From NCBI GenBank assembly GCA_004210455.1, contig SEFA01000023.1, forward strand, positions 1-64,000: a stretch of DNA of 64,000 nt, given 5' to 3'. Position 1 is the stretch's first letter, and the number at the start of each line of letters is the position of its first letter. This document shows, in pieces, positions 1 to 64,000 of the stretch. The position numbers and the translations under genes are program-made. This DNA comes from Rubrivivax sp. (GTDB lineage: Bacteria > Pseudomonadota > Gammaproteobacteria > Burkholderiales > Burkholderiaceae_C). The notes beneath the pieces were generated by a model that saw only the letters and a list, made by a program, of their open reading frames with translations, made no database searches and had not been told where the DNA came from.

Positions 1-447
1 AAGCCGATCGCGGGGAACTTCGCGTTCGTGCTCTTCGCCGCCGGCATCGTGGGCACGGGCTTCCTGGCGCTGCCGGTGCTCGCGGGGTCGGCGGCCTATG
101 CCGTCGCCACGCTCGCCGGGGTGCGGCGCGGGCTCGATCGTCCGGCGCAGTCGGCGAAGGTCTTCTACGCGATCCTCAGCGGCGCGATGCTGATCGGGCT
201 CGCGATCAGCCTGTCCGGATTCAATCCGATCAAGGCCCTGGTCTGGTCGGCGGTCGTGAACGCCGTGATCTCCGTGCCCATCATGGTCGCGGTGATGGTG
301 GCGGCCTCGCATCGCAAGATCGTCGGCGAGATGCGCCTGCCGCCGCTGTGGCGCGTGCTCGGTTGGCTGGCGACCGCGGCGATGGCGGCGGCCACGATCG
401 CGATGATCGTTCTGCAGCTTTCCAGCACGTCCTGGGGCGGACGCTAG
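1..447 (+). CDS. Nramp-family divalent metal transporter, C-terminal part (5' end outside window)
   Basis: Only the last 148 residues are inside the window; the frame is open from base 1. What is visible is nearly all hydrophobic, with about four membrane segments separated by short basic loops such as VRRGLDRPAQS and ASHRKIVGEMRLPP. Segments such as GTGFLALPVLAGSAAYAV and FNPIKALVWSAVVNAV resemble, from family knowledge, the final helices of Nramp/MntH proton-coupled Mn/Fe importers of the inner membrane. The metal-binding DPGN and MPH motifs would lie upstream, so metal specificity cannot be judged. It converges on the end-joining operon with a gap of about 165 bases. Another APC-fold transporter remains possible. 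Confidence 0.65.
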   Translation, partial: KPIAGNFAFVLFAAGIVGTGFLALPVLAGSAAYAVATLAGVRRGLDRPAQSAKVFYAILSGAMLIGLAISLSGFNPIKALVWSAVVNAVISVPIMVAVMVAASHRKIVGEMRLPPLWRVLGWLATAAMAAATIAMIVLQLSSTSWGGR

Positions 448-612
448 ACCTGGTCGTGGCTCAATGGATACGCGGCGGTCGCCCGTCGGGGCGGAAGTCG
501 TTGTCTGCAGGCCGTATCGACACCTATCCGGCGCTGTTCAACGAACTGGAGCGCTGCAGGGCGGAAGGGTCCGTGGCCTGGCCGATCGCGCTCTGTCGCG
601 GTGAGCCTGCGG

Positions 613-3600
613 CTAAGGCTTGAGGAGGGCGCGTGCGTAGGTCAGTGATTGACGCTTCTTCCAGTACGCGGACCAGGGATCGGCGCCATGCAGCGACAGA
701 TATTCGCGGGCGGTCGCTATCGTCCACTGCGCGCCGCCCTTGAGGTCCTTGAGCTGCTCCCAGGCCACCGGCATCGAGACGCCCATGCCAGGTCTGGCAC
801 GCACGGAAAAGGCCGCGGCGGTCGTCTGGCCGTGGCCGTTGCGCAGGTAGTCGATGAAGATCTTGCTTATGCGGTTCGCGCCCCCGGATTTGGCCACGAA
901 GCGGCTCGGAATGGTCTTGGCCATGTGCTGAACAGCAGCCTGCGAGAACTGCTTGACCGCGTCGTAGTCCAGCTTCGGTGTCAGGGGAACCACGACGTGA
1001 AGTCCCTTGCCGCCGCTCGTCTTGAGCCAGCTCTCCAGCCGCATCTCGCTGAGCAGCGTGCGCATCAGCAGCGCCGCCTCCTGCAGCATCGCCCAGTTAA
1101 CCCCTTCGCCCGGATCCAGGTCGAAGATCACGCGGTCCGGTCGGTCGATGTCCTTGGCCTTGGAGTTCCAGGTGTGGAACTCGATGGTGTTCATCTGTGC
1201 TGCGCTGAGCAGCGCCTCGATGGTGTCCACGCTCATCAGCGCGGTATGACCCGGCCACAGCGACGCATCAAGTGCGGTGAGGCCTGGCATTTTGGTGTCC
1301 GGATGCTTGTGAAAGAAGAGTTGGCCGCCGATGCCTTGAGGCGCACGCACGAGCGAGACCGGCCGTCCCTTGAGATGCGGCAGTATCCAATCGGCCACCG
1401 ATTCGTAGAACCGGACGATGTCGCGCTTCTTGACGCCCGTGGAGGGGTCGACGATCCGGTCCGGGTTCGTCACCTTGATGCTGGGAGACTTGGCAGGCAT
1501 CGCAGGCGTTGCAGACGATGCAGACGAGGCAGACGATGCAGACGATGCTGAGGTTGCGGAGCTCCTCCGCCTGGCTGCCGGGTGTTCCCCGGCTGGGGTG
1601 GATCCGACCGTCTGCGGACGCTCCCGCACGATCGACGCGGCCGGCTTGTCGGTTCGCACGCCCCGGAAGGTGGCGTGGCGCACCTGCCCCTCGGGCGTCC
1701 ATTCAGAGAACGCGACCTCGACCACTGCGGTAGGGGTCACCCACCGTTCGCTCCCCGCCGATCGGCGCGACCAACGGCCCGGCTTGAGCTCACCCGGCTC
1801 GACCGCGGGCACATCGGTCTCCAATTCGGAGAGCATGGCCCGGAGCGTCCTGCTGGTGGCCGCGCTCCAGCCGGTGCCGACGGACCCGGCGCTCTTGAGC
1901 TTGCCGTCCTCGTGGTATCCCAGGAGCAGGCTGCCGACCTCGGACTTGGAGCCGGCCCGATCGGTGAAGCCGATCACGACGAATTCCTGGCGCAGCTGAC
2001 ACTTCAGCTTGATCCAGGTCTCCGTGCGACCGCTGGCGTAAGAGCCGTCCGCGCGCTTGAGCATGACGCCTTCCAGACCCAGCTGACAGGCCGCGTTGAG
2101 CATCTGATGCGGCAGTGCCGAGAATGACGGGCTGTATCGGACGGCCTCGCTCGCCGCTTCGGTCTGCGGAGCCTCCAGCAACTCCTTGAGGAGGTGACGG
2201 CGGGTCCTCAGCGGCACCTCGCGCAGGTCCAGCCCGTTGAGAAAGGGCACGTCGAACAGGAACATGTCGATGCGCTGGGTGCGACTGTTGTCGATGGCGT
2301 TTTGCAGCGCGTTGAAGTCCGGAACGCCGGCGTCGTTCATGACCACGATTTCGCCGTCGAGCCAGCCGCTGTCGATCTGCAGCGACGCGATCGCCTTCGC
2401 GAGCCCTGGGAACTTCGCCGTCCAGTCGTTGCCGTTGCGCGTGAACAGCTTGATGTCGTCGCCGTTCACGCGCACGAGCAGCCGGTAGCCGTCGAACTTG
2501 GTCTCGACGACCCAGTCGCCTGGCGGCACTGATGACGCCAGCGTGGCCAGCTGCGGCGCGAGCTTGGTCGGCAATGGGGCCTTCCTTGCGCGACGCATGT
2601 CTTGCGCGACATCGGCCGCAAAATGTTCGCGCGCAGGGGGCGCCTCGCGGGGCTCACGCTCCTCCACCAGACCCAGCGGCTTGGCCACGACGCTGTCGGG
2701 CAGGGCGGTGATCACGTCGTACTCGGCGCCGGGTCGCGCCCATGCGTCGCCCCGCTTCTTCAGGAGCAGCCACTGGTCCTGCTTCTTCTCGCCGGGTTTG
2801 GAGATGCGCACCAGCTCCCACAGTCCCGCAAGCTTCTGGCCGTGCAGCTTGAAGATCAGCTTGCCTTTGGCAAGACCCTCGCGAGCATCCACGGTGGGCG
2901 ACCAGGTGCCCCGGTCCCACACGATGACCGTGCCGGCGCCGTACTCACCCTTCGGGATCGTCCCTTCGAACTCGTTGTAGTCCAGCGGGTGGTCCTCCAC
3001 GTGGATGGCCATCTGCTTGAGCGCCGGATCGAAGGAGGGGCCTTTGGGCACGGCCCACGACAGCATCACGCCGTCGAGTTCAAGACGGAAATCGTAGTGC
3101 AGGCGGCTGGCCCAGTGTTTCTGGATGACGAACTGGAGCGGCGCGTCGGGATTCGTGCGTCGCGGCGCAGGGTGGCCCGCGGGCTCCGCCGTCTTGCTGA
3201 AGTCTCGCTTCTCGTTGTACTTCGCGAGCGGGGTGGGCGGGGCGACAATTTGGGCGGCGCCTTTCCCGGCGCTCTTCGCGGCGCCTTCGCCGGCGTTTTT
3301 ACTCACGCCTTTAGCGGCATCTTTTGCTTCGTCTTTAGCTGCGCCTTTTGCCGCACCGTTCGAGTTGTCGACCGGCACGTTCTTGGCTGCCGTCTTTCGT
3401 CTAGTCGTCGATTTGGACGCGGGCCTCAGTTCAGCCCACACGGGAGCATGGTCGGATGGGCTTTCGCGGCCGCGCTCTTCCTTGTCCACGCCGGCGTTGG
3501 CGACTTGCAAGGCGCCGCTCACGAGGATGTGGTCGATGCGCAGGCCGGCGTCGCGCTCCCAGCGCTTGCGTCGGTAATCCCAGAACGTGAATGGCGGCGG

Positions 3601-4251
3601 GTCGCCGGGATGGGTGGCGCGTATCGCGTCGGTCCAGCCCTGGGCGAGGATGGCGTCGAACGCGGCACGCGATTCGGGCTGCAGCAGCGCGTCATCGCGC
3701 CACGTGTCAGGCTTGTAGATGTCGTGGTCGGTGGGGACCACGTTCCAGTCGCCGAGCAGCACCACGGGTTGACCCGTGGCCCACAGCTGGTCGGCGCGTC
3801 GGCGCATCCGGTCGAGCCACGCGAGCTTGTGGTCGAACTTCGGACCCGGGCGGGGGTTGCCGTTGACCGCATAGAGGCAACCGAACAGTACGCCGTTGAT
3901 GGCGGCTTCGACGTAGCGAGCCTCCCGGTCCGCGGACGCGTGGGGGGCGTTTCGGCCGGCCCGGGCGGTTCCGATGGATGGGTCCGGGGTGGCGGATGGC
4001 TCCTGGGGAAGCGCGGTCAGCACCGGCAGCGGCTCATGGCCGCGCGCCAGGAGCGCGACACCGTTCCAGGTCTTTTGCCCGACGACCAGGCACCGGTAGC
4101 CGGCAGCCTCAAGCGCGTCGGCGGGGAAGTCTTCGGTGGCCGCTTTGAGCTCCTGCAGGGCGACGACGTCGGGCTGACGCCGACGCAGCCAGTCCAGCAA
4201 CTGGTCGAGCCGCTTCAGAACATTGTTGACGTTCCACGTCGCGACCAGCAC
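613..4251 (-). CDS. ligD: ExoIII-LigD fusion: exonuclease III + phosphoesterase + ATP-dependent DNA ligase + primase-polymerase
   Basis: A 1212-residue repair enzyme of the Ku-dependent end-joining pathway. Domains in order: exonuclease III/AP endonuclease (about residues 1-275; TWNVNN, ALQELK, GDWNVVPTDHDIY and SDHAPVW give the full catalytic set); a low-complexity Lys/Ala/Gly linker; 3'-phosphoesterase (about 370-500; LHYDFRLELDGVMLSW, HPLDYNEFEGTIPKGEYG); ligase (about 560-870; nucleotidyl-transfer lysine in ETKFDGYRL); a Ser/Ala linker of 9-base repeats; and primase-polymerase (about 925-1212; metal ligands FDLDPG and FIDYLRN). The order PE-Lig-Pol is that of Pseudomonas LigD; the fused ExoIII is unusual. 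I place the start at GTG 4251, which directly precedes LVATWNVNN and lies 16 bases after the upstream stop behind a purine-rich stretch. An upstream in-frame start at 4326 would overlap the DUF3606 gene. Confidence 0.95.
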   Translation of the reverse strand: MLVATWNVNNVLKRLDQLLDWLRRRQPDVVALQELKAATEDFPADALEAAGYRCLVVGQKTWNGVALLARGHEPLPVLTALPQEPSATPDPSIGTARAGRNAPHASADREARYVEAAINGVLFGCLYAVNGNPRPGPKFDHKLAWLDRMRRRADQLWATGQPVVLLGDWNVVPTDHDIYKPDTWRDDALLQPESRAAFDAILAQGWTDAIRATHPGDPPPFTFWDYRRKRWERDAGLRIDHILVSGALQVANAGVDKEERGRESPSDHAPVWAELRPASKSTTRRKTAAKNVPVDNSNGAAKGAAKDEAKDAAKGVSKNAGEGAAKSAGKGAAQIVAPPTPLAKYNEKRDFSKTAEPAGHPAPRRTNPDAPLQFVIQKHWASRLHYDFRLELDGVMLSWAVPKGPSFDPALKQMAIHVEDHPLDYNEFEGTIPKGEYGAGTVIVWDRGTWSPTVDAREGLAKGKLIFKLHGQKLAGLWELVRISKPGEKKQDQWLLLKKRGDAWARPGAEYDVITALPDSVVAKPLGLVEEREPREAPPAREHFAADVAQDMRRARKAPLPTKLAPQLATLASSVPPGDWVVETKFDGYRLLVRVNGDDIKLFTRNGNDWTAKFPGLAKAIASLQIDSGWLDGEIVVMNDAGVPDFNALQNAIDNSRTQRIDMFLFDVPFLNGLDLREVPLRTRRHLLKELLEAPQTEAASEAVRYSPSFSALPHQMLNAACQLGLEGVMLKRADGSYASGRTETWIKLKCQLRQEFVVIGFTDRAGSKSEVGSLLLGYHEDGKLKSAGSVGTGWSAATSRTLRAMLSELETDVPAVEPGELKPGRWSRRSAGSERWVTPTAVVEVAFSEWTPEGQVRHATFRGVRTDKPAASIVRERPQTVGSTPAGEHPAARRRSSATSASSASSASSASSATPAMPAKSPSIKVTNPDRIVDPSTGVKKRDIVRFYESVADWILPHLKGRPVSLVRAPQGIGGQLFFHKHPDTKMPGLTALDASLWPGHTALMSVDTIEALLSAAQMNTIEFHTWNSKAKDIDRPDRVIFDLDPGEGVNWAMLQEAALLMRTLLSEMRLESWLKTSGGKGLHVVVPLTPKLDYDAVKQFSQAAVQHMAKTIPSRFVAKSGGANRISKIFIDYLRNGHGQTTAAAFSVRARPGMGVSMPVAWEQLKDLKGGAQWTIATAREYLSLHGADPWSAYWKKRQSLTYARALLKP

Positions 4252-4267
4252 GGCCTCGGCCCTGGCG

Positions 4268-4453
4268 TCAGCGCTTGTTGCCCTTGAGGTGGGCCTCCAC
4301 CGCCTCGGCACTGCTGCCCACCGCATTCACGGCCTGCTTCAGTTGCTCAGGCGTCACGCCGAATTTCTTGCTCCAGTCGCGCAGTTCGTAGTCTTCGTTG
4401 ACGTTGATGCGGGCGCGGTCCTGGCCGCCGGTTTTGGATTTGTCGTCGGACAT
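4268..4453 (-). CDS. DUF3606 small protein
   Basis: A 61-residue protein starting at ATG 4453, set by AAGGAG six bases upstream. The sequence NVNEDYELRDWSKKFGVT followed by LKQAVNAVGSSAEAVEAHL is the DUF3606 pattern, a short three-helix protein of unknown function that is common in proteobacteria and often sits beside stress or repair genes. The reading frame stays open upstream to 4642, but that extension is Arg/Pro-rich and crosses an intergenic tandem repeat, so I reject it. Here it lies between the MerR/TPR gene and the ExoIII-LigD gene, 16 bases before the latter, so it is probably co-transcribed with ku and ligD. Any role in end joining is inference. Confidence 0.75.
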   Translation of the reverse strand: MSDDKSKTGGQDRARINVNEDYELRDWSKKFGVTPEQLKQAVNAVGSSAEAVEAHLKGNKR

Positions 4454-4597
4454 GTCGATCTCCTTGAGGGGTGGGGGAAAGGCGGCGCGCGCGACGCGGG
4501 TCGGTGCACCGGTGTTCTGACGGCCCATCGGACGGCCGATCGGACGGCGGTTGAATGCGCTGCCCGTCAGCAGATGCCGGCCGACAAGCAGCGGGCG

Positions 4598-4651
4598 CAA
4601 GTGGCGGGCGGCAAATGGCGGTCGGCAAGTGGCAGGCGGCAAGTGGCGGGC
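4598..4651. repeat. 14-base tandem repeat, about four copies
   Basis: Units 4598-4611, 4612-4625, 4626-4639 and a partial fourth to 4651, with consensus CAAGTGGCGGGCGG. It lies immediately downstream of the MerR/TPR stop codon and upstream of the DUF3606 ribosome site. A period of 14 is not a multiple of three, so it is unlikely to be coding. Confidence 0.75.
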
Positions 4652-5584
4652 CTACCCCTCGTCCTGCCGATGAAGCCGGCGGTATGCATTGAAGTGGCGC
4701 AGCGACGCCTGGTTGTCGCCCAGCCGCTCCATCAGCACGCCCAAGTTGTAGTGGGCGTCGGCGAGCCCCTCATCGAGTTCCAGCGCGCGCTTGTACGCGT
4801 CGACGGCCAGCGCAGGGCGTCCGGAATCCTCCAGCGCGGCGCCGCGGTTGAAGTGCACGAGCGGCGTATCGCCGCAGTGTTCCAGCGCCTGGTCGTACAG
4901 CGCGACCGCCTCGCTGCAGCGTTTTGTCTCGCAAAGCAGGGCGCCCAGGTTCACGTAGGCGGCGGAGTGGCAGGGGTCGAGGGCGATTGCCCGCTGGTAG
5001 GCATGTTCGGCGGCGACCGTGTCGGAGGCCTCCAGTCGCACGGCTTGCCGGCACCAGAATCTGGCATCCCGGGCAGGGAGCGGCGCGTGGGGAGTGTGCG
5101 GCGCGTCGAGTGTGGGCGGCGCCTGGGGCGTCTGGGGCGTCTGGAGCGTCTGGAACACCTCGGGCGTCTGCGTAGCTTCAGGCGTTTGGCTGATGTGCGT
5201 AGTCTCCAGCGCCCTGTCCGACGCCCTGTCCAACGCCCTGTCCAGCGGCAGGAGCATCTGGCCGGACAGGGCATCGCGCGGCCCGCCGCTGTCGGTAGCT
5301 TGAACCTCCGCGCCGCTCGCCCGCAGGCGGACGCTGGCCAGGTGCTGCGTCGGCGGCAGACTCGCGCGGACGTTCTTCAGCGCCTGCAGGATCTTGCGTG
5401 GCGACACTCGCGCGTCGCGCAGGCCCTTGGCCGCGCGCAGCACGACCAGGTCCTGCATGGAAAAGCGCCCGGCATCGTTGGGCTGGACGAGCCCTTGCTC
5501 GGTCAAGGACCGCAGCAGCGCCTTGGACAGACCCACGAGCTTGTCGACCTGACGAGGGCTGTAGTCATGCACGGCCATGGTCAC
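4652..5584 (-). CDS. MerR-like HTH protein with C-terminal TPR repeats
   Basis: A 310-residue probable regulator or adaptor. The first 75 or so residues (YSPRQVDKLVGLSKALLRSL, RFSMQDLVVLRAAKGLRDA) look like a MerR winged-helix DNA-binding domain. A Thr/Pro/Gln-rich linker with repeated TPQ/TPE units follows (about 115-170). The C-terminal third contains about three TPR units, including AYVNLGALLCETKRCSEAVALY, HFNRGAALEDSGRPALAV and AHYNLGVLMERLGDNQAS. The GTG start at 5584 overlaps the ku stop codon (GTGA), implying translational coupling; ATG 5578 is an alternative. The context suggests it regulates or scaffolds end joining. MerR-TPR proteins next to ku/ligD occur in related genomes as I recall, but I know of no characterised function. 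Confidence 0.75.
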   Translation of the reverse strand: MTMAVHDYSPRQVDKLVGLSKALLRSLTEQGLVQPNDAGRFSMQDLVVLRAAKGLRDARVSPRKILQALKNVRASLPPTQHLASVRLRASGAEVQATDSGGPRDALSGQMLLPLDRALDRASDRALETTHISQTPEATQTPEVFQTLQTPQTPQAPPTLDAPHTPHAPLPARDARFWCRQAVRLEASDTVAAEHAYQRAIALDPCHSAAYVNLGALLCETKRCSEAVALYDQALEHCGDTPLVHFNRGAALEDSGRPALAVDAYKRALELDEGLADAHYNLGVLMERLGDNQASLRHFNAYRRLHRQDEG

Positions 5585-6609
5585 TTGCGGGCACGGCTGC
5601 GCGGGGCCGGCGCGGCCACGGGTTCCGCCTCCGCGACGGCCCGCTTGGCCGGCTTGCGCGTTGGCGCGGCCGCCTGCGGCTTGAGTTTGGTGACGTTGCC
5701 CATGTTGTTAGCGGCGCCCCCGCTGGCTCCGCCGCCGGGGGAGCCGGATCTTGAGCTCTTGGCGCCTCTGGCTGCAGTGACGGGCGTCGCGGTTCGGCTG
5801 GCCTGAGCGGACCGGGGTGCGGGCTTCTTGGCCAGGCTCGATCGCAAGGCTTCCATCAGGTCGATGACCTGCCCGCCGGCGACCATTTCGTCCTCGGAAT
5901 GCGACGAGGCGACGATCTGCTTGCCCGCGACCTTCTCGTCGACCGCAGCAAGGACACGCGCCTTCTCCTCGTCCTGGAAGTCCTCCGGACGGAAATCGTC
6001 CTCGGCGATCGTTTCGACGAGCTTCAGCGCGAGCTGCAGCTCGCTGTTGGACACGTCCGCCTTCTCGATGTTCAGGTCCGCGAGCGAGCGCACTTCCTCG
6101 GCGTACCGCAGCTGCTGCAGGATGAGGCCGTCTTCATTGGCCCGCACCTGGACGATGTATTGTTTGGCCTTGAACGCCCATTTCGCCAGCGCACAGCGGT
6201 CCGAACGCCGCATCGCCTCGGCCAGCAGCGCATAGGGTTTGGCGCCGCGCTTGTCCGGCGCGAGGAGGTAGCTCTTGTCGTAGAACAGAGGGTCGATGGA
6301 GGCCTGCGGGACGAAGGACACGATCTCGATGACGTGGCTGCTGCCTTCCTCGAGGTTCTTGAGCTCTTCCGCAGAGAAGAGAACGAAGTGATTCTTCTCC
6401 ACCTCGTAACCCTTCATCATGTCCTTGCGCTCGACGACCTTCTTGGAGCGCTCGTTGACGTACTGCTGCTTGAGGCGCGAACCGTCCTTGTCGAGCAGGT
6501 TGAAGCGGATCTCCGAACCCGATTCGGTGGCGGAGAACAGGCGGACCGGGACGTTGACCAACCCGAAGCTGAGCGTCAACGAGGCGATGGAACGGGCAGA
6601 GGTGACCAT
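5581..6609 (-). CDS. ku: Ku protein (NHEJ DNA-end-binding)
   Basis: A 342-residue homodimeric Ku that encircles double-strand DNA ends and recruits LigD. The whole Ku core is recognisable: SIASLTLSFGLVNVPVRLF at the N terminus, RLKQQYVNERSKKVVERKD, then SYLLAPDKRGAKPYALLAEAM and the helical VRSLADLNIEKADVSNSELQLA. After about residue 265 comes the basic, low-complexity C-terminal tail (KKPAPRSAQASRT to ARSRARK) typical of proteobacterial Ku and thought to contact DNA and LigD. The ATG at 6609 has GGAGG five bases upstream. It is the first gene of a four-gene minus-strand operon ending in ligD and is divergent from a diguanylate cyclase. Confidence 0.97.
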   Translation of the reverse strand: MVTSARSIASLTLSFGLVNVPVRLFSATESGSEIRFNLLDKDGSRLKQQYVNERSKKVVERKDMMKGYEVEKNHFVLFSAEELKNLEEGSSHVIEIVSFVPQASIDPLFYDKSYLLAPDKRGAKPYALLAEAMRRSDRCALAKWAFKAKQYIVQVRANEDGLILQQLRYAEEVRSLADLNIEKADVSNSELQLALKLVETIAEDDFRPEDFQDEEKARVLAAVDEKVAGKQIVASSHSEDEMVAGGQVIDLMEALRSSLAKKPAPRSAQASRTATPVTAARGAKSSRSGSPGGGASGGAANNMGNVTKLKPQAAAPTRKPAKRAVAEAEPVAAPAPRSRARK

Positions 6610-6887
6610 GATGCCTCCAGGCTTTTGGTCACATTACGCCGGCGAGGGACAGTGTGCTGTCAGCCGCCCTGGACGACTGCGCGTAGGACAGCGCCTCGTC
6701 CGAACGCTGAAGGCGTAGCCATTGCAGACCGTCGCGGGGAGGGATGAATTCTCTGGAGGCGGTCCGTGCATCACGGCGCATGATTCCCATCGCGGGCCCT
6801 GGCGATATTGACGTGAAGGGGCGGGAGCCCGTGTTGCCTTCCAAACGCCCGTGGCCTCGCCGCGTCGGCGTTGGACTGGGGAGAATC

Positions 6888-7916
6888 ATGAAACAGCGTG
6901 CCAAGAAGGGCATGAAGAGGCTTCAGCATCCGGGGCCCCACGGCGCGTTCTCCGTCGAGCTGGCCGAACTTCACCGCCAGGGCGCCAAGGCGGCCGCGCG
7001 CGGTGAGCCCAGCGGCGTGAATCCGATGGATGCGCCAGCCAACCGCCCGGAGGCCACCGGCGAGAGCGCGAGCGTCTGGCAGCTTCGCCGCGACGCCTGG
7101 CATAGCGCGCATCAACTCCAGCTGCAGCCAGCGAACGAGCGCAGGACGCCGCACGGTGAGGAGGCTTCAGTCTTTCAAGGCGCTCACGAGGCAAGGGATG
7201 ATCAAGGCGATCACGAGCCCTCGCTACGGCGACTGGCTGCCCTTCGCACAGAGATCAGCGACGCGGAGCGCACCCTCGCTGGCCTGAACAGCGCCATAGA
7301 GACCGCCTTGAGCAACGAGGGGTTGCAGGCCATGTCCGACATCGCCCGCGAGAATGAGCGCCTGAGCGCCGCATTGAACGAAGTGAATGTCAGGGCAGGG
7401 CGCGAGGCCGACACGGCGCAGGCGGCGCTCCAGGAAGCGGTTCGTGTCTCCGAAACGGATCCATTGACCGGATTGCCGAACCGCAATGTGCTCTGGGATC
7501 GACTCGGTCACGACCTTGCCCTGGCCCAGCGGCACAGCACGTCCCTGGCCGTGTTTTTCCTGGACCTGGACGGTTTCAAGAGCGTCAATGACCGTCTCGG
7601 TCACGGCGCGGGGGATCAGCTGCTTCAACAGGTCGCCAGCGCGCTGCTGCGCACCATGCGGGCCAGCGACACGGTGTGCCGCGTCGGCGGCGACGAGTTC
7701 GTCATCGTGGCCAACGAGATCGCGCGTGACGATCTGCCCGCGCTGGCGCGCAAGATCGTGGACGCCGCCACTGCGCCGTGCGAGGTCGCGGGACAGCTGA
7801 TGTCGGCGAGCATCAGCATCGGCTTCAGTTCATTTCCCGAGGATGCGGCCGATGCGCAAGGACTTGTGCGCCTGGCCGACGCGGCGATGTACCGCGCCAA
7901 GCGCCTTCTGAGCTAG
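6888..7916 (+). CDS. Diguanylate cyclase (GGDEF), soluble
   Basis: A 342-residue cytosolic enzyme making cyclic di-GMP from GTP. The N-terminal half has no recognised sensor; about residues 110-200 are helical and probably coiled coil (LAALRTEISDAERTLAGLNS). The GGDEF domain starts at DPLTGLPNRNVLWDRL, contains FFLDLDGFKSVNDRLGH and an intact GGDEF (about residues 267-271), and has RASD five residues upstream, the usual position of the product-inhibition I-site. I chose ATG 6888 because GGGGAGA lies five bases upstream; an open frame from 6744 is weaker. The gene is divergent from ku. There is no membrane segment and no EAL domain. Confidence 0.9.
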   Translation: MKQRAKKGMKRLQHPGPHGAFSVELAELHRQGAKAAARGEPSGVNPMDAPANRPEATGESASVWQLRRDAWHSAHQLQLQPANERRTPHGEEASVFQGAHEARDDQGDHEPSLRRLAALRTEISDAERTLAGLNSAIETALSNEGLQAMSDIARENERLSAALNEVNVRAGREADTAQAALQEAVRVSETDPLTGLPNRNVLWDRLGHDLALAQRHSTSLAVFFLDLDGFKSVNDRLGHGAGDQLLQQVASALLRTMRASDTVCRVGGDEFVIVANEIARDDLPALARKIVDAATAPCEVAGQLMSASISIGFSSFPEDAADAQGLVRLADAAMYRAKRLLS

Positions 7917-7944
7917 TGCGGCGCGCCTATCGTGCCCGATCGGT

Positions 7945-8577
7945 TCATGCCGGGGGGATGAGCAGGTCGTCGCTGGTGCGCCCCGAGGCGAGCGCCTGGA
8001 CGAACCAGGCGGGGCGTTTTCCGACGCCAGTCCACGTCCTGCCTGATCCGTCGTGATACTTCGGAACGCCTCGGGCCTTCTGGGCGCCCTTGTAGCGCAG
8101 GCCCTTGTCGCGCAGGCCCCTGGCGCTGGCACGCTTGCCAGGCTTGCTCGCGCCTGTGGAACGACGCCCCTTGGCCACGGTCGCGTCCGATGAGACGGTG
8201 CCCGACGGCGTCGCATCTCGGCTGTCGATGAGCATCTCGTCCGCGGTCTTGCCCGATGACAGCGCGTCGACGAACCAGCTCGGGCGCTTTCCCACACCCG
8301 TCCACGTGCGGCCGTCGGCATGGGCGTACTTGGGCGAGCCAGAGCGCTTGGGCGTTGTGCCACTCCCTGGAGCGCTCCGGCGCCCCGCGCGTCTGGATTC
8401 AGATGCGGGTGCGGTGCCGGCCCCCTGGCCGAACAACTCTTGCGGCGTCAACGCATAGTGATCGATGGCGATACGGATGCGATCGATGACACGGGACACC
8501 TCTCTTTTGCGCAGCATTTCCGCTTCACGCTCGAGCTTGCGTATCTGATTGACGACCTGCTTCAGGGACTTCGCCAT
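7945..8577 (-). CDS. H-NS-family nucleoid protein with two C-terminal DNA-binding domains
   Basis: A 210-residue protein. The N terminus (SLKQVVNQIRKLEREAEMLR and on) is the H-NS coiled-coil oligomerisation segment. Burkholderiales-type H-NS proteins end in one DNA-binding motif; here it occurs twice, as YAHADGRTWTGVGKRPSWFV (about residues 83-115) and YHDGSGRTWTGVGKRPAWFV (about 175-205), joined by a basic Ala/Gly/Lys-rich linker. Start ATG 8577 has AGGAAG five bases upstream. Such proteins silence AT-rich and horizontally acquired genes. It sits at the edge of the mobilisation module and may belong to the mobile element. The duplicated DNA-binding domain is the odd feature. Confidence 0.88.
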   Translation of the reverse strand: MAKSLKQVVNQIRKLEREAEMLRKREVSRVIDRIRIAIDHYALTPQELFGQGAGTAPASESRRAGRRSAPGSGTTPKRSGSPKYAHADGRTWTGVGKRPSWFVDALSSGKTADEMLIDSRDATPSGTVSSDATVAKGRRSTGASKPGKRASARGLRDKGLRYKGAQKARGVPKYHDGSGRTWTGVGKRPAWFVQALASGRTSDDLLIPPA

Positions 8578-8893
8578 TGGATCTTCCTGGAGTTGAACAC
8601 GCGGCACTGAGAGATCCAATCATCGCCCATAACGCGGCGACGCTTTGGAAGGGGCGGTGCCATGGTCATTCGATCGCCGCAGATCATTGCGTCGCGATGA
8701 CCGTTGCGGCTCCTCAGCCGCTTCGTGTCTGCAGCGTCGTCACGAAGTCAGTTTCCCGGCGACGCGCTGATCGTGTTGGCGGCGCGCAAGCGTTGCCTCG
8801 CGGCAGGGCGCTCTCCAGGGAGCATCGCAGGGCGATTCACGGCGAGCTTCTCCGGAAGCTAGGGCCCGCAGTGCGATCGACTCAGGATTGGCC
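8578..8893. other. Intergenic, 316 bases
   Basis: Upstream region of the H-NS-like gene and downstream region of the DUF4400 gene. I see no convincing gene, RNA or terminator; the H-NS promoter should lie here. Confidence 0.4.
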
Positions 8894-9625
8894 TCAGGGA
8901 CGTTTGTGAAAGTGGCTCGTCGCCCGTGCGGCGGCCAAGGCGATCGCAGGCGGGATCGCTGCCCATAACAAGGGTGGCAGACTCCACGACCAAACGAAGG
9001 CCAGCACGCAGCCGCACATCATCAAGATCGCCACAGACGCATATAACGCGAACAGTTCCGGATCATGCGAGCGGAGTTCCTTGGCCTTGAGCGCACGCTC
9101 CAGCAGAGCGTCCAGAAGGAGGGCGGCGGCGACGATCCACCAGGCTGGGAGCCATTCGAGCAGTGTCGCCAGGCGATAGGCGGCCAGCGCCAGCAGCGCG
9201 TCGATCGATCGGAAGTAGCGGTTGTTGAAGAGCCGCGCGTTGACCTGCGCCATCTCATGCGCGACCGCCGGAACCATCCGGTTCTGCTCGGTCGCGCCGG
9301 TGGAAGCACCGGTGGGGGCGCTGGTGGAAGCGCTGGTGGAAGCGCTGGTGGAAGCGCCGGTGGAAGCGCCGGTGGAAGCGCCGGTGGGAGCGGCGGTGAG
9401 GGAGCCGGTGGGGGCGGGGACCGGCGAATGCGTCAGCGCATTGCCTTGCAAGGTTAGCATCCGATCGAGGATCCGCTCCGCCGTTGCCGTGCCCCAGAAC
9501 GCCTGCGTGCGCTCGTGCTCGAGCCTCAACTGCGCCAGGAACTGCTCCGGCGCGTGGGACGAGGGCAGGTAGAGCACCAGCATCAGCAGGGTGACAAGGC
9601 TCGTGACGGTGACGGCTCGGATCAT
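8894..9625 (-). CDS. DUF4400 integrating-conjugative-element membrane protein
   Basis: A 243-residue inner-membrane protein. There is an N-terminal membrane segment (VTVTSLVTLLMLVLYLP), a soluble part with EHERTQAFWGTATAERILDRML, and three or so C-terminal hydrophobic segments (LPAWWIVAAALLLDALL, ASVAILMMCGCVLAFVW, LLWAAIPPAIALAAA). This layout and its position directly after traD match DUF4400 proteins of ICEs. ATG 9625 lies seven bases after the traD stop, so the two are co-transcribed. Between residues 75 and 110 is a Thr/Gly/Ala/Ser tract made by a 12-base tandem repeat, which looks like an expanded linker. Its function in transfer is unknown. Confidence 0.75.
   Translation of the reverse strand: MIRAVTVTSLVTLLMLVLYLPSSHAPEQFLAQLRLEHERTQAFWGTATAERILDRMLTLQGNALTHSPVPAPTGSLTAAPTGASTGASTGASTSASTSASTSAPTGASTGATEQNRMVPAVAHEMAQVNARLFNNRYFRSIDALLALAAYRLATLLEWLPAWWIVAAALLLDALLERALKAKELRSHDPELFALYASVAILMMCGCVLAFVWSWSLPPLLWAAIPPAIALAAARATSHFHKRP
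9298..9397. repeat. 12-base in-frame tandem repeat inside the DUF4400 gene
   Basis: About eight imperfect copies of GGTGGAAGCGCC on the plus strand, encoding repeated TGAS/TSAS tetrapeptides on the minus strand. Copy-number changes would keep the frame. Confidence 0.85.
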
Positions 9626-9632
9626 CAGACGG

Positions 9633-11774
9633 TCACCGCGCAGGCGGCGCCTCGGATGCCGCTACTGGGATGGACCGGTCAGGAGTGGCCGGATTCAAAA
9701 CGGATGGGTCTCCAGCTGATTGAGTCTCAAGCGCTTGTTTTTCAGTCGTTTGGTCATCGGCCGCTTGTTCCCTCGCTTGGTCCCTCGCTTGGTCCTGCGC
9801 CGCTCGGACCTGCGCGGCCTGCGTTCGGACAACTCCGCGGCGATGGGGTTGGTCGGCAGCTCCCCGCTGCGGGTCGGGCAGGTCTTCGCCCTCAGCACTG
9901 CCTTGATCGGGATCGATGATCTGGAAGCGGCCCTTGATCCTGCGCCCGCCGGACACGGAACCGAAGTAGTGCAGATTGGGCAGCTTGCCCAGGATGTCCG
10001 CCGGCACTGCTTCCTCGAGGCTCTCGGAGAGCTGCGTCGAGTAGGAGGACGAGAAGTCGCCGACATGCGTGTCGCTGCCGTGGCTCACGCCCACGCGCAG
10101 CGAGTGGATCGCGGTGCGGCCGAAGGTCTCGACGACGAAATCCTGGGTGGGGCCGTCCTTGGTCCGCAGCGCGATGAGGTTGTTGAGGTTTCCCAGCACC
10201 ATGCGCGCGGCGTCTTCGCTGCCCAGGCGCCGGGCGAGGTCGGCCAGGGTCTGCATCGCGCAGGTGGTGTAGATGCCCCCCTCCGCGCCCTTGTTGAGGA
10301 TCTCGATGAGCGGGACGTTGATCACGTTGGCGACCTCGTCCACGAACAAGGCGATGCGGCGGTACGCGCCCAGGTTGTAGCGCATGCCCGCGCGCGCGGC
10401 GAGGTCCGCCAGCGCGAGTGCGCCGATGGCCGAAGCGACGGACGGATCTGGCAGGGCGTCGATGCATAGGTAGAGCACGTGTCCGGCCTGCTCGATCTTT
10501 TCCAGGTTCATGATGGGACGGGTGTCGCCCGCGTCGAACGGGTCGGGAGACAGCGTGCGTCCCAGGTCGCCGGACGTGAGCATGGACAGGACCGGCAGCA
10601 GGTTCGCGGTGATCTTCTGGTAATGCTCGCGGTCGTGGCGGAAGGTGCGCACCTGCGCGTCGATCGTCTTGGTGCGTTGTGCCTCCGGTACGTGGAGCTC
10701 GTAATAGGACACCAGCGCCATCAGCTCTGTCGTTGCGGCCTCGGAAGGGCGGCGCTGATTGCCGCGCGAGGGCTCCTGCAGCAGGCGTCGCATCTCTGGG
10801 GCATCTCGCCATCTGGCGCCCAGCAGGGCGGCGTAGTGGCGACGCAGCGTCGCCAACAGGATCGGCTCGATGCCGCCCTCGATGTAGCGCGTCAGCTTGA
10901 GCAGGTTGGGGCGCTCTTCGAGATCGACCAGGCCCTGCACCACGACGTTGACGGCGTCCCATCCGAACGCGCTGAACGCCCCCGCGGTGTCGGGCGGCAT
11001 GATCGCCTGGATGCGCGAGGAGACCTCGGTGGGCTTTTGCCAGTTGAAGGTGAAGTCCAGCCGAACTCCCGACTCAGGAAACGCGGGGTGGAATTCCAGG
11101 AACGTGTCCGGGTCCCGGAAACGCTCGCAAGCCCACTGCACGACGCGGCGCAATCGGCGGCTGTTCTTGGGATCGATCACGATCACCACGTCGCCGCGAC
11201 GGACTGCCTGTGTGACGAGGGTCGCCATCGCCACGCCCTTGCCGGACTGCGTCGTCCCGACGAGCAAGGTGCCGCCCTCGAAGTTCTGCAGGGGACGCGA
11301 GAGCGGACCTTCCTGAGGCTCGACGCCGTGGATGTAGGGCAGGCCGATCTCGGCGTCGGGCTGGGGATCCGTGCGATAGCCCAGCAAGCGCAGCAGGTTG
11401 GGCGTGACGAGGTAGTCGCGGTAGTCCACCTTGGCCAGCTCGTACAGGCGCTGTGAATGCACGGGCCGCCACTCAAAGCCCTGGCCGAGGTAGATGCTGC
11501 CCTGATCGAGCGTCAACGCTTCGATCTGGCGCGGTCCGACGACCTCCATGGCGCGACCCGACAAGGAGGCGCGCACTACGAGGACGCGCAACGCCTGCAG
11601 GGTTCTGAACAGCGCGGCGCACAGGCACACCAACCCCATGGCCCATGCGAGCAACGAGGGCAGCCGGTGGAACCATGTTTGCACGAGGACGAGCGTGAAG
11701 CCGACGAGCCAGACCATGGCGGCGTAGCCTTCATAGACACGGCGCCAGGGCATTTCATAAGGACGTGAGAGCAT
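9633..11774 (-). CDS. traD: TraD type IV coupling protein (conjugative transfer ATPase)
   Basis: A 713-residue VirD4/TraD-class ATPase that links the relaxosome to a transfer channel at the inner membrane. Two N-terminal membrane segments (YAAMVWLVGFTLVLVQTWF; LLAWAMGLVCLCAALF) precede the motor domain, which has Walker A GTTQSGKG (about residues 172-179), VVIVIDPKNSRRLRRVV nearby and Walker B RRIALFVDEVANV (about 465-480). The last 90 residues are a Gln/Ala/Asp-rich tail. The sequence resembles the TraD subfamily of ICEs of the SXT and PFGI-1 type. It starts 25 bases after traI and is followed by DUF4400. No other transfer-channel genes are near. Confidence 0.9.
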   Translation of the reverse strand: MLSRPYEMPWRRVYEGYAAMVWLVGFTLVLVQTWFHRLPSLLAWAMGLVCLCAALFRTLQALRVLVVRASLSGRAMEVVGPRQIEALTLDQGSIYLGQGFEWRPVHSQRLYELAKVDYRDYLVTPNLLRLLGYRTDPQPDAEIGLPYIHGVEPQEGPLSRPLQNFEGGTLLVGTTQSGKGVAMATLVTQAVRRGDVVIVIDPKNSRRLRRVVQWACERFRDPDTFLEFHPAFPESGVRLDFTFNWQKPTEVSSRIQAIMPPDTAGAFSAFGWDAVNVVVQGLVDLEERPNLLKLTRYIEGGIEPILLATLRRHYAALLGARWRDAPEMRRLLQEPSRGNQRRPSEAATTELMALVSYYELHVPEAQRTKTIDAQVRTFRHDREHYQKITANLLPVLSMLTSGDLGRTLSPDPFDAGDTRPIMNLEKIEQAGHVLYLCIDALPDPSVASAIGALALADLAARAGMRYNLGAYRRIALFVDEVANVINVPLIEILNKGAEGGIYTTCAMQTLADLARRLGSEDAARMVLGNLNNLIALRTKDGPTQDFVVETFGRTAIHSLRVGVSHGSDTHVGDFSSSYSTQLSESLEEAVPADILGKLPNLHYFGSVSGGRRIKGRFQIIDPDQGSAEGEDLPDPQRGAADQPHRRGVVRTQAAQVRAAQDQARDQAREQAADDQTTEKQALETQSAGDPSVLNPATPDRSIPVAASEAPPAR

Positions 11775-11799
11775 GGCTTCCCGCCCCTTGAATCCGGCC

Positions 11800-14211
11800 T
11801 TACACCCGGGGTGCGGCCGACCCGTCGGCCCAGGTCATGTCACTTGTGCCGCTCGGAACGCTCGGCTCGCCTTGCAAGGTTGGTGCGCTCCTCCCGCGCG
11901 ATCCGGCTTCCTCGGTTGGCACAACTGAAATCAGCGCGTCTGGAACCTGCGGCCGGATCGAAGCGTTGGGCATGTCCGTCCCGCCCGGCGTGATGGCGCG
12001 ATCGACACGCACGATCTCATGGGGCATCGCCGGCTCTTGCGTCGATGCGGGCCAGTCCGCCGCACCCTTGATGCAGGACCGCGCGATCACGACGCCACGA
12101 CGCTTTTGGCCGTCCAAGTGCACCACCTGCAACGCGCCCGGCTGCGCTGTCCCCAGCGCGCCCAGCCCACCCGGCGCTCCCAGCCCGCCCGGGAGCCTCA
12201 GCGCGCCGTGCAGCGCCTGCGTTGTCGAAGGCGAGTCCGTATCCGTTTCCGTGGCGAGCATGCCAGCGTCGGACAGGGCGCGCACGGCAATCGGCGCCGG
12301 AACGCCATGTTCATCCAACGCCTCGAACGTGATGAACAAACCGGTCGGCGTGACGCATGCCGCGACCCCTGGCGTCGCGTCGTTCAAGGCGTTGATGACG
12401 CCATCAATGGCTCGGCGCACTACCGGAGCGAGCCGCATCGGCGCGTTCAAGGACAAGGCAGCGCAACCTGCGGGGGGGCGGGCGGCAGGGCTCGGCTGCA
12501 CCTGCAAGAGACCGCTCGGAGGCGAGTTTGACGCGCTGGGCGTTTCCGCCGAGGAAGAGGCCCACGCCGGGGGAGGGGAAGCGGCAGGGGCGTGATGAGG
12601 AGATCGATGGGTGTTGTCTGCGGCGATGGTCCTGGAATGGATGTCTGATTCCGGTTCGCGCGCTGCCCCCCACAACTCTGACAACTCCAGTTGTTCGGGA
12701 GGGAACTGCGCAGTGTGCATTGGATCGGTACCTGCTGCCTCGCCTCGCGAGGCCGTCTGCCGCGTCTGCTCCGTTTGCCCGGCCTGCCAATTCAGTCCAA
12801 TCGCCGCACTTGTTCCACTCGGCCCACTAGGCCCACGCGTTCCACTGAGCGAGCTCGCCGTGCAATCCGCACTCGTCCCGCTGAATTCGTTCAAATCATT
12901 GGCACCAATGGGAGCGCTCACCGCATGCGGTCTTGACGATCCAGGCGCTGGTCCCGTGCAAAGGACGATTTCGGCTTCGCCCGCCATACGAGGCGCCTTG
13001 GACGTGAAACTTCGGTGTGACGGATCCTGTACGAACGTCTCCCTCACTGGGAGACACAATGACTGGGGAAGGGCTGAAGGCTTTGGATGAAGGCCGGTGA
13101 GCACTAGTCCGGGCGCGCGCACCTTCACCGCCTCCATGGGCGCTTTCGACCCTGGCGGTTGGATCGTCCACAGTCCCTGGCCAGTGGCGCCGGCCTGCAG
13201 CACGCCTGCCGCCATCAGGATGTCCTGCATGGTCTCGGCAGACTTGGGCGTTCCCGGGAGCCGATCGGCCTCGAGCAGCTTTCGCAAGTCTGCCGCAGCG
13301 CCTGGCCAGACGACGAAGAGCCCATCGGCGCCCAGCCACACCCGCGACCGCTCTGCATTGGGCTGCCAGGCGGGGTCGGAGTTCACAAGCCGACGCATGC
13401 CGTCCAGCAAGTACCGGTGGAGGTGGGTGCCGAGTTGCGGTTGACCGGTGCGCTCGGCGCGTTCACGCAGGTATCGATTGATGACGACCGCGGCGGATCG
13501 CCGGACCAGCCCATCGAGGATGTTGTGGTCCTGCGGCAGCGGCGTCTCCGACAGGCAGGCCATGAGATGGGGTACCACGGTCGAGTTGCCCTGCGCAAGA
13601 TGGTGCAGCATGGGCGCAGGCACGATGTGGGGCAGCGCGTACAGCGCGAACCCGGGGATGGGGGGCGCGGCGGCACGCCACTTCAAGAAGTATCGTGAGG
13701 CGTTCCTTGTCTGCAGCCAGGGCAGCAACGCGGTGAGGTAGGCGGGCCATTCGTCGCCCGACGGGTCCATGACGCAGACGCGACTCATCGAGCGATGGAT
13801 CTCGCTGCAGAGTCCTCCGATGAAGGTGGCCAGGCGCCACCTCGGCTCGAGGTGGCGGCGGACCGTGATGGTCGCCCGTCCGGAAAAGATGTGAGCGTCC
13901 GTGCCCTGCAGCGCGAAGAATGCCGTCTCCAGGCCCAGCTGCAGTAGCCCGCCAGGATCACTGAAGTAGCTGTCTGGTGTGGCGGGCAGCAGATGAACGA
14001 AGGCCGTGTAGCGACTCACCAGCGTCATGACCTCCCGCTCGAAGGTATTCCGGTCAACGCCGAAGCACACCTTGATGCGCTTGATCAGCTCGGCGTGTGT
14101 GTCAAGCACGGCCTCGACGCTGAGCGCCGGGAGGCCGGGATCCATAGCTGGAAAAGCGCGGGGCATCAGCCCGGTGCCGTCGGCCGCGATGGTGGGCTGA
14201 GGCGCGATCAC
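11800..14211 (-). CDS. traI: TraI_2-type (MOBH-like) conjugative relaxase
   Basis: An 803-residue protein of the ICE TraI_2 family that would nick the transfer origin. The N-terminal domain (about 20-330) includes FGVDRNTFEREVMTLVSRY, LLPATPDSYFSDPGGLLQLG, RRHLEPRWRLATFIGGLC and EIHRSM. The C-terminal domain (about 640-720) has PVVRRAIDGVINALNDATPG and GLFITFEALDEHGVPAPIA, like the TraI_2 C-terminal domain. The middle and tail are long, Pro/Ser/Ala-rich and probably disordered. The GTG start at 14211 overlaps the flhC-like stop (GTGA); ATG 14166 is an alternative. The open frame continues upstream to 15108 but that part is a shadow of flhC/flhD. The usual MOBH histidine cluster is not seen. 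Confidence 0.75.
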   Translation of the reverse strand: MIAPQPTIAADGTGLMPRAFPAMDPGLPALSVEAVLDTHAELIKRIKVCFGVDRNTFEREVMTLVSRYTAFVHLLPATPDSYFSDPGGLLQLGLETAFFALQGTDAHIFSGRATITVRRHLEPRWRLATFIGGLCSEIHRSMSRVCVMDPSGDEWPAYLTALLPWLQTRNASRYFLKWRAAAPPIPGFALYALPHIVPAPMLHHLAQGNSTVVPHLMACLSETPLPQDHNILDGLVRRSAAVVINRYLRERAERTGQPQLGTHLHRYLLDGMRRLVNSDPAWQPNAERSRVWLGADGLFVVWPGAAADLRKLLEADRLPGTPKSAETMQDILMAAGVLQAGATGQGLWTIQPPGSKAPMEAVKVRAPGLVLTGLHPKPSALPQSLCLPVRETFVQDPSHRSFTSKAPRMAGEAEIVLCTGPAPGSSRPHAVSAPIGANDLNEFSGTSADCTASSLSGTRGPSGPSGTSAAIGLNWQAGQTEQTRQTASRGEAAGTDPMHTAQFPPEQLELSELWGAAREPESDIHSRTIAADNTHRSPHHAPAASPPPAWASSSAETPSASNSPPSGLLQVQPSPAARPPAGCAALSLNAPMRLAPVVRRAIDGVINALNDATPGVAACVTPTGLFITFEALDEHGVPAPIAVRALSDAGMLATETDTDSPSTTQALHGALRLPGGLGAPGGLGALGTAQPGALQVVHLDGQKRRGVVIARSCIKGAADWPASTQEPAMPHEIVRVDRAITPGGTDMPNASIRPQVPDALISVVPTEEAGSRGRSAPTLQGEPSVPSGTSDMTWADGSAAPRV

Positions 14212-14828
14212 GCCACCAACTCGGCCAGGCGCGCCCGCAGCGCGAGGCTCCACTCCAGGCAGGAGAGGTCGGGTAGCGGGACGCTGGGAAACGTGGACTG
14301 CACGCGCGGATCCCGGAAGTAGCGCGCCGTCAACTTGCAGAAGGGACAGTCGCAGTTGCTGAGCGAGCGCGCGCCGACGACGCTGAGGTAGCGGCACGTG
14401 CACGTGTTGCAGGCCTGCAAGGAAAGCCCGGCCTCTGCCACTTCCCAGATGCCGTCGAGCTGCCGCGCGAGATCGAAGGCGCGGTCGAAACTCAAGCGCG
14501 GACGCGTCCGGCACAGATCCAGGTACTGCCGATAGGCGCTCGGCAGCGCGCGGGCCGACTCGAAGCCGAGGTCGCACAGGCGCCGGTAGCCGCTGACGAA
14601 GATCGAGGCTTCGCATCGGTCCAACAACGTGCCGCCGTGGTACCACTCCGGGGTACTGGGCGGTCGGCCGCGGGTGGGGGTGCATTCGTCCGCGCGCAGG
14701 AGGCAGAAGATGGTTCTGGCGGTCAGCCCCGTCAGGATCTCGATCGTGCGCAGCCGCGCGCCCAGGCGCGCGCACTCCCGCGCCAGCGCGAGCTGTCCGA
14801 GGTGTTTCTCGAAGGGATGTGTCCACAC
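14208..14828 (-). CDS. FlhC-like transcriptional activator (SetC/AcaC type)
   Basis: A 206-residue FlhC-family protein. Its C-terminal zinc site is intact in outline: CNTC and CPFC pairs are separated by about 17 residues, matching the CxxC-CxxC spacing of FlhC. The N-terminal part (LALARECARLGARLRTIEIL, LTARTIFCLLRADE) is the helical DNA-binding region. FlhC and FlhD form a heterohexamer that activates sigma-70 promoters; on SXT ICEs (SetCD) and IncC plasmids (AcaCD) homologues switch on transfer genes. GTG 14828 has AAGGAG six bases upstream. It lies between the FlhD-like gene and traI, overlapping traI by four bases. With no flagellar genes nearby, control of transfer is the likely role. 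Confidence 0.85.
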   Translation of the reverse strand: MWTHPFEKHLGQLALARECARLGARLRTIEILTGLTARTIFCLLRADECTPTRGRPPSTPEWYHGGTLLDRCEASIFVSGYRRLCDLGFESARALPSAYRQYLDLCRTRPRLSFDRAFDLARQLDGIWEVAEAGLSLQACNTCTCRYLSVVGARSLSNCDCPFCKLTARYFRDPRVQSTFPSVPLPDLSCLEWSLALRARLAELVA

Positions 14829-14861
14829 GGCGGCTCCTTGCGCAGTGAGGGGAGGGGAAGA

Positions 14862-15200
14862 CTACCGATGGCCGTTCGCGGCGATGGCGCCGGTCCCGGC
14901 GATCGCGCGCGGATGCACAGCAGCCGCTGGGCGGACGGCGACCAGTGGTGCCGCCAACGGCAGCGGCGCGCGCATCACCGAAAAGAGGTCGGCGCGCGGG
15001 ATGAACAGCGCCTGCGTGCCGACGTTGGCGACGGTCGCCAGGATCTGCGTGGTGGTCAATGAGCCGAGGTAGCGCGCGTCTTCCTCGCGAAGCCCGAACT
15101 GGCTGCACGCCATTGCGATGTCGCGTGCGATGCTGTCACGCATGCCCAGCAACAGTGTCAGGTTGAACAGTTCAAGCTCGGAGAACTGGATGGCGGCCAT
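14862..15200 (-). CDS. FlhD-like transcriptional activator (SetD/AcaD type)
   Basis: A 112-residue FlhD-family protein: SELELFNLTLLLGMRDSIAR, then FGLREEDARYLGSLTTTQIL, which parallels the FlhD helix ending in LTLPQMVKLAE. A variable Ala/Pro/Val tail follows residue 75. Start ATG 15200 is preceded by GAGGAAG with about six bases of spacing; GTG 15233 is a weaker alternative. It is the first gene of the flhD-flhC-traI-traD-DUF4400 operon and is divergent from the S24-like repressor, the same arrangement logic as repressor versus setCD on SXT. Confidence 0.8.
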   Translation of the reverse strand: MAAIQFSELELFNLTLLLGMRDSIARDIAMACSQFGLREEDARYLGSLTTTQILATVANVGTQALFIPRADLFSVMRAPLPLAAPLVAVRPAAAVHPRAIAGTGAIAANGHR

Positions 15201-15317
15201 GGAACGCTTCCTCGGTGTCGCCTGTTCAGGCACAGTGGCCCGCCGGAAGTTCTCGACATGCGGCTGACGCGAATGCCCGGTTCTCGGCGGCGAACGGGGG
15301 CGTCGGTGAGTCGAGAT

Positions 15318-15347
15318 AGTCTATGCTCTCGATATCAATGATTTCAA
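15318..15347 (-). promoter_or_regulatory. Candidate sigma-70 promoter for the flhDC-traID operon
   Basis: On the minus strand TTGAAA (15347-15342) and TAGACT (15323-15318) are 18 bases apart, in the only clearly AT-rich patch of the gap between the FlhD-like gene and the repressor. The palindrome GATATC lies inside the spacer and could be part of an operator. Position and composition support it; there is no experimental basis. Confidence 0.3.
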
Positions 15348-15541
15348 GATAAGTTGCTCTGACTGCTGCACTGGCGCGTATCAAAACCGCGCGATCCAGC
15401 CGGCGATTCGGGGTGGCGATCAGGGAGTGATCCATAGGCGGCGAGTGGCGAGCTTGAGAACCATGTCTCGTGGCGCGCAATGCGGAATGCGGCAGACCAC
15501 GAAGGATTGACCGTCGAGCAGATGGAAGGATGAGCTCTCCC

Positions 15542-16393
15542 ATGAGCAAGGCAGCAAAACATGGCCGCACCGCAGTGAGAGTGCGCGTCCCCGCGCGCTC
15601 GGCGGGTGACGTGGGCGAGGCGGACGGCGCGGGCGCGGCATCACCGGCAGTTGCTGCGTTGACTAAGGCCCCTGCGACCACGCTGGCGGCGACGCTGCGG
15701 GCGCGGTTGCTGGAGCGCCTGCGCGACGCCAAGGTTCCCGAGGGGCATGCACAGGCCGTGCACCTGGCGGGCATCACCGGGCGCGCGTACCAGACTACGC
15801 GCCGGTGGATCGATGAGGAGTCCGCGGGCCTGCCGGACCTGGCGTCGTTCCGCTTGCTGTGCGAGGGCGTGGATGGCGATCCGATGTGGCTGCTGGGCCT
15901 GACGCAGGAGAAGCGGTCGCTGCGGGAAGCGATTGGCGCGCCGGTGGACTCTTACGAATCCTCTCCTGCAGCGCCGTCTCACGCTGGGACGCGAAGCGCG
16001 AGAGCGCACGACGGCGATGCTTGGGTGGAGGGTGTTTCCAGCAGTGTGGGGCGGGAGATGTACGGCTGCCGGGCCCGGCGCATGCGAGGCGACGAGATGG
16101 AGCCCGAAATTGCCGACGGGGACACGATCTTCATCGACGTCAACGTCGGTGAATTCGAGGGCCACGGAACCTACCTGATCGCGTGCGACGGGCGGGAACT
16201 TGTCCGGCGCCTCGAATACACGGTTGGCCGGGGGCTGGTCGTGAGTTGCGCCAACCCGCGCTATGAACCTGCGGTGTTTCGCGATGCCGCCGAGATCCTG
16301 GAGCACGGGTTGCAGGTCCTGGGGCGCATCGAAGGGGTCGTTCAGGTGCGCAAGTTCTGGCGGCTGGCTCCTGGCAGCAATAAGGCGCCGTAG
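15542..16393 (+). CDS. LexA/CI-like repressor with degenerate S24 domain
   Basis: A 283-residue regulator. Residues 40-130 hold a helix-turn-helix-like region (LRARLLERLRDAKV, VHLAGITGRAYQTTRRWIDE). The C-terminal half is an S24 fold: MRGDEMEPEIADGDTIFIDV, GTYLIACDGRELVRRLEY, VVSCANPRYEP. In active LexA/CI proteins the first motif carries the nucleophile (GDSM) and the second the lysine (VKRL); here they read GDEM and VRRL, so both catalytic positions are replaced. Self-cleavage is therefore unlikely, although the fold should be kept. It diverges from the flhDC-traI operon and is probably its repressor. ATG 15542 has AAGGA upstream; ATG 15530 is also possible. Confidence 0.8.
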   Translation: MSKAAKHGRTAVRVRVPARSAGDVGEADGAGAASPAVAALTKAPATTLAATLRARLLERLRDAKVPEGHAQAVHLAGITGRAYQTTRRWIDEESAGLPDLASFRLLCEGVDGDPMWLLGLTQEKRSLREAIGAPVDSYESSPAAPSHAGTRSARAHDGDAWVEGVSSSVGREMYGCRARRMRGDEMEPEIADGDTIFIDVNVGEFEGHGTYLIACDGRELVRRLEYTVGRGLVVSCANPRYEPAVFRDAAEILEHGLQVLGRIEGVVQVRKFWRLAPGSNKAP

Positions 16394-17012
16394 ATTGCCG
16401 ACCTTGGGTTCGCGACGGCGTGCCCAGATCTGCGGCTCATGATCGGGTCGAGGAAGTGTTCCGCGCTGGAGTTGCTCGGAGACTGCCGCAGGAAGGGGAC
16501 TGGGTGTCGGCTTCGCAGCGATCTCGGTCGATCGGCGTCGAACGTCGTGCGACCGGTCCTCAGCGCATTACGATCACTAAGACGCGAGCCGCTTCAAGAT
16601 TCGAGCGACCGGTCCGCGGACTGAGACTGGCATTCGGTGCACTCCCGATAGCCGAGTAGACCTCGGCATCAACGGGTGCCGCAATGCTCGCTCAGGGAGG
16701 CAAAGCGGGAAGCCGTAGCCCGACGGCTGTTTACGTGTCGATGCCATCGTCTCCGGCCGCTGAGATGCCGCAGACTCTCCACGAGAACCGGCGCAGGGGG
16801 GGCTGCGACCTGTTGGACTCAACGGCATCTGGAGCGAGGCGCGCGCCCAAGGGCGTGCGCGCTAGACGACGAAGTGCGCAGAAGGAAAGCCAAGAATCTT
16901 CCGGGCGACGCTTCCGTTAGCCAAAATAGCGACAAAGAAGAATTGGCTGAGAGCCCCTGGCTCTCAAGTTGAAAAAAGCTGCCGCTAAGTGCCGACAGCA
17001 GGGAGGTCCACC
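16394..17012. other. Intergenic, about 620 bases
   Basis: Between the repressor and the HNH gene. Small open frames exist on both strands but none has a ribosome site plus recognisable protein. The last 100 bases before 17013 are more AT-rich and probably hold the promoter of the three-gene operon downstream. I see no attachment site or insertion sequence. Confidence 0.35.
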
Positions 17013-17777
17013 ATGACGAACGCCAGACGCGCCTACAACGACGCAGAAGTCGCAGCTTTACTCGCGCAGGTCCGAAGCCGGTGCCCGCTCGATGACAGGC
17101 CACTTTTCTATCGAAAGCAACAACGGCAGTTTAAGGCGTATGAGCTAGCGCACATCTATCCACTGAACCCGCGGCCGGATGAACTCATCGAGTTGGCGAA
17201 CTCCCCGCGCCTGTCTGCTGACGTCAACGATCCGGACAACATCATCCCGCTTTGCGGCGAATGCCACGGGAAGTTCGACAAGCCAAGAACAGCAGCCGAA
17301 TACCTTGAGCTGTACCAGATCAAGCGCGAAGCGCTGGAGCAAGATCGGCAACGATCGCTGGCGGCGCGGTACCCCCTTGAGCAGCAGATTACGGCCGTCG
17401 TTGCGCACCTGCACAGTGTCGTGGTTGAGGAGGCCGGCAACACCCAGCTAGCGTTTACACCGAAGGCAGTCAATGCCAAGTTGGACGCGACCATGCCGCC
17501 CACTACCAAGCGGAAGGTCCGCAACGCTGTTGAGGACTACTTCCGGCACGTCCAGGCAGCGTTCTTGGAGCTTGAGCGCATTGACCCTGGATGTACCGAG
17601 CAGATCTTCATCCAGGTGAAGTCGTTTTACGTGATGCAGAAGCGTGAGCAGCTGACGCAGGCAAAGGTGTTCTCCAACCTGGTCGCGTGGATCCAAGACC
17701 GAGCTAAGGCCGAAACACTTGAATCTGCGGAGGCCGTGGCCTCGTTCTTCATCCAGAACTGTGAGGTGTTCGAATGA
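17013..17777 (+). CDS. HNH-endonuclease-like component of an ABC three-component system
   Basis: A 254-residue protein. The N-terminal 95 residues look like an HNH/HNHc nuclease: YELAHIYPLNP, then DPDNIIPLCGECHGKFDK, giving the paired His, the Asn/Asp and the CxxCH finger of HNH-type folds. The remaining helical half (LEQQITAVVAHLHSVVVEEA, RKVRNAVEDYFRHVQAAFLE) has no recognised domain and probably contacts the partner proteins. ATG 17013 follows GGGAGG. Its stop overlaps the next ATG by four bases, and the third gene is an SMC-like ATPase, so I read it as the effector of an ABC-3C type conflict operon. Nuclease activity is inferred from the motif only. Confidence 0.7.
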   Translation: MTNARRAYNDAEVAALLAQVRSRCPLDDRPLFYRKQQRQFKAYELAHIYPLNPRPDELIELANSPRLSADVNDPDNIIPLCGECHGKFDKPRTAAEYLELYQIKREALEQDRQRSLAARYPLEQQITAVVAHLHSVVVEEAGNTQLAFTPKAVNAKLDATMPPTTKRKVRNAVEDYFRHVQAAFLELERIDPGCTEQIFIQVKSFYVMQKREQLTQAKVFSNLVAWIQDRAKAETLESAEAVASFFIQNCEVFE

Positions 17778-17998
17778 TCACGCCCAACAAAGTTGTTCCG
17801 CTGTCCGCCTCAGTGCTGGGGCACCTGACACATGTGCTGAAAGCAGGCCCAGATCCGGCCCGCCTGGTGGACCTCTTCCATCAGGTCGGCGAAAAGTTTG
17901 AAAGCATCGATCAGTTCTTGCTGGCCCTAGACGTCCTCTTCGTGCTTGACCGTCTGACCGTCGACTTCGGCAGCGAGGAGGTTATCTATGCTTCGTGA
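17774..17998 (+). CDS. ABC three-component system middle component (small)
   Basis: A 74-residue protein overlapping the HNH gene by four bases (ATGA) and the ATPase gene by eleven. It reads as a small winged-helix-like protein: VLGHLTHVLKAGPDPARLVD, ESIDQFLLALDVLFVLDRLT, then VDFGSEEVIYAS, with a final beta hairpin. This size, tight overlap and position between an effector and a DUF2326 ATPase match the middle components described for ABC-3C systems by Aravind and co-workers. No catalytic residues are apparent. Confidence 0.65.
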   Translation: MITPNKVVPLSASVLGHLTHVLKAGPDPARLVDLFHQVGEKFESIDQFLLALDVLFVLDRLTVDFGSEEVIYAS

Positions 17999-19631
17999 GA
18001 TCCGCTGCGAGAAATTCCGCACCCGTGTCGTCAGTTTTCACGCGGGCCTGAATGTTGTGCTGGGCGACGAGAACGCCACCAATTCGATCGGCAAGTCCAC
18101 GCTGCTGATGCTGGTGGACTTTGCTTTCGGAGGCTCGACGCTGTTGGATTTCAACACTGACATCGTGGCGGAGCTGGGGCACCACCACTATGACTTCGCG
18201 TTCGAATTCGACAGTGTCTGGCATCGCTTCAAGCGCGAGACAATGACGCCGGAAGTCGTGTACGTCTGCGACGCGGAGTACAAGGTTCTTGAAGCAATCG
18301 GCCTGAACCAATTCAACGCGTTCCTGCAGAGCGCATACGGCATCGAGCAACCAGGCCAGACGTTCCGCGCCGCCGTCGGCCTCCATCTGCGCGTGTGGGG
18401 CAAATCCAATCTGATCCCGGACGAGCCGCTGCATACGTTCCCAAAACAGGCGGACAAGGATTGCATCGACAACCTGGTCAAGACCTTCGGGAAGTTCGAG
18501 GCGATTCGCTCGCGAGATGACGAGGCGCGCAAGGCCGACACGGAGCTAAAAGTTATCCGGGCGGCAGCAAGCCGGCAGCTCATTCCGAAGGTGACCAAGA
18601 CGGGCTACGCGCAGGCGAAAGTAGAGATTGCGGACCTGGAGCGCGACCTTGAGGACGTGCGTCAGAACTTGGCTAGTTATGCGACGAACCTGAGCGCTGT
18701 GATCAATAAGGATGTTCTGGAGCTGAAGGAGCGCAAGGATGACTTGCTCCAGCGCCGCATGACCGTGGCCGGGAGGCTCCAGCGGGTCGAGCGCAACATT
18801 GGCGGCAAGCGCGCCCTCCATGGTGGCAATTTTCAGGACCTCCAAAGGTTTTTTCCAGAGATCAACGTTGACCGCCTGGCCGAAGTCGAGGCGTTCCATG
18901 ACGGCGTTGCACGGATTCTCAAAGAGCAGCTGAAGGAGTCCAAGGATCAGTTGGGCGCGGAACTCAAGGTGATCGATCTAAGCATCTCGGGCATCGATGC
19001 AGCGATGGCGGCGGCACTGGGATCGATCGAGCAGCCGGAGGCATTGGTCGACCACGTTTACAAGGTTGCGTTGTCGCTCCAGACCGCACGAGCCAGCAGA
19101 GATGGCTACGAGCTCGAACAGGCAAGCGTCGATACGCTGCGCAAGGCGAAGGAAGCACTCGCCGAGGTGAAGCAGCGCGTCCTCGCGGAGATCGAGACCA
19201 GCGTGAACGACGGGATGCGCGAGATCGTCAGTGAGGCCGTTGGTAAGCATCGCAAGAGTCCCCGGCTGTCGCTCAGTGACACGCGCTACACCTTCGAGGT
19301 TTTCGAGGACACGGGCACGGGCACGGCGTACTTCGGTCTCGTGCTGTTCGACATGGCCGTCTTCAGTGCGACGTCGCTTCCAGCGATTGCGCACGATTCG
19401 TTGCTCTTCAAGAACATCTCAAACGACTCGGTCGGCCAACTCATCGGGCTGTACGCGAAGATCCAGAAGCAGTCGTTCATTGCGCTGGACGAAAGCAAAA
19501 AATACGGACCGTCGGCTGCTCGGACATTGAAAGAGCAGAGCGTCATACAGCTGGCCGACGACGCTGTGCTGTACATCAAGGACTGGCGGCCGAATCGCCC
19601 TTCTTCGCCCAAGGCTGACCAAGCCTCGTAG
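17988..19631 (+). CDS. DUF2326 SMC/RecN-like ATPase
   Basis: A 547-residue ABC-type ATPase. The N terminus has a Walker A-like NVVLGDENATNSIGKSTLLM with the DUF2326-typical NSIGKST core, then LVDFAFGGSTLL. Residues 180-430 are long amphipathic helices, likely a coiled-coil arm (EIADLERDLEDVRQNLASYA, ELKERKDDLLQRRMTVAGRL). The C-terminal lobe includes FGLVLFDMAVF and the terminal half of the head (LPAIAHDSLLFKNIS). Proteins of this kind sense DNA structures and gate an effector. The start overlaps the preceding gene by eleven bases. It ends the three-gene operon; the stretch after it is empty. Confidence 0.8.
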   Translation: MLREIRCEKFRTRVVSFHAGLNVVLGDENATNSIGKSTLLMLVDFAFGGSTLLDFNTDIVAELGHHHYDFAFEFDSVWHRFKRETMTPEVVYVCDAEYKVLEAIGLNQFNAFLQSAYGIEQPGQTFRAAVGLHLRVWGKSNLIPDEPLHTFPKQADKDCIDNLVKTFGKFEAIRSRDDEARKADTELKVIRAAASRQLIPKVTKTGYAQAKVEIADLERDLEDVRQNLASYATNLSAVINKDVLELKERKDDLLQRRMTVAGRLQRVERNIGGKRALHGGNFQDLQRFFPEINVDRLAEVEAFHDGVARILKEQLKESKDQLGAELKVIDLSISGIDAAMAAALGSIEQPEALVDHVYKVALSLQTARASRDGYELEQASVDTLRKAKEALAEVKQRVLAEIETSVNDGMREIVSEAVGKHRKSPRLSLSDTRYTFEVFEDTGTGTAYFGLVLFDMAVFSATSLPAIAHDSLLFKNISNDSVGQLIGLYAKIQKQSFIALDESKKYGPSAARTLKEQSVIQLADDAVLYIKDWRPNRPSSPKADQAS

Positions 19632-20174
19632 CGCCCGTAAATCGCGACTGGACGGCGGGTCGTGACGTGCCCCACGGCTCCTTCGGCATCAAGCGGTTTG
19701 AACGACGGCTTGGCAGCGTCGAAGTCGGACGATGAGAGGACCGCTCAAGATCGATCTGCGACGGTCGCGGTACGCGATAGCAGTCACTCGAGCAGTTCGA
19801 GTGCGTACGTCGAGCCCAACGGCCGGTTCCGGGAGCGAAGCTGCCGGCCAAGCCGTTTCACGCGGCCCGCCCCATTCCAGCAACAGCAGTCACTCGGGGC
19901 TCCGCCGTCGAACGACCGAGATCAGCCTGAAGCTGCCATCCAGTTCAGGCTGGAGAATCGAGCCGGAAGAACTCGTGCGCAAGGAGCTGGAGCAGCGGCT
20001 TATAAGCTGTCGGTCTTGAACAGCCGCCCATCGGCTTTGAGCAGGGGCCAGACGCTGCCCTCGCAAGGCAAGGTCCGCCCGGTGTCCGGGTAATGGCATA
20101 TGTCCTGCTCGACGCGCGTGCCCACGCTCATCTCACGCTCGGCGTGGTCGCCAGCCCTTCAGCCCTGCAAATGA
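19632..20174. other. Intergenic, about 540 bases
   Basis: Between the ATPase gene and the SnoaL-like gene, which converge. Several overlapping open frames occur on both strands but none has a recognisable product or ribosome site. Nothing else seen. Confidence 0.35.
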
Positions 20175-20564
20175 TCATGGTAGCTGTGTCTCGATGGCAG
20201 CCTTGTCGATGATCGACCAGACCTCCTGGATCTTTCCACCGCGAAATGAGTAGATGACGTTCTCGCAGAACTCGACCTGGCGACCGTTTACGGGCAGCCC
20301 GAGAAACTCACCTTTCGGTGTCACTCGGAACTGCAGCCTGCACGCGATGCGCGTCGGATCGGCGACGAGCATCTGAACGCAGAACCGGAGGTCCGGGATC
20401 TTCTCGTAGTCATTTTCAAGCATCGCCCGGTAGCCAGCGACTCCGAGAAGCTTGCCGTTGTGCCGCACATCGTCGTGGACGAAATCGCCAAGGCGGCCCC
20501 AGTCCTGGTCGTTGATGCAGTCGATATAGGCCTGGTAGGTCGCCTCGATGTTCGCGTGGCTCAT
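20175..20564 (-). CDS. SnoaL-like / NTF2-fold protein
   Basis: A 129-residue single-domain protein of the polyketide-cyclase/ester-cyclase type. The order of segments fits an NTF2-like barrel: NIEATYQAYIDCINDQDWGR, FVHDDVRHNGKLLGVAGYRA, DLRFCVQMLVADPTRIACRL, EFLGLPVNGRQVEFCENVIY and GGKIQEVWSIIDKAAIETQL. Members bind small hydrophobic ligands or act as cyclases or hydrolases, and substrate cannot be inferred. ATG 20564 has no strong ribosome site. It stands alone on the minus strand, about 130 bases downstream of the FdhF/YdeP stop. Confidence 0.8.
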   Translation of the reverse strand: MSHANIEATYQAYIDCINDQDWGRLGDFVHDDVRHNGKLLGVAGYRAMLENDYEKIPDLRFCVQMLVADPTRIACRLQFRVTPKGEFLGLPVNGRQVEFCENVIYSFRGGKIQEVWSIIDKAAIETQLP

Positions 20565-20694
20565 TGATGATTGACTGTCGGACCGTGAGAACGGTCAATG
20601 CGAAGCACGATGATCCGTACTCCAGCGAGATCAGGGGAAGCAGCGGTGGTCCATCCGGTCGGCACGGTGGTCAAAAGTCGCCGCATTGCCACGC

Positions 20695-23010
20695 TCACGA
20701 GGAAAGACGCACGGGGATGGATTTGGCAGCCGGCACCATGCTCTGTTTAGCGTGGTGCTGCAACGGGATCAGGGCATTCAGCTCGGGGAAGTAGCCGGCG
20801 ATCGCACCCTTGGGAATTGAGTACGCCTTCAAGGTCAGCCCGCGGACCTCGCGCACATGGCCGTCATCGAAGGCGGTCGTGGCCGTCACCACGTCGCCCT
20901 CGACGAATCCTAGTCGTGTGATGTCGTCCGGATGCATCAGAAGGACATGGCGGCTGCCGGTCACGCGTCGGAAGCGGTCGTCGAGGCTGTAGATCGTGGT
21001 GTTGAACTGATCATCGCTGCGCATCGTCATCAGGCGGAGCACGGTTGGATCATCGCCGTCGACGCTGCTCGGGGCGTCTGGGTCGGCGATCAGTGAAGCA
21101 GGGGCGATGAATGTCGCTTTCTTCGCCTCGGTTTTCCAGATCCGCTCGCGGGCGGGCACCGGCCGGGGAAAACCTCCGGGAGCCTCGAAGCGGGCGTTGA
21201 AGTCATGGAAGATGTCAGGAAACACGCGTGCGATCTCGTCGCGGATCAGCCCGTAGTCGCCGGTCCATGCGTCCCATTTCAGGAGTCCGCTTTGGGGGAG
21301 TGTCGCCTTAGCGAGACCCGCCACGATGCCCACCTCCGACATGAGCGTCGCCGATGCGGGCTCGACCACGCCGCTGGACGCGTGCATGTGCCCGGTCGAA
21401 TCTTCTACCGAGACCTTCTGAGGACCGCTCGCCTGCTGGTCGATTTCGCTGCGACCCAGGCAGGGGAGCAGGTAGGCCACCTCGCCTCGGATCAGATGGG
21501 TGCGATTGAGCTTGGTAGCCACCTGCACGGTGAGACGCATACCGCGCCAGGCAGCCTCGATGCGTGGGCTGTCGGGAACCGCGCGCAGGAAGTTGCCGCC
21601 AAGGCCGATGAAGGCGCGCACCGAGCCGTCCAGCACGCCTTGGCAGGTCTCGACCGTGTTCAGTCCCTTCTTCGTGGGAGGCTCGAAACGGTACACCTCA
21701 CGCAGCTTGTCGATCGGCGCTAGCTCGGGCTTCTCGGTGATGCCCACGGTGCGCTGACCCTGCACGTTGGAATGACCCCGCACCGGGCAGATGCCCGCGC
21801 CCGGCTTGCCTATGTTGCCGCGCAGCAGCAGGAGGTTGGAGACCATCTGAACGTTGAGCACACCCTCGCGGTGCTGCGTCAGGCCCATGCCGTAGACCGC
21901 GATCACGGCCTCCGCGTTTGCATAGGTGGTGGCCGCCTGTTCCAGGTCCGCGCGTGCCAGACCCGACTCGCGCTCGATGTCGGCCCAGGTCGTCGCCCGC
22001 ATGCTGGCGGCAAAGGCGTCGAAGTCATGCGTGTGCTCAGCGAGGAATGCCGCGTCAAGGACACGCGGGAGGCCGGCGCAGACCGCTTGATCGTCCGCTT
22101 CGATCAGGGCCTTGCACAGCCCGGCGAGCGCCCCCAGGTCGCCGCCTGGACGGAGCTGCAGATACTGCGTGCTGATCTGCGTGTGACCCGGCAGCAGCAT
22201 GTCGCGGGGCGACTGCGGGTTGTCGAAGGCCACCAGCCCGCTTTCTCGCAGGGGATTGAACGTGACGATGGGAACGTCGCGACGCCGCGCCTCCTGCAGA
22301 TCATGAAGCATGCGCGGACTGTTCACCCCGACGTTCTGGCCGAAGAAGAAGATCGCGTCCGTCTGGGCGAAGTCGTCCAGATACACCGTGCCGACCGGAG
22401 AGCCGATGGTCTTGGGCAGACCGACCGATGTGCTTTCATGGCACATGTTGGAGCTGTCGGGCAGGTTGTTGTGACCGTAGACCCGCGCGAACAACTGGTA
22501 CAGGTAGGACGCTTCAAGCGACGCGCGGCCCGAGGCGTAGAACACCACCGATTCGGGATCCAGCTGCCGGAGCTCCTTGCCGATGTCGGCAAAGGCCTCC
22601 TCCCACCCCACCTCGACATAGCGGTCAGTCAGGGCGTCGTAGCGCATGGGCGCCGTCAGCCGTCCGCCTGCCTCCAGCTCATGATCGGACCAGCCCTGGA
22701 GCTCGGTCAGGGTGTGCTCGGCGAAGAACGCTGGCGGCCGGCGCTTGCTTGTCATCTCCCAGGCGGTGGCCTTGGCGCCGTTTTCGCAGAACTCGGCGGC
22801 GTGGGGGGATCTCGGCTTGGCCCAGGCGCAACTCACGCACATGAAGCCCGCGGGCTTGTTCTGCTTGAGCAGCGCCGCAGCGCCGGTGACCGCCACCCCT
22901 TCATGCGCGAGGATCTTGGTGACCGCCCGCAGGGATCCCCAGCCGCCGCTGCTGGGAGGCGGTTCGTCGATGTCGGTGGGCGTGGCCGTGGTGTCTGGGT
23001 CTTGATGCAT
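20695..23010 (-). CDS. FdhF/YdeP-family molybdopterin oxidoreductase
   Basis: A 771-residue cytosolic enzyme, close to the roughly 760 of E. coli YdeP. Near the N terminus FMCVSCAWAKP and FCENGAKATAWEMTSKRRPP give the family cysteine/ENGAKA signature. The active-site region reads NLPDSSNMCHESTSVGLPKT, the molybdopterin part FFFGQNVGVNSPRMLHDL and RGNIGKPGAGICPVRGHSNV, and the C-terminal guanine-dinucleotide-binding domain LLMHPDDITRLGFVEGDVV. It is related to formate dehydrogenase H but has no selenocysteine; its substrate is unknown and YdeP is linked to acid resistance. ATG 23010 is chosen as the first residue of the conserved length. It is divergent from paoABC, 157 bases apart, so the two molybdoenzymes may share control. 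Confidence 0.9.
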   Translation of the reverse strand: MHQDPDTTATPTDIDEPPPSSGGWGSLRAVTKILAHEGVAVTGAAALLKQNKPAGFMCVSCAWAKPRSPHAAEFCENGAKATAWEMTSKRRPPAFFAEHTLTELQGWSDHELEAGGRLTAPMRYDALTDRYVEVGWEEAFADIGKELRQLDPESVVFYASGRASLEASYLYQLFARVYGHNNLPDSSNMCHESTSVGLPKTIGSPVGTVYLDDFAQTDAIFFFGQNVGVNSPRMLHDLQEARRRDVPIVTFNPLRESGLVAFDNPQSPRDMLLPGHTQISTQYLQLRPGGDLGALAGLCKALIEADDQAVCAGLPRVLDAAFLAEHTHDFDAFAASMRATTWADIERESGLARADLEQAATTYANAEAVIAVYGMGLTQHREGVLNVQMVSNLLLLRGNIGKPGAGICPVRGHSNVQGQRTVGITEKPELAPIDKLREVYRFEPPTKKGLNTVETCQGVLDGSVRAFIGLGGNFLRAVPDSPRIEAAWRGMRLTVQVATKLNRTHLIRGEVAYLLPCLGRSEIDQQASGPQKVSVEDSTGHMHASSGVVEPASATLMSEVGIVAGLAKATLPQSGLLKWDAWTGDYGLIRDEIARVFPDIFHDFNARFEAPGGFPRPVPARERIWKTEAKKATFIAPASLIADPDAPSSVDGDDPTVLRLMTMRSDDQFNTTIYSLDDRFRRVTGSRHVLLMHPDDITRLGFVEGDVVTATTAFDDGHVREVRGLTLKAYSIPKGAIAGYFPELNALIPLQHHAKQSMVPAAKSIPVRLSS

Positions 23011-23167
23011 GCCGATCGCTCGGCAGGGCACATGCCCGCGGCGGGCGCCGCGGAACTGGGGCGTACCTAAGTGGGACGCAAGGTGTGGTCCGAGGTGGGG
23101 CCCAAGGTGGGGCATGGCAGGAGTCGCTCTTGCCAACAGGGTGCGACATCCCTCCCCGAGAGCATGT

Positions 23168-23701
23168 ATGCAAACCCAAGCCGACCCTCCGGTCCGCCAG
23201 GCACCCTCCGCACCCTCCGGCGCGCGCATCCCCCTCCATCTTGAACTGAACGGGCGCCCGTTCGACATCGAGATCGAGCCCTGGGTCACGCTGCTGGACC
23301 TGCTGCGGGAACACGCGGACCTGACCGGCGTCAAGAAGGGCTGCGATCACGGGCAATGCGGCGCCTGCACGGTCTTGCTGGACGGCAAGCGCGTGAACAG
23401 CTGCCTGATGCTGGCGGTCGTCGCGGACGGCGCAAAGATCACCACGATCGAGGGACTGGCGGCGGTGGACGGCACGCTTGACCCGTTGCAACAGGCCTTC
23501 ATCGACCATGACGCCTTCCAGTGCGGCTACTGCACGCCCGGCCAGATCTGCTCGGCGCGCGGGCTGATCGCCGAAGGTCGGGCGCAGTGCCGCGACGATG
23601 TGCGCGAGCTGATGAGCGGCAATCTGTGCCGATGCGGCGCCTATTCCAACATCACCGACGCGATCGTGGACGTGATGCAGCTGCGAAAGGCCGCGCCATG
23701 A
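23168..23701 (+). CDS. paoA: Aldehyde oxidoreductase 2Fe-2S subunit (PaoA-like)
   Basis: A 177-residue iron-sulfur subunit of a periplasmic-type xanthine-oxidase-family enzyme. The plant-ferredoxin-like cluster motif [21 protein letters not shown] and the second cluster motif CGYCTPGQ with [15 protein letters not shown] are complete. It passes electrons from the molybdenum site to FAD. Start ATG 23168 gives a short N-terminal stretch ([17 protein letters not shown]) without a clear twin-arginine signal, whereas E. coli PaoA has a Tat signal, so the enzyme may be cytosolic here. Its stop overlaps the paoB start (ATGA). Confidence 0.92.
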
Positions 23702-24726
23702 TCCGCTTCGACTACGCCCGCGCCACGGACGTGGCCGGGGCCGTGCGCGCCGGTGCCGTGGAGCACACCCGCTTCCTCGCCGGCGGGACCAACCTCGTGG
23801 ACCTGATGAAGGAGAACGTGGAGCGGCCGCTCCACGTGGTCGACATCAATCGGCTCGCGCTCAAGGGGATCGAGGATCGCGACGGGAGTACGGAGGGCAG
23901 CGGGCTGCGGCTGGGAGCGCTGGTCACCAACGCTGATACGGCGTACGACCCGCGCGTGCAGGCGCGCTATCCGCTGCTCGCCTCCGCCATCCTGGCCGGT
24001 GCCAGCCCGCAGCTGCGCAACGTCGCCACCAACGGCGGCAACCTCAACCAGCGCACGCGCTGCTACTACTTCTACGACACGGCGACACCGTGCAACAAGC
24101 GCGAGCCGGGCAGCGGCTGCAGCGCCATCGGGGGCGTGACGCGCATCCATGCCATCCTGGGCGCGAGCGCGCATTGCATCGCGACGCATCCCTCCGACCT
24201 GTGTGTCGCGCTCGCGGCGCTGGAGGCGCAGGTGCTCGTCACGGGGCCGGGCGGCGAGCGGACCATCGCCCTGGCCGACTACCACCGGCTGCCGGGCGAC
24301 GCGCCCGACCGTGACAACACGCTCGCGCCAGGCGAGCTCGTGACCGCTATCGATTTGCCCGCCGAAGGGTTTTCGGATCACTACACCTACCTGAAGCTGC
24401 GCGACCGGCTGTCCTATGCGTTCGCGCTCGTCTCCGTCGCGGTGGGCCTGAAGCTGGACGACGACGGCGTCATCCGGGTGGCGCGGGTCGCGCTGGGCGG
24501 CGTGGCGCACAAGCCCTGGCGCAGCAGCGAAGCCGAGGCCTTGCTGCAAGGCGCCAGGCCGGCCGAAGGCGTCTTCCGCGCCGCCGCCGAGGCGTTGCTC
24601 ACCGGGGCGGTCGGGCAGGGCGGCAACGACTTCAAGATCGAGCTCGCGCGGCGGGCGATCGTGCGGGCGTTGAAGCAGGCGGCCGACGGCACGCCGCAAT
24701 CGCAATCCGACAAGCGCGTTCGCTGA
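23698..24726 (+). CDS. paoB: Aldehyde oxidoreductase FAD subunit (PaoB-like)
   Basis: A 342-residue FAD-binding subunit. [19 protein letters not shown] is the FAD loop, with [16 protein letters not shown] the second flavin motif. The four cysteines in RCYYF, PCNKR, GCSAI and HCIAT lie within about 45 residues, matching the extra 4Fe-4S cluster known in E. coli PaoB. It overlaps paoA by four bases and precedes paoC by nine. Confidence 0.93.
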
Positions 24727-24735
24727 GGAGCCGCC

Positions 24736-27000
24736 ATGATCAACGACAGCCTCCCTCCAAGCAGCGCCGCCAAGGGCCACATCGGCGACCCGCTCAGTCG
24801 CGTCGACGGACACGTCAAGGTCAGCGGTGCCGCGCGGTACGCGGCCGAGTACACGACGCCCGGACTACTCTACGGCTGGGTCGTCTCAAGCCCCATCGCC
24901 AAGGGACGCGTGACGGCGATCGACGATACCGCCGCCCGTGCGATACCCGGCGTGATCGACGTCATCACGCACGAGAACCGTCCGCACCTGGCGTGGCTGG
25001 ACCACAGCTACGCCGACATGGTGTCAGTGCCCGGCTCGCCTTTTCGGGCGCTGTACGACGACAAGATCCTGTTCAGCGCGCAGCCGTTGGCGCTGGTGGT
25101 GGCCGAGACGCTCGAAGGCGCGCGCGACGCGGCGGCGCTGGTGCGCATCGACTGCGTGGCCGAGGCGCACAACACCGACCTGCGCGTGGCGATGAAGGAC
25201 AAGTTCGAGCCGAAGAAAAAGCGCAGCACCTTCGAGGCGCCCAAGTCGCGCGGCGATGCGCCGGCGGCGTACGAGCAGGCGGCGCTCAAGCATCGGGCCG
25301 AGTACCACCTGGGCACCCACCATCACAACCCGATGGAGATGCATGCCACCACCGTGTTCTGGCACGGCGACGGCAAGATCACCGTCCACGACAAGACGCA
25401 GGGGGCCCAGAACGTGCAGGGCTACCTCTCGTCGGTCTTCAGTTTCTCCAAGAAGGACGTGCGGGTGCTGAACCCGTACGTGGGCGGCGCGTTCGGGTCG
25501 GGACTTCGACCGCAGTACCAGGTGTTCCTCGCCACGCTGGCGGCGAAGAAGCTCGAACGTTCCGTGCGCGTGGTGCTGACCCGCCAGCAGATGTTCAGCC
25601 ACGTGCATCGTCCGGAGGCGGTGCAGACCGTGGCGTTGGCAACGGATCAGCACGGCGGCCTGCAGGCCATCATCAACGACGCGACGACCGCCACCTCGCG
25701 CTTCGAGCATTACATGGAGGTCGTGTGCAACTGGGGCCTCATGGCCTACGCCTGCGACAACGCCAGCGCCGAGTACACGCTGGCCGAGGTCGACACCTAC
25801 ACGCCCGGCGACATGCGCGCGCCCGGCGCGGCCACCGGCATGACCTTGTTCGAGATCGCGATGGACGAGATGGCGTTCGAGGCCGGCCTCGATCCGCTGG
25901 AGTTCCGGCGCTTGAACTACGCCGAGAAGAACGCGATGAACGACACCCCGTACACGTCCAAGGCCTTGCGGGAGGCGTACAACCGCGGCTCGGCGGCGAT
26001 CGGCTGGCAGGACCGACCGCTGGCGCCGCGCGCGACGAAGGATGGCCACGAACTGGTCGGCTGGGGCATGGCGACCGGCATGTGGGACGCGATGTTCATG
26101 AAGACCGCGGCTACCGTCACGCTGCTGGCTGACGGGAGCCTGCAGGTGGCCAACGCCGGCGCGGACATTGGCACCGGCACTTACACGGTGATGACCCAGG
26201 TGGCCGCGGAGACGCTCGGGGTCGCCGTGGACAGGATCAGGGCCACGCTGGGCGACAGCGCTCTGTCGGCGGCCCCGGTCGAGGGCGGCTCCTGGGGCGC
26301 GGCCTCCACGGGTGCCGCGGTGCAACTGGCCTGCGAATCGATGGCCAAGCAGTTGCTCAAAGTCGCCGCGAAGATCGACGGCAGTCCGCTGCAGGGCGCG
26401 GCGTTCGAGGACGTCGAGTTCCGTGACGGCGTGATCCGGCTCAAGGCTGACGCCGCCAGGCAGGTCAGTCTGACCGATGCGCTTGCGGCGACGGGCAAGG
26501 ACCGGATGGAGGTGGAGGAAACCGCCAAGCCGGGCCCGATGGACCTGATCAGCACGATGCGCAAGTCTCGCAACACCCACAGCGCGGTGTTCGCGGAGGT
26601 CAGGGTCGACGAAGAGCTGGGCGTCGTGCGCATCACCCGGGTGGTGTGCGCGGTGGCGGCGGGCCGGATCATCAATCCCAAGACGGCGCGCAGCCAGATC
26701 CTGGGCGGCGTGGTGATGGGCATCGGCATGGCCTTGCACGAGGAGACGCTGACCGACCACCGCCTGGGCCGGTTCATGAACCACAGCTTTGCCGAGTACC
26801 ACGTGCCGGTGAACGCCGACATCGACACGATCGACGTGATCTTCGTCGATGAGCCCGACCCCGAGGTGACGCCGCTGGGCGTGAAGGGCCTGGGCGAGAT
26901 CGGCATCGTCGGCACGGCCGCCGCGGTGGCCAACGCGATCTTTCATGCGACGGGCAAGCGGGTGCGCTCGCTGCCCGTGACGATCGACAAGCTGCTTTGA
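24736..27000 (+). CDS. paoC: Aldehyde oxidoreductase molybdenum subunit (PaoC-like)
   Basis: A 754-residue catalytic subunit (E. coli PaoC is 732). The molybdopterin-cytosine-dinucleotide contacts are seen in YVGGAFGSGLRPQYQ, GDMRAPGAATGMTLFEIAMD and GADIGTGTYTVMTQVAAETL, and the base Glu in GVKGLGEIGIVGTAAAVANA near the C terminus. It oxidises aldehydes to acids, typically aromatic ones in characterised homologues. ATG 24736 has GAGGAG six bases upstream. No paoD (cofactor-insertion chaperone) follows; that function must be elsewhere. A catalase-family gene starts 22 bases downstream. Confidence 0.94.
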   Translation: MINDSLPPSSAAKGHIGDPLSRVDGHVKVSGAARYAAEYTTPGLLYGWVVSSPIAKGRVTAIDDTAARAIPGVIDVITHENRPHLAWLDHSYADMVSVPGSPFRALYDDKILFSAQPLALVVAETLEGARDAAALVRIDCVAEAHNTDLRVAMKDKFEPKKKRSTFEAPKSRGDAPAAYEQAALKHRAEYHLGTHHHNPMEMHATTVFWHGDGKITVHDKTQGAQNVQGYLSSVFSFSKKDVRVLNPYVGGAFGSGLRPQYQVFLATLAAKKLERSVRVVLTRQQMFSHVHRPEAVQTVALATDQHGGLQAIINDATTATSRFEHYMEVVCNWGLMAYACDNASAEYTLAEVDTYTPGDMRAPGAATGMTLFEIAMDEMAFEAGLDPLEFRRLNYAEKNAMNDTPYTSKALREAYNRGSAAIGWQDRPLAPRATKDGHELVGWGMATGMWDAMFMKTAATVTLLADGSLQVANAGADIGTGTYTVMTQVAAETLGVAVDRIRATLGDSALSAAPVEGGSWGAASTGAAVQLACESMAKQLLKVAAKIDGSPLQGAAFEDVEFRDGVIRLKADAARQVSLTDALAATGKDRMEVEETAKPGPMDLISTMRKSRNTHSAVFAEVRVDEELGVVRITRVVCAVAAGRIINPKTARSQILGGVVMGIGMALHEETLTDHRLGRFMNHSFAEYHVPVNADIDTIDVIFVDEPDPEVTPLGVKGLGEIGIVGTAAAVANAIFHATGKRVRSLPVTIDKLL

Positions 27001-27022
27001 CCCTTCCATCAGGAGTACGAGA

Positions 27023-28120
27023 TTGAGCCAACATCTGAAGTCCCCCGTCCCGTTCAGCCCGGAAGTCGAGACCATCCCCGAGGACGAGGCGGAGACCATC
27101 GCCGAGCTCAACGAGACGATGGGCAAGATTCGACAGACCACGTACGAACACAGCGGACATGCGATGCGCAGTGTGCACGCCAAGAGCCACGGCTACCTGG
27201 TGGGCGAGCTGACCATCGAGCCTGGGCTGGCGGCCGAATTTGCGCAGGGATTGTTTGCGGGGACGGGCGCGCACCCGGTGCTCATGCGCTTCTCGACCAA
27301 CCCGGGTGACATCCTGGACGACAAGGTGTCGGTGCCGCGCGGGCTGGCCATCAAGGTGCTGGGCGCGGACGGTCCGCGTCTGTCCGGCCAGGGGAGCACG
27401 CAGGACTTCGTGCTGGCCAACGGCCCGGCTTTCACCGTCCCGACTCCGAAGAAGTTCCTGCAGAACCTCAAGCTGTTGGCCAAGACCACCGACAAGGGCG
27501 AGGGCGCCAAGATCGCGTTGTCCGCCACGCTGCAGGCGGTCGAGAAGGTGGTCGAGGCGTTCGGCGGCAAGAGCAGCACGCTCGTGTCCCTGGGCGGTCA
27601 TGCCGAGACCCATGTGCTGGGCGAGAGCTATTTCAGCCAGGCGCCGCTGCGCTTCGGCGACTTTATCGCCAAGCTCTCTGTGGTGCCGATCTCCGCGGGG
27701 CTGACCGCGTTGACCGACCAGAAGGTCGACCTCAAGGACAAGCCGGACGGCCTGCGGCAGGCGGTCGTCGATTTCTTTTCGGCGAACGGCGGGCAATGGG
27801 CGGTCAAGGTTCAGCTGTGCCGCGACCTGGAGGCCATGCCGATCGAGGACGCGTCCGTGGTCTGGCCGGAAGAGGACAGCCCGTATGTGACCGTCGGGAC
27901 CATCACCGTGCAGCCGCAGTCGGCGTGGACCGAAGCGCGCGCGGCCGCCGTGGATGACGGCATGATGTTCAGCCCATGGCATGGGTTGCAGGCGCATCAA
28001 CCGCTGGGTGGCGTGATGCGCTCGCGCAAGCTCGTGTACGAGAAGTCCGCGGAGTTTCGCGCAGCGCGCCTGGGTCGCCCGATGGAGGAGCCCAGCGCGT
28101 TCACAGGTCTACCCAGCTGA
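27023..28120 (+). CDS. Catalase-family heme protein (SrpA-like)
   Basis: A 365-residue member of the small catalase-related family. MRSVHAKSHGYLVGEL carries the distal histidine region of catalases, HPVLMRFSTNPGDILDDKVS the next core strand, and FSPWHGLQAHQPLGGVMRSR with KLVY the proximal part typical of SrpA-like proteins, instead of the RxxxY of large catalases. It probably acts as a peroxidase or catalase. The start is TTG 27023, supported by AGGAG seven bases upstream. Lying 22 bases after paoC, it is probably co-transcribed and may remove hydrogen peroxide made by that enzyme, which can use oxygen as acceptor; this link is inference. Confidence 0.85.
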   Translation: MSQHLKSPVPFSPEVETIPEDEAETIAELNETMGKIRQTTYEHSGHAMRSVHAKSHGYLVGELTIEPGLAAEFAQGLFAGTGAHPVLMRFSTNPGDILDDKVSVPRGLAIKVLGADGPRLSGQGSTQDFVLANGPAFTVPTPKKFLQNLKLLAKTTDKGEGAKIALSATLQAVEKVVEAFGGKSSTLVSLGGHAETHVLGESYFSQAPLRFGDFIAKLSVVPISAGLTALTDQKVDLKDKPDGLRQAVVDFFSANGGQWAVKVQLCRDLEAMPIEDASVVWPEEDSPYVTVGTITVQPQSAWTEARAAAVDDGMMFSPWHGLQAHQPLGGVMRSRKLVYEKSAEFRAARLGRPMEEPSAFTGLPS

Positions 28121-28172
28121 CGGGCCTGACGACTCTGAGGGCTCTGACCGGGGTGGCCGAGGTGACCCAAGG

Positions 28173-28199
28173 GAGCCAGGTGAGCCAGGTGAGCCAGGT
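28173..28199. repeat. 9-base tandem repeat, three perfect copies
   Basis: GAGCCAGGT three times, directly after the catalase-family gene. One of several short tandem repeats in gene gaps of this window. Confidence 0.8.
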
Positions 28200-28251
28200 A
28201 AGAGCGCCGGGGCGGCGATCACGTTGGGAAAAGGATGGTCGCCGGGACAAC

Positions 28252-28279
28252 GCGACCCCGGCAGCAATGCCGGGGTCGC
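28252..28279. terminator. Strong symmetric hairpin between converging genes
   Basis: GCGACCCCGGCA, loop GCAA, TGCCGGGGTCGC: a perfect 12-base-pair stem with a GNRA-type loop, placed between the catalase-family gene (plus) and the DUF932 gene (minus). There is no long T run on either side, so it is a likely bidirectional or weak intrinsic terminator. Confidence 0.7.
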
Positions 28280-28340
28280 TGTTGCGTTCGTGGTGTGCGC
28301 GGTATTCTTGGCGTGCGTTGCACACGCCGCGCGCGTCTCC

Positions 28341-29402
28341 TCAGGCGGCGGTGGCCATGCCCTTCCACTCGGACGCCGTGAGTTCGATGAGCTTGCCGCC
28401 CAGCTCTTCGAAAGCGGTCGCGCGGTCGTAGTCATCGACCTCCTGGCTGAAGTGGGTGACGGCGTTGACCAGGCCGTAGCCGGAGAGGTCGCCGCCGCGG
28501 ATGAGGTGGCGCAGCACGCCCGAGCGCTCGGTGTCGCTCAGGTCGAACCGGTCGGCCAGCACCTCCACGCTCTTGACCGGGTCACCGGTCAGGCGCACGT
28601 CCATCGTCCGCTGCAGCTTGCGAGCGCTCTCGAGGAAGGTCTTCTCGGAGACGGTGGCCTGCACGACGTCCCGGACCTTGAGGAAGAACGCGCGGTCATC
28701 CGCGCGCAGGGTTTCCTCCTGGAAGATGCGAAGCGCGTCGTCTTCGCCGCCCAGCGCCCGGCCGACATGCGCCTTGCGCAGGGCACGCTCGGGAACGATG
28801 AGCCCGTTGCTGCACAGGACGCGAAACATCAGCGGCTGGACCGACAAGGTGCCGTGTCCGACTTCGGAGTTGGAGATCACGATGCCCGCCTGGATGATGT
28901 CGCCGGGCGACATCGTGTAGGCCAGTGGCGGGACCACCACCTTCAGGTACATCTTCGTCGCGGTGAGCTCCAGTGATTCGAACTGCACGTTGGGCAGCGT
29001 CATCAGGATCGGGATCACGGCGTTGGCCAGGTCATGGTTGTCCAGGCGCCGGTACCGGTCCGACAGCACGGCGCGGGCCTCGCCGTCGAGCGTGCGCACC
29101 ATCTTGTGCCCCTCGTCGCACTGCAGCCAGGTGTTGACGTTGCGGTCCAGCAGCTGCGGTTGCTCCGAGCGCATGCGCTCGAAGTAGGCGAACGGGATGT
29201 TGAGCTTGGCCGCGAGCTGGCGCCGCGCGAGCTCCGTGACGGCGAAGTCGCCGCCGCCGGGGTGGTCGATGATCAGGTGCGTCGCGCCGGCTTCGCGTGT
29301 CTCGTGCCGCATCATCGAGGGATGCAGCACCAGGTCGCGCTTACTTGAGAGTTGACGCTCCAGTTCGGTTGCCAGGGCAACCAGGCTTCGTCCATTGCGC
29401 AT
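28341..29402 (-). CDS. DUF932 protein (plasmid/ICE/phage-associated)
   Basis: A 353-residue protein with the DUF932 pattern: LAAKLNIPFAYFERMRSEQP, DRNVNTWLQCDEGHKMVRTL, ARAVLSDRYRRLDNHDLANA, then ISNSEVGHGTLSVQPLMFRV and the helical C-terminal half ending near the motif SGYGLVNAVTHFSQEVDDYD. DUF932 proteins are abundant on plasmids, phages and ICEs; their role is not established, although some are annotated as antirestriction-like. ATG 29402 has GGAGA six bases upstream. It lies on the same strand as the primase and small genes upstream but is separated from them by 414 bases. Confidence 0.85.
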   Translation of the reverse strand: MRNGRSLVALATELERQLSSKRDLVLHPSMMRHETREAGATHLIIDHPGGGDFAVTELARRQLAAKLNIPFAYFERMRSEQPQLLDRNVNTWLQCDEGHKMVRTLDGEARAVLSDRYRRLDNHDLANAVIPILMTLPNVQFESLELTATKMYLKVVVPPLAYTMSPGDIIQAGIVISNSEVGHGTLSVQPLMFRVLCSNGLIVPERALRKAHVGRALGGEDDALRIFQEETLRADDRAFFLKVRDVVQATVSEKTFLESARKLQRTMDVRLTGDPVKSVEVLADRFDLSDTERSGVLRHLIRGGDLSGYGLVNAVTHFSQEVDDYDRATAFEELGGKLIELTASEWKGMATAA

Positions 29403-29816
29403 GAGAGTCTCCAGTGTGAGGCAAGCGGGACGCGGTGCTCCCCACCTTGGGAGCAAGCGCCCCATGGGGTGGTGGTGTCGAGCGGCCTGAGCCGCTCGGC
29501 GAACGGCGCGACAAGTCGCGCGGGTGTCGACAGGCTGTCTTTGTCGGCGCTTGGGGCGTCCGGCCTGGCGTGACAGCGACCAGTGGGAGCAGAGCTCCTT
29601 GAGAAAGCTTCGGGGTCTGCCTTGTCCGTGCGTACCGCGGCTCGGCCGCACCGATGCACACAGACAAGGCGAGTCGCGGCCCGAGGGCCGCACTCGTCCC
29701 CGCGATGCCCCTTGCGCCTCTGCGCGGGAGGGATCGCTCATGCTGATGCTCAGGCCTCAGCTCGGCTGGGCTGGGCTCGGAGCGCGGGGCCCGATCGACT
29801 CGACGGGCATGGCGCC
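29403..29816. other. Intergenic, 414 bases, with a perfect dyad
   Basis: Leader region between the primase stop and the DUF932 start. The open frame of DUF932 continues upstream without a convincing start. At 29671-29695 lies the inverted repeat GAGT-C-GCGGCCC-GA-GGGCCGC-ACTC, which could be a protein-binding site or terminator for the primase operon. Confidence 0.4.
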
Positions 29817-30917
29817 TCATGCAGCGCGCTTGACGTGCCGAACGACGCTCCACCACACGTCGGCCCAATCGGCGCCGGGTTTGCGCGGCACCAGCACCTG
29901 CACCTCTCGCTCGGGACCATGACTGGCTTCCTTGCGCAGCCGGCGCGCGAGCGCGTAGGCACTGGCCTCACCGTCAAAGCCCGCATCCGCGTCGTTGTCC
30001 CCGCAGATCAGGACGCGGCGGACATGGGGCGGCACCCAGAGCCGTTCCAGGTTGCCCGCGCTCAGTGCCGCCCAGACCGGGACGGCCTTCAGCAGCTGGA
30101 CGGCCAGGGCGGTCTCGATCCCTTCCGCCACCGCGAGGGTATCGCTGCAGCTGAAGAGCCGGATCGCGGCGCCTTGGATGCCCGTCGACAGCACCTTTTT
30201 CGCGTCGGGCAGCGCCGCGCGCCGTCCACCGTCCAGGTAGGTCCTGTGCAACGAGATCAGCTCGCCGTCGGGTCCGTCGATGCGGGCCACCATGGCGGGA
30301 AACTCCGCCACGCGCTGTGATTTGCCGCCTTGGCCTCGCTCGTAGTAGCCGAGTTTCGGGTGGCATCGCAAGGCGAGGGGGTAGGCGTCCAGCCCCAGGC
30401 CGCGCCCGCTGAGGTAGCGGTCCACGGCGTCTCCGGCTTGCACGGGGCTGGCTTCGTCCCAGATGCGACGGGCCAGCGCCCGCATGCGCTCGACGGGCTG
30501 TTGCGCGACGGCGGCTGTGGCTTCGCCCGGGGCAAGTACGCCATCAGGCGGACCGTCGCCGTGAGGCCGGCGACGCCCTGCGCAGTCGACTCGCGAGCCA
30601 TTCCACGAACCGGCCGGCAAACCACCCACGCAGTCGTGGACCTTGCGCAGCGCCGTGCCGAAGTCCCAGCCCATGACCGCCTGCAGCAGCTTGAAGCCGC
30701 CGCCGGGGCCGCAGTCCGGGTTGCGGCAGTGGTAGTTGCCTTCCCCGAACCGATCGGTGTACTGGAACCGGTCCGTGCCGCCGCACAGCGGGCAGGCCAT
30801 GTTCTTTCGGCTGAGGACGGCGTCGTCCACGCCCAGATGGCGCAGGATCTCGTCCCAGCGGCCGTGCGCACGCGCCTTGACGTCGTCGACCCGGATCGCG
30901 TACTGCTCGTCCATCAT
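29817..30917 (-). CDS. Zinc-finger / TOPRIM primase (P4-alpha/ICE type)
   Basis: A 366-residue DNA primase-like protein. A CHC2-type zinc finger is at the N terminus (CPLCGGTDRFQYTDRFGEGN then CRNPDCGPGGGFKLLQ). The TOPRIM domain follows in the C-terminal half: IRLFSCSDTLAVAEGIETAL supplies the Glu and VRRVLICGDNDADAGFDGEA the DxD. No helicase domain is present, so replication of the element would need a host helicase. It starts at ATG 30917, overlapping the upstream small membrane gene (ATGA). Primases of this kind prime DNA synthesis in recipients or during element replication. Confidence 0.88.
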   Translation of the reverse strand: MMDEQYAIRVDDVKARAHGRWDEILRHLGVDDAVLSRKNMACPLCGGTDRFQYTDRFGEGNYHCRNPDCGPGGGFKLLQAVMGWDFGTALRKVHDCVGGLPAGSWNGSRVDCAGRRRPHGDGPPDGVLAPGEATAAVAQQPVERMRALARRIWDEASPVQAGDAVDRYLSGRGLGLDAYPLALRCHPKLGYYERGQGGKSQRVAEFPAMVARIDGPDGELISLHRTYLDGGRRAALPDAKKVLSTGIQGAAIRLFSCSDTLAVAEGIETALAVQLLKAVPVWAALSAGNLERLWVPPHVRRVLICGDNDADAGFDGEASAYALARRLRKEASHGPEREVQVLVPRKPGADWADVWWSVVRHVKRAA

Positions 30918-31204
30918 GGCTGTATGCCGCACTCGTCGGCGTCCGCTTCGGGGCGCTGCCCGACGGGCGCCGGATCAGTTGCCGACCCAGCGCCCGGGTT
31001 GGGAGCGGGGGCGACGCCGCCATCGAGGTCGATGGCGCAGGGATTCAGCGGCGTGAGGGCCGATTCGCCGGGCGCGACCGTCCTGCTGTCGAGGAGGCGG
31101 CGAGAAGGGCGCTGCGGCGGTTCCTCGCTGTCCAGGTGCCAGGCGATGCCGTATGAAAGCAGGGTGGCCAGCACCAGCGCGAGTACACCAATGTATGTCT
31201 TCAT
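30914..31204 (-). CDS. Small membrane-anchored hypothetical protein
   Basis: A 96-residue protein starting at ATG 31204, with AGGAGA six bases upstream. Residues 3-19 (TYIGVLALVLATLLSYG) form one membrane segment or uncleaved signal; the rest is Pro/Ala-rich and hydrophilic with two cysteines (PCAIDLDGG; DECGIQP). Its stop overlaps the primase ATG, so they are translated together. I do not recognise the family. Such anchors are common in ICE accessory operons. Confidence 0.65.
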   Translation of the reverse strand: MKTYIGVLALVLATLLSYGIAWHLDSEEPPQRPSRRLLDSRTVAPGESALTPLNPCAIDLDGGVAPAPNPGAGSATDPAPVGQRPEADADECGIQP

Positions 31205-31282
31205 GAGATTCTCCTGTGAGCCGGCGCGCGAGCCACTTCGACCCACGTCGAGCGACGTCGAGCGACGGCGGGTGATGCGGGG

Positions 31283-31879
31283 TCAAGCGAAAAGGTCGCC
31301 TTGCAGCGCGGTTTGCTTCACCTGCTCGTTGATGCATTGCGGGTTTCGGGCGAGCTGGGCTTCCACCCACGCGGGGTTGTCGGCCAATGCGTGCGTGACC
31401 CAGTCGGGGTAGCTCGCGAGGGACTCGATCAGCCATCGGCGCGCGTTGCTCGCCACGTGCTCTCGGATCGCCTCGCTGTCGACACGCCCGCAATAGGCGA
31501 TGGGAGACAGCGGGCTGCACCCCACCACGCGCAGGCAGTTGACGAACGAGAACGGTCGGGCGTCTTTCTCCGGCTCCGTGAAGATCCAGCGCAGCGTGCT
31601 CAGCTTCTCGTCGAGCGGCGTCGCCGGCTCGGCCAGGTGCCGCACGTCCTGGAGCAGTCGCCAGTGGAGGAGGACGATTTCTTCCTCGGTCCACTCCATC
31701 GGTTCGCTACCGCCCTCGTCGTTGTCCTCGTCCACGCTGTCTGTGTCGAGATCGCTCATTTCGCCGTGGGTGAATTCGTGGGCGAATGAGCGGCCGCGGG
31801 GGACTGCGCCAGGACGCAGATAGGCCTTGGTCTTGCTCGATCGAGCTGACGGGTGATCCGTCGATGTGCGTTGCCGCAT
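31283..31879 (-). CDS. Hypothetical ICE-associated protein
   Basis: A 198-residue protein, family not recognised. Starts at ATG 31879 with GGAGG five bases upstream (an ATG at 31891 lies within that ribosome site). It has a basic N terminus, an acidic stretch (SDLDTDSVDEDNDEGGSEP), then helices EEIVLLHWRLLQDVRHLAEP, LSTLRWIFTEPEKDARPFSF and LIESLASYPDWVTHALADNP. It ends QTALQGDLFA. It is the first gene of the minus-strand group leading to the primase. The codon pattern and ribosome site support a real gene. Confidence 0.6.
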   Translation of the reverse strand: MRQRTSTDHPSARSSKTKAYLRPGAVPRGRSFAHEFTHGEMSDLDTDSVDEDNDEGGSEPMEWTEEEIVLLHWRLLQDVRHLAEPATPLDEKLSTLRWIFTEPEKDARPFSFVNCLRVVGCSPLSPIAYCGRVDSEAIREHVASNARRWLIESLASYPDWVTHALADNPAWVEAQLARNPQCINEQVKQTALQGDLFA

Positions 31880-32405
31880 GGCGGCCTCCATGAGATGACG
31901 GAGGCGCTCCGGCCCTCAGGGGCGGAATGCCCCACAGGGTTGGATATCTCGGCGCTGGCCGAGGGAAGGGGTCGTGCGACCCGGGCTGGCTTGTAGACGG
32001 CGACGTGTCGCTGTCTTCGGTATGTCAGCTACCGACGGGAATTCTGTGGCGAAGCCCCTTCGCGTAGTCGTTTCAACGGTGTCAGGAGTGCCAAGAGAGG
32101 CGCCAAGACCGGGGCCAAGACCGGCGCATATTCCGGGGCCAGGACCGGCGCATATTCCGAGGCCAGAGCCGGCGCCGAGACCGGCGCGATCTCCGTCGGT
32201 CCGCCTCCTGCGGCGCCGCTCTCACATCTGCGAACCAGCAGCCGTTGAAGAGAAGCTAGTCATTCGCTGGCGCATCGTCAATGCACGGGACTGGGATGGC
32301 GCGGGCTGCCGGGGAATGTGTGACGAGCGGCGGTGCATTTCGGGGTGGTGGCGTCAGGGCGCGGTGCACATGATCTGCGTCCGGACCCGAACCTCGGAGG
32401 CATCG
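31880..32405. other. Intergenic, about 525 bases, divergent promoters and imperfect repeats
   Basis: Lies between divergent genes and must contain both promoters. Around 32100-32190 there are imperfect direct repeats of about 24 bases built on GGCCAAGACCGGCGCATATTCC and its variants. The reading frame of the downstream gene is open through this stretch but has no ribosome site there. Confidence 0.4.
32100..32190. repeat. Imperfect direct repeats (about 24-base unit)
   Basis: Two near-identical copies of a unit containing ACCGGCGCATATTCCG, followed by shorter ACCGGCGC echoes. Possible binding-site iterons or slippage product; not resolved by eye. Confidence 0.55.
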
Positions 32406-33368
32406 ATGGCAGACAGCACGATCGTGAAGACCGACCAGGGCGGGGTGAATGAGCGCATCCTCGCCAGGGAGGCCAAGGCGGACTTTCGCCGTGTCGAAGC
32501 CGCCAGTCTCAAGATGCGCACGCACCTCACAAGCGCGGAGGCCAAGCGCCTGTTCGTTCGGATGTTCAACACCTTGCAGCTCAACGCGCACTTCATCTCG
32601 GTGATCGCGCGCACCCGGCTGGAACACCGCGAGGTCGAGGCGGTGGAGGCCACGCTTCGCCAAGAAATCGACACGGTCAAGGAGACGCTGGGCCACGCGA
32701 TCGACGGCGCGGAGGCGCTGTTTCAGGCCAACGGCATCAGCAGCTTCGCCAGCTACGACACGCAGCCGCTGGAGGTCGAGGTGGGCATCCTGTCGTCCAG
32801 CGGTCGCCGGTACCTGGAAGTTCTTAACCAGTTCGATCAGCTGATGCCCTTGCTGCAAACACTGGAGATCCACGAGGTGATCACGACCAAGACCCTGGAC
32901 ATCCAACGCGCGACTTTGAAGCGTCAGATCCGCAACATCGCGACCTCGGCGCGGCGTCTGGCGACGGCGCTTCGTCGGCGGATGAACGCGCTGACGGGCG
33001 GCGTCGATGGCGCTGCAGGGCCTGCATCGCATGTTGGCATCCAGGGTCGAAAACCGAGTGTGGTCGACGGAGCCGTTCCGCCGGGGGCGATGCCGGGTCG
33101 GCGCGCCGATGTGCCAGTGCCGGAGCTCGCGGCCATTGAGCCATTGGACGGTCTGGGGTCGACGCGAGAAGGTGCCGAAATGGATGGCGCCGCCGGGCAT
33201 GAGGAGCGTGCACTCGAGCGCCAGAACGAGGTGGAACAGGCAGTCGGTGCGATCCATCAGGAGGGGATGGCAGCAGCGAATTGCACACCTGAGGAGCATC
33301 GAGCGGATTGGGGAGGGGGGAGGGGCGATGCCGAACACAGTCCCCGCACTGACTCCGGCGAGGGATAG
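32406..33368 (+). CDS. DUF1845/AcaB-like protein
   Basis: A 320-residue protein. Residues 20-200 show the DUF1845 pattern as I remember it: RLFVRMFNTLQLNAHFISVI, ETLGHAIDGAEALFQANGIS, SYDTQPLEVEVGILSSSGRR, YLEVLNQFDQLMPLLQTLEI and HEVITTKTLDIQRATLKRQI. The last 120 residues are low-complexity. The DUF1845 member AcaB of IncC plasmids is a transcriptional activator acting with the FlhDC-type AcaCD. ATG 32406 is set by GGAGG six bases upstream. Given the FlhDC-like genes on the same island, a regulatory role in transfer is attractive but inferred. Confidence 0.65.
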   Translation: MADSTIVKTDQGGVNERILAREAKADFRRVEAASLKMRTHLTSAEAKRLFVRMFNTLQLNAHFISVIARTRLEHREVEAVEATLRQEIDTVKETLGHAIDGAEALFQANGISSFASYDTQPLEVEVGILSSSGRRYLEVLNQFDQLMPLLQTLEIHEVITTKTLDIQRATLKRQIRNIATSARRLATALRRRMNALTGGVDGAAGPASHVGIQGRKPSVVDGAVPPGAMPGRRADVPVPELAAIEPLDGLGSTREGAEMDGAAGHEERALERQNEVEQAVGAIHQEGMAAANCTPEEHRADWGGGRGDAEHSPRTDSGEG

Positions 33369-34102
33369 GCACAGGCATCTGACATTGCGGCGCTGCGAGC
33401 CAAACGTCGGCTTTGGCTGCGCGCTCCGTGTCCTAACGCGCGCGTCGGCTACCTTCAAAGTTGCCACTCTGGCGTCAGTCGTCGAGCGTCGGGGGGCTCA
33501 TCTGCTTGATGCGCCCCACGCTACCGACGCGATCGATGCGACCGCGTTCCCCATTGCAGCAATCACTCTCCGCCCGCAGGTGAGCGCGATGGCGGCCGAT
33601 GGAACGCTGGCTGACGACACACACGGGTAGTCATGCGTGATTTCGTCCGCCATGGACCGGCATGGACTGGCATGGCCCCGGTTGTCCTTGGCCTTCAGAA
33701 ATGCATTCGCCGGGTCGCATATTCGGCCGAAAGAGGTGGCGAGCTATGAGACTGCGCTCGTCGTTGTCGCACGGATTCGCTACCCTTCAGGGCATCGGTC
33801 GTCACTATTGCCATCGCTCTCGCGCCTGGCCGACGACTTACGGAGGCCGCTGGACCTTCCTTCTCTATCCAGCCCCGCAGCGCTCTCTCAAGGTGCGGCG
33901 ACAGCAGAGCTGACTCGCTGCATGCGAGGTCGACGACGGGATACGCCGCCGTGGCCCATCTCTTTTCGCAACCCATGCTGCCCGAGGGACGTCGGCGGCA
34001 TGCCTCGGAGCGTGTCGTCCCTAACGTGTCGTGCTTCAGACCGCGCCGCACGTGAACGAGTGGTCGCCACAACCCCGGCGATGCCGGAGGAAAGGTCGTA
34101 CC
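33369..34102. other. Intergenic, about 730 bases
   Basis: No convincing gene. Several long open frames exist on both strands but look like high-GC noise. ATGGACCGGCATGGACTGGCATGG near 33650 is a short near-repeat. The region may hold the alpA promoter. Confidence 0.35.
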
Positions 34103-34324
34103 ATGTCCTCGTACGTTCAACGCATGTCCGTTCTTCCGGACACCGGCTTCCTGCGCCAGGCGCAGGTGCTGCTCTTCGTTCCCATCTCCAAATCCACCTT
34201 GTGGCGCCGCGTGGAGGCGGGCTCGTTTCCTCAGCCGATCAAGCTGTCCTGCAAGGTGACGGCCTGGCGGGCGGAGGATGTGCGGCGGTGGATCACGGAG
34301 CAGGGCGCGGCTGTGAAGGCCTAG
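34103..34324 (+). CDS. AlpA-family regulatory protein
   Basis: A 73-residue excisionase/AlpA-like winged-helix protein. GFLRQAQVLLFVPISKSTLW gives the recognition helices, RRVEAGSFPQPIKLSCKVTA the wing, and WRAEDVRRWITEQGA the conserved end. AlpA proteins activate integrase or excision genes of prophages and ICEs. ATG 34103 is preceded by GGAGGAAAGG; ATG 34124 is an alternative. It stands alone between an empty region and an opposite-strand operon. Confidence 0.88.
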   Translation: MSSYVQRMSVLPDTGFLRQAQVLLFVPISKSTLWRRVEAGSFPQPIKLSCKVTAWRAEDVRRWITEQGAAVKA

Positions 34325-34438
34325 CTTCGACCCAGAACATCGAAAGCGAGCGTGATCGCGAGGGTTACGACGTCGGGTAGCGGCGTGCACAGCGCGTGCG
34401 CCACGTTTGCGTTGAAGCCTTCTAGCCGTTCAGCGCGA

Positions 34439-35314
34439 TCAAAGATTGCTCCAGCGCTGTTCGCGAACATTGAGCTCGATCCGCGCGACGACTTCTTTAA
34501 TCGCCCGCATTTGATCGGGCGTCAGGCCGCTATGGCCCGCGCATCGCAACTCGATGGCACAACGTGTAAGCGCGCTCACGGATTCGGCCGGGTCCGTGTG
34601 AAGTAGCTCTTGCGACAACGCGTCCGCGGCAAACGCGGCAGCGTCGGGATCGCTACGAAGTTCCGCTGGCAAGTTGCGAGCGAGAATATCTTCGAACAAG
34701 AGTTCGGCCGCCGCGCCATATCGCTGTGGGGAGGCCAATACGACAGGTGCCCACTGCGCTCGCTCTTCCGGCCGAGCCGCTGTGAGCAACCTGCTGCTGG
34801 GACCGATAGCGCCAATGTTGAGCTTGTGTTCCTTCACCTCAGCGAGATAGCGCCAAGCGTCGCCCGACCCACAGAACTGAGTAATGTTGCGATGCGCATG
34901 TTGAGCCGCCGAAAGCACCGCACGCTGTCGCTCTTCCCCGCCAGCGACGGAAACCCGCACCGTCTCGTCCGTGACTGGCTCCAGCGGAACGGCCGCACAG
35001 ATTGCGGAGATCCGAAGGCCCACCCATCTGTCGTAGTCGTCCGCTGAAGAGCGGGCGGCATCCAATACCTCCGAAAGGGTCGCCGCCTTGGGGGAAACTG
35101 GCCAAGTCAAGGCCCGAATGCCCGGCCGCGACACTGCTGAAGCTGAGGCTGGCCCCTCGCCCACGGGCTCGGGAGCTTCGAGCGGCACCGCCTTGGCTAC
35201 GGGAGGAGTTTTCCATTCTGGCGCACTGCCGCCTGGTCCAACGAACACGAGCACTGCGATGGACGCGACGGCAAGAACCGTCGCGGCGACAACCACAGCT
35301 CGCGTTCGGCTCAC
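34439..35314 (-). CDS. Hypothetical membrane-anchored protein
   Basis: A 291-residue protein with one N-terminal membrane segment (AVVVAATVLAVASIAVLVFV) and a large helical soluble domain likely on the periplasmic side. That domain has cysteines in ISAICAA, ITQFCGSG and LTRCAIELRCAG, which could form disulfides. GTG 35314 overlaps the stop of the preceding gene (GTGA), so both are made together. I do not recognise the family. The segments GDAWRYLAEVKEHKLNIGAI and AAELLFEDILARNLPAEL look conserved-domain-like. Possible envelope or exclusion role, unproven. Confidence 0.55.
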   Translation of the reverse strand: MSRTRAVVVAATVLAVASIAVLVFVGPGGSAPEWKTPPVAKAVPLEAPEPVGEGPASASAVSRPGIRALTWPVSPKAATLSEVLDAARSSADDYDRWVGLRISAICAAVPLEPVTDETVRVSVAGGEERQRAVLSAAQHAHRNITQFCGSGDAWRYLAEVKEHKLNIGAIGPSSRLLTAARPEERAQWAPVVLASPQRYGAAAELLFEDILARNLPAELRSDPDAAAFAADALSQELLHTDPAESVSALTRCAIELRCAGHSGLTPDQMRAIKEVVARIELNVREQRWSNL

Positions 35315-36096
35315 TTGCACTGGTTCAATCCCACTGAATACACCTCCGCGATCTCGGCACTTAGCGCGTTGCAAGCCTGAGCGGCGGCGGTCTTGCGCTG
35401 CCCCAACGTGCCCAGTGAAGGCAACTGGTCATACACGTGTCCTGTGCAATCGGCCTTGGCTCGCAACATGTACGCTGGTCCCGATTCTCCATCGTTCACG
35501 CACGGAATGTTTTTGCGCCACTCCCCGGCTGCGATGCTTGAGATTTTTCCTAGATCATCGACTTGAACGGCCTTCACAACCTCGATGAGGCCGCTACGAC
35601 TGTCATTGTTGATGCCGATGGGAATGAAGTCGACAGCTCCGATGTCATCACATCCAACAGACCGAGTTCCGTAGGGTGTCGACACCGTGGTGCGGCAGCG
35701 GACGCCATCGGTGACGACCTTTGGCAGAACCACATCCACGATGGCGGGGACCCACTCAGATCGATCGGAGTTGAAGAAGTCCAGATCCAGCTCCCATTCC
35801 AGATCAAGATCGTCGGGCAAGCAGGGACTGGTCCTTGCGGCGCTCGTGCCTGCTCGAAGACCCAGGTCACAATTGTCGTCGCCTATCTCGGCTGTCGCTG
35901 GAGGCGGCTGCTGTCGATCGGATTTTGAGGACGGACTGGTCTTGCGACGCTGGATCTGTTTCACGCGAACGATGGTGGAGTCCAAGGCGGCCTCAAGACT
36001 TTTCACCGGCAGTTTTGCGCCGTCATCGGCTGCTGCGGCAACGCCGGCGAACGAGAAACACAAGACGGCGACTACAAGATGTTGAAGTTTCTTCAT
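35311..36096 (-). CDS. Hypothetical exported protein
   Basis: A 261-residue protein with a clear Sec signal peptide (KKLQHLVVAVLCFSFAGVAAA, cleavage near residue 22). The mature part has a basic/Pro segment, then an acidic segment (PDDLDLEWELDLDFF), a central beta-rich part (VPAIVDVVLPKVVTDGVRC, GTRSVGCDDIG) and at least six cysteines that may pair. The end NQCK overlaps the next gene's GTG. ATG 36096 has AGGGAG four bases upstream. It is transcribed away from the recombinase-like gene. Family not recognised. Confidence 0.6.
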   Translation of the reverse strand: MKKLQHLVVAVLCFSFAGVAAAADDGAKLPVKSLEAALDSTIVRVKQIQRRKTSPSSKSDRQQPPPATAEIGDDNCDLGLRAGTSAARTSPCLPDDLDLEWELDLDFFNSDRSEWVPAIVDVVLPKVVTDGVRCRTTVSTPYGTRSVGCDDIGAVDFIPIGINNDSRSGLIEVVKAVQVDDLGKISSIAAGEWRKNIPCVNDGESGPAYMLRAKADCTGHVYDQLPSLGTLGQRKTAAAQACNALSAEIAEVYSVGLNQCK

Positions 36097-36450
36097 ATGC
36101 TCCCTAGGTGAGATGCGGAGCTTATGAAAGCGATTTCATATCTGGGTGGAAGGAATTCTTCTATCGATTCTCGGGCTTGCCCCCTGGGATCCCAGCCCCA
36201 TGCGACTGCCTATAGCCTCGGGGGCTCGGAATGCGCTCATCGCTCACGCTGCGCTGGCGAATATGCGTCGTCGGTGGCTGGGCAAAAGCGCCCCTCCAGG
36301 CGGGTGAGGCCCCAGGAAACCGACCTTCGTATGCCTCAACATCCATATGGCGAGGGCCGCCGTCGAAATGCCGCTTGCGAGAGCGGGAATTCGGGAAGCG
36401 GCAATCGTGTCGTCCGTGGACTATTCCGCTATTGCTCGCGGGAGGATCAC
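36097..36450. other. Intergenic, 354 bases, divergent leader
   Basis: Between the exported-protein gene (minus) and the recombinase-like gene (plus). Contains the perfect 12-base dyad CTGGGATCCCAG at 36184-36195, a possible operator. The recombinase frame is open upstream to 36124 but has no ribosome site there. Confidence 0.4.
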
Positions 36451-37359
36451 ATGGTCGGTCATGGCAGTCACGCGTTGTCCGCCGAGCTGCTGCGAGAGGT
36501 GCTTGCGGGCGGTACGTATGAGTCTGCGGCTCAAGGGCGTGGCCTTAGCCGCACCGCGGTCGAGCGCCGCGTCAAATCGCTTGTCCTGTGTCTCATTCGC
36601 GAAGGCGCGATGACGGGACTCAACGAGAGTCAGGCACTGTTCGTCAGAAAGCTTCGGGAGCACCGCGTGCGGATCGAGGCCGCGTTGGATGGGTACACCC
36701 CTGTAGCTCTGGCCGAAGGTGAAGTTGCGTCGCCGGTGCTCTCCGATCTGGACGTTCAGGCCGCCGTGCGCCGGGTACGGCTCCGCACCCGTTCGCCCGA
36801 GCGGGACACCGCGATGTTTCTGATCCTGTTGGCCACGGGTCTGCGACCGCTAGAAGTTGCGAGGCTCGAGATCCGCGACTATCTGTGCGCGGACGGGGAG
36901 GTCAGGACGTACTCGCAGGTGCGGGAGGGTGTTGCGACCAATCGGTCAGCACGCCCGTTGTTCTTCACCAGTTCCGCAGCCCGTGAGGCAATCGACACCT
37001 ACCTTGAGCAACGGGCGACTGCGGTGGGGCGCGACGTCACGGCGCCTTACCGCGGACTGGTCGCCAGCGATGCGCTCTTCTTGACTGAGGCGCAAAGGCC
37101 GTTCCACATTCAGGCTGTCGCGACCGCCAGTGGCACGCGGTGCTTGTGCCAGGAAATCCACTACGCCTACAGGAAGATCTTCAGGCGTATTGGGTGTCCG
37201 GGGCTGACTGCGCTGAGCGTGCGGGACACGTTCATGGACCGGCTGAGCCGACGCGGCGCCGACGCGGGGCAGATCGGCGAGCTGCTGGGCATCCGGGAGC
37301 TGCGCTCGATCAAGCGTCCGAAAGTTCGGCTGGAGGAGTTGGTGAACGAATTGGTTTGA
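36451..37359 (+). CDS. Degenerate tyrosine-recombinase-like protein
   Basis: A 302-residue protein starting at ATG 36451, with GGGAGGA upstream. The N-terminal 60 residues include a helix-turn-helix-like AQGRGLSRTAVERRVKSLV. The rest follows the tyrosine-recombinase catalytic fold: LLATGLRPLEVARLEIRDYL contains the first Arg, and LTALSVRDTFMDRLSRRGAD aligns with the HxxR box, keeping Arg but with Leu for His. Downstream GELLGIRELRSIKRPKVRL lacks the His/Trp and I see no nucleophile Tyr. It is probably not an active integrase; it may bind DNA as a regulator. Confidence 0.65.
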   Translation: MVGHGSHALSAELLREVLAGGTYESAAQGRGLSRTAVERRVKSLVLCLIREGAMTGLNESQALFVRKLREHRVRIEAALDGYTPVALAEGEVASPVLSDLDVQAAVRRVRLRTRSPERDTAMFLILLATGLRPLEVARLEIRDYLCADGEVRTYSQVREGVATNRSARPLFFTSSAAREAIDTYLEQRATAVGRDVTAPYRGLVASDALFLTEAQRPFHIQAVATASGTRCLCQEIHYAYRKIFRRIGCPGLTALSVRDTFMDRLSRRGADAGQIGELLGIRELRSIKRPKVRLEELVNELV

Positions 37360-37605
37360 GGCAGCTCAAGCCGTCAACAGCAGCAGGCGCCGCAGCGACA
37401 TAGTTCCACAGTCCGATCGGCGTCCCGCGCTGAAAGGCCTCGGACCGGATTCAATAACGGCACGGCGTTTCCCTCGTGTGATCAGTCGCACAGTCGAGCA
37501 GTAGGGCAGTAGGTGGCGCGGTCCGCCGGCGATCGGTCGGCCCATGCCTCCCGCTAAGGCGGAAGGCAGGGCGTCCGATGTGCTCTTTGCCGGTGCGCGT
37601 GTCCG

Positions 37606-38151
37606 TCAGCCGGCGTTGGGCTCGCCATCCAGTTCTCCTGGCGAGGCGGATGCTTCGCGCAAGCTCGCGCCTTGCCGGTCTGCGGCCCTGCGTGCGCGTG
37701 TGCGCATTGCAGGATCCGCATCCTCGAAGGGGTCGTCTTCCAGCTGCTGCCTCGCCTGCTTCAAATCCGTTGGCGGACGCTCATCCGTCTCCGCATCTCC
37801 GCCAGGTAGGCAGGCGAGCAGCAGTTGCCCGCCGTGGCGTGCAGCGCGAATCAACACCTGCGGCGTCGCGATGAACACGGCTGCGAACGTGGCGCGGACC
37901 AGCCGTCCCAGTCGCCGATTGCGTGCCTCCCGGTCTTCGTGGAGGCGGATGCAGCGCTGGCAGGACAGGCACAGCCCGAGATGGCGTCGTCGCAGCGTCT
38001 CGTCGCGCTCGAGCTCGGCGAGTATCTCCATCGCCAGTGTCGCGTCGCGCCTCGCTTGCGGGTAGAAGCGGTCCCAGGTCTGCTCCTCTTGCCGCTCGAC
38101 GCTCTTGTTGCGACGGCGCGGCGCCGGCAGCGTTTCTCTTTCCATGTTCAT
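37606..38151 (-). CDS. Hypothetical protein
   Basis: A 181-residue protein starting at ATG 38151 with GGAGG seven bases upstream. It has a charged N-terminal half, including RRRHLGLCLSCQRCIRLHED with a CxxCxxC cluster that might bind a metal, and one hydrophobic segment (LVRATFAAVFIATPQVLIRA) that could be a membrane helix. The tail is acidic/basic and low-complexity. Family not recognised. It is part of the ICE-like accessory region. Confidence 0.5.
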   Translation of the reverse strand: MNMERETLPAPRRRNKSVERQEEQTWDRFYPQARRDATLAMEILAELERDETLRRRHLGLCLSCQRCIRLHEDREARNRRLGRLVRATFAAVFIATPQVLIRAARHGGQLLLACLPGGDAETDERPPTDLKQARQQLEDDPFEDADPAMRTRARRAADRQGASLREASASPGELDGEPNAG

Positions 38152-38385
38152 GGCAGAACCTCCGTGGTGAAACTCCGGTTGGGGAAAGCGCAGGGCCGTC
38201 CCGTCGCTCCGGGAGCGTGGGTCGACCGTGCGCGCTGGGTGATGGCGTCCGACGCTGGTCCGGATGCCGCTCGGTTCGACCCATCTCGTGGGCGAACGTC
38301 GGTGGGGCTCGTGTCGCGAGCTCCTGGGCGACAGCCTCCGCCTTGAGAGGCAGCGGTGTCGTCGTCTTCGCGAGCAGTCGACGCA

Positions 38386-38631
38386 TCAGAGGTCTGCTTG
38401 CGTCGTGCTCGTTCTGGTCGTCCTGGACGGCGGGCTCGTTCGGTACCCCTGGCTCGCTTGGCTCATGACTTCGGTGGCATGGCTCCAAGCGGGATGGGCA
38501 CTGCAAGTCTCTGCGCCCATCATCAATCGGCAGGGCGCGGACTTTGCCGTTCTAACTGGGTTCAGTAACGCCCGCAGGCCGGAGCCGCCGAGCAGCACGC
38601 AGCGCGCGTGCGTTGTCTCCAACATCGACAT
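38386..38631 (-). CDS. Possible small hypothetical protein
   Basis: An 81-residue frame kept mainly because ATG 38631 has a strong, well-spaced ribosome site (TTTGGAGG, five bases). The product begins SMLETTHARCVLLGGSGLRA and is Ser/Thr-rich at the end; no family. Its TGA overlaps a following ATG (TGATG), but the frame after that runs deep into the 37606-38151 gene, so I do not call it. Confidence 0.35.
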   Translation of the reverse strand: MSMLETTHARCVLLGGSGLRALLNPVRTAKSAPCRLMMGAETCSAHPAWSHATEVMSQASQGYRTSPPSRTTRTSTTQADL

Positions 38632-39359
38632 GGTGTCCTCCAAAGGAATGGGGACACCTCTTCGCGGGGGAAGGTGGTTCCCCGGTTGGGTTGCCGACCC
38701 TGTGAAGGGCCAGCGCTCGATGGCGACGCTTTGAGCGTCGCGCCGGTTGGCTGCGAGTCCGTTGGACCGCAGCCGGTGGACTGAGAAGGTCGAAGCCGGC
38801 TGACGCGCCGGCCAGTCGCTAAGCGCGCCGCCTGTGGGTGCGATGCGCGGCTGTCTGCATAGTCGCCTGCACACCCACCTGTACACCCACCTGTACACCC
38901 ACCTGCGAGCCCGCCTGCAGACGTCACGACGCTTGCCTGCGGAACGTGTTGCCGGAGGTCCGGCGTATCCAGGGCGAGTGACGATCGCGGCGCCAGCGAG
39001 GCTGGACTTCAGCGGCCCGTGAGAGGCCTCGAGAAGGCTGTGTGGACGCGATGCCCACGGGTAGCCCCAGCACTATGGACGTTCTTCTTGGGATCGGTGC
39101 GTCGGTGATCGCGACCGACGCGAGGGGAGGACGAATCTGCGGCAGCCGGGGCAGATTCGGAGTGGCGAGGAGTAGCGCCGCGTGGTGCGTCGGGTGGGAG
39201 CGGCGTGGTCGTGCAGGGTGGGGGTGACTGGCCGTCTGCGTGGCCCCGCTGATTTGGGTGGCCCTGGCGATCCCACGCCGGAAATGCCGCCTCGGTCGAT
39301 TGATTTCCGGCTAGCGGAGGTGGGGCGAAACGGCCACCGTAGGCGCCAGGAGGCGCGCG
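38632..39359. other. Intergenic, about 730 bases, with tandem repeat
   Basis: No convincing gene. It contains the 12-base repeat at 38869-38916. The end carries the strong ribosome site of the DUF1173 gene. Confidence 0.35.
38869..38916. repeat. 12-base tandem repeat, three good copies plus one decayed
   Basis: Consensus GTACACCCACCT; units 38869-38880, 38881-38892, 38893-38904, and a diverged fourth to 38916. In a gap with no called gene. Confidence 0.8.
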
Positions 39360-40568
39360 ATGAACTCTCAACAGTTTGAGGTGGCGGGGCGAAGGGTCGG
39401 CAGTGACGATGCGGTCCTGCAGCAACTGCTGGCCCGTGCGTACGAGTCCCCGGATCGGCCGCGTTGCCTGTGCTGCGAGGGCGGAGTGGAGATGTATGTC
39501 GCCCGGCATCGCCAGTTCGTCCTCAAGCGCATGCCGGGCTCGGGCGCGCGACATCATCCGGATTGCCCGTCGTATGAGCCTGACGAGCAGCTCTCCGGGC
39601 TGGGCGAGTTGGTGGGCGACGCCGTGCTGGAGCCCCAGCCCGGCTGCTACGACCTACGGGTCAATTTCCCGTGGACGCGCGTGGCGGGGAAGGGCGTGCC
39701 GCGAGGCGAGGCGGAGGAGCCCGCGGAAGTGGCGGTCGCGCGACGTCGCATGAGCTTGCGGGCCTTGATGCACTTCCTCTTCCATACGGCAGGCTTTGAT
39801 CGGTGGTCGCCGGCGATGGAGGGCAAGCGCAACCAGGCAGTGCTGCACAAGTACCTGATGGAAGCCGCGGAGGGCATCACCGTGCGCGGCATCGGCCTGG
39901 CCGAGCGGCTGTATGTGCCTGAAGCGTTTTCGGAAGCGGGGCGTGAGGAGGCCGCGCGGCGGCGCCGCGCGAAGCTGGCCGTCCTGCATCCTCGCGACGG
40001 ACAGACGCCGCTGGCCCTGGTGATCGGCGAGTTCAAGGGGTGCGATGCGTCGGCGGTGGGCCGGCGGATCTGGATCAAACACGCACCGGACGCGCCCTTG
40101 CTGGTTGCTTCGCGCACGTGGGAGCGCATCGAGCGAGGTTTTGGGGCGCTACTCGAGGCGCGGCATGCGGATACTGGTCAGCGCGTTCGGGTGATTATGG
40201 CGGCGCTCATTCGGGCGCGGCGGGAGCACACATACGAGGTGGATACCGCGAGCCTGATGCTGGCAAGCGAGCATTGGATCCCGCTGGAGGGCATCCATGA
40301 ACTCGCGCTGGTGCGTGCTCTGGTCGAGCAGCGTCGTCGGTTTGTCAAGCCATTGCGCTACGACTCCCGCTCGGTGGCCGCGTTCGCGAACGCGTTGCTG
40401 CTCGACGCCGGGCCGCGTCCTGTGCCGCTCCATGTCCTCAGTCCATTTCTGGCGGGGAAAGAGCGGGAGGGGAAGGAGAGGGGGCTGCGAGAGGAAACAC
40501 AGGCCTGGCGCTGGAGCTACGGCGACGAGATGCCTGCGTTTCCATTCCTTGTCCAAGGCAGCCGGTGA
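39360..40568 (+). CDS. DUF1173 protein
   Basis: A 402-residue protein matching DUF1173, a family found on ICEs and plasmids. The N terminus has RCLCCEGGVEMYVARHRQFV with a cysteine pair and ARHHPDCPSYEP, together a plausible zinc site (C-C-H-C). Middle segments include SLRALMHFLFHTAGFDRWSP and KRNQAVLHKYLMEAAEGIT; the C-terminal half has LVIGEFKGCDASAVGRRIWI. ATG 39360 has AGGAGG six bases upstream. Function unknown; often near other mobile-element genes, as here. Confidence 0.82.
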   Translation: MNSQQFEVAGRRVGSDDAVLQQLLARAYESPDRPRCLCCEGGVEMYVARHRQFVLKRMPGSGARHHPDCPSYEPDEQLSGLGELVGDAVLEPQPGCYDLRVNFPWTRVAGKGVPRGEAEEPAEVAVARRRMSLRALMHFLFHTAGFDRWSPAMEGKRNQAVLHKYLMEAAEGITVRGIGLAERLYVPEAFSEAGREEAARRRRAKLAVLHPRDGQTPLALVIGEFKGCDASAVGRRIWIKHAPDAPLLVASRTWERIERGFGALLEARHADTGQRVRVIMAALIRARREHTYEVDTASLMLASEHWIPLEGIHELALVRALVEQRRRFVKPLRYDSRSVAAFANALLLDAGPRPVPLHVLSPFLAGKEREGKERGLREETQAWRWSYGDEMPAFPFLVQGSR

Positions 40569-41097
40569 ACATAGTTCTCAGCCACGGGCGAAGCAAACGA
40601 CATTGGATGAACTGAACCACAACGTGTGAACCCATTCCCTGGGATTCCCCTGTGACGACTCCGCGAGCATGCTGATCGGGCTAGCAGCTGCAACGTCTCC
40701 GCCAGCTAACTGCGTGCCGTTAAGAATTGGCAAGAGGCAAATCCGAGAGCCCATCATCTCCGCTGCCCGAGCCGGTGCATCGAGTGCAATCGGCCAAACG
40801 TTGGCGACGATATGGACAACGTTAGGAATCTCGCGAAGAGCGTGACGGTTGTCAGTGTCGCCGCGGCCATGGCGATCTCTGTTCCGTGCCATTAATGTCT
40901 GAGACGTGTCATTAAAGTGGAGACACGGCAGTTGAATCGCAGCGGCTGGTCCGCCCACGACATCACACTGCCGGTGCCTGCACGGCATCGCCGATGTTCG
41001 GGGAACGCTAACGCGAAGGACTTCCTTGGCGATGAGGATGCATGGCGAAGGAGGGCGAGCGCGAAATCTGACGAAGGTCAGATCTGATCAGCTCCGG
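40569..41097. other. Intergenic or decayed, about 530 bases
   Basis: A minus-strand frame at 40578-40988 is open but I do not recognise its product, and it has no ribosome site. Base use is less GC-biased than in neighbours, so this may be decayed foreign DNA. Nothing firm. Confidence 0.3.
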
Positions 41098-41451
41098 TCA
41101 GCGCTCAAGCTGCTCGACCAAGGTCCTGAACACGCCATCTACGTCGGAAGACGGGTCACCCGCCCTGTCTCGGCCATATCGCGCTGACAGCGACGGCAGG
41201 TACTCCTGTCGTGCTTCTTCGGCTTGTTCCAACTCACTTGCGCGCGCTCGAAGCTGCTTCAACTCTTGGTCAAACTGTGCTTCTAAGTTATGGACGTGTT
41301 GAGGATGCGAATGCCACGTGCCCAAGTACCGAACCGCTCTTCGGGTATCGTTCCACATTTGCTGCGCGCCTTCCGCGTGGCCTTGCGGAAGGCGCTCGAA
41401 AAAGTCCCGCTGGATGCGCAAGAGGCTACTCATACAATGCCTGTCCGTCAT
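41098..41451 (-). pseudogene. JAB/MPN peptidase-like fragment with coiled-coil tail
   Basis: A 117-residue frame. Residues 8-50 (SLLRIQRDFFERLPQGHAEG, then RYLGTWHSHPQ) resemble the JAMM zinc-protease core, where GEWHTHP or GTWHSHP carries two metal-binding histidines and a preceding QGH...A...W helix is usual. The upstream Glu strand and the downstream S-x7-D of the JAMM site are absent, and after HSHP the chain turns into charged helices (LEAQFDQELKQLRARASELE). I read this as a truncated or rearranged JAB domain of the kind found in CBASS and ubiquitin-like defence operons. It could instead be an unrelated short protein. Confidence 0.35.
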
Positions 41452-41525
41452 ACTGGGCAGTAGAAGCCCAGCGAAGCGACACCCCAGTTGCCTAGCTTCC
41501 CGTCCAGCAGTCTTCTGCCTTGGAA

Positions 41526-41542
41526 CCTAAGCAAAACTTAGG
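41526..41542. promoter_or_regulatory. Palindromic operator site 1 for the XRE regulator
   Basis: CCTAAG-CAAAA-CTTAGG: a perfect inverted repeat with a five-base spacer, 35 bases upstream of operator site 2. It lies just in front of the XRE gene; the sequence between the two sites is AT-rich and could be the promoter. Confidence 0.6.
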
Positions 41543-41560
41543 GACAAGGATACGTGAATA

Positions 41561-41577
41561 TCTAAGAGTGGCTTAGG
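41561..41577. promoter_or_regulatory. Palindromic operator site 2 for the XRE regulator
   Basis: TCTAAG-AGTGG-CTTAGG: the same half-sites as site 1 with one mismatch, ending on the first base of the likely GTG start codon. Two matched sites 35 bases apart suggest cooperative autorepression by the adjacent XRE protein. Confidence 0.6.
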
Positions 41578-41935
41578 TGAAAGCGACGCTTGGAAAACCC
41601 GAGGGGAGAAAGCCGAAGGCAGCCGATGTAGATGGCCTGCCCGTGTTCGCTTGGCGGTTTGTTCAGGCGCGGGAGCGCGCTGGGCTCACGTTGGAGCAGG
41701 TCGCCGTCGCCGCTGAGATCGAGGACGCAGCGTGCGAATGAGTCAATACCAGCGGGGCGTTCACACGCCGAGGTTCAACGTCGCTCAGCAGCTTGCGAAG
41801 GCGCTCCGGGTACCGGTCGAGTTCCTCTATTCGGCCGACGATGAGACGGCGAAGATGCTGCTGCTATGGCATGCCCTGACGACGGATCAACGCAGCCAAA
41901 TACTCAAGTCGCTACAGAATTCGCAACCTGAGTAG
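41577..41935 (+). pseudogene. XRE-family regulator, frameshifted
   Basis: A helix-turn-helix regulator split between two frames. The first frame (from GTG 41577) gives RFVQARERAGLTLEQVAVAA then EIEDAACE and a stop at 41739-41741. The second frame continues as RMSQYQRGVHTPRFNVAQQL, AKALRVPVEFLYSADDETAK to the stop at 41935. Joined, they form the common XRE layout of a DNA-binding domain plus short helical tail (LWHALTTDQRSQILKSL). One missing base near 41730 explains it. The gene is either recently inactivated or carries a sequencing error. It lacks an obvious ribosome site and operator site 2 touches the start, so the intact gene may have been leaderless. Confidence 0.65.
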
Positions 41936-41949
41936 TACGCTGCATTGGC

Positions 41950-42281
41950 GGAGCTGCGTCAGGTGCCGTGCGCTCACATCGGACATCGAAACGCGCGCCT
42001 GCAGGGACGAGCTTGGGTGGCTCAGGAGAAGGTGGGCATGGAACATCGGGATCGATGACTCCAGCAGCAGGGCCCGCATCAGCCGAAACGAGTCAGGCGT
42101 GCATGAGCCGCCGGTGCAGACTGCACAAGCAATCGCGCGCGCGTTAAAAGTGCCGCTCGCGTACTTGTACTGTAAGTATGACTCCATGGCCAATCTGCTG
42201 GCTGCTTTGAACGAGCTTCCGGAGCCGCAGAGAGCAGTAGTCGCCGAGAAATTCTCCCGAATGCTTGGCGAGCGCGATTAA
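41950..42281 (+). pseudogene. Second XRE-family regulator, with several frameshifts
   Basis: The 3' part reads ARISRNESGVHEPPVQTAQA, IARALKVPLAYLYCKYDSMA and a helical tail ending SRMLGERD, a clear XRE protein. Upstream, in the same frame, RDELGW and IGIDDSSS are present, but between them the frame is wrong for eight codons; AQEKVGME, the expected sequence, is in the neighbouring frame. So one base was lost after RDELGW and one gained before IGIDD. The N terminus has no start codon in frame. It is a decayed paralogue of the preceding gene, and its stop overlaps the end of the opposite-strand TOPRIM-like gene by four bases. Confidence 0.6.
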
Positions 42282-43444
42282 TAGCTGTGGGATTGATCGG
42301 CCGGAAGTGGACCGTCGGAGCTGGCGTCATAAACGCTCATTCGAGGTAGCGCAAATCCCCATTCAAATACTCTTCTTCCGATTTCGAACCAATGCGTTGC
42401 ATTCGGATCAGATGCCACCGCTTGACAAGATCTGTGTACAGAACGTCGTCCTAGCAGCTTGACAACGGCCTCAAGTAGTTTGTCTCCGAAGCCTTGCACA
42501 ACAAAACATTGACAGGCGCTGGGAGTGCTAATGGTGGCGCATTGGCTGGAGGAGAGACAGGCCGACGTAAAAACGCCCTTCGTTGCCAAATCATTTGCCA
42601 CCTTCGTCCAGAAAATTTTCTGTGGAGTATTGGCATCATAAGAAAAAATTTTCCTCAATGAAACGCCAAACTTTAAATCTCCATGATGATGCGCATGAGG
42701 GAGTTGGCTAAATATTTCGTTTCGGTGGCGCTCCCAAGCTAGGCTATGTGTGGGCGGTACGGCCTCCTCAAAAAAGATCAGCGGAATGATGTTTTCCACT
42801 TCTCTAGATGGAATGTCCCAATAACTGCAGACCGCGCCGGAAATCGCTGCGAATCCTTCGCACTTTTTTGCAGTTGAATCTTTCTCTTGGCCTGGATGAA
42901 GGCGATCACTGTCGCTGATGCATAGCACCCAGTTTCTTTCAACGACGACGGCGTTCATTAGGCAATCTGGAGTGGTCGAACCCCCTCCGCCTAGTTTCGT
43001 TAAGGCAATCTGACACCCGATTCGATTGCTAGTGGCGTACTGTCGAGCGGCGTGTTCGAATAAATTCGCGTCGTCTAAATTTTCGGTGACTAGTACCGCT
43101 TTCGCCAAGCCGTTGATGCCGATAAATAGTAGCGGGACGTCCCATTCGTGGTCGGATAGTCTTACAGGTTCTTTGCGTTCGTCATATGAAATGACAACGT
43201 GAATGCTCAAGCTTCGAGACAGGGGCGCAAACGTGGAGAAATTGGAAACGATGTGAGAAAGAACGCGACGGGCAGCCAATGATAGCGACTGACTTTTCTG
43301 CAAATGGGTTAGCGTTTTTCGGTCACCAAACACGAAATGTTCGCCGCGACGAACTGCATTTAAAATGCACTCCAGTCCTGAGCATGCCGTCATGTCGGAC
43401 GACAAGTCGACGTTTTGCAATGAAGAATCAAGCCGAATGTGCAT
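42278..43444 (-). CDS. TOPRIM-like partner of AAA15 ATPase (AriB-like candidate)
   Basis: A 388-residue protein, base composition visibly more AT-rich than most of the window. Residues 115-222 look like a TOPRIM nuclease/DUF4435-type core: KAVLVTENLDDANLFEHAAR supplies the Glu (E121), LTKLGGGGSTTPD the Gly turn, WVLCISDSDRLHPG the DxD (178-180), and YWDIPSREVENIIPLIFFEE the REVEN segment. The rest has no recognised domain; a His cluster (LPHAHHHGDLK) lies near residue 250. ATG 43444 lies four bases after the ATPase stop, so the two form an operon. ATPase first and TOPRIM second is the PARIS AriA-AriB order, but identity is not certain. Confidence 0.55.
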   Translation of the reverse strand: MHIRLDSSLQNVDLSSDMTACSGLECILNAVRRGEHFVFGDRKTLTHLQKSQSLSLAARRVLSHIVSNFSTFAPLSRSLSIHVVISYDERKEPVRLSDHEWDVPLLFIGINGLAKAVLVTENLDDANLFEHAARQYATSNRIGCQIALTKLGGGGSTTPDCLMNAVVVERNWVLCISDSDRLHPGQEKDSTAKKCEGFAAISGAVCSYWDIPSREVENIIPLIFFEEAVPPTHSLAWERHRNEIFSQLPHAHHHGDLKFGVSLRKIFSYDANTPQKIFWTKVANDLATKGVFTSACLSSSQCATISTPSACQCFVVQGFGDKLLEAVVKLLGRRSVHRSCQAVASDPNATHWFEIGRRVFEWGFALPRMSVYDASSDGPLPADQSHSY

Positions 43445-43448
43445 GATG

Positions 43449-45044
43449 CTAAGCGTAAACCGATGGCGTGAAAAATCCCATGGGCCAATTTGTTAGTATT
43501 CCATCGTCATCAAACTCGGAAATTCTTAACTTCGACGGGGATGTGGAGTCGGCTTGCTCGAAAACAATAACTTGAACATCTTCGGATGATAGTCTTCCAT
43601 CCGCAATCAATGCGCCCAGTCTATTAATTAGATCTGCGCTGTGCGTCTCGGCAATAATGCTCAACCTAGAGGCGTTAGCAGGCAGGCCGTCATCCTCCCT
43701 TTTTAGGTCTAAGGCTGCAGCGAAAACATCCCCTAGCTTCGCTTGATAGTCTGGATGTAAGTGAAGTTCAGGCTGTTCTATGACTAGCGTTGGACAGGTT
43801 GTGTCCGTGTTCCAAGGAGTGCTCTTGCTCTTGCGCTTGCTAGCAGCCCAGAGCTGCACCGCGATTGGAAGCATCTGGGAGAAGCCGAAACCCATATCGG
43901 CGATATTGGTTTCGCCTCCACCAGTCTGTTCGATTTTCAATGAAACATGGCCGCCCTGCTTACTCGGTTTGACCTTGAAGCCGAAATGTTCTTCGAGCCA
44001 CGCATTTAGGTTATGAAGCTCGGGCCAACTTAAATTGTCTAAAAACATGGCGATGTTTTCGCCTTTTGAATCAATTTCTCCAACGGCCAGCGCTTGTTGA
44101 CGATAGTAGCGTTGTGCATTTGCGCGCAACGGTTCAAGATATATTACCTCTTCAGCAAATCTGGATAGACACAGATTTGCCTGCTCAAGAATCGGTGCCA
44201 AGTGAGCCGCGAATGAGACGTCGCAGAGTCGCTGAAAATAGTATCCGTCGAATCCTTGGGCGAGCAAATTGTCCCGGAAGGAAGGTGGGCGCGTTACGTG
44301 CGACAAGGTTTGAAAAATATCTTCGCGATAACCTATGGGGATTCGGTCGGCTAGCTGTCTTACCTTTTCCTCTGCCGTATTTCCATGAAGAAAATTTCTA
44401 AGCAGTCTGCTCTGCTCAGGTCTGAATACGTTATGCATCTCCCAATACTTAAAGTCGTCTTTTTCGCCGGGTACAGCCTTGTAGCACTGAGGAACGGGAA
44501 TTAGGGTACTCTGCTCTGCAAAGAATGCAATTGAGGAATCGCGTTGCCAAACGTAGTTTCCTGACGTTATGCTTTTGGCAAAGCCAAACTCATCAATTTC
44601 TACCTTTGCATTGTTTCCGAAAGCATCGAGTTCGATCTTGGAAACATAGGTGCTGTTCTTTCCGTCTCGCATCGTTGCTCGGATGACAACTGTTCCGGAG
44701 GAGACGAGGCGTACCATTGAGAGTCTTCCATCATGTCTGCGACTCATGCTACGAAACTCTTCCGGACTCGCTTCAAACTCAAAATTTACGGTAATTGTCT
44801 TGTCCGTCACCTGGCGGCTAACGGCAACGTCAAAGCTGCCAAAATCCACTAGTCTGCCCCACCATAGTAAAGGTCCCTTTTTTACTGCTTCCGCACTCTG
44901 TTTAAGTAGCGGAAACAACCGGGCAAACGTGCTCTTCCCGGAGCTATTACGACCCACAAGAATAGTTATTGGCTTAAGTTTTATGAGGCCGGTATTTTCG
45001 AGGCTACGCAGATTCTCTGCCCCGATAGAAGTTACTCTCAGCAT
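43449..45044 (-). CDS. AAA15/DUF3696-like ATPase (OLD/AriA-like)
   Basis: A 531-residue ABC-type ATPase. KPITILVGRNSSGKSTFARL is Walker A (about residues 27-42); DMGFGFSQMLPIAVQLWAAS is the signature helix; CPTLVIEQPELHLHPDYQAK is Walker B; LSIIAETHSADLINRLGALI the switch histidine. The insert between them has a beta-rich part followed by helices, as in AAA15 and OLD-family ATPases rather than coiled-coil SMC proteins. It lacks a C-terminal TOPRIM of its own; the next gene seems to provide it. AT-rich base use points to transfer. Defence ATPases of PARIS, OLD and retron systems share this architecture. Confidence 0.8.
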   Translation of the reverse strand: MLRVTSIGAENLRSLENTGLIKLKPITILVGRNSSGKSTFARLFPLLKQSAEAVKKGPLLWWGRLVDFGSFDVAVSRQVTDKTITVNFEFEASPEEFRSMSRRHDGRLSMVRLVSSGTVVIRATMRDGKNSTYVSKIELDAFGNNAKVEIDEFGFAKSITSGNYVWQRDSSIAFFAEQSTLIPVPQCYKAVPGEKDDFKYWEMHNVFRPEQSRLLRNFLHGNTAEEKVRQLADRIPIGYREDIFQTLSHVTRPPSFRDNLLAQGFDGYYFQRLCDVSFAAHLAPILEQANLCLSRFAEEVIYLEPLRANAQRYYRQQALAVGEIDSKGENIAMFLDNLSWPELHNLNAWLEEHFGFKVKPSKQGGHVSLKIEQTGGGETNIADMGFGFSQMLPIAVQLWAASKRKSKSTPWNTDTTCPTLVIEQPELHLHPDYQAKLGDVFAAALDLKREDDGLPANASRLSIIAETHSADLINRLGALIADGRLSSEDVQVIVFEQADSTSPSKLRISEFDDDGILTNWPMGFFTPSVYA

Positions 45045-45591
45045 TTAAGTGACCTATTTCGAATGGTGACTTCCGAAACGCTCTTTGTCGCACAAAGTAG
45101 AGGGCATTTGTCTAGAGCAGTTTGTGGCATGGGGTTTATTTGGTTCGCCGCCGACATCGCCCGCGAAGTTTAGCGTGCCAGCTGTCGCGATATTCGCTGC
45201 GGCTAAGTCAGCTAGCCCAAAAATCGGTTGAAGTTTCGATGTTTGGGAAGCACGTCGCTACCTCTGTTGCGTCTACCAGAGCTGTCACATAACGGAGCGT
45301 GCCCAACCTGAACCCGCGCAAGCCCTTGTATAGACGCATTGCGACAACGAGACCAGAGGGAAGATCAGGTGTGCTTGGGGTCGGAAAGCGGCACTCCGGC
45401 CTGCTCGGTGCGCCTTCCCATGTCCAACGTCAGCCGGTCCGTGAATTGCGCACGCATGCTGCCTGCAGAAAGGGAAAAGCCCCGGAGCACAATGCGCCCG
45501 AGGCTCGATTCCGATGCGACAACCCTGGGTCGTGAAGCAATGGGAGCGCGTTGATTGCTCCCGATCAATGCTTGCACCCTGATAACTGGGA
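45045..45591. other. Intergenic, about 550 bases
   Basis: Contains the promoter side of the ATPase gene and the terminator at 45472-45505. Small open frames on both strands look spurious. Confidence 0.4.
45472..45505 (-). terminator. Intrinsic terminator
   Basis: On the minus strand AGCCTCGG pairs with CCGGGGCT (one G-T pair), with a short inner GCA/TGC stem, followed by TTTTCCCT. It lies about 90 bases past the stop of the zinc-ribbon gene and would end that transcript before the ATPase operon. Confidence 0.7.
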
Positions 45592-46074
45592 TCAATACAT
45601 GCTGGTCCGTGTCGCACGGCGGCGGGCATTTGCTGCTTTGAAGGCTTCACTGTCCGATGCGACGCGGGCCTCAGTGCGAAAGCTGCTCTTACACACCATA
45701 CAAGTGAATGCGCCCTTGTTGTCGTGATGTAGACGAGCAAGTCGCTTATCGTTGTCGTGACACGGCTGGCAATAGGGCTCCTCAATGCTTGCATCGCCGT
45801 CCCTGGGTAGCCAATAGCAGGGTTGTTTCCAAACTAACGCTGCACGTTGCTTGGCCGCGCTTTCGAGGGAACGGATCTGTTCCTTTGCTGCGAGAAGCTC
45901 TTGCTGGACTCCAGCTGCTTCCAGTCTGACATCGGCCAAGGTGGAAATTAGGTCAGCCAGCTTTAGTTTGACTTCGGCCTGCTCAAGAGTGGAGCCGCTG
46001 TCTTTGATTGCCTTCGCTAACTCGGAAGCTGTCTTGACGCCGCCGATGAGAGCTGTGATTGCCGCAATGTCCAT
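45592..46074 (-). CDS. Coiled-coil zinc-ribbon protein (phage/island type)
   Basis: A 160-residue protein: helical N-terminal half (ALIGGVKTASELAKAIKDSG, KLKLADLISTLADVRLEAAG, ELLAAKEQIRSLESAAKQRA) then a zinc ribbon with PYCQPCHDNDKRLARLHHDN and FTCMVCKSSFRTE (two CxxC pairs). I have seen this layout in phage and island hypothetical proteins but know no function. ATG 46074 begins the conserved MDIAAITALIGG; it has no strong ribosome site, and a TTG at 46092 is possible. It is followed by a terminator and preceded by a 74-residue gene on the same strand. Confidence 0.7.
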   Translation of the reverse strand: MDIAAITALIGGVKTASELAKAIKDSGSTLEQAEVKLKLADLISTLADVRLEAAGVQQELLAAKEQIRSLESAAKQRAALVWKQPCYWLPRDGDASIEEPYCQPCHDNDKRLARLHHDNKGAFTCMVCKSSFRTEARVASDSEAFKAANARRRATRTSMY

Positions 46075-46143
46075 GTGCGCATTGAAGCACAAGCGCCCTC
46101 GCCGCAGGCCTCTTGATCCAAGTTCGAACGAGGGGCTGTACGT

Positions 46144-46368
46144 CTACTCTCGATTGATGATGTCGATCTGGGCTTCGATCTCTCCGCGGACGTCACTCGC
46201 CTTGCCCTGAAAATTCACAGTACCGTTCTTGAAGACGTTCACGATGAGTCCATCCGTGAACGTGATCTTCACGGTCCCGATTGCAGTCGCTGCGGATGCT
46301 ATCGCTTTGGGATACGAGTTCGCGATGTGCTTGATCAGGCGATCTGGGTCACCACAAGTGCTTGCCAT
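46144..46368 (-). CDS. Small hypothetical protein
   Basis: A 74-residue protein with a strong ribosome site (GAGGAGGG just before ATG 46368). The sequence alternates helix (PDRLIKHIANSYPKAIASA) and beta (TVKITFTDGLIVNVFKNGTV, NFQG), ending in a helix EIEAQIDIINRE. It suggests a small beta-sheet ligand- or protein-binding fold. Not recognised. It lies 69 bases upstream of the zinc-ribbon gene and is probably co-transcribed. Confidence 0.6.
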   Translation of the reverse strand: MASTCGDPDRLIKHIANSYPKAIASAATAIGTVKITFTDGLIVNVFKNGTVNFQGKASDVRGEIEAQIDIINRE

Positions 46369-46550
46369 GGTCCCTCCTCTAGGTTGGCTGTTGGATGCTA
46401 CTCAATTGACGCGGTCTGCGTGCTAGGTTTTTGCGTGAGACATTCGCCGGCGTTGGGCTCCCTTGCGCATATTGACCAGCAGCGCAGTCGGTGCTGCGGC
46501 GCGAATGCAGGCGCTCATTGCCAACACCTTTGATCGGTCGCACCGACCCA

Positions 46551-46587
46551 AAGAAAAAGCCCCCGACACCTTGCGATGTTGGGGGCT
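46551..46587 (-). terminator. Intrinsic terminator next to the tRNA fragment
   Basis: On the minus strand AGCCCCC, an inner stem and loop, then GGGGGCT followed by TTTTTCTT. It sits seven bases beyond the CCA end of the tRNA fragment, where a tRNA gene's own terminator is expected. Confidence 0.85.
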
Positions 46588-46594
46588 TCAATTT

Positions 46595-46651
46595 TGGCTC
46601 CTCGACCTGGGCTCGAACCAGGGACCTACGGATTATCAGTCCGCCGCTCGC
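46595..46651 (-). pseudogene. 3' fragment of a tRNA gene (attachment-site remnant)
   Basis: On the minus strand the anticodon stem-loop CGGACTGATAATCCG (anticodon position reads GAT), variable loop, T arm CCTGG-TTCGAGC-CCAGG and acceptor strand TCGAGGAGCCA with encoded CCA are intact. Upstream only GAGCG of the D stem matches and the 5' acceptor half is missing, so this is not a functional tRNA. The discriminator G and acceptor strand look more like a tRNA-Asn although the anticodon is Ile-type; identity is unresolved. Such 3' fragments are left by integration of mobile elements into tRNA genes. Confidence 0.8.
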
Positions 46652-46753
46652 TCGTGTGATCGCCATAGCCTTGGACAACACGAAGAGTCTGCCGCGCGTC
46701 ACGTGGGTCAAGCGCGTGTGCTGGTGGGAAGTGATGACACGCGAGTGAACGTT

Positions 46754-47074
46754 CTATCGAGCGCGCGCATTCCTTGGCGGGTTGAGCATGGCGCATTCGA
46801 TGGCTTCCACTAGTGCCGCACCGGGCTTGGCGAATGCCGCGGCGCATTTGAGCAGCACCGAAAGTGACGGTTGGCGTTCTCCGCGTTCCAGCTTTCCGTA
46901 ATAGGACCGATCGATGCCGGCCAGCAAGGCGAAAGAATCTTGAGCAAGTTCTCGCTCAAGGCGCCACGCACGCAGCACTGTCCCACAGGCTTTCGCCACC
47001 GCTGGGTCAAAGGAATCGGCACGAGGGGCGGGTCGGATCGCCGCCCGCTTGGAAGGAGGAAATGAGGTGGCCAT
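46754..47074 (-). CDS. XRE-family transcriptional regulator
   Basis: A 106-residue protein. VLRAWRLERELAQDSFALLA, GIDRSYYGKLERGERQPSLS and VLLKCAAAFAKPG form a standard HTH_3 domain, followed by a short tail. Start ATG 47074 begins a basic N-terminal arm (ATSFPPSKRAAIRP); the ribosome site is poorly spaced. It lies next to the tRNA fragment and is divergent from the sigma-factor gene, so it could belong to an integrated element or regulate the neighbouring locus. Confidence 0.8.
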   Translation of the reverse strand: MATSFPPSKRAAIRPAPRADSFDPAVAKACGTVLRAWRLERELAQDSFALLAGIDRSYYGKLERGERQPSLSVLLKCAAAFAKPGAALVEAIECAMLNPPRNARAR

Positions 47075-47363
47075 CTCCCGAAGCTTTTCAGCCGGTGGCC
47101 CGACCTGGCCACGGCATATATGCCGTATACTGCCTTTGCGGCTTGACGGGTTTGCCGCATGGAGCGGTTCATGTTCAGCTCTCGTGATGACGTCGGTAAT
47201 GCAGCTCAGCGGCTGGCGAGACAGGGGTTGGTAGGCAGGGAACATGTGCGACCGAGGGCGGCTGCACGACGTGCCGCGCCGCTGCGTCGCGGCGCCAGCG
47301 TACTTTTCAGCCAGCAACGCGTTTCGATGCTGGTCGCAAAGAGATGCCTACCCGAGGCGCTTC

Positions 47364-47843
47364 ATGCTTAACGATGTGGCAATGATCTTCGCGCGTATTC
47401 GCTTGGCGCTAATGCGTCGCGGCCGCTCCGAGGAGGACGCTGACGACTTCGTGCAGGAGGCATGGGTGCGTTTGGTCTGCTACGAAAATATCCAGCAAGT
47501 TGAGCGGCCGGAGGCCTTTCTGATGCGAACGGCGTTGAACCTCTCAGTCGACGCGCACCGTGCGCGCGTGAACCACGGCGATCAAGTGGTTCTCGATGAG
47601 ATATTACTGGTGGACACCGCCCCTGGCACGGAGGCCATCGTGCTTGCTCGAGAGCGCTTGGCTCGTTTGAACGAGTGTGTGAGCCGTCTGAACCCCAAGA
47701 CACGCGAGATCTTGCTGGCGCACCGAGTGGATGGCCGGACGTACCAGGACATCGCCCGCGATCTGGGATTGAGCGTCAGTACAGTGGAGAAGCATGTGGC
47801 CAAGGCGACACTGCAGCTCATGACATGGATGGAGGGGTGGTGA
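47364..47843 (+). CDS. FecI-type ECF sigma factor, copy 1
   Basis: A 159-residue ECF sigma factor. Region 2 is FARIRLALMRRGRSEEDADD to FVQEAWVRL; region 4 is LNPKTREILLAHRVDGRTYQ to DIARDLGLSVSTVEKHVAKA. It directs RNA polymerase to promoters of iron- or substrate-uptake genes when released by a FecR regulator. ATG 47364 is preceded by GAGG with seven bases of spacing. No anti-sigma gene follows it; instead a second, similar sigma gene lies 234 bases downstream, both ending in DMEGW or WMEGW, so they look like a tandem duplication. Confidence 0.9.
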   Translation: MLNDVAMIFARIRLALMRRGRSEEDADDFVQEAWVRLVCYENIQQVERPEAFLMRTALNLSVDAHRARVNHGDQVVLDEILLVDTAPGTEAIVLARERLARLNECVSRLNPKTREILLAHRVDGRTYQDIARDLGLSVSTVEKHVAKATLQLMTWMEGW

Positions 47844-48077
47844 TGTTTGGAGCGGTCCGGGAACACGCCGCGTGCTTCTGAAGTGGGCGCGGTCGGCGGT
47901 GGCGCACGAGGCTGCGGCGATCAAGGGCGTCGCCTTTGCCGTGGAAAACGGAATAACGTCGCCTACGTTCGGTCGATTGCTGCGATGATCGTCAACGCGA
48001 AGCGCTGGCCCTCATCGATCTCGATATCGAGGTCACTGCAAAGATGCTTGGCCGCACTTCTGAGGAGGTGCTGCGCC

Positions 48078-48566
48078 ATGAACAGGAACTGGCAACCGGC
48101 TTTTTCTCGCGTGCGGGCCGCGCTCATGCGGCGGGGACGATCGCGCCACGACGCCGACGATCTGGTTCAGGAAGCATGGGTCAGATTGGCGAGCTTCGCA
48201 CAGCGCCAGCCGGTGCTGGAGCCCGAAGCCTTCCTGATGCGCACCGCGCTCAACCTGTCGATCGATGACTACCGGAGTGGCCGCAGCCGAGGCGAACAGG
48301 TGCTGCTGGACGATGTGGAAGAGATGGAACTTGTGGATACGACACCGACCATCGAGACGACCTTGATCGCCCGTGAGCGCCTCGCGCACCTGAGCCAGAG
48401 TCTCGCGGGCTTGGCCGCCAAGACGCGACGGATCTTCCTCGCGCACCGCGTGGAAGGTCTGACCTACAGCGAAATTGCGCGAGCTCAGAAACTGAGCGTG
48501 GGCGCCATCGAAAAACACATTGCCAAGGCGACGCTGCACATCACGCGCGACATGGAGGGGTGGTGA
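48078..48566 (+). CDS. FecI-type ECF sigma factor, copy 2
   Basis: A 162-residue ECF sigma factor: FSRVRAALMRRGRSRHDADD and LVQEAWVRLASFAQRQPVLE (region 2), LAAKTRRIFLAHRVEGLTYS and EIARAQKLSVGAIEKHIAKA (region 4). GAGGAGG lies nine bases upstream of ATG 48078. It is followed immediately by fecR and the TonB-dependent receptor, so it is the probable cognate sigma factor of this surface-signalling system. Confidence 0.92.
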   Translation: MNRNWQPAFSRVRAALMRRGRSRHDADDLVQEAWVRLASFAQRQPVLEPEAFLMRTALNLSIDDYRSGRSRGEQVLLDDVEEMELVDTTPTIETTLIARERLAHLSQSLAGLAAKTRRIFLAHRVEGLTYSEIARAQKLSVGAIEKHIAKATLHITRDMEGW

Positions 48567-48568
48567 CC

Positions 48569-49822
48569 ATGGCCCCTCGAGTTACTGGTCCCGACCCTGT
48601 GCCTGCTCCGGTCCCGCCACGGCGCGAGCCGCACGGCACTTCGTCTGGCGGTCGGTTAAACAGCGAGGAGTCGGCCCCTTTGCCGATACCGTCGCCGGAG
48701 ATCGCCGCAGAGGCGGCGGTCTGGATCGCGCGGCTGCATGGGCCGGAGCGTTCGGTGCAGATGGAACGCGAATGCCGGGCGTGGCAGGGGCGGTCGGACA
48801 TGCATCGGCTTGCCTTCGAGCGTTGCACCGAAGTGTGGGAGGCGGTCCCGGGGCTGACTCTCGCGGACGCTTTTTCGGCGGGCTCGCGTGAGCTGGGGGA
48901 GCTCGCTTTGGTGGGCAGGCGGCGAAGGAAGTGGGCTTGGGGTGGCGTCGGGTTGGCTGGGGCCGCACTCGGACTTGCCGTCGGCGCTGCACTGCTCGCT
49001 GGCCGTGGGGCGCCGAGCTACTCGACCGGCATCGGCGAGCAGCGTAGCGTGTTGCTGGCCGACGGCTCGCGCGTCACCCTGAACACCAATACGCGCGTGG
49101 AGGTCGACCTGACGCCAGAACGCAGGACCGTGCGCGTCGAGGGTGGGGAGGCACTCTTCGAGGTCGCCAAGGACGCGCGACGGCCCTTCGTCGTTCGGGC
49201 GTTGGACAGCGAGGTGGTGGCGTTGGGAACCGCCTTCGCGGTGCGACTGGGCGAGCCCGCCACGCAAGGTAACGCGCTGGCCGTGACGCTCATCGAAGGC
49301 CGGGTCAGCGTGCGGGCGGCGAGTGGGACCGGCGGGGCGAGGGCTGGAGCCGGCGCCGGCGCCGACAACGGCTCGGCCCGGGGCAGGGAACTCACATTGC
49401 TGCCAGGCGAGCGCGTCAAGTTCTCCAAGGCGCTCCCGCCGGGCCAAGAGGGCCGGCCGGCCGACAGGTCCGCGATGGGCATGACGTCGAGCACAGCTTC
49501 TGGCGCTGGCGCTGGCGCCGGCCAAGAATTCGTCGGCACGTCCGTGGTGACGCGCGACCGTCCGCGCATCGACCAGATCATCGCGTGGAAACGCAGCGAG
49601 GTGGTGTTCGACGATGTCTCGCTGCCGGAAGCCGTGGGCGAGATGAACCGCTACAACCGCGAGCCCATCGTTCTCGCCAGCGACGCGGCCTTGTCGCGCC
49701 TGCGGGTGAGCGGCTCGTACCGTGCCGGCGACAGTGACGGCTTCGCGCGGGCCGCCGCCATGCTGCACAGTCTGGTCGTGCGCCGGCATGACGGACGTTT
49801 CGAACTGCTGCGTCCGCAGTAG
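48569..49822 (+). CDS. FecR-type transmembrane regulator
   Basis: A 417-residue sensor. The N-terminal cytosolic part carries the anti-sigma DUF4880-like motif EIAAEAAVWIARLHGPERSV. A membrane helix (GVGLAGAALGLAVGAALLA, about 128-146) separates it from the periplasmic FecR domain (GEQRSVLLADGSRVTLNTNT, RTVRVEGGEALFEVAKDARR, FVVRALDSEVVALGTAFAV). A C-terminal STN/DUF4974-like segment follows a Gly/Ala linker (VFDDVSLPEAVGEMNRYNRE). Start: ATG 48569 after GGAGG, or GTG 48563 overlapping the sigma stop. It relays receptor occupancy to the sigma factor. Confidence 0.9.
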   Translation: MAPRVTGPDPVPAPVPPRREPHGTSSGGRLNSEESAPLPIPSPEIAAEAAVWIARLHGPERSVQMERECRAWQGRSDMHRLAFERCTEVWEAVPGLTLADAFSAGSRELGELALVGRRRRKWAWGGVGLAGAALGLAVGAALLAGRGAPSYSTGIGEQRSVLLADGSRVTLNTNTRVEVDLTPERRTVRVEGGEALFEVAKDARRPFVVRALDSEVVALGTAFAVRLGEPATQGNALAVTLIEGRVSVRAASGTGGARAGAGAGADNGSARGRELTLLPGERVKFSKALPPGQEGRPADRSAMGMTSSTASGAGAGAGQEFVGTSVVTRDRPRIDQIIAWKRSEVVFDDVSLPEAVGEMNRYNREPIVLASDAALSRLRVSGSYRAGDSDGFARAAAMLHSLVVRRHDGRFELLRPQ

Positions 49823-49897
49823 GAGAACTCCTAGCGTAATTGCGCCGAACGACGTCGTCATCTGGACTAGCCATATCGGCGATGGAGACAGACGACA

Positions 49898-52800
49898 ATG
49901 TTCAAGCACATGACTCGGGCGCCACGAACGCGCCGACACTTGCCCAGCAGCGTGGCACTCGCCGCACTGATCCTGCTTGGCGGGATGGCCTGCGAGGCTG
50001 CGCTTTCGGCTGAGCCGACGCCGCATGCGCGATACCGCATCGATCAACCGGTACAGCCCCTGGCGGACGCGCTGCGTGCGATCGCGGCCAAGACGGGCGT
50101 TTCGGTGCTCTTTGACCCCGTGGCGGTCGGAGACCGCCAGTCGCGTCCGGTCAACGGTCAGCTCACGGCTGCCGAGGCGATCACTCGAGCGGTGCAGGGG
50201 TCGGGGCTGCAGGCGATCGTGATGCCTGATGGGTCCATTGTCGTGCGTGGCGCGGCGCCCGTTGAAGGAGCGGCCTCGCGTCCGGTAAGCGCTCTTGCAG
50301 CGGGCGCCGCGGGCGGAGCGGACGCGGTGAGCGGCCTGCCGGCTTCGCTGGGAGGCGCCTCGGCGACCGCATCGGGGGGCGCATCCAGCCGCACTCTCGT
50401 TGGCGCATCTGGGGCATCTGGCGCCGGAAAGAATGCCGCCAATCCGGCAGCTGTCGGTGCGGAGGGCGTGACCTCGCTCTCGCGTGTGGAGGTGACCGGC
50501 TCACGGCTCAAGCGCATCGACGCGGACGGCCCGGCGCCCGTGAACGTGTACACCAAGGTCGATATCGACCGCAGCGGCCAGCCCACGCTGGAGCGCTTCA
50601 TCAGCAGCCTCAACGAGGCGTCGGTGAGCCCGGGCGAGGGCGGTCTCGGGGAGACGACGGGGCAGGGCTCGGTGCAACTGCGCGGGCTGCCGCTGGGCTC
50701 GACGCTTGTGCTGATCAATGGCCGGCGTGTGCAGGCGGTGGGCTCGTCCTCGGGCAACTTCTTCAACCTGAACCTGATCCCGATGGCCGCCGTGGAACGG
50801 GTGGAGATCGTGCCCGTGGGGTCTTCGGCCGTGTACGGCGGCGATGCCCTCGCCGGAGTCGTGAACATCATCCTGAGGAAGTCCCTGGAGGGCGTCGCGC
50901 TGGATGCGCACGCGTCCACGGGAGCGGGAACGGGCGACAGGGGGCTGTCGCTCGCCACGGGCGGGCGCAGCGAGCTGGGCTCCTATCTCCTGCTCGGGGC
51001 GTATAGCAAGACCACGCCGCTCACGATGGCCGAGCGCGGCTTTTTTCGCGACGCGGACTACCGGCGATTCGGCGGCATCGATGCGCGGTCCAGAAGCTGC
51101 TCGCCCGGGACGGTCACGAGCGCCACGGGAGCCAATCTCCCCGGTCTGAATTCTTCGTTCGCTGGCATCCCCGTGCTGGGGGAGGGGGTCGTGCCCACCG
51201 TCGGGAGCTTCGCGCCTACTTCTGGGCTGGCGAATCTGTGCAACGGCGCAGCCAACGGCCACGGCACGGCGCTCGTGCACGGGACCGAGAACTTCGCGCT
51301 GCACGCCGCAGGCGAGCGGCAGTTCGGCGCGGCGTGGACCGTGTTCGGGGAACTGACCGTGGCGCGGGACCGGCTGCGTGCGGAACAGAGCGGTCTGCTG
51401 CTGAGCAATGTGCTCGTGCCGGCGAGCAATCCATACAACCCCTTCGGGGAGGCCGTTCGTGTCACCTCGCGTCTGGGCGCGGAGAACGGCGCGGAGACCT
51501 TCACGCGCAACACGGACTTCAAGCGCGCACTCGTGGGAAGCCGGGTGGAGCTCGGGGGCGGCTGGGACGCGGAGGCCTCGGTGTCGACGACTCGCGACGA
51601 CGGAGACCGGCGCATCGCCAACACGGTGGTGAACAGCGCCGCGCGCACGGCGGCCCTGGCCGCTGCGACGCCTGGCGCGGCACTTAATCCCTTCGGAAGC
51701 GGACGGGCGGCAAGCGATGAGGTCCTGCGCGGGATTTGGTCGGATTCGCTGCGGGACAACCACGGGCGCAAGGACCAGTTCAGCGCGTTCGTGCGGGGCC
51801 CGGTCGTGACCCTGCCCACCGGGACGGTGGACCTGATCGCCGGCGCGGAGGGCGCGCGGGACCGCTACCTCACCATCACGCCGGGCACCTACGACATCGG
51901 CGGTTCGCGCACGAACAGCGCGGTCTATGGGGAAGCGCGCGTGCCCTTGTGGCGCGCGCCGGCGCAGGAGGGCTCCAGCCGCCCTGGTCACGACGCCGCC
52001 GTGCTGACGCTGGCCGCGCGACGTGACCACTACAGCGACTTCGGCAGCGCGGGTACCTACCAGGCAGGGCTTGAGGTGAGGCCCACGCGCACGACGCTGC
52101 TGCGGGCCTCCACGGCGACGTCCTTCAAGCCGCCCACGCTGCTGCAGACGCACATCAACGAAGAGACCTACACCACCGACGTGCTCGGGCTGGTGGATCC
52201 CGCGCGCGCCAATGCGCCCATCATGGGCGGCGAGGTGCTGCGCACGACGAACCCGGACCTGGAACCCGAGAAGGGCCGGGCATACGCGCTGGGCGCGGTG
52301 TGGGAGCCCGATGGCGGCGCGGGCTCGGTGGGGACGCGCGTGGCGGTGACGGGGTGGCGCGTGAAGATCAACGACCTGATCTCGCTGCCCTGGCCCCAGG
52401 TCTTCCTGGACAACGAGGCGCTGTTTCCCGGTTTCGTCACGCGAGGGCCGACCGTGGGCGGTGTGCCGGGGGAGGTGACGCGCGTGCTGGCCACCGAGGT
52501 GAACTTCGGCGGCGTCGACACCTCCGGCGTCGACATGGAGCTGTCGCACGCATGGCGGGCGGCCGGCGCCAAATGGACGCTGACGGCCAGTGCGACGCGC
52601 ACGACACGCTACGAGGTCGTGATCGCGCCCAACGCGCCGGTGGAGGATCGTCTCGCCAGGCGGGCGACCGACTACTGGTCGCCGAAGTGGAAAGGTCGGC
52701 TCTTCGCCGGCATGGACCAGGGCGGTTGGAGCCTCGGGGTGACGGGGCGTTATCTGGGCAGCTACCGGGATCTGGCACCCAGCGAACGAACGCTGGGCAA

Positions 52801-53008
52801 CCGCTGGCTCTACGACCTGGCCGCGACCGTGGACCTGCGGCGCGCGGGCGTCCAGGTCCCCGGGGTCAAGACGGCGCAGGTGGCGCTGTCCATCGTCAAT
52901 CTGGGCAACCAGATGCCGGAGTTCGTTGCAGCTTCGCCGTACTACGACCTCACCCAGGGGGACTGGCGGGGGCGTTTCGCCAACCTGCACGTGTCCATGA
53001 ACTGGTAG
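49898..53008 (+). CDS. TonB-dependent receptor with STN signalling domain
   Basis: A 1036-residue outer-membrane transporter. Signal peptide to about residue 37; STN secretin/TonB short N-terminal domain (about 45-110; YRIDQPVQPLADALRAIAAK, TGVSVLFDPVAVGDRQSRPV), a long Ala/Gly/Ser linker, plug (SLSRVEVTGSRLKRIDADGP; VQLRGLPLGSTLVLINGRRV; GSSAVYGGDALAGVVNIILR) and a 22-strand-type barrel ending in the aromatic FANLHVSMNW. The STN domain signals to FecR. No substrate is indicated by the sequence; the downstream isopeptidase-like enzyme suggests a peptide cargo. It follows fecR by 75 bases. Confidence 0.95.
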   Translation: MFKHMTRAPRTRRHLPSSVALAALILLGGMACEAALSAEPTPHARYRIDQPVQPLADALRAIAAKTGVSVLFDPVAVGDRQSRPVNGQLTAAEAITRAVQGSGLQAIVMPDGSIVVRGAAPVEGAASRPVSALAAGAAGGADAVSGLPASLGGASATASGGASSRTLVGASGASGAGKNAANPAAVGAEGVTSLSRVEVTGSRLKRIDADGPAPVNVYTKVDIDRSGQPTLERFISSLNEASVSPGEGGLGETTGQGSVQLRGLPLGSTLVLINGRRVQAVGSSSGNFFNLNLIPMAAVERVEIVPVGSSAVYGGDALAGVVNIILRKSLEGVALDAHASTGAGTGDRGLSLATGGRSELGSYLLLGAYSKTTPLTMAERGFFRDADYRRFGGIDARSRSCSPGTVTSATGANLPGLNSSFAGIPVLGEGVVPTVGSFAPTSGLANLCNGAANGHGTALVHGTENFALHAAGERQFGAAWTVFGELTVARDRLRAEQSGLLLSNVLVPASNPYNPFGEAVRVTSRLGAENGAETFTRNTDFKRALVGSRVELGGGWDAEASVSTTRDDGDRRIANTVVNSAARTAALAAATPGAALNPFGSGRAASDEVLRGIWSDSLRDNHGRKDQFSAFVRGPVVTLPTGTVDLIAGAEGARDRYLTITPGTYDIGGSRTNSAVYGEARVPLWRAPAQEGSSRPGHDAAVLTLAARRDHYSDFGSAGTYQAGLEVRPTRTTLLRASTATSFKPPTLLQTHINEETYTTDVLGLVDPARANAPIMGGEVLRTTNPDLEPEKGRAYALGAVWEPDGGAGSVGTRVAVTGWRVKINDLISLPWPQVFLDNEALFPGFVTRGPTVGGVPGEVTRVLATEVNFGGVDTSGVDMELSHAWRAAGAKWTLTASATRTTRYEVVIAPNAPVEDRLARRATDYWSPKWKGRLFAGMDQGGWSLGVTGRYLGSYRDLAPSERTLGNRWLYDLAATVDLRRAGVQVPGVKTAQVALSIVNLGNQMPEFVAASPYYDLTQGDWRGRFANLHVSMNW

Positions 53009-53173
53009 CGCGAAGGCCCGCTGAATGATCGGCGGGGCGAGCGTCGGAGCGAGGACGTCCGTGCCGCGTGATTCCCGGGTGCTCTCCACGAGATCTTCAC
53101 GTGATCGGCGAGTGGATGACTGTGCTTCAAGGGTCTTGATCGCCTGACCGTCCTCGCGTCTTCCGCGCGCTCC

Positions 53174-53209
53174 GCGCTCAGTGCGCTCTTTGCGCTCCGT
53201 GCGCTCAAC
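53174..53209. repeat. 9-base tandem repeat, four copies
   Basis: GCGCTCNNN four times in the gap between receptor and peptidase genes. Likely slippage product. Confidence 0.7.
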
Positions 53210-53262
53210 GAGCGCACCTCCCATCCCTCTTTCCCTGCCGTGGCGCCGCCACGGCTCGCATC

Positions 53263-56226
53263 ATGCTGCGTCACTCTTTTTCGTCGCTTCGATCGTGGCC
53301 ATCACGGTTCCTGCTGAATCATCGCGATTCGTCGTCGGTCGGGACCAGTTGCCGCTTGGCTGCAACGCTCCTCTTCTTGGCGGGCTCTGTATGCCTGGCC
53401 CCGGCAGAACCTACGAAACCGGCCGTTGCGGGCGTCGGGCCCAGCGTCCGCGAGGTCATCGAGTTCACGCGGATCATCCAGCCCGTGTTGCTGGACGATC
53501 AGACGCTGCGTGAGCAACGCTCCCCCGACGGACAGCGCGCCTTCATCGTGACGCGTCGGGGCGATGTGGCCACGGACACCAACCGCTTCGAGATCCTGCT
53601 GCTGGACGTGAGTGAGCGGCGCCTGAGGCACGCTGCCGCGCGAAGTCGGGCGCGCAGCGCGGCTGCCGGCGCTGCCATCAGGGCTTCCGTCAGCTCCTCC
53701 GTGAGCGGTTCTGTCAGCGGCTCGGTGATCGGGCCTGTCTACGTCCCTGTCAGCTCCACGGTCGACGCGGTGCGTCCGACGGCCGACGCGGTGCCAAGCG
53801 ACGCTGCGGGGCTCGTCGCGCCTGATGCCGTGCCTTCGTTCGATTCGATCGCGCCGGTGCGCGTGCTGTCCGTCCTGGCGCGCGAGGACGAAAACGACGC
53901 GACGCCAGCGGTGAAGGATGTGCGGTGGGCCGGCAACGGCACGCTGCTGTACCGGGCGCGAGTCAACGACGCGCCGTACCAGGCCTACAAGCTGGATGTG
54001 GCGACGCGGCGCGTGACTCAGCTGACGCACTCGCCGCACGGCGTGCTCGCGTTCGACGCGTCCGCCGATCTGCGGCGGCTGGTGTACATCGCGCCCGTGC
54101 CCAATCCTCCGATGGCGTCCGAGGCGCGCAGCATCGTCGTGGGCACGCAGTCGTTCTGGACGGTGCACTTCGGCCAGCACAAGTTCGGCAACCAGCAGCG
54201 GCGCTACCAGTTCTTCGTCACGGACGTTGGCGCGCAACGTGGGGGCGTGCAAGAGGGGGCGGGCGCGCAACGGGCGCCCGCCGGGGCGTCGTCGTCCTTG
54301 GTGCCGCCTGTGCTCAAGGCGGTGAAGGGTGACGGGGAACGCCAGGAGGCGTGGCCGCTGGGCGAGCCGTTCGCGGAGGCGAACCTGGGGGTGCCCACGG
54401 CGAGCATCTCTCCCGATGGACGCTGGGCACTCGTGCCGCGCTACGAGGCGCATCGCCAACTGGGGTGGTCCCGGCAGTACCCCTACGTGGCGGACGTGAT
54501 GGCGACCTACGGCGCCTCGCTCACGATGGACCCGCTCAGCTATTTCTCCCGGCCGTCCAGCTACGTCACCCGTCGCATCGTCGCCTACCTGCTGTCCGAT
54601 CGCCGGGAACATCTGGTGCTGGACGCGCCCGACGACGCCAAGCAAGACACCCAGGGACGCGCGCACGGCCTGTGGCAGGACGGCGGCAGGTCCGTCGTGA
54701 TCGCGGGCACATTCCTGCCGCAGCGAGCCGGCGTGGCAGGCATGGATTCGGCGTCCCACGTCGTGGAGTACTGGCCGGACACGGGGCAGTGGCGCGACAT
54801 CGCCGCGCTTCGCGTGCGGGCGAAGGCCTCGTCTGCCGTTCCCGGGGCAGCTGGGCAGGCCGCGGAGATCGCGGTGGTGGATGGCGATCGGCCGCGTCGA
54901 TTCGTCCGCGCCGGGGCGGATCGGTGGCGTGAGATTGCCCCGGCCGCGAGCGATGACGAACGGGGAGGGCGCACGATCCCCGCTGCGGCGCGGGGGGCGT
55001 CCGCTGCTCCCGCGAGCGGCGCATCGGGTGTTACGCCGGACGCGCCGTTACCCGCCCCGTCGGGCGCGCGTGCGGGGAACCTGCCTGGCGCGACGACGGG
55101 GTCCGGTTGGGAATTGCGGGTGCAACAGACGCTCAACCAGCCGCCCGACATCGTGGCCACCGGCCCGAACGGTCGCAGCGTCCGGCTCACCGAGCTGAAT
55201 CCGCAGTACACGACGGCCCGGTGGGGCAGCATGCGCGCGTACGGCTGGACGGATGCGTTGGGCCGGTCCTGGAAGGGCGGGTTGATGGTGCCCGCGGGCT
55301 TCGATCCCAAGGTCCGGCACGCTCTGGTGATCCAGGCCTACGGCTTTTCTCCCACGCGCTTCTACCGCGACGGGTCCAACCTGTACGACGGCTTCACGAG
55401 CGGCTTTCCGGGGCGCGCCTTCCTGGCGGAGAACATCCTCGTCCTGGCAATGCCGATCGGGCCGGCTGGCGGCGGTCCGCAGGACGAGCGGGGACACCGT
55501 ATCGCCTTTGCGCAGGGCGTGCGCGCGGCGGTGGACGCCCTGGTGGCCGAAGGGCTCGTCGATCGCGACCGGATCGGCCTCATGGGCTGGAGCGCGACGG
55601 GCGAGTCGGTGCTCAATCTCGTGACCTTCACGGACATCCCGATCCGCGCGGCGTCGCTCCTGGACGGCGACGCCAACACGCTCTTCTCGCTGACGATCAC
55701 CTACGCGGCCACCGACGGCATCCAGATGAAGAAGGAGGAGGCCAACGAGGGCGGCCCCTTCGGGCTCACGCGCGATCGCTGGCTGGCCAACGATCCGTCG
55801 CTGCATACCGAATGCATGCGCGCGGCGCTGCGCATCGAGACCTACGGGCGCGAGGTGCACAACAACTGGGACGTCTACGCGCTGCTGCGACGCCAGTACA
55901 AGCCGGTCGAGATGATCCTGTTTCCCGAGGGGGCGCACGCGCTGTCGCGTCCCAGCGAGCGGATGATCTCGCTGCAGGGGAACGTCGACTGGTACAGGTT
56001 CTGGCTCAAGGGCGAGAAACGCAGCGAGGTCCGCATTCCCAGGGAGACGGCCACCGCCCTGCGTCAGCAGTACCAGCGCTGGGATCAGATGCTGACGCTC
56101 AAGCGGGCCAACGATGCCAAGCCGGCGTGCGCAAGTCGAGGGGAAGTTGTGGGCGCATCCACCGGCGCATCCACCGCTTCACCGAGTGGCAAATTCGCGG
56201 GCGCATCTCTCGCCCCATCCCCCTGA
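53263..56226 (+). CDS. S9-type alpha/beta hydrolase resembling lasso-peptide isopeptidases
   Basis: A 987-residue exported enzyme. Basic leader plus hydrophobic LAATLLFLAGSVCLAPAEP near residue 35-55 (signal). A beta-propeller-like middle (about 200-650) precedes the hydrolase domain (about 660-960): LVIQAYGFSPTRFYRDG, the nucleophile elbow GLMGWSATGESV (Ser 777) and FPEGAHALSRPSERM (His 892), then QGNVDWYRFWLKGE. The last segment closely resembles the Atxe2-type lasso-peptide isopeptidases, which sit beside FecI/FecR/TonB receptor genes as here. No lasso precursor or B/C genes are in the window. Two low-complexity inserts inflate its length. Dipeptidyl-peptidase-like activity is the alternative. 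Confidence 0.75.
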   Translation: MLRHSFSSLRSWPSRFLLNHRDSSSVGTSCRLAATLLFLAGSVCLAPAEPTKPAVAGVGPSVREVIEFTRIIQPVLLDDQTLREQRSPDGQRAFIVTRRGDVATDTNRFEILLLDVSERRLRHAAARSRARSAAAGAAIRASVSSSVSGSVSGSVIGPVYVPVSSTVDAVRPTADAVPSDAAGLVAPDAVPSFDSIAPVRVLSVLAREDENDATPAVKDVRWAGNGTLLYRARVNDAPYQAYKLDVATRRVTQLTHSPHGVLAFDASADLRRLVYIAPVPNPPMASEARSIVVGTQSFWTVHFGQHKFGNQQRRYQFFVTDVGAQRGGVQEGAGAQRAPAGASSSLVPPVLKAVKGDGERQEAWPLGEPFAEANLGVPTASISPDGRWALVPRYEAHRQLGWSRQYPYVADVMATYGASLTMDPLSYFSRPSSYVTRRIVAYLLSDRREHLVLDAPDDAKQDTQGRAHGLWQDGGRSVVIAGTFLPQRAGVAGMDSASHVVEYWPDTGQWRDIAALRVRAKASSAVPGAAGQAAEIAVVDGDRPRRFVRAGADRWREIAPAASDDERGGRTIPAAARGASAAPASGASGVTPDAPLPAPSGARAGNLPGATTGSGWELRVQQTLNQPPDIVATGPNGRSVRLTELNPQYTTARWGSMRAYGWTDALGRSWKGGLMVPAGFDPKVRHALVIQAYGFSPTRFYRDGSNLYDGFTSGFPGRAFLAENILVLAMPIGPAGGGPQDERGHRIAFAQGVRAAVDALVAEGLVDRDRIGLMGWSATGESVLNLVTFTDIPIRAASLLDGDANTLFSLTITYAATDGIQMKKEEANEGGPFGLTRDRWLANDPSLHTECMRAALRIETYGREVHNNWDVYALLRRQYKPVEMILFPEGAHALSRPSERMISLQGNVDWYRFWLKGEKRSEVRIPRETATALRQQYQRWDQMLTLKRANDAKPACASRGEVVGASTGASTASPSGKFAGASLAPSP

Positions 56227-56434
56227 GTTTCCGACGCAATGGCGGCGCAGTCGGCCGCTGGTCGCGCGGTAGTGAAAGCCGGGTCCGACAGGTGCCGGGT
56301 CGGTCAACCGCAGCCGTAACGACCAGGCTGGCGACACCCTTTGACGCGGACGGTGCGCGAGCGCCGCGTCGGGCTTGTACGAGCGGCGCGCAGCTCTACG
56401 CTGATGTCGTCTTCACTCAGTGCCGAGGTGTCCT

Positions 56435-56797
56435 GTGGCCTACATCCGCGCAATCGAACGGATCGCCCGCTTCAAGCCGCGCGTGCGCGCATTCGCCGGC
56501 TTGGAAGGGGTAGACGGGGACGGCTACCCCTGTTGGGTTGACCCAGAGGATCGGCGCATGCCCGTGTTCGCGCTGGCGGTGGGTCTGCGCATCGCCGCCG
56601 AGTGCAGCAGCGCGACCTATGGAGTGCGATACGAGCCGCAGAGCCGGACGTTCTGGGAATACAGCGACCAGGAAACGGGCGTGGTGGCGGACAGTGCTTG
56701 CGCATGCCCGGACTGCATCGCGCCGGACGGCGAGCGTGTGCACGCGATCGGCTTCTGGCACGGCTGGGCGTGGGACGTGTCGCTCTGCCTCAATTGA
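56435..56797 (+). CDS. Hypothetical protein
   Basis: A 120-residue protein, likely start GTG 56435 (GAGGTG upstream). It has a well-formed mixture of beta and helix: FKPRVRAFAGLEGVDGDGYP, MPVFALAVGLRIAAECSSAT, FWEYSDQETGVVADSACACP with a CxCxxC group, and a Trp-rich end (FWHGWAWDVSLCLN). Not recognised. It stands alone between the peptidase and mpg genes. Confidence 0.5.
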   Translation: MAYIRAIERIARFKPRVRAFAGLEGVDGDGYPCWVDPEDRRMPVFALAVGLRIAAECSSATYGVRYEPQSRTFWEYSDQETGVVADSACACPDCIAPDGERVHAIGFWHGWAWDVSLCLN

Positions 56798-56944
56798 GGC
56801 GGGTCGCGACGGTCGTCGCCGCATGGCGCGGCTCGCGGTGAGGTCGGCCATCCCTGCGGATGTCTGTCGACTCTCCGGCGGCTCGGCACTCGGTTTGCCT
56901 GGACTTTTGCATCGTCACCGCAATCGCTACGCCGTCGCCATCGC

Positions 56945-57493
56945 ATGCACATCGACTTCCTGCAGAGCCCCGTCGTCGTGGCGCGATCTCTCATCGGCTG
57001 GACGCTGCTGGTGAATGGTGTCGGCGGGGTCATCGTCGAGACCGAGGCCTACGACATGGACGACGAGGCATCGCACAGTTTTCGGGGGATGACTGCGAGG
57101 AATGCGGCCATGTTCGGCGAGCCTGGCACCGCCTATGTGTACCGGTCGTACGGCTTGCACTGGTGCCTGAACCTCGTCTGCGGGCCTTCGGGGCACGGCG
57201 CGGCAGTTCTGGTGCGCGCATTGGAGCCGACCAATGGCATCGACACCATGCAGCAGCGCCGCGGTGTGCAGGCCCTGCGACTTCTGACGACCGGTCCCGG
57301 ACGTGTCGCGCAGGCACTCGGCGTGGACCGGTCCCTTGACGGGCTGCCGCTGGATCGTCCTCCCTTCGCACTCTCGCCGCCCGGCGTGGCGCGTGCGGTG
57401 TCCATCGGCGTGCGGGTGGGCATCACAAAAGCCGCAGATCGACCCTGGCGCTTCGCGATGACCGGCTCGGCGCACCTCAGCAGAAAGCTTTGA
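56945..57493 (+). CDS. mpg: DNA-3-methyladenine glycosylase, AAG/MPG type
   Basis: A 182-residue base-excision repair enzyme removing alkylated purines. SPVVVARSLIGWTLLVNGVG, the active-site strand GVIVETEAYDMDDEASHSFR (catalytic Glu and the EAY motif), GTAYVYRSYGLHWCLNLVCG and RALEPTNGI are all family hallmarks; GPGRVAQALGVDRSLDG is the DNA-contact segment. ATG 56945 gives the normal short form. Monocistronic. Confidence 0.95.
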   Translation: MHIDFLQSPVVVARSLIGWTLLVNGVGGVIVETEAYDMDDEASHSFRGMTARNAAMFGEPGTAYVYRSYGLHWCLNLVCGPSGHGAAVLVRALEPTNGIDTMQQRRGVQALRLLTTGPGRVAQALGVDRSLDGLPLDRPPFALSPPGVARAVSIGVRVGITKAADRPWRFAMTGSAHLSRKL

Positions 57494-57939
57494 CCTCGGA
57501 CTCAACGCAACCAGCGAAGACAGCCGCATCGGACGGCGGGCTGCGAAGGTCGGGCCCAAAATGGTCCGCAACCGTAGTCCGAAGAAGTGCTCCGGGAACT
57601 TCGGCCGCCCAAATGTGACACGAATGGCGCGTGGCCGCCAGCCTTCCCGCCTGCGAGGCGGGCCCGACAGCGCCGGTGACGTGAGCCGCGCTAGCTTGTG
57701 TGCAGCATCGGCCGAAGGGTTATCGCCAAGCTCGCTCCAACGCCCCTTGGGAGTGGAGTGGTCGTCGGCGGCAAGCGCGGCGTCGGGTTTTTCCCTTCAT
57801 GGACACCGGCGATGATCGACTAGCGCAGGAAGGTGTTGCTGACGACACTTGCTCCAACGATGAATATTTTCGCGGAGGGTCTGTCACCCCATCAATCGAG
57901 CATCCAGCTCACGACGGTGTGCACGGCGGACTTCAGACC
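57494..57939. other. Intergenic, about 445 bases
   Basis: No gene, RNA or terminator that I can support. Confidence 0.35.
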
Positions 57940-58248
57940 GTGAGTCGTCGCTTCCTGCCGCCTTGCCTGATACAACGCGCGGCGATCATCACTCTGTCGT
58001 GCTCTGCGGGTGTCGCTGCGCGTGGGGAAGGTCTTGGCATCTTCGTCCGCGTGCTGCCGACCTGTGTCGTGCGGACGATGCCCAGCCCCGTGACCTTGTC
58101 CTGTGGGGGCGTGAGCACGCCGGGCGTGCGCCTGGTGACTGGCAACGGGGCACAGGCGTATGCCGGTTCTTCTCTGATGGAGGCCACCCGGGTCGCGCGG
58201 GCGACGAGTCAACTGGCGGGCGCGACTTACGTGATCATCGACTTCTGA
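57940..58248 (+). CDS. Possible small exported protein
   Basis: A 102-residue frame starting at GTG 57940 whose N terminus looks like a signal peptide (SRRFLPPCLIQRAAIITLSC then SAGVAARG). The rest is beta-like with Cys pairs (PTCVVRTMPSPVTLSCGGVS) and ends GATYVIIDF. It lies 191 bases before the membrane diguanylate cyclase. No family recognised; the opposite strand is also open here. Confidence 0.4.
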   Translation: MSRRFLPPCLIQRAAIITLSCSAGVAARGEGLGIFVRVLPTCVVRTMPSPVTLSCGGVSTPGVRLVTGNGAQAYAGSSLMEATRVARATSQLAGATYVIIDF

Positions 58249-58439
58249 CTTGGCTGGACGCCGGCTGCCCGGACTCCAGGCGGGCGACATCGGGCGGCAT
58301 CGGGGGGCTTCGCGGCGCGGCGGTCCGGCGATCACCTACGTCGGATTCATCCGTTGCTGGCTACCCGCGTTCCAGCGCATCCCGTACAACTGATACTGTT
58401 GGCAGGGATGGTCCTGCCGCTGGCCGCGGAAGGGCGGAC

Positions 58440-60386
58440 ATGCTGTATCCACGAGTCCTCAAAGCTTCCTCACTCGTACGCCTGCGGCGCTGGCTCGTCG
58501 CCGGCAATCTCGTCTTGGCGGCGCTGCTGTGCGCTGAGGCGTGGCTGAGTCTGCACAATGCCCGCGAGGGGGACGAAAGCGCTGCGCGGCTGACCGCGGA
58601 GAATCTTGCCACCAGCATGAGCGGCGAAGTCGCTGCCGAGCTCAACGTCATCGACAACGCGCTGGCGACCGTGGCGGAACGGTATGCCAAGACGCGGCGG
58701 GCCTCCGAACGCGCCAGCGTCCTGGCCGAAATGGTCGACGAGCAGCAGGGGCTGCTCAAGCACGTGAGCGCGGTGCGCGCGACCGACGCTGCCGGCGACG
58801 TCGTGGTCCCCAGGGCGTTGGCCGGACAGGTGTTTCACTTCGGTGACCGCTCCTATTTCGAACGCGCCCGGGCACGGGATGCGACCGTGGTGTCGGAGCC
58901 GCTGCGCAGCCGGGTGACCGGAGCGTGGATCGTCGTCGTGGCCCGGCGCCTCATCAACGCCGACGGCGGCTTCGACGGCGTCGTGCTGACCGAACTCACC
59001 TCGGAGCACTTCGCCCAGCTTTTCTCCGGCATGGCGCTGGGCGGCTCGGGCGCCATCTCCATGCGCACGAATGACAGCCTGGTGCTGGTGGCGCGCCACT
59101 CGGCGTCCGAGCCCAATTCCGCCAAGGGACTCGGCCTGTCCATCGTCTCCCAGGCCTTGCGCGAGAACATCGGCCGCGACGCCTCGCGCGGCTGGTACGT
59201 CACGCCGACCGCGCTGGACCAGGTGGAGCGCGTCACCGCTTATCGTCGTGTACCGGGCTACCCCTTCACCGTGTATGCCGGGCTAAGTACGGGCGAATAC
59301 CTCGTTGCGTGGTACCGGCAGGCGCTGGAACTCTGGACGCTGGTGGCCGCCATGATCGCGCTCGTCGGCGCGACCTCGGCACTGCTGTACCGTGCCCAGA
59401 AGCGGGAGCGCACCGGTCGGATGGCCGCCAGCAAGGTGGCGCGCGAGCAGTCGCTGATGCTGGAAAACGATCTGGTGGGCATGGTGCGGTTGCGCGAACG
59501 TGTCATCCAGTGGGACAACCGCGCCCTGGGCCGCATCCTCGGCTACGCGCCCGGCGAGTTGCGCGGGCTGTCGATGCGCGACCTGTATCTGGACCAGGAG
59601 ACCTTCGACCACATCGGCCGCGCCGGGTACGGCGCCTTGCGCGCGGGGGACCGTTTCCGTACCCAGGTGCAGATGCGCCGCAAGGACGGCGCGCCGCTCT
59701 GGATCGATTTGAGCGGGATGCTCGTGTCCGAGGACGAGAGCCTGTGGATGCTCGTGGACGTGGACGCGCTCAAGCAAAGCGAGGAGGCGGCGCACAGTCT
59801 GGCCTTCCGGGACGCGCTGACCGGATTGCCCAACCGCCGGCTCTTCGAGGAGAAGCTCGCGCACGCGCAGCAACAGGCACTGAGGTCGGACAAGGGCGTG
59901 GCGGTCTGCTATCTCGATCTGGACGGTTTCAAGCCCGTCAACGACACCCATGGGCATGACGCCGGCGATGAGGTGCTCAGGGAAGTTGCGCTGCGCCTGC
60001 AGCGGGCCGTGCGCGGCAGCGACGTCGTGGCGCGGCTGGGGGGCGACGAGTTCGCGATCGTGCTGACGGGAAGCGAGGATGCGGGCAGCGCCCGCCCGGT
60101 GCTCCAGCGCTGCCTGGCGGAGATCGAGCGCCCCATCGACATCGGCGGCGGTGGCACCGTGCGCGTCAGCGCGAGCATCGGCGTGGCACTGGCCCAAGGC
60201 GCCTGCGACACGGCCGCCGTCATGCGCGGCGCTGACGCGGCGATGTATGCGGCCAAAAGGGCCGGGAAGGCGCGCATCCATTTCGGCCCGGCCGTACCGG
60301 GAGCGATGGGAACCCTGGGGCAGTCTGCGGCGGCCCTGCTGCCACGCGCCGCGGCCCGATCCGACGACGCGCGTCGCGTCGCTTGA
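58440..60386 (+). CDS. Membrane diguanylate cyclase with periplasmic sensor, PAS and GGDEF
   Basis: A 648-residue inner-membrane sensor enzyme. First membrane helix (RRWLVAGNLVLAALLCAEAW), periplasmic Cache-like region (about 40-290; FHFGDRSYFERARARDATVV; GWYVTPTALDQVERVTAYRR), second helix (LWTLVAAMIALVGATSALLY, about 297-316), PAS (about 335-445; VIQWDNRALGRILGYAPGEL) and GGDEF (about 465-630; DALTGLPNRRLFEEKL, intact GGDEF near 534, RGSD inhibitory site five residues before it). It makes cyclic di-GMP in response to an outside signal. ATG 58440 follows AAGGGCGG. Confidence 0.93.
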   Translation: MLYPRVLKASSLVRLRRWLVAGNLVLAALLCAEAWLSLHNAREGDESAARLTAENLATSMSGEVAAELNVIDNALATVAERYAKTRRASERASVLAEMVDEQQGLLKHVSAVRATDAAGDVVVPRALAGQVFHFGDRSYFERARARDATVVSEPLRSRVTGAWIVVVARRLINADGGFDGVVLTELTSEHFAQLFSGMALGGSGAISMRTNDSLVLVARHSASEPNSAKGLGLSIVSQALRENIGRDASRGWYVTPTALDQVERVTAYRRVPGYPFTVYAGLSTGEYLVAWYRQALELWTLVAAMIALVGATSALLYRAQKRERTGRMAASKVAREQSLMLENDLVGMVRLRERVIQWDNRALGRILGYAPGELRGLSMRDLYLDQETFDHIGRAGYGALRAGDRFRTQVQMRRKDGAPLWIDLSGMLVSEDESLWMLVDVDALKQSEEAAHSLAFRDALTGLPNRRLFEEKLAHAQQQALRSDKGVAVCYLDLDGFKPVNDTHGHDAGDEVLREVALRLQRAVRGSDVVARLGGDEFAIVLTGSEDAGSARPVLQRCLAEIERPIDIGGGGTVRVSASIGVALAQGACDTAAVMRGADAAMYAAKRAGKARIHFGPAVPGAMGTLGQSAAALLPRAAARSDDARRVA

Positions 60387-60439
60387 GGCAGGAACTGAAA
60401 CTCAGAAGATTGATTGCAATCGACAGATGGGGAGGTCGC

Positions 60440-60676
60440 ATGGAGTTGGATACCGTGTCGTACGTGTTTCAGTCGCCCAGCGGGACGTTCACCGTCAAGC
60501 AGCGCATCAGCGGGCGATGGCGGGTGCGCATCGACCACATGCCCTGGGCGGATTCATTCGCCGACGCCCAGGACGCCGTGTGGGCGCTGTCCGAGAAATT
60601 CGAGGTGCCGTCGTCCGTCGACGAATGGACGTCCGTGGCGCACATCCATACGGCAGAGGGCAGGTGGGCGGGCTGA
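60440..60676 (+). CDS. Small hypothetical protein
   Basis: A 78-residue protein with GGGAGG five bases before ATG 60440. It is a compact beta-rich domain: TVSYVFQSPSGTFTVKQRIS, RWRVRIDHMPWADSFADAQD, then helix AVWALSEKFEVP. Not recognised; it follows the diguanylate cyclase by 53 bases and may share its transcript. Confidence 0.55.
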   Translation: MELDTVSYVFQSPSGTFTVKQRISGRWRVRIDHMPWADSFADAQDAVWALSEKFEVPSSVDEWTSVAHIHTAEGRWAG

Positions 60677-60677
60677 C

Positions 60678-60704
60678 GACCACCGTGACCACCGTGACCA
60701 CCGT
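60678..60704. repeat. 9-base tandem repeat, three perfect copies
   Basis: GACCACCGT three times, immediately after the stop of the 78-residue gene and before the end of dnaE2 on the other strand. Confidence 0.8.
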
Positions 60705-60734
60705 GTTGAGCGGCCCGCCCCGGCTCACCGCGGC

Positions 60735-63700
60735 TCACTGGAAGTCCCGGCTGGTGGTCTCCAGCTCGCCCAGCAGATCGGTCAGGTCTTCCAGTCGTCC
60801 TGCTATCAGGCTGCAGGCGTCGCCCTGGCGTTGCCAGGTGCCGTGCACGGCCATGAGTCGTGATCGGAGCAGGGCCCTTCGCTGTTTCTCCTGGATGCTG
60901 GGCCACACAATGACTTGCACGTTCCCGGTCTCGTCCTCCAGGCTCAGGAAGATCACGCCCTTGGCGGTGCCGGGCTGCTGGCGCAGCGTGACGATGCCGC
61001 AGTAGTGCACGACCCGTCCGTTGGGCATGGCCGCGAGATCGCTGGCGGTCACGAGCCGGCGTTTGGCGAGCAGCGGGCGGAGCAGCTTGAGCGGGTGGCT
61101 GCGCAGCGTCAGGCCCAGCGCCCGGTAGTCCCAGATCACCTCCTCGCCCTCGGCCGCGGGCGCGAGATCGAGCACGGGCTCGTCCACCGGCGCGGCGCGC
61201 AGCAGAGCGGGCGCGCGCCGCAGTGCCGCGGCGTCCCAGACCTGCTGGCGACGGTGCCCGCTGAGCGAGCGCAGCGCGTCGGCCGCGGCGAGCTGGCGCA
61301 TCTCGTGCTGCTCCAGTCCGGCGACGCGCGCGAGCTCCTCGGCGCTTTCGAAGTAGACGCTGCGGCGCGCTTTGGCGATGCGCTCGCCGGACTCGGCCTT
61401 GAGCCCGTCGATGAGCCGCAGGCCCAGTCGCACCACGGGTCGGTGCTCGATGTTCTCCAGGCTGCAGTCCCAGTCGCTGTGCAGCACGTCCGCGGCGCGG
61501 ACCTCGACGCCGGCGCGCCGCGCGTCCTGCACCAGCTGGCTCGGGCTGTAAAAGCCCAGGGGCTGGCTGTTGAGCATGGCCGCGAGGAACTCGGCGGGGT
61601 GATGCCGCTTGACCCAGCACGAGGCGTAGACCAGCAGCGCGAAGCTCGCGGCGTGGCTCTCGGGGAAGCCATAGCTGCTGAAGCCCTTCATCTGCTCGAA
61701 GACGTTGCGGGCGAAGGGTTCGGTGTAGCCCCGCTCCAGCATGCCGCCGATGATGCGCGGCTCGTACTTGTCCAGGCTCCCGGTGCGCCGCCAGGCCGCC
61801 ATCGCGCGGCGCAGCCCGTCGGCCTCGCCGGCGGTGAAGCCCGCGCACAGGATGGCCAGCTGCATGCACTGCTCCTGAAAAAGCGGGATGCCCAGCGTGC
61901 GCCCGAGCGCCTGCTCGATCTCGGGGCTGGGGTAGACCACGGGCACCTTGCCGCTGCGCCGGTCCAGGTAGGGATGCACCGAGCCGCCCTGGATGGGGCC
62001 GGGTCGCACGATGGCCACCTGCACCACGAGGTCGTAGAAGCAGCGGGGGAGGTGGCGCGGGAGCATGCTCATCTGCGCGCGGCTCTCGACCTGGAACACG
62101 CCCACCGTGTCGGCCTTGCAGATCATGTCGTAGGTGGCGGGGTCCTCGGCCGGGATGTCCTGCATCTCGAAGACATGGCCCTTGCGCGCACCGATGAAGT
62201 CCAGCGCCTTGTGCAGCGCGGTCAGCATGCCCAGCGCCAGCACGTCCACCTTGAGCAGGCCCATCAGGTCCAGGTCGTCCTTGTCCCACTGGATGACCGT
62301 GCGGTCTTCCATGGCCGCGTTCTCGATCGGGACGATCCGCGAGAGCGGGCCGTTGGTGAGCACGAAACCCCCGGGGTGCTGGCTCAGGTGGCGGGGGAAT
62401 CCCATCAGCTGGGTGGTCAGCAGCAGCAGCTGGCGCACGGCCAGTTTTGCCGGGTCCAGGCCCACCTCGGCCAGCAGCTCGGCGCCGATGTCCAGGTCCC
62501 AGTGGCTCATCCCCTTGCTCAGCTGGTCCAGGGTCGCCTCCTCGAAGCCGAGCGCCTTGCCCACGTCGCGCAGGGCGCTGCGCGGGCGGTAGCTGGTGGC
62601 GATGGCGGTGAGGGCCGCGCGCTCGCGGCCGTACTTGCGGTACAGGTACTGGATGACCTCCTCGCGCCGTTCGTGCTCGAAGTCGACGTCGATGTCGGGC
62701 GGCTCGCCGCGCTCCTTGCTGATGAAGCGCTCGAATAGCATGCTGCTGCGCAGCGGATCGATCTCGGTGATGAAGGTGCAGTAGCAGACCACGGAGTTGG
62801 CGGCCGAGCCGCGCCCCTGGCACAGGATGCCCTGCGAGCGGGCGAAGGCCACGATGTCGTGCACGGTCAGGAAGTAGTGCTCGTACTTCATCTCGCTGAT
62901 GAGTGCGAGCTCGTGCTCGATCTGTTCCTGCGCCTTGGCGGGGATGCCTCGCGGCCAGCGCCGTCCCGCGCCCGCATAGGTGATGCGGCGCAGGTAGCTC
63001 TCGGGGGTCTCCCCGTGCGGCACCACCTCCTGCGGGTACTGGTACTTCAGCTCGTCCAGCGAGAAGTCGCAGCGCGCGGCCACCTGCAGCGTCTCGTGCA
63101 TGAGCTCGGCCGGACAGCGCTCGGCGATGCGCCGGCGCGTGCGCAGGTACTGCTCGGCGTTCTGCTTGAGCTGCAGGCCGCAGTCGGTCAGCGGCAGGCC
63201 CAGCCGCGTGGCGGTCAGCACGTCCTGGAGCGCTTTGCGCGAGCGCACGTGCATGTGCACGTCGCCCACCGCCACCACGGGCACGGCCGTCAGCTCGCTG
63301 CATTGACGCAACTTGAAGAGCTGGACCTCGTCGTCCATGCGCCGCAGTTGCTCCCATCCCAGCCAGCAGCAGCCCACCCAGTTGGCGAGCAGCCAGCGGG
63401 CGATGTCGGCCATCTGCGCCTGGGTGCACTCCCGGTCGGGCACGGCCACCACCACGCAGTCGGACAAGGTGGTGCTGTCGACCTCGTCGAGCACGAGCGT
63501 GTACGTGCCCTTGGGCGAGCGCCGGCGCAAGCGCGTGATGAACTCGCACAGGTTGCCGTAGCCGTTGCGGTTGGTGGCGAGCACGACGAGAGTGAAGGGC
63601 GCGGGGCCCTCGACCTTGAACTGGCTGCCCACGAGCAGCTTGATGCCCGCTTCCTTGGCCGCGACGTGGGCCCGCACGACGCCGGCCATGCTGCATTCGT

Positions 63701-63929
63701 CCGTGATCGCGATGGCGCTGTAGCCCAGCGCCTTGGCGCGCTGGACGAGTTCGTCGGGATGACTCGCGCCTTTGAGGAAGCTGAAGTTGGAGGCGCAGCG
63801 CAGTTCCGCGTAAGGGGGGATCGCCGCAGTAGCTGCAATGGCCGCCTTGGCTGCACCAGGCGCCATACCTGACGACGCCGGACCCGCCGCGGTGGGCGTC
63901 GCCGGTCTACCCGGCGTAGGCGGGCTCAT
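60735..63929 (-). CDS. dnaE2: Error-prone DNA polymerase III alpha subunit, DnaE2 type
   Basis: A 1064-residue translesion polymerase (also called ImuC). PHP domain at the N terminus (PYAELRCASNFSFLKGASHP, ALGYSAIAITDECSMAGVV), C-family polymerase core (ILCQGRGSAANSVVCYCTFI, RGEPPDIDVDFEHERREEVI with the catalytic Asp pair, AMEDRTVIQWDKDDLDLMGL), HhH region and a C-terminal OB fold (VHYCGIVTLRQQPGTAKGVI). Its length and lack of the long replicase C terminus fit DnaE2 rather than DnaE1. ATG 63929 overlaps the upstream stop (ATGA), as in imuA-imuB-dnaE2 SOS cassettes. Confidence 0.95.
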   Translation of the reverse strand: MSPPTPGRPATPTAAGPASSGMAPGAAKAAIAATAAIPPYAELRCASNFSFLKGASHPDELVQRAKALGYSAIAITDECSMAGVVRAHVAAKEAGIKLLVGSQFKVEGPAPFTLVVLATNRNGYGNLCEFITRLRRRSPKGTYTLVLDEVDSTTLSDCVVVAVPDRECTQAQMADIARWLLANWVGCCWLGWEQLRRMDDEVQLFKLRQCSELTAVPVVAVGDVHMHVRSRKALQDVLTATRLGLPLTDCGLQLKQNAEQYLRTRRRIAERCPAELMHETLQVAARCDFSLDELKYQYPQEVVPHGETPESYLRRITYAGAGRRWPRGIPAKAQEQIEHELALISEMKYEHYFLTVHDIVAFARSQGILCQGRGSAANSVVCYCTFITEIDPLRSSMLFERFISKERGEPPDIDVDFEHERREEVIQYLYRKYGRERAALTAIATSYRPRSALRDVGKALGFEEATLDQLSKGMSHWDLDIGAELLAEVGLDPAKLAVRQLLLLTTQLMGFPRHLSQHPGGFVLTNGPLSRIVPIENAAMEDRTVIQWDKDDLDLMGLLKVDVLALGMLTALHKALDFIGARKGHVFEMQDIPAEDPATYDMICKADTVGVFQVESRAQMSMLPRHLPRCFYDLVVQVAIVRPGPIQGGSVHPYLDRRSGKVPVVYPSPEIEQALGRTLGIPLFQEQCMQLAILCAGFTAGEADGLRRAMAAWRRTGSLDKYEPRIIGGMLERGYTEPFARNVFEQMKGFSSYGFPESHAASFALLVYASCWVKRHHPAEFLAAMLNSQPLGFYSPSQLVQDARRAGVEVRAADVLHSDWDCSLENIEHRPVVRLGLRLIDGLKAESGERIAKARRSVYFESAEELARVAGLEQHEMRQLAAADALRSLSGHRRQQVWDAAALRRAPALLRAAPVDEPVLDLAPAAEGEEVIWDYRALGLTLRSHPLKLLRPLLAKRRLVTASDLAAMPNGRVVHYCGIVTLRQQPGTAKGVIFLSLEDETGNVQVIVWPSIQEKQRRALLRSRLMAVHGTWQRQGDACSLIAGRLEDLTDLLGELETTSRDFQ

Positions 63930-64000
63930 GGCCGACCTCTGCGGGAGAGACCGCTGGGGCGTCCGAGCAGGCGTTCATGAGGGCATGCCGGTGGGGGCTC
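63926..64000 (-). CDS. 3' end of an upstream gene, probably imuB (DNA polymerase Y family)
   Basis: Only the last 24 codons are inside the window, ending RLLGRPSGLSRRGRP with the TGA overlapping the dnaE2 ATG. The sequence itself is not diagnostic; the call rests on the standard imuA-imuB-dnaE2 gene order. Confidence 0.4.
   Translation of the reverse strand, partial: EPPPACPHERLLGRPSGLSRRGRP

Follow-up and report, generated by a model that had tools for sequence, protein, structure and literature searches.

Dyads of an OLD-type ABC ATPase and a TOPRIM protein have already been described as a kind of system. Among them is PARIS (AriA-AriB, class 4 OLD), for which the published rule asks for an ATPase scoring at least 32 bits with AAA_15 or at least 27 with AAA_21, next to an adjacent gene scoring at least 27 bits with DUF4435. 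In OLD of classes 1 and 2, in GajA of Gabija and in the OLD protein of retron-Eco8, both domains lie in a single chain, GajA being accompanied by an adjacent UvrD-like helicase and the retron-Eco8 protein by retron parts; the catalytic set reported for Bp OLD comprises metal-A and metal-B positions and a lysine. Menshen (NsnABC) is described with a DUF262 gene in its operon. WonAB and PD-T4-4 are likewise reported as two-gene combinations of an ABC ATPase and a nuclease effector.

The pair studied here lies in Rubrivivax sp. (contig SEFA01000023.1), within a 64,000-nucleotide stretch that was analysed as a whole and is called the window. It is most likely an anti-virus pair that resembles PARIS and forms an unnamed branch of its own. 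Its features are as follows.

43449..45044, minus strand: gene A, ATPase, 531 aa (open reading frame)
42278..43444, minus strand: gene B, partner, 388 aa (open reading frame)
44931..44954, minus strand: Walker A motif GRNSSGKS, gene A residues 31-38 (alignment of 50 ATPases)
43752..43778, minus strand: Walker B motif with flank, EQPELHLHP, gene A residues 423-431 (identical in all 50 aligned ATPases)
44160..44798, minus strand: variable insert, gene A residues 83-295 (alignment of 50 ATPases)
42671..43084, minus strand: predicted catalytic span of gene B, E121-K258, with E121, D125, D178, D180, E217 and K258 (alignment of 96 relatives)

Gene B lies downstream of gene A after a gap of 4 nt, and the open reading frames reproduce the coordinates, protein lengths, spacing and motifs that the initial annotation had read from the DNA, as well as the PARIS-like gene order. 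The two-gene patch was also correctly called AT-rich, with a GC content of 48% against about 67% across most of the window. As for the tRNA junction noted beside the pair, ARAGORN reported no intact tRNA in the window; what lies there is a partial tRNA-Asn copy comprising its 3' part, at about 46591-46649 and 1.5 kb away from where the ATPase gene starts. The window holds no second tRNA-Asn copy that would bound an element at its other end. The decayed regulators described nearby amount to two short pieces whose HTH_3 matches stay below threshold (E 0.044 and 0.013). No sigma-70-like site was seen on the minus strand between 42000 and 45700.

Gene A passes the Pfam cut-offs for AAA_15 (79.2 bits), AAA_21 (67.2) and DUF3696 (27.5), which confirms its reading as an AAA15/DUF3696-like ATPase; it is an OLD-type ABC ATPase with an AAA_15/AAA_21 core and a C-terminal DUF3696 region. 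Its AlphaFold (AF2) model (pLDDT 90.8, pTM 0.91) resembles the heads of SMC, Rad50, the retron-Eco8 OLD protein and GajA, with Z scores of about 14.7-16.8 in VIA-align; AriA was absent among the best 50 structural matches listed for this fold, which excludes nothing. In an alignment of 50 ATPases, hand-picked from loci that bear the partner, G31, G36, K37 and S38 of Walker A are invariant (50/50). Mean pairwise identity in this set is 49% over residues 1-82 and 38% over residues 296-531, and falls to 14% in the insert between them, which is a candidate for the region that senses the trigger. Gene A is a predicted sensor and regulator.

In gene B an N-terminal domain (residues 1-111) precedes the predicted TOPRIM core, which runs from residue 112 to about 268; the C-terminal part is variable and frequently carries several cysteines. 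In sequence comparison of gene B, DUF4435 and all other Pfam families remain below cut-off, and a search of solved structures by sequence and profile, with gene B alone and with a 96-row profile, found no TOPRIM relative. An AF2 model was obtained with pLDDT 93.4 and pTM 0.90. In VIA-align with this model, C-terminal regions of OLD proteins head the list and PARIS chains of AriB length come next. The top match is the C-terminal region of Bp OLD (6nk8; Z 10.5 over 171 residues, rmsd 3.7), followed by scores of 9.1-7; these values, the top one included, lie only modestly above the 7-8 that VIA-align gives when a model has no clear match. An AriB-length PARIS chain (8ux9_A, taken as AriB by its length) ranks fifth with Z 8.1, and unrelated lumazine synthases appear among the GajA matches from Z 6.5. 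Foldseek alone gave nothing at E <= 0.001, either against the PDB (best GajA, 4.3e-3) or against a viral library (best 8.3e-2).

The conserved residues point the same way. The alignment of relatives comprises 96 partners (left out were L002-L006, near-copies, partners below 250 aa and L064 with its over-long start), and E121, G155, D178, D180 and E217 are each kept in 96/96; D125 is kept in 90 and replaced by E in the other six, while K258 is found in 94. E121, D125, D178, D180, E217 and K258 are counterparts of the E400, E404, D455, D457, E508 and K562 reported for Bp OLD, so that the Glu, Gly, DxD, metal-B acids and Lys of an OLD-type TOPRIM domain are all present. Single TOPRIM substitutions are reported to be tolerated in Bp OLD, and may be here as well. 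The first aligned pairs (residue 112 with 391 in Bp OLD, 114 with 19 in AriB) place E121 on E400 of Bp OLD and on E26 of AriB, provided that no gap intervenes. Judged from model and sequence, gene B is thus predicted to have a TOPRIM fold and to act as the nuclease effector. The initial annotation had staked its reading on this fold, which both the model and the active-site pattern support, and its numbering of E121, D178 and D180 is right; of its "TOPRIM/DUF4435 nuclease" the first half stands and the second does not, since Pfam returned no DUF4435. Gene B also scored below threshold with DSRM_MRPL44 (E 5.6e-4; 20.4 bits, cut-off 27), a family that appeared in only one of 96 relatives, and this reading was rejected.

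Compared with the single-chain OLD proteins, the two domains are here encoded by two genes. A Pfam scan of seven neighbouring ORFs gave no helicase or reverse transcriptase and no DUF262 at E <= 1, and with its separate genes and missing helicase the locus is not Gabija. Menshen is close on the ATPase side, NsnB being the best PADLOC match of gene A (9e-47), but 15 ATPases that match NsnB strongly group in a clade apart and have no member of the partner family within the stretch fetched around them, and the DUF262 gene of the Menshen operon has no counterpart among the seven ORFs. The effectors described for WonB and PD-T4-4 are PD-(D/E)xK proteins, whereas gene B is a predicted TOPRIM protein.

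The most serious alternative is that the pair simply belongs to the PADLOC candidate PDC-M55, likewise a DUF3696-type OLD ATPase with a TOPRIM partner, and is no separate branch. PDC-M55A matches gene A at 1.3e-38, and PDC-M55B is the sole PADLOC model to match gene B (4.8e-4) and matches 70 of the 96 partners at E <= 0.01. With E values judged without PADLOC cut-offs, however, gene B covers only positions 98-246 of the 315 in that profile, while nine short pairs match it at 3.6e-25 to 4.7e-45, seven of them over at least 80% of its length. In these well-fitting pairs the ATPase is shorter (379-438 aa, from the four that are complete) and the partners measure 293-371 aa, apart from one of 423 aa that has an over-long start. 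The strongest match among the 96 partners (2.7e-39) is L122, itself of the short type. A PDC-M55B search of 369 genomes of the class at E <= 0.001 did not report the genome of the window; its three matches, all weak, fell in open frames 548-648 aa long, and two of these frames match the partner profile at about 1e-10. The long-ATPase family also forms a branch of its own (SH-aLRT 96 and 100), and in the tree 54 long-family ATPases group together (SH-aLRT 100) with five short-type ATPases outside, in a quick-method tree with long branches and a support of 30 for the short group. Membership in PDC-M55, of which the literature searched makes no mention, is therefore unlikely, though it keeps a real chance. 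The initial annotation's "new" holds for the clade, set apart from PDC-M55-type pairs, and not for the kind: as OLD-ABC and TOPRIM dyads are in print, the pair is an unnamed variant of them. A 2020 survey of ABC ATPases may already list the operon, and no priority is claimed.

Alternatively, the pair could be a divergent PARIS, triggered by Ocr-like anti-restriction proteins and cleaving tRNA as AriB does. The split ATPase/TOPRIM arrangement and its order match, an AriB-length chain ranks fifth among the structural matches, each of the 50 scanned ATPases has matches to two AriA profiles, and E121 falls by alignment offset on E26, whose replacement by alanine is reported to inactivate AriB. Gene A also satisfies the ATPase half of the published rule (AAA_15 79.2, AAA_21 67.2 bits). 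The rule needs DUF4435 as well, and this is absent at E <= 1 from gene B of the window and from the 25 of 31 families listed for the 96 relatives (E <= 0.1), so by that rule the pair is not PARIS and its proposed candidacy does not hold as membership. Just two of the 96 partners match the AriB profile, and gene B of the window does not; NsnB, PDC-M55A and HEC-03B all score above AriA on the ATPase, and OLD ranks above AriB in the fold comparison. Gene B further differs in having about 110 residues ahead of the TOPRIM core, where the AriB alignment begins at residue 19, and gene A (scanned alone) in passing the DUF3696 cut-off. We regard a divergent PARIS as improbable.

The two genes are a near-obligate pair, far beyond chance. 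Loci were picked on ATPase similarity alone, giving 119 family ATPases (E < 1e-90), and the partner family lies directly downstream in 118 of them (two as fragments; L089 not rechecked). By the ORF rule the partner is directly 3' in 113, with L020 and L041 carrying a short fragment only; a direct frame search recovered it in five of the six misses, the sixth being L089, whose ATPase score equals that of L088. The loci include duplicates (111 partner sequences reduce to 100 at the k-mer threshold). The gap is -4 to +13 nt in 104 of 111 loci, with start codons set by our own rule. The pair is spread over nine phyla and yet patchy: among 399 genomes of the order it occurs in two and, near full length, three times in 398 genomes of the phylum (the window's genome counted in both), and E. 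coli genomes held no near match to L106. By inspection, the ATPase tree is at odds with host taxonomy.

Copies of the pair were found on plasmids. A plasmid tblastn search with gene B as query gave no match. In 9 of 45 viral-contig loci, which came from the ATPase-alignment search, it sits in P2-like prophages between homologues of gpA and gpQ, an interval published as a hotspot and occupied in P2 by old and tin; single-sequence peptide-pattern scans of viral contigs yielded none that was confirmed. Neighbour scans covered 113 of 124 proteins at genome loci (up to 800 aa) and 41 of 43 at viral loci (two of L122 omitted). With PADLOC models, no single family exceeded four matches at E <= 1e-8 among the 113 neighbours at 66 loci, in counts without a control, and for this reason the weak clustering in defence islands is not used as support.

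Plasmid and prophage carriage of a two-gene operon would also suit a toxin-antitoxin or a plasmid or prophage maintenance pair, in which gene A would neutralise a toxic nuclease, gene B, and no phage would be sensed. Occupancy of the P2 exclusion hotspot suits defence better, and deletion of either PARIS gene alone is reported as non-toxic; we give this reading still less credence than a divergent PARIS. A role in DNA repair or chromosome maintenance, suggested by the SMC and Rad50 heads among the highest structural matches of gene A and by an archaeal OLD-family enzyme from Saccharolobus described in the cell cycle and apparently not in defence, is very unlikely, as patchy occurrence and mobile carriage are ill-suited to a housekeeping gene.

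We consider the pair to be most probably an OLD-ABC system with two components that serves defence or superinfection exclusion. Its ATPase would build an ABC machine resembling OLD and Rad50, hold the TOPRIM protein in it and read a cue of infection, probably through the fast-changing insert. Once triggered, it would free or activate the TOPRIM protein, which may then cut nucleic acid with two metals, A bound by E121, D178 and D180 and B by D125 and E217, with K258 placed at the scissile phosphate. The substrate could be DNA, as in OLD and Gabija, or tRNA, as with AriB, with a slight lean to DNA, and cutting would halt growth or phage replication in an abortive outcome.

On a wider reading, about which we are at best evenly torn, there would be a split OLD class beside PARIS, in which a mobile DUF3696-type ABC chassis is tied in each clade to one effector (long TOPRIM, short TOPRIM, PIN or restriction fold) and the long TOPRIM branch serves superinfection exclusion in P2-like and filamentous phages, with its own trigger through the hypervariable insert. 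Some related ATPases were seen beside partners that, judged by eye, are PIN-like or restriction-fold-like. From the pairing with PIN-like proteins came the idea, also by eye, that the N-terminal domain of gene B is a PIN remnant, which was rejected at a probability below 1% in profile comparison.

To the defence modules of the OLD-ABC/TOPRIM type the pair adds an unnamed and widespread branch for which the active site is explicitly predicted, and it bears on whether TOPRIM effectors outside PARIS cleave tRNA too. ATPase clades with a common core and different partner families could reveal how a single sensor chassis becomes coupled to different effectors, and the natural phage hosts of the pair offer a setting for exclusion tests. 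In a filamentous Pseudomonas phage the pair adjoins the phage repressor, and its gene B, labelled 'putative OLD family nuclease' by the depositor, matches the partner profile at 1.7e-78.

The initial annotation described an ATPase and its partner as frames of 531 and 388 aa in an AT-rich pair. Both frames are present as claimed, on the minus strand and 4 nt apart, and GC over the pair is 48%, whereas most of the window has about 67%. The pair and its surroundings comprise:

43449-45044, minus strand: gene A, ORF of 531 aa, the ATPase
42278-43444, minus strand: gene B, ORF of 388 aa, the partner
36124-37359, plus strand: tyrosine-integrase family gene (E 2e-8), across the pair from the tRNA copy
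39360-40568, plus strand: DUF1173 protein (E 3.5e-94), on that side too
about 46591-46649: 3' copy of tRNA-Asn

Gene A passes the Pfam cut-offs of AAA_15, AAA_21 and DUF3696, and gene B matches no Pfam family above cut-off. The proposed tRNA junction stands only in part, as the 64,000-nt window contains no intact tRNA but does carry the tRNA-Asn 3' copy. Because this copy and the tyrosine-integrase family gene flank the pair on opposite sides, the arrangement suggests a candidate integrated element. On contig C161 of the same genome (G000; loci L166 and L167), the DNA after intact tRNA-Asn genes by eye resembles the start of window ORF 45592-46092, so tRNA-Asn sites may serve related elements twice in this genome. 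A second AT-richer patch (16989-19631, plus strand) encodes a protein of the ABC-three-component kind with HNH_2 and CTD11 (PF20277, 2e-24) and, downstream, a DUF2326 protein (2.3e-17), likely an ABC-3C defence system; an S24-peptidase ORF lies at 15470-16393.

The ATPase and the partner family form a near-obligate pair. A plasmid tblastn search with gene A matched 44 records, four of which covered 80% or more of the query. In four plasmid neighbourhoods, three with 99% coverage and 29.8-33.6% identity and one with 66% and 38.2%, a hypothetical protein of 327-400 aa follows the ATPase. Genome contigs (84,980 species, one genome each) and IMG/VR were then searched with an alignment of six ATPases, which gave 552 candidate stretches with 401 ATPase relatives, the best 80 being kept, and 45 viral-contig loci. 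As the genome-contig and viral loci were picked by the ATPase alone, the pairing is not circular. Loci L002-L131 and the window hold 128 ATPase ORFs of at least 300 aa, 119 of which belong to the family (E < 1e-90), and the partner family lies directly 3' in 113 of the 119 by the ORF rule, a count that includes some duplicate loci and two (L020 and L041) with only a partner fragment of 71 or 92 aa. Five of the six loci missed by this rule have a partner by direct frame search; L089, judged by the ORF rule only, scores as L088 does on the ATPase. With starts picked by our own rule, the two genes are separated by -4 to +13 nt in 104 of 111 loci. The ATPase of an Exiguobacterium plasmid (L006:4675-7683) reaches 1002 aa through about 440 additional N-terminal residues ahead of the family region.

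The AlphaFold model of gene A (pLDDT 90.8) resembles the heads of SMC, Rad50, retron-Eco8 OLD and GajA (Z about 14.7-16.8). All 50 ATPases compared, hand-picked from loci with a partner, share the core positions of Walker A and Walker B, so the ATPase should be active. The insert at 83-295 changes fast (mean identity 14% versus 49% and 38% elsewhere), which would be consistent with a sensing role.

For gene B, an AlphaFold model built from 96 aligned partners (alignment A4, without L002-L006, near-copies, partners under 250 aa and L064) reached a mean pLDDT of 93.4 and a pTM of 0.90. When Foldseek candidates were re-aligned with VIA-align, OLD C-terminal regions came out on top (6nk8 at Z 10.5, with an rmsd of 3.7 over 171 residues; three 6nj entries at Z 8.8-9.1), followed by PARIS chains as long as AriB (8ux9_A, Z 8.1; 8v46_D, Z 7.3) and GajA (Z at most 7.0), and unrelated lumazine synthases entered the list at Z 6.5. 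Foldseek alone was weaker (best match GajA, E 4.3e-3; nothing significant in the viral structure library), and the active site is therefore the stronger argument for TOPRIM. In Bp OLD, E400, D455 and D457 bind metal A, E404, T506 and E508 bind metal B, and K562 faces the scissile phosphate, according to PMC6755086. The gene B counterparts are E121, D178 and D180 for metal A, D125 and E217 for metal B, and K258, with E121 and D125 four residues apart as are E400 and E404. Across A4, E121, D178, D180 and E217 are each conserved in 96/96 and K258 in 94/96; D125 occurs in 90, the remaining six having Glu, and E215, two residues ahead of E217, in 81. By alignment offset, provided there is no gap in the first residues, E121 falls on AriB E26, where substitution by alanine gives an inactive mutant (PMC12409363). 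The TOPRIM fold originally read into the second protein is supported by the predicted structure. Cysteines at columns C296, C313 and C364 (window protein numbering) are all present in 30 of 96 partners, and the window protein lacks the last; several cysteines in the C-terminal part of many partners, although not universal, are possibly a metal site.

A sensor ATPase would control a two-metal TOPRIM nuclease that infection activates, a mechanism we consider probable, held marginally less firmly because in two counted pairs the partner is only a fragment and because unrelated folds score up to Z 6.5. The pairing, fold model, active-site conservation and mobile and phage carriage come from computation; complex formation, the trigger, the substrate and the abortive outcome are inferred. 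As OLD ranks above AriB in the structural order and the Bp OLD-like lysine is present, the putative substrate tilts slightly towards DNA, without real discrimination.

Membership in PARIS, to which the pair had been likened, does not hold under the published detection rule, which requires DUF4435: Pfam gives none for gene B (E <= 1) and none among the 25 of 31 families listed for its 96 relatives (E <= 0.1). Two of the 96 partners match the AriB profile. The sole PADLOC model matching gene B is PDC-M55B (98-246 of 315, E 4.8e-4). The A4 profile additionally gave nine weaker places in eight genomes, all short-type pairs with partners that score 3.6e-25 to 4.7e-45 against PDC-M55B, seven of nine over at least 80% of the profile. 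The long family forms one branch in two quick trees (SH-aLRT 96 and 100) and is separate from the NsnB (Menshen) clade, a PIN-paired clade and the short-type ATPases, whose own grouping has a support of 30. Since the short partners match PDC-M55B more fully and the long family branches apart, PDC-M55 is best read as a related short-type pair. L133 and L134 hold longer TOPRIM-like open frames (577 and 548 aa) that match PDC-M55B weakly and the partner profile at about 1e-9 to 1e-10.

The suggestion of a new defence system survives for the clade, not for the kind. According to a 2026 paper (PMC12839542), Aravind and colleagues had already gathered TOPRIM-linked OLD-ABC modules, and HNH, PD-(D/E)xK and PIN nucleases occur as OLD-ABC partners as well, so the kind is known. 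In the portions of the literature searched, no name was found for the long clade, 'PDC-M55' had no mention, and 'DUF3696' appeared only in an unrelated paper. Twelve loci (L151-L159, L161, L162, L170) carry DUF3696-type ATPases (429-589 aa), a clade of their own, followed by small proteins with a DTN motif called PIN-like by eye. In a P2-like provirus (L169, P2-EC5 ORF555/ORF333), a related ATPase is paired with a protein that gives no match to the TOPRIM partner profile and by eye contains a restriction-fold-like stretch.

In nine of the 45 viral-contig loci (L096, L097, L101, L103, L104, L106, L113, L115 and L120) the pair lies between homologues of L096's two flanking genes, with phage gene order reversed in L101 and identical scores in L103 and L104. 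Among 41 neighbours scanned against PHROGs, five were 'nicking at origin of replication' and six 'portal protein', names that presumably extend to single loci through similarity to L096. These nine pairs appear to lie in the gpA-gpQ interval, which according to Rousset et al. (PMC9122126) is a defence hotspot, occupied in P2 by old and tin. A short-type pair (L122) occupies the same interval of a P2-like prophage, with an extra ORF of about 519 aa (L122:7974-9530) between this PDC-M55-like pair and the gpQ homologue. In the filamentous Pseudomonas phage 62-2, a long pair adjoins the phage repressor. The tree's 54 family ATPases span nine named phyla as well as viral contigs and plasmids; inspected by eye, its branching does not track host taxonomy. 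The pair is uncommon: a single-protein search found it in 2 of 399 genomes of the order, and a profile search of 398 genomes from the phylum gave three near-full-length matches, the window's own genome counted in both.
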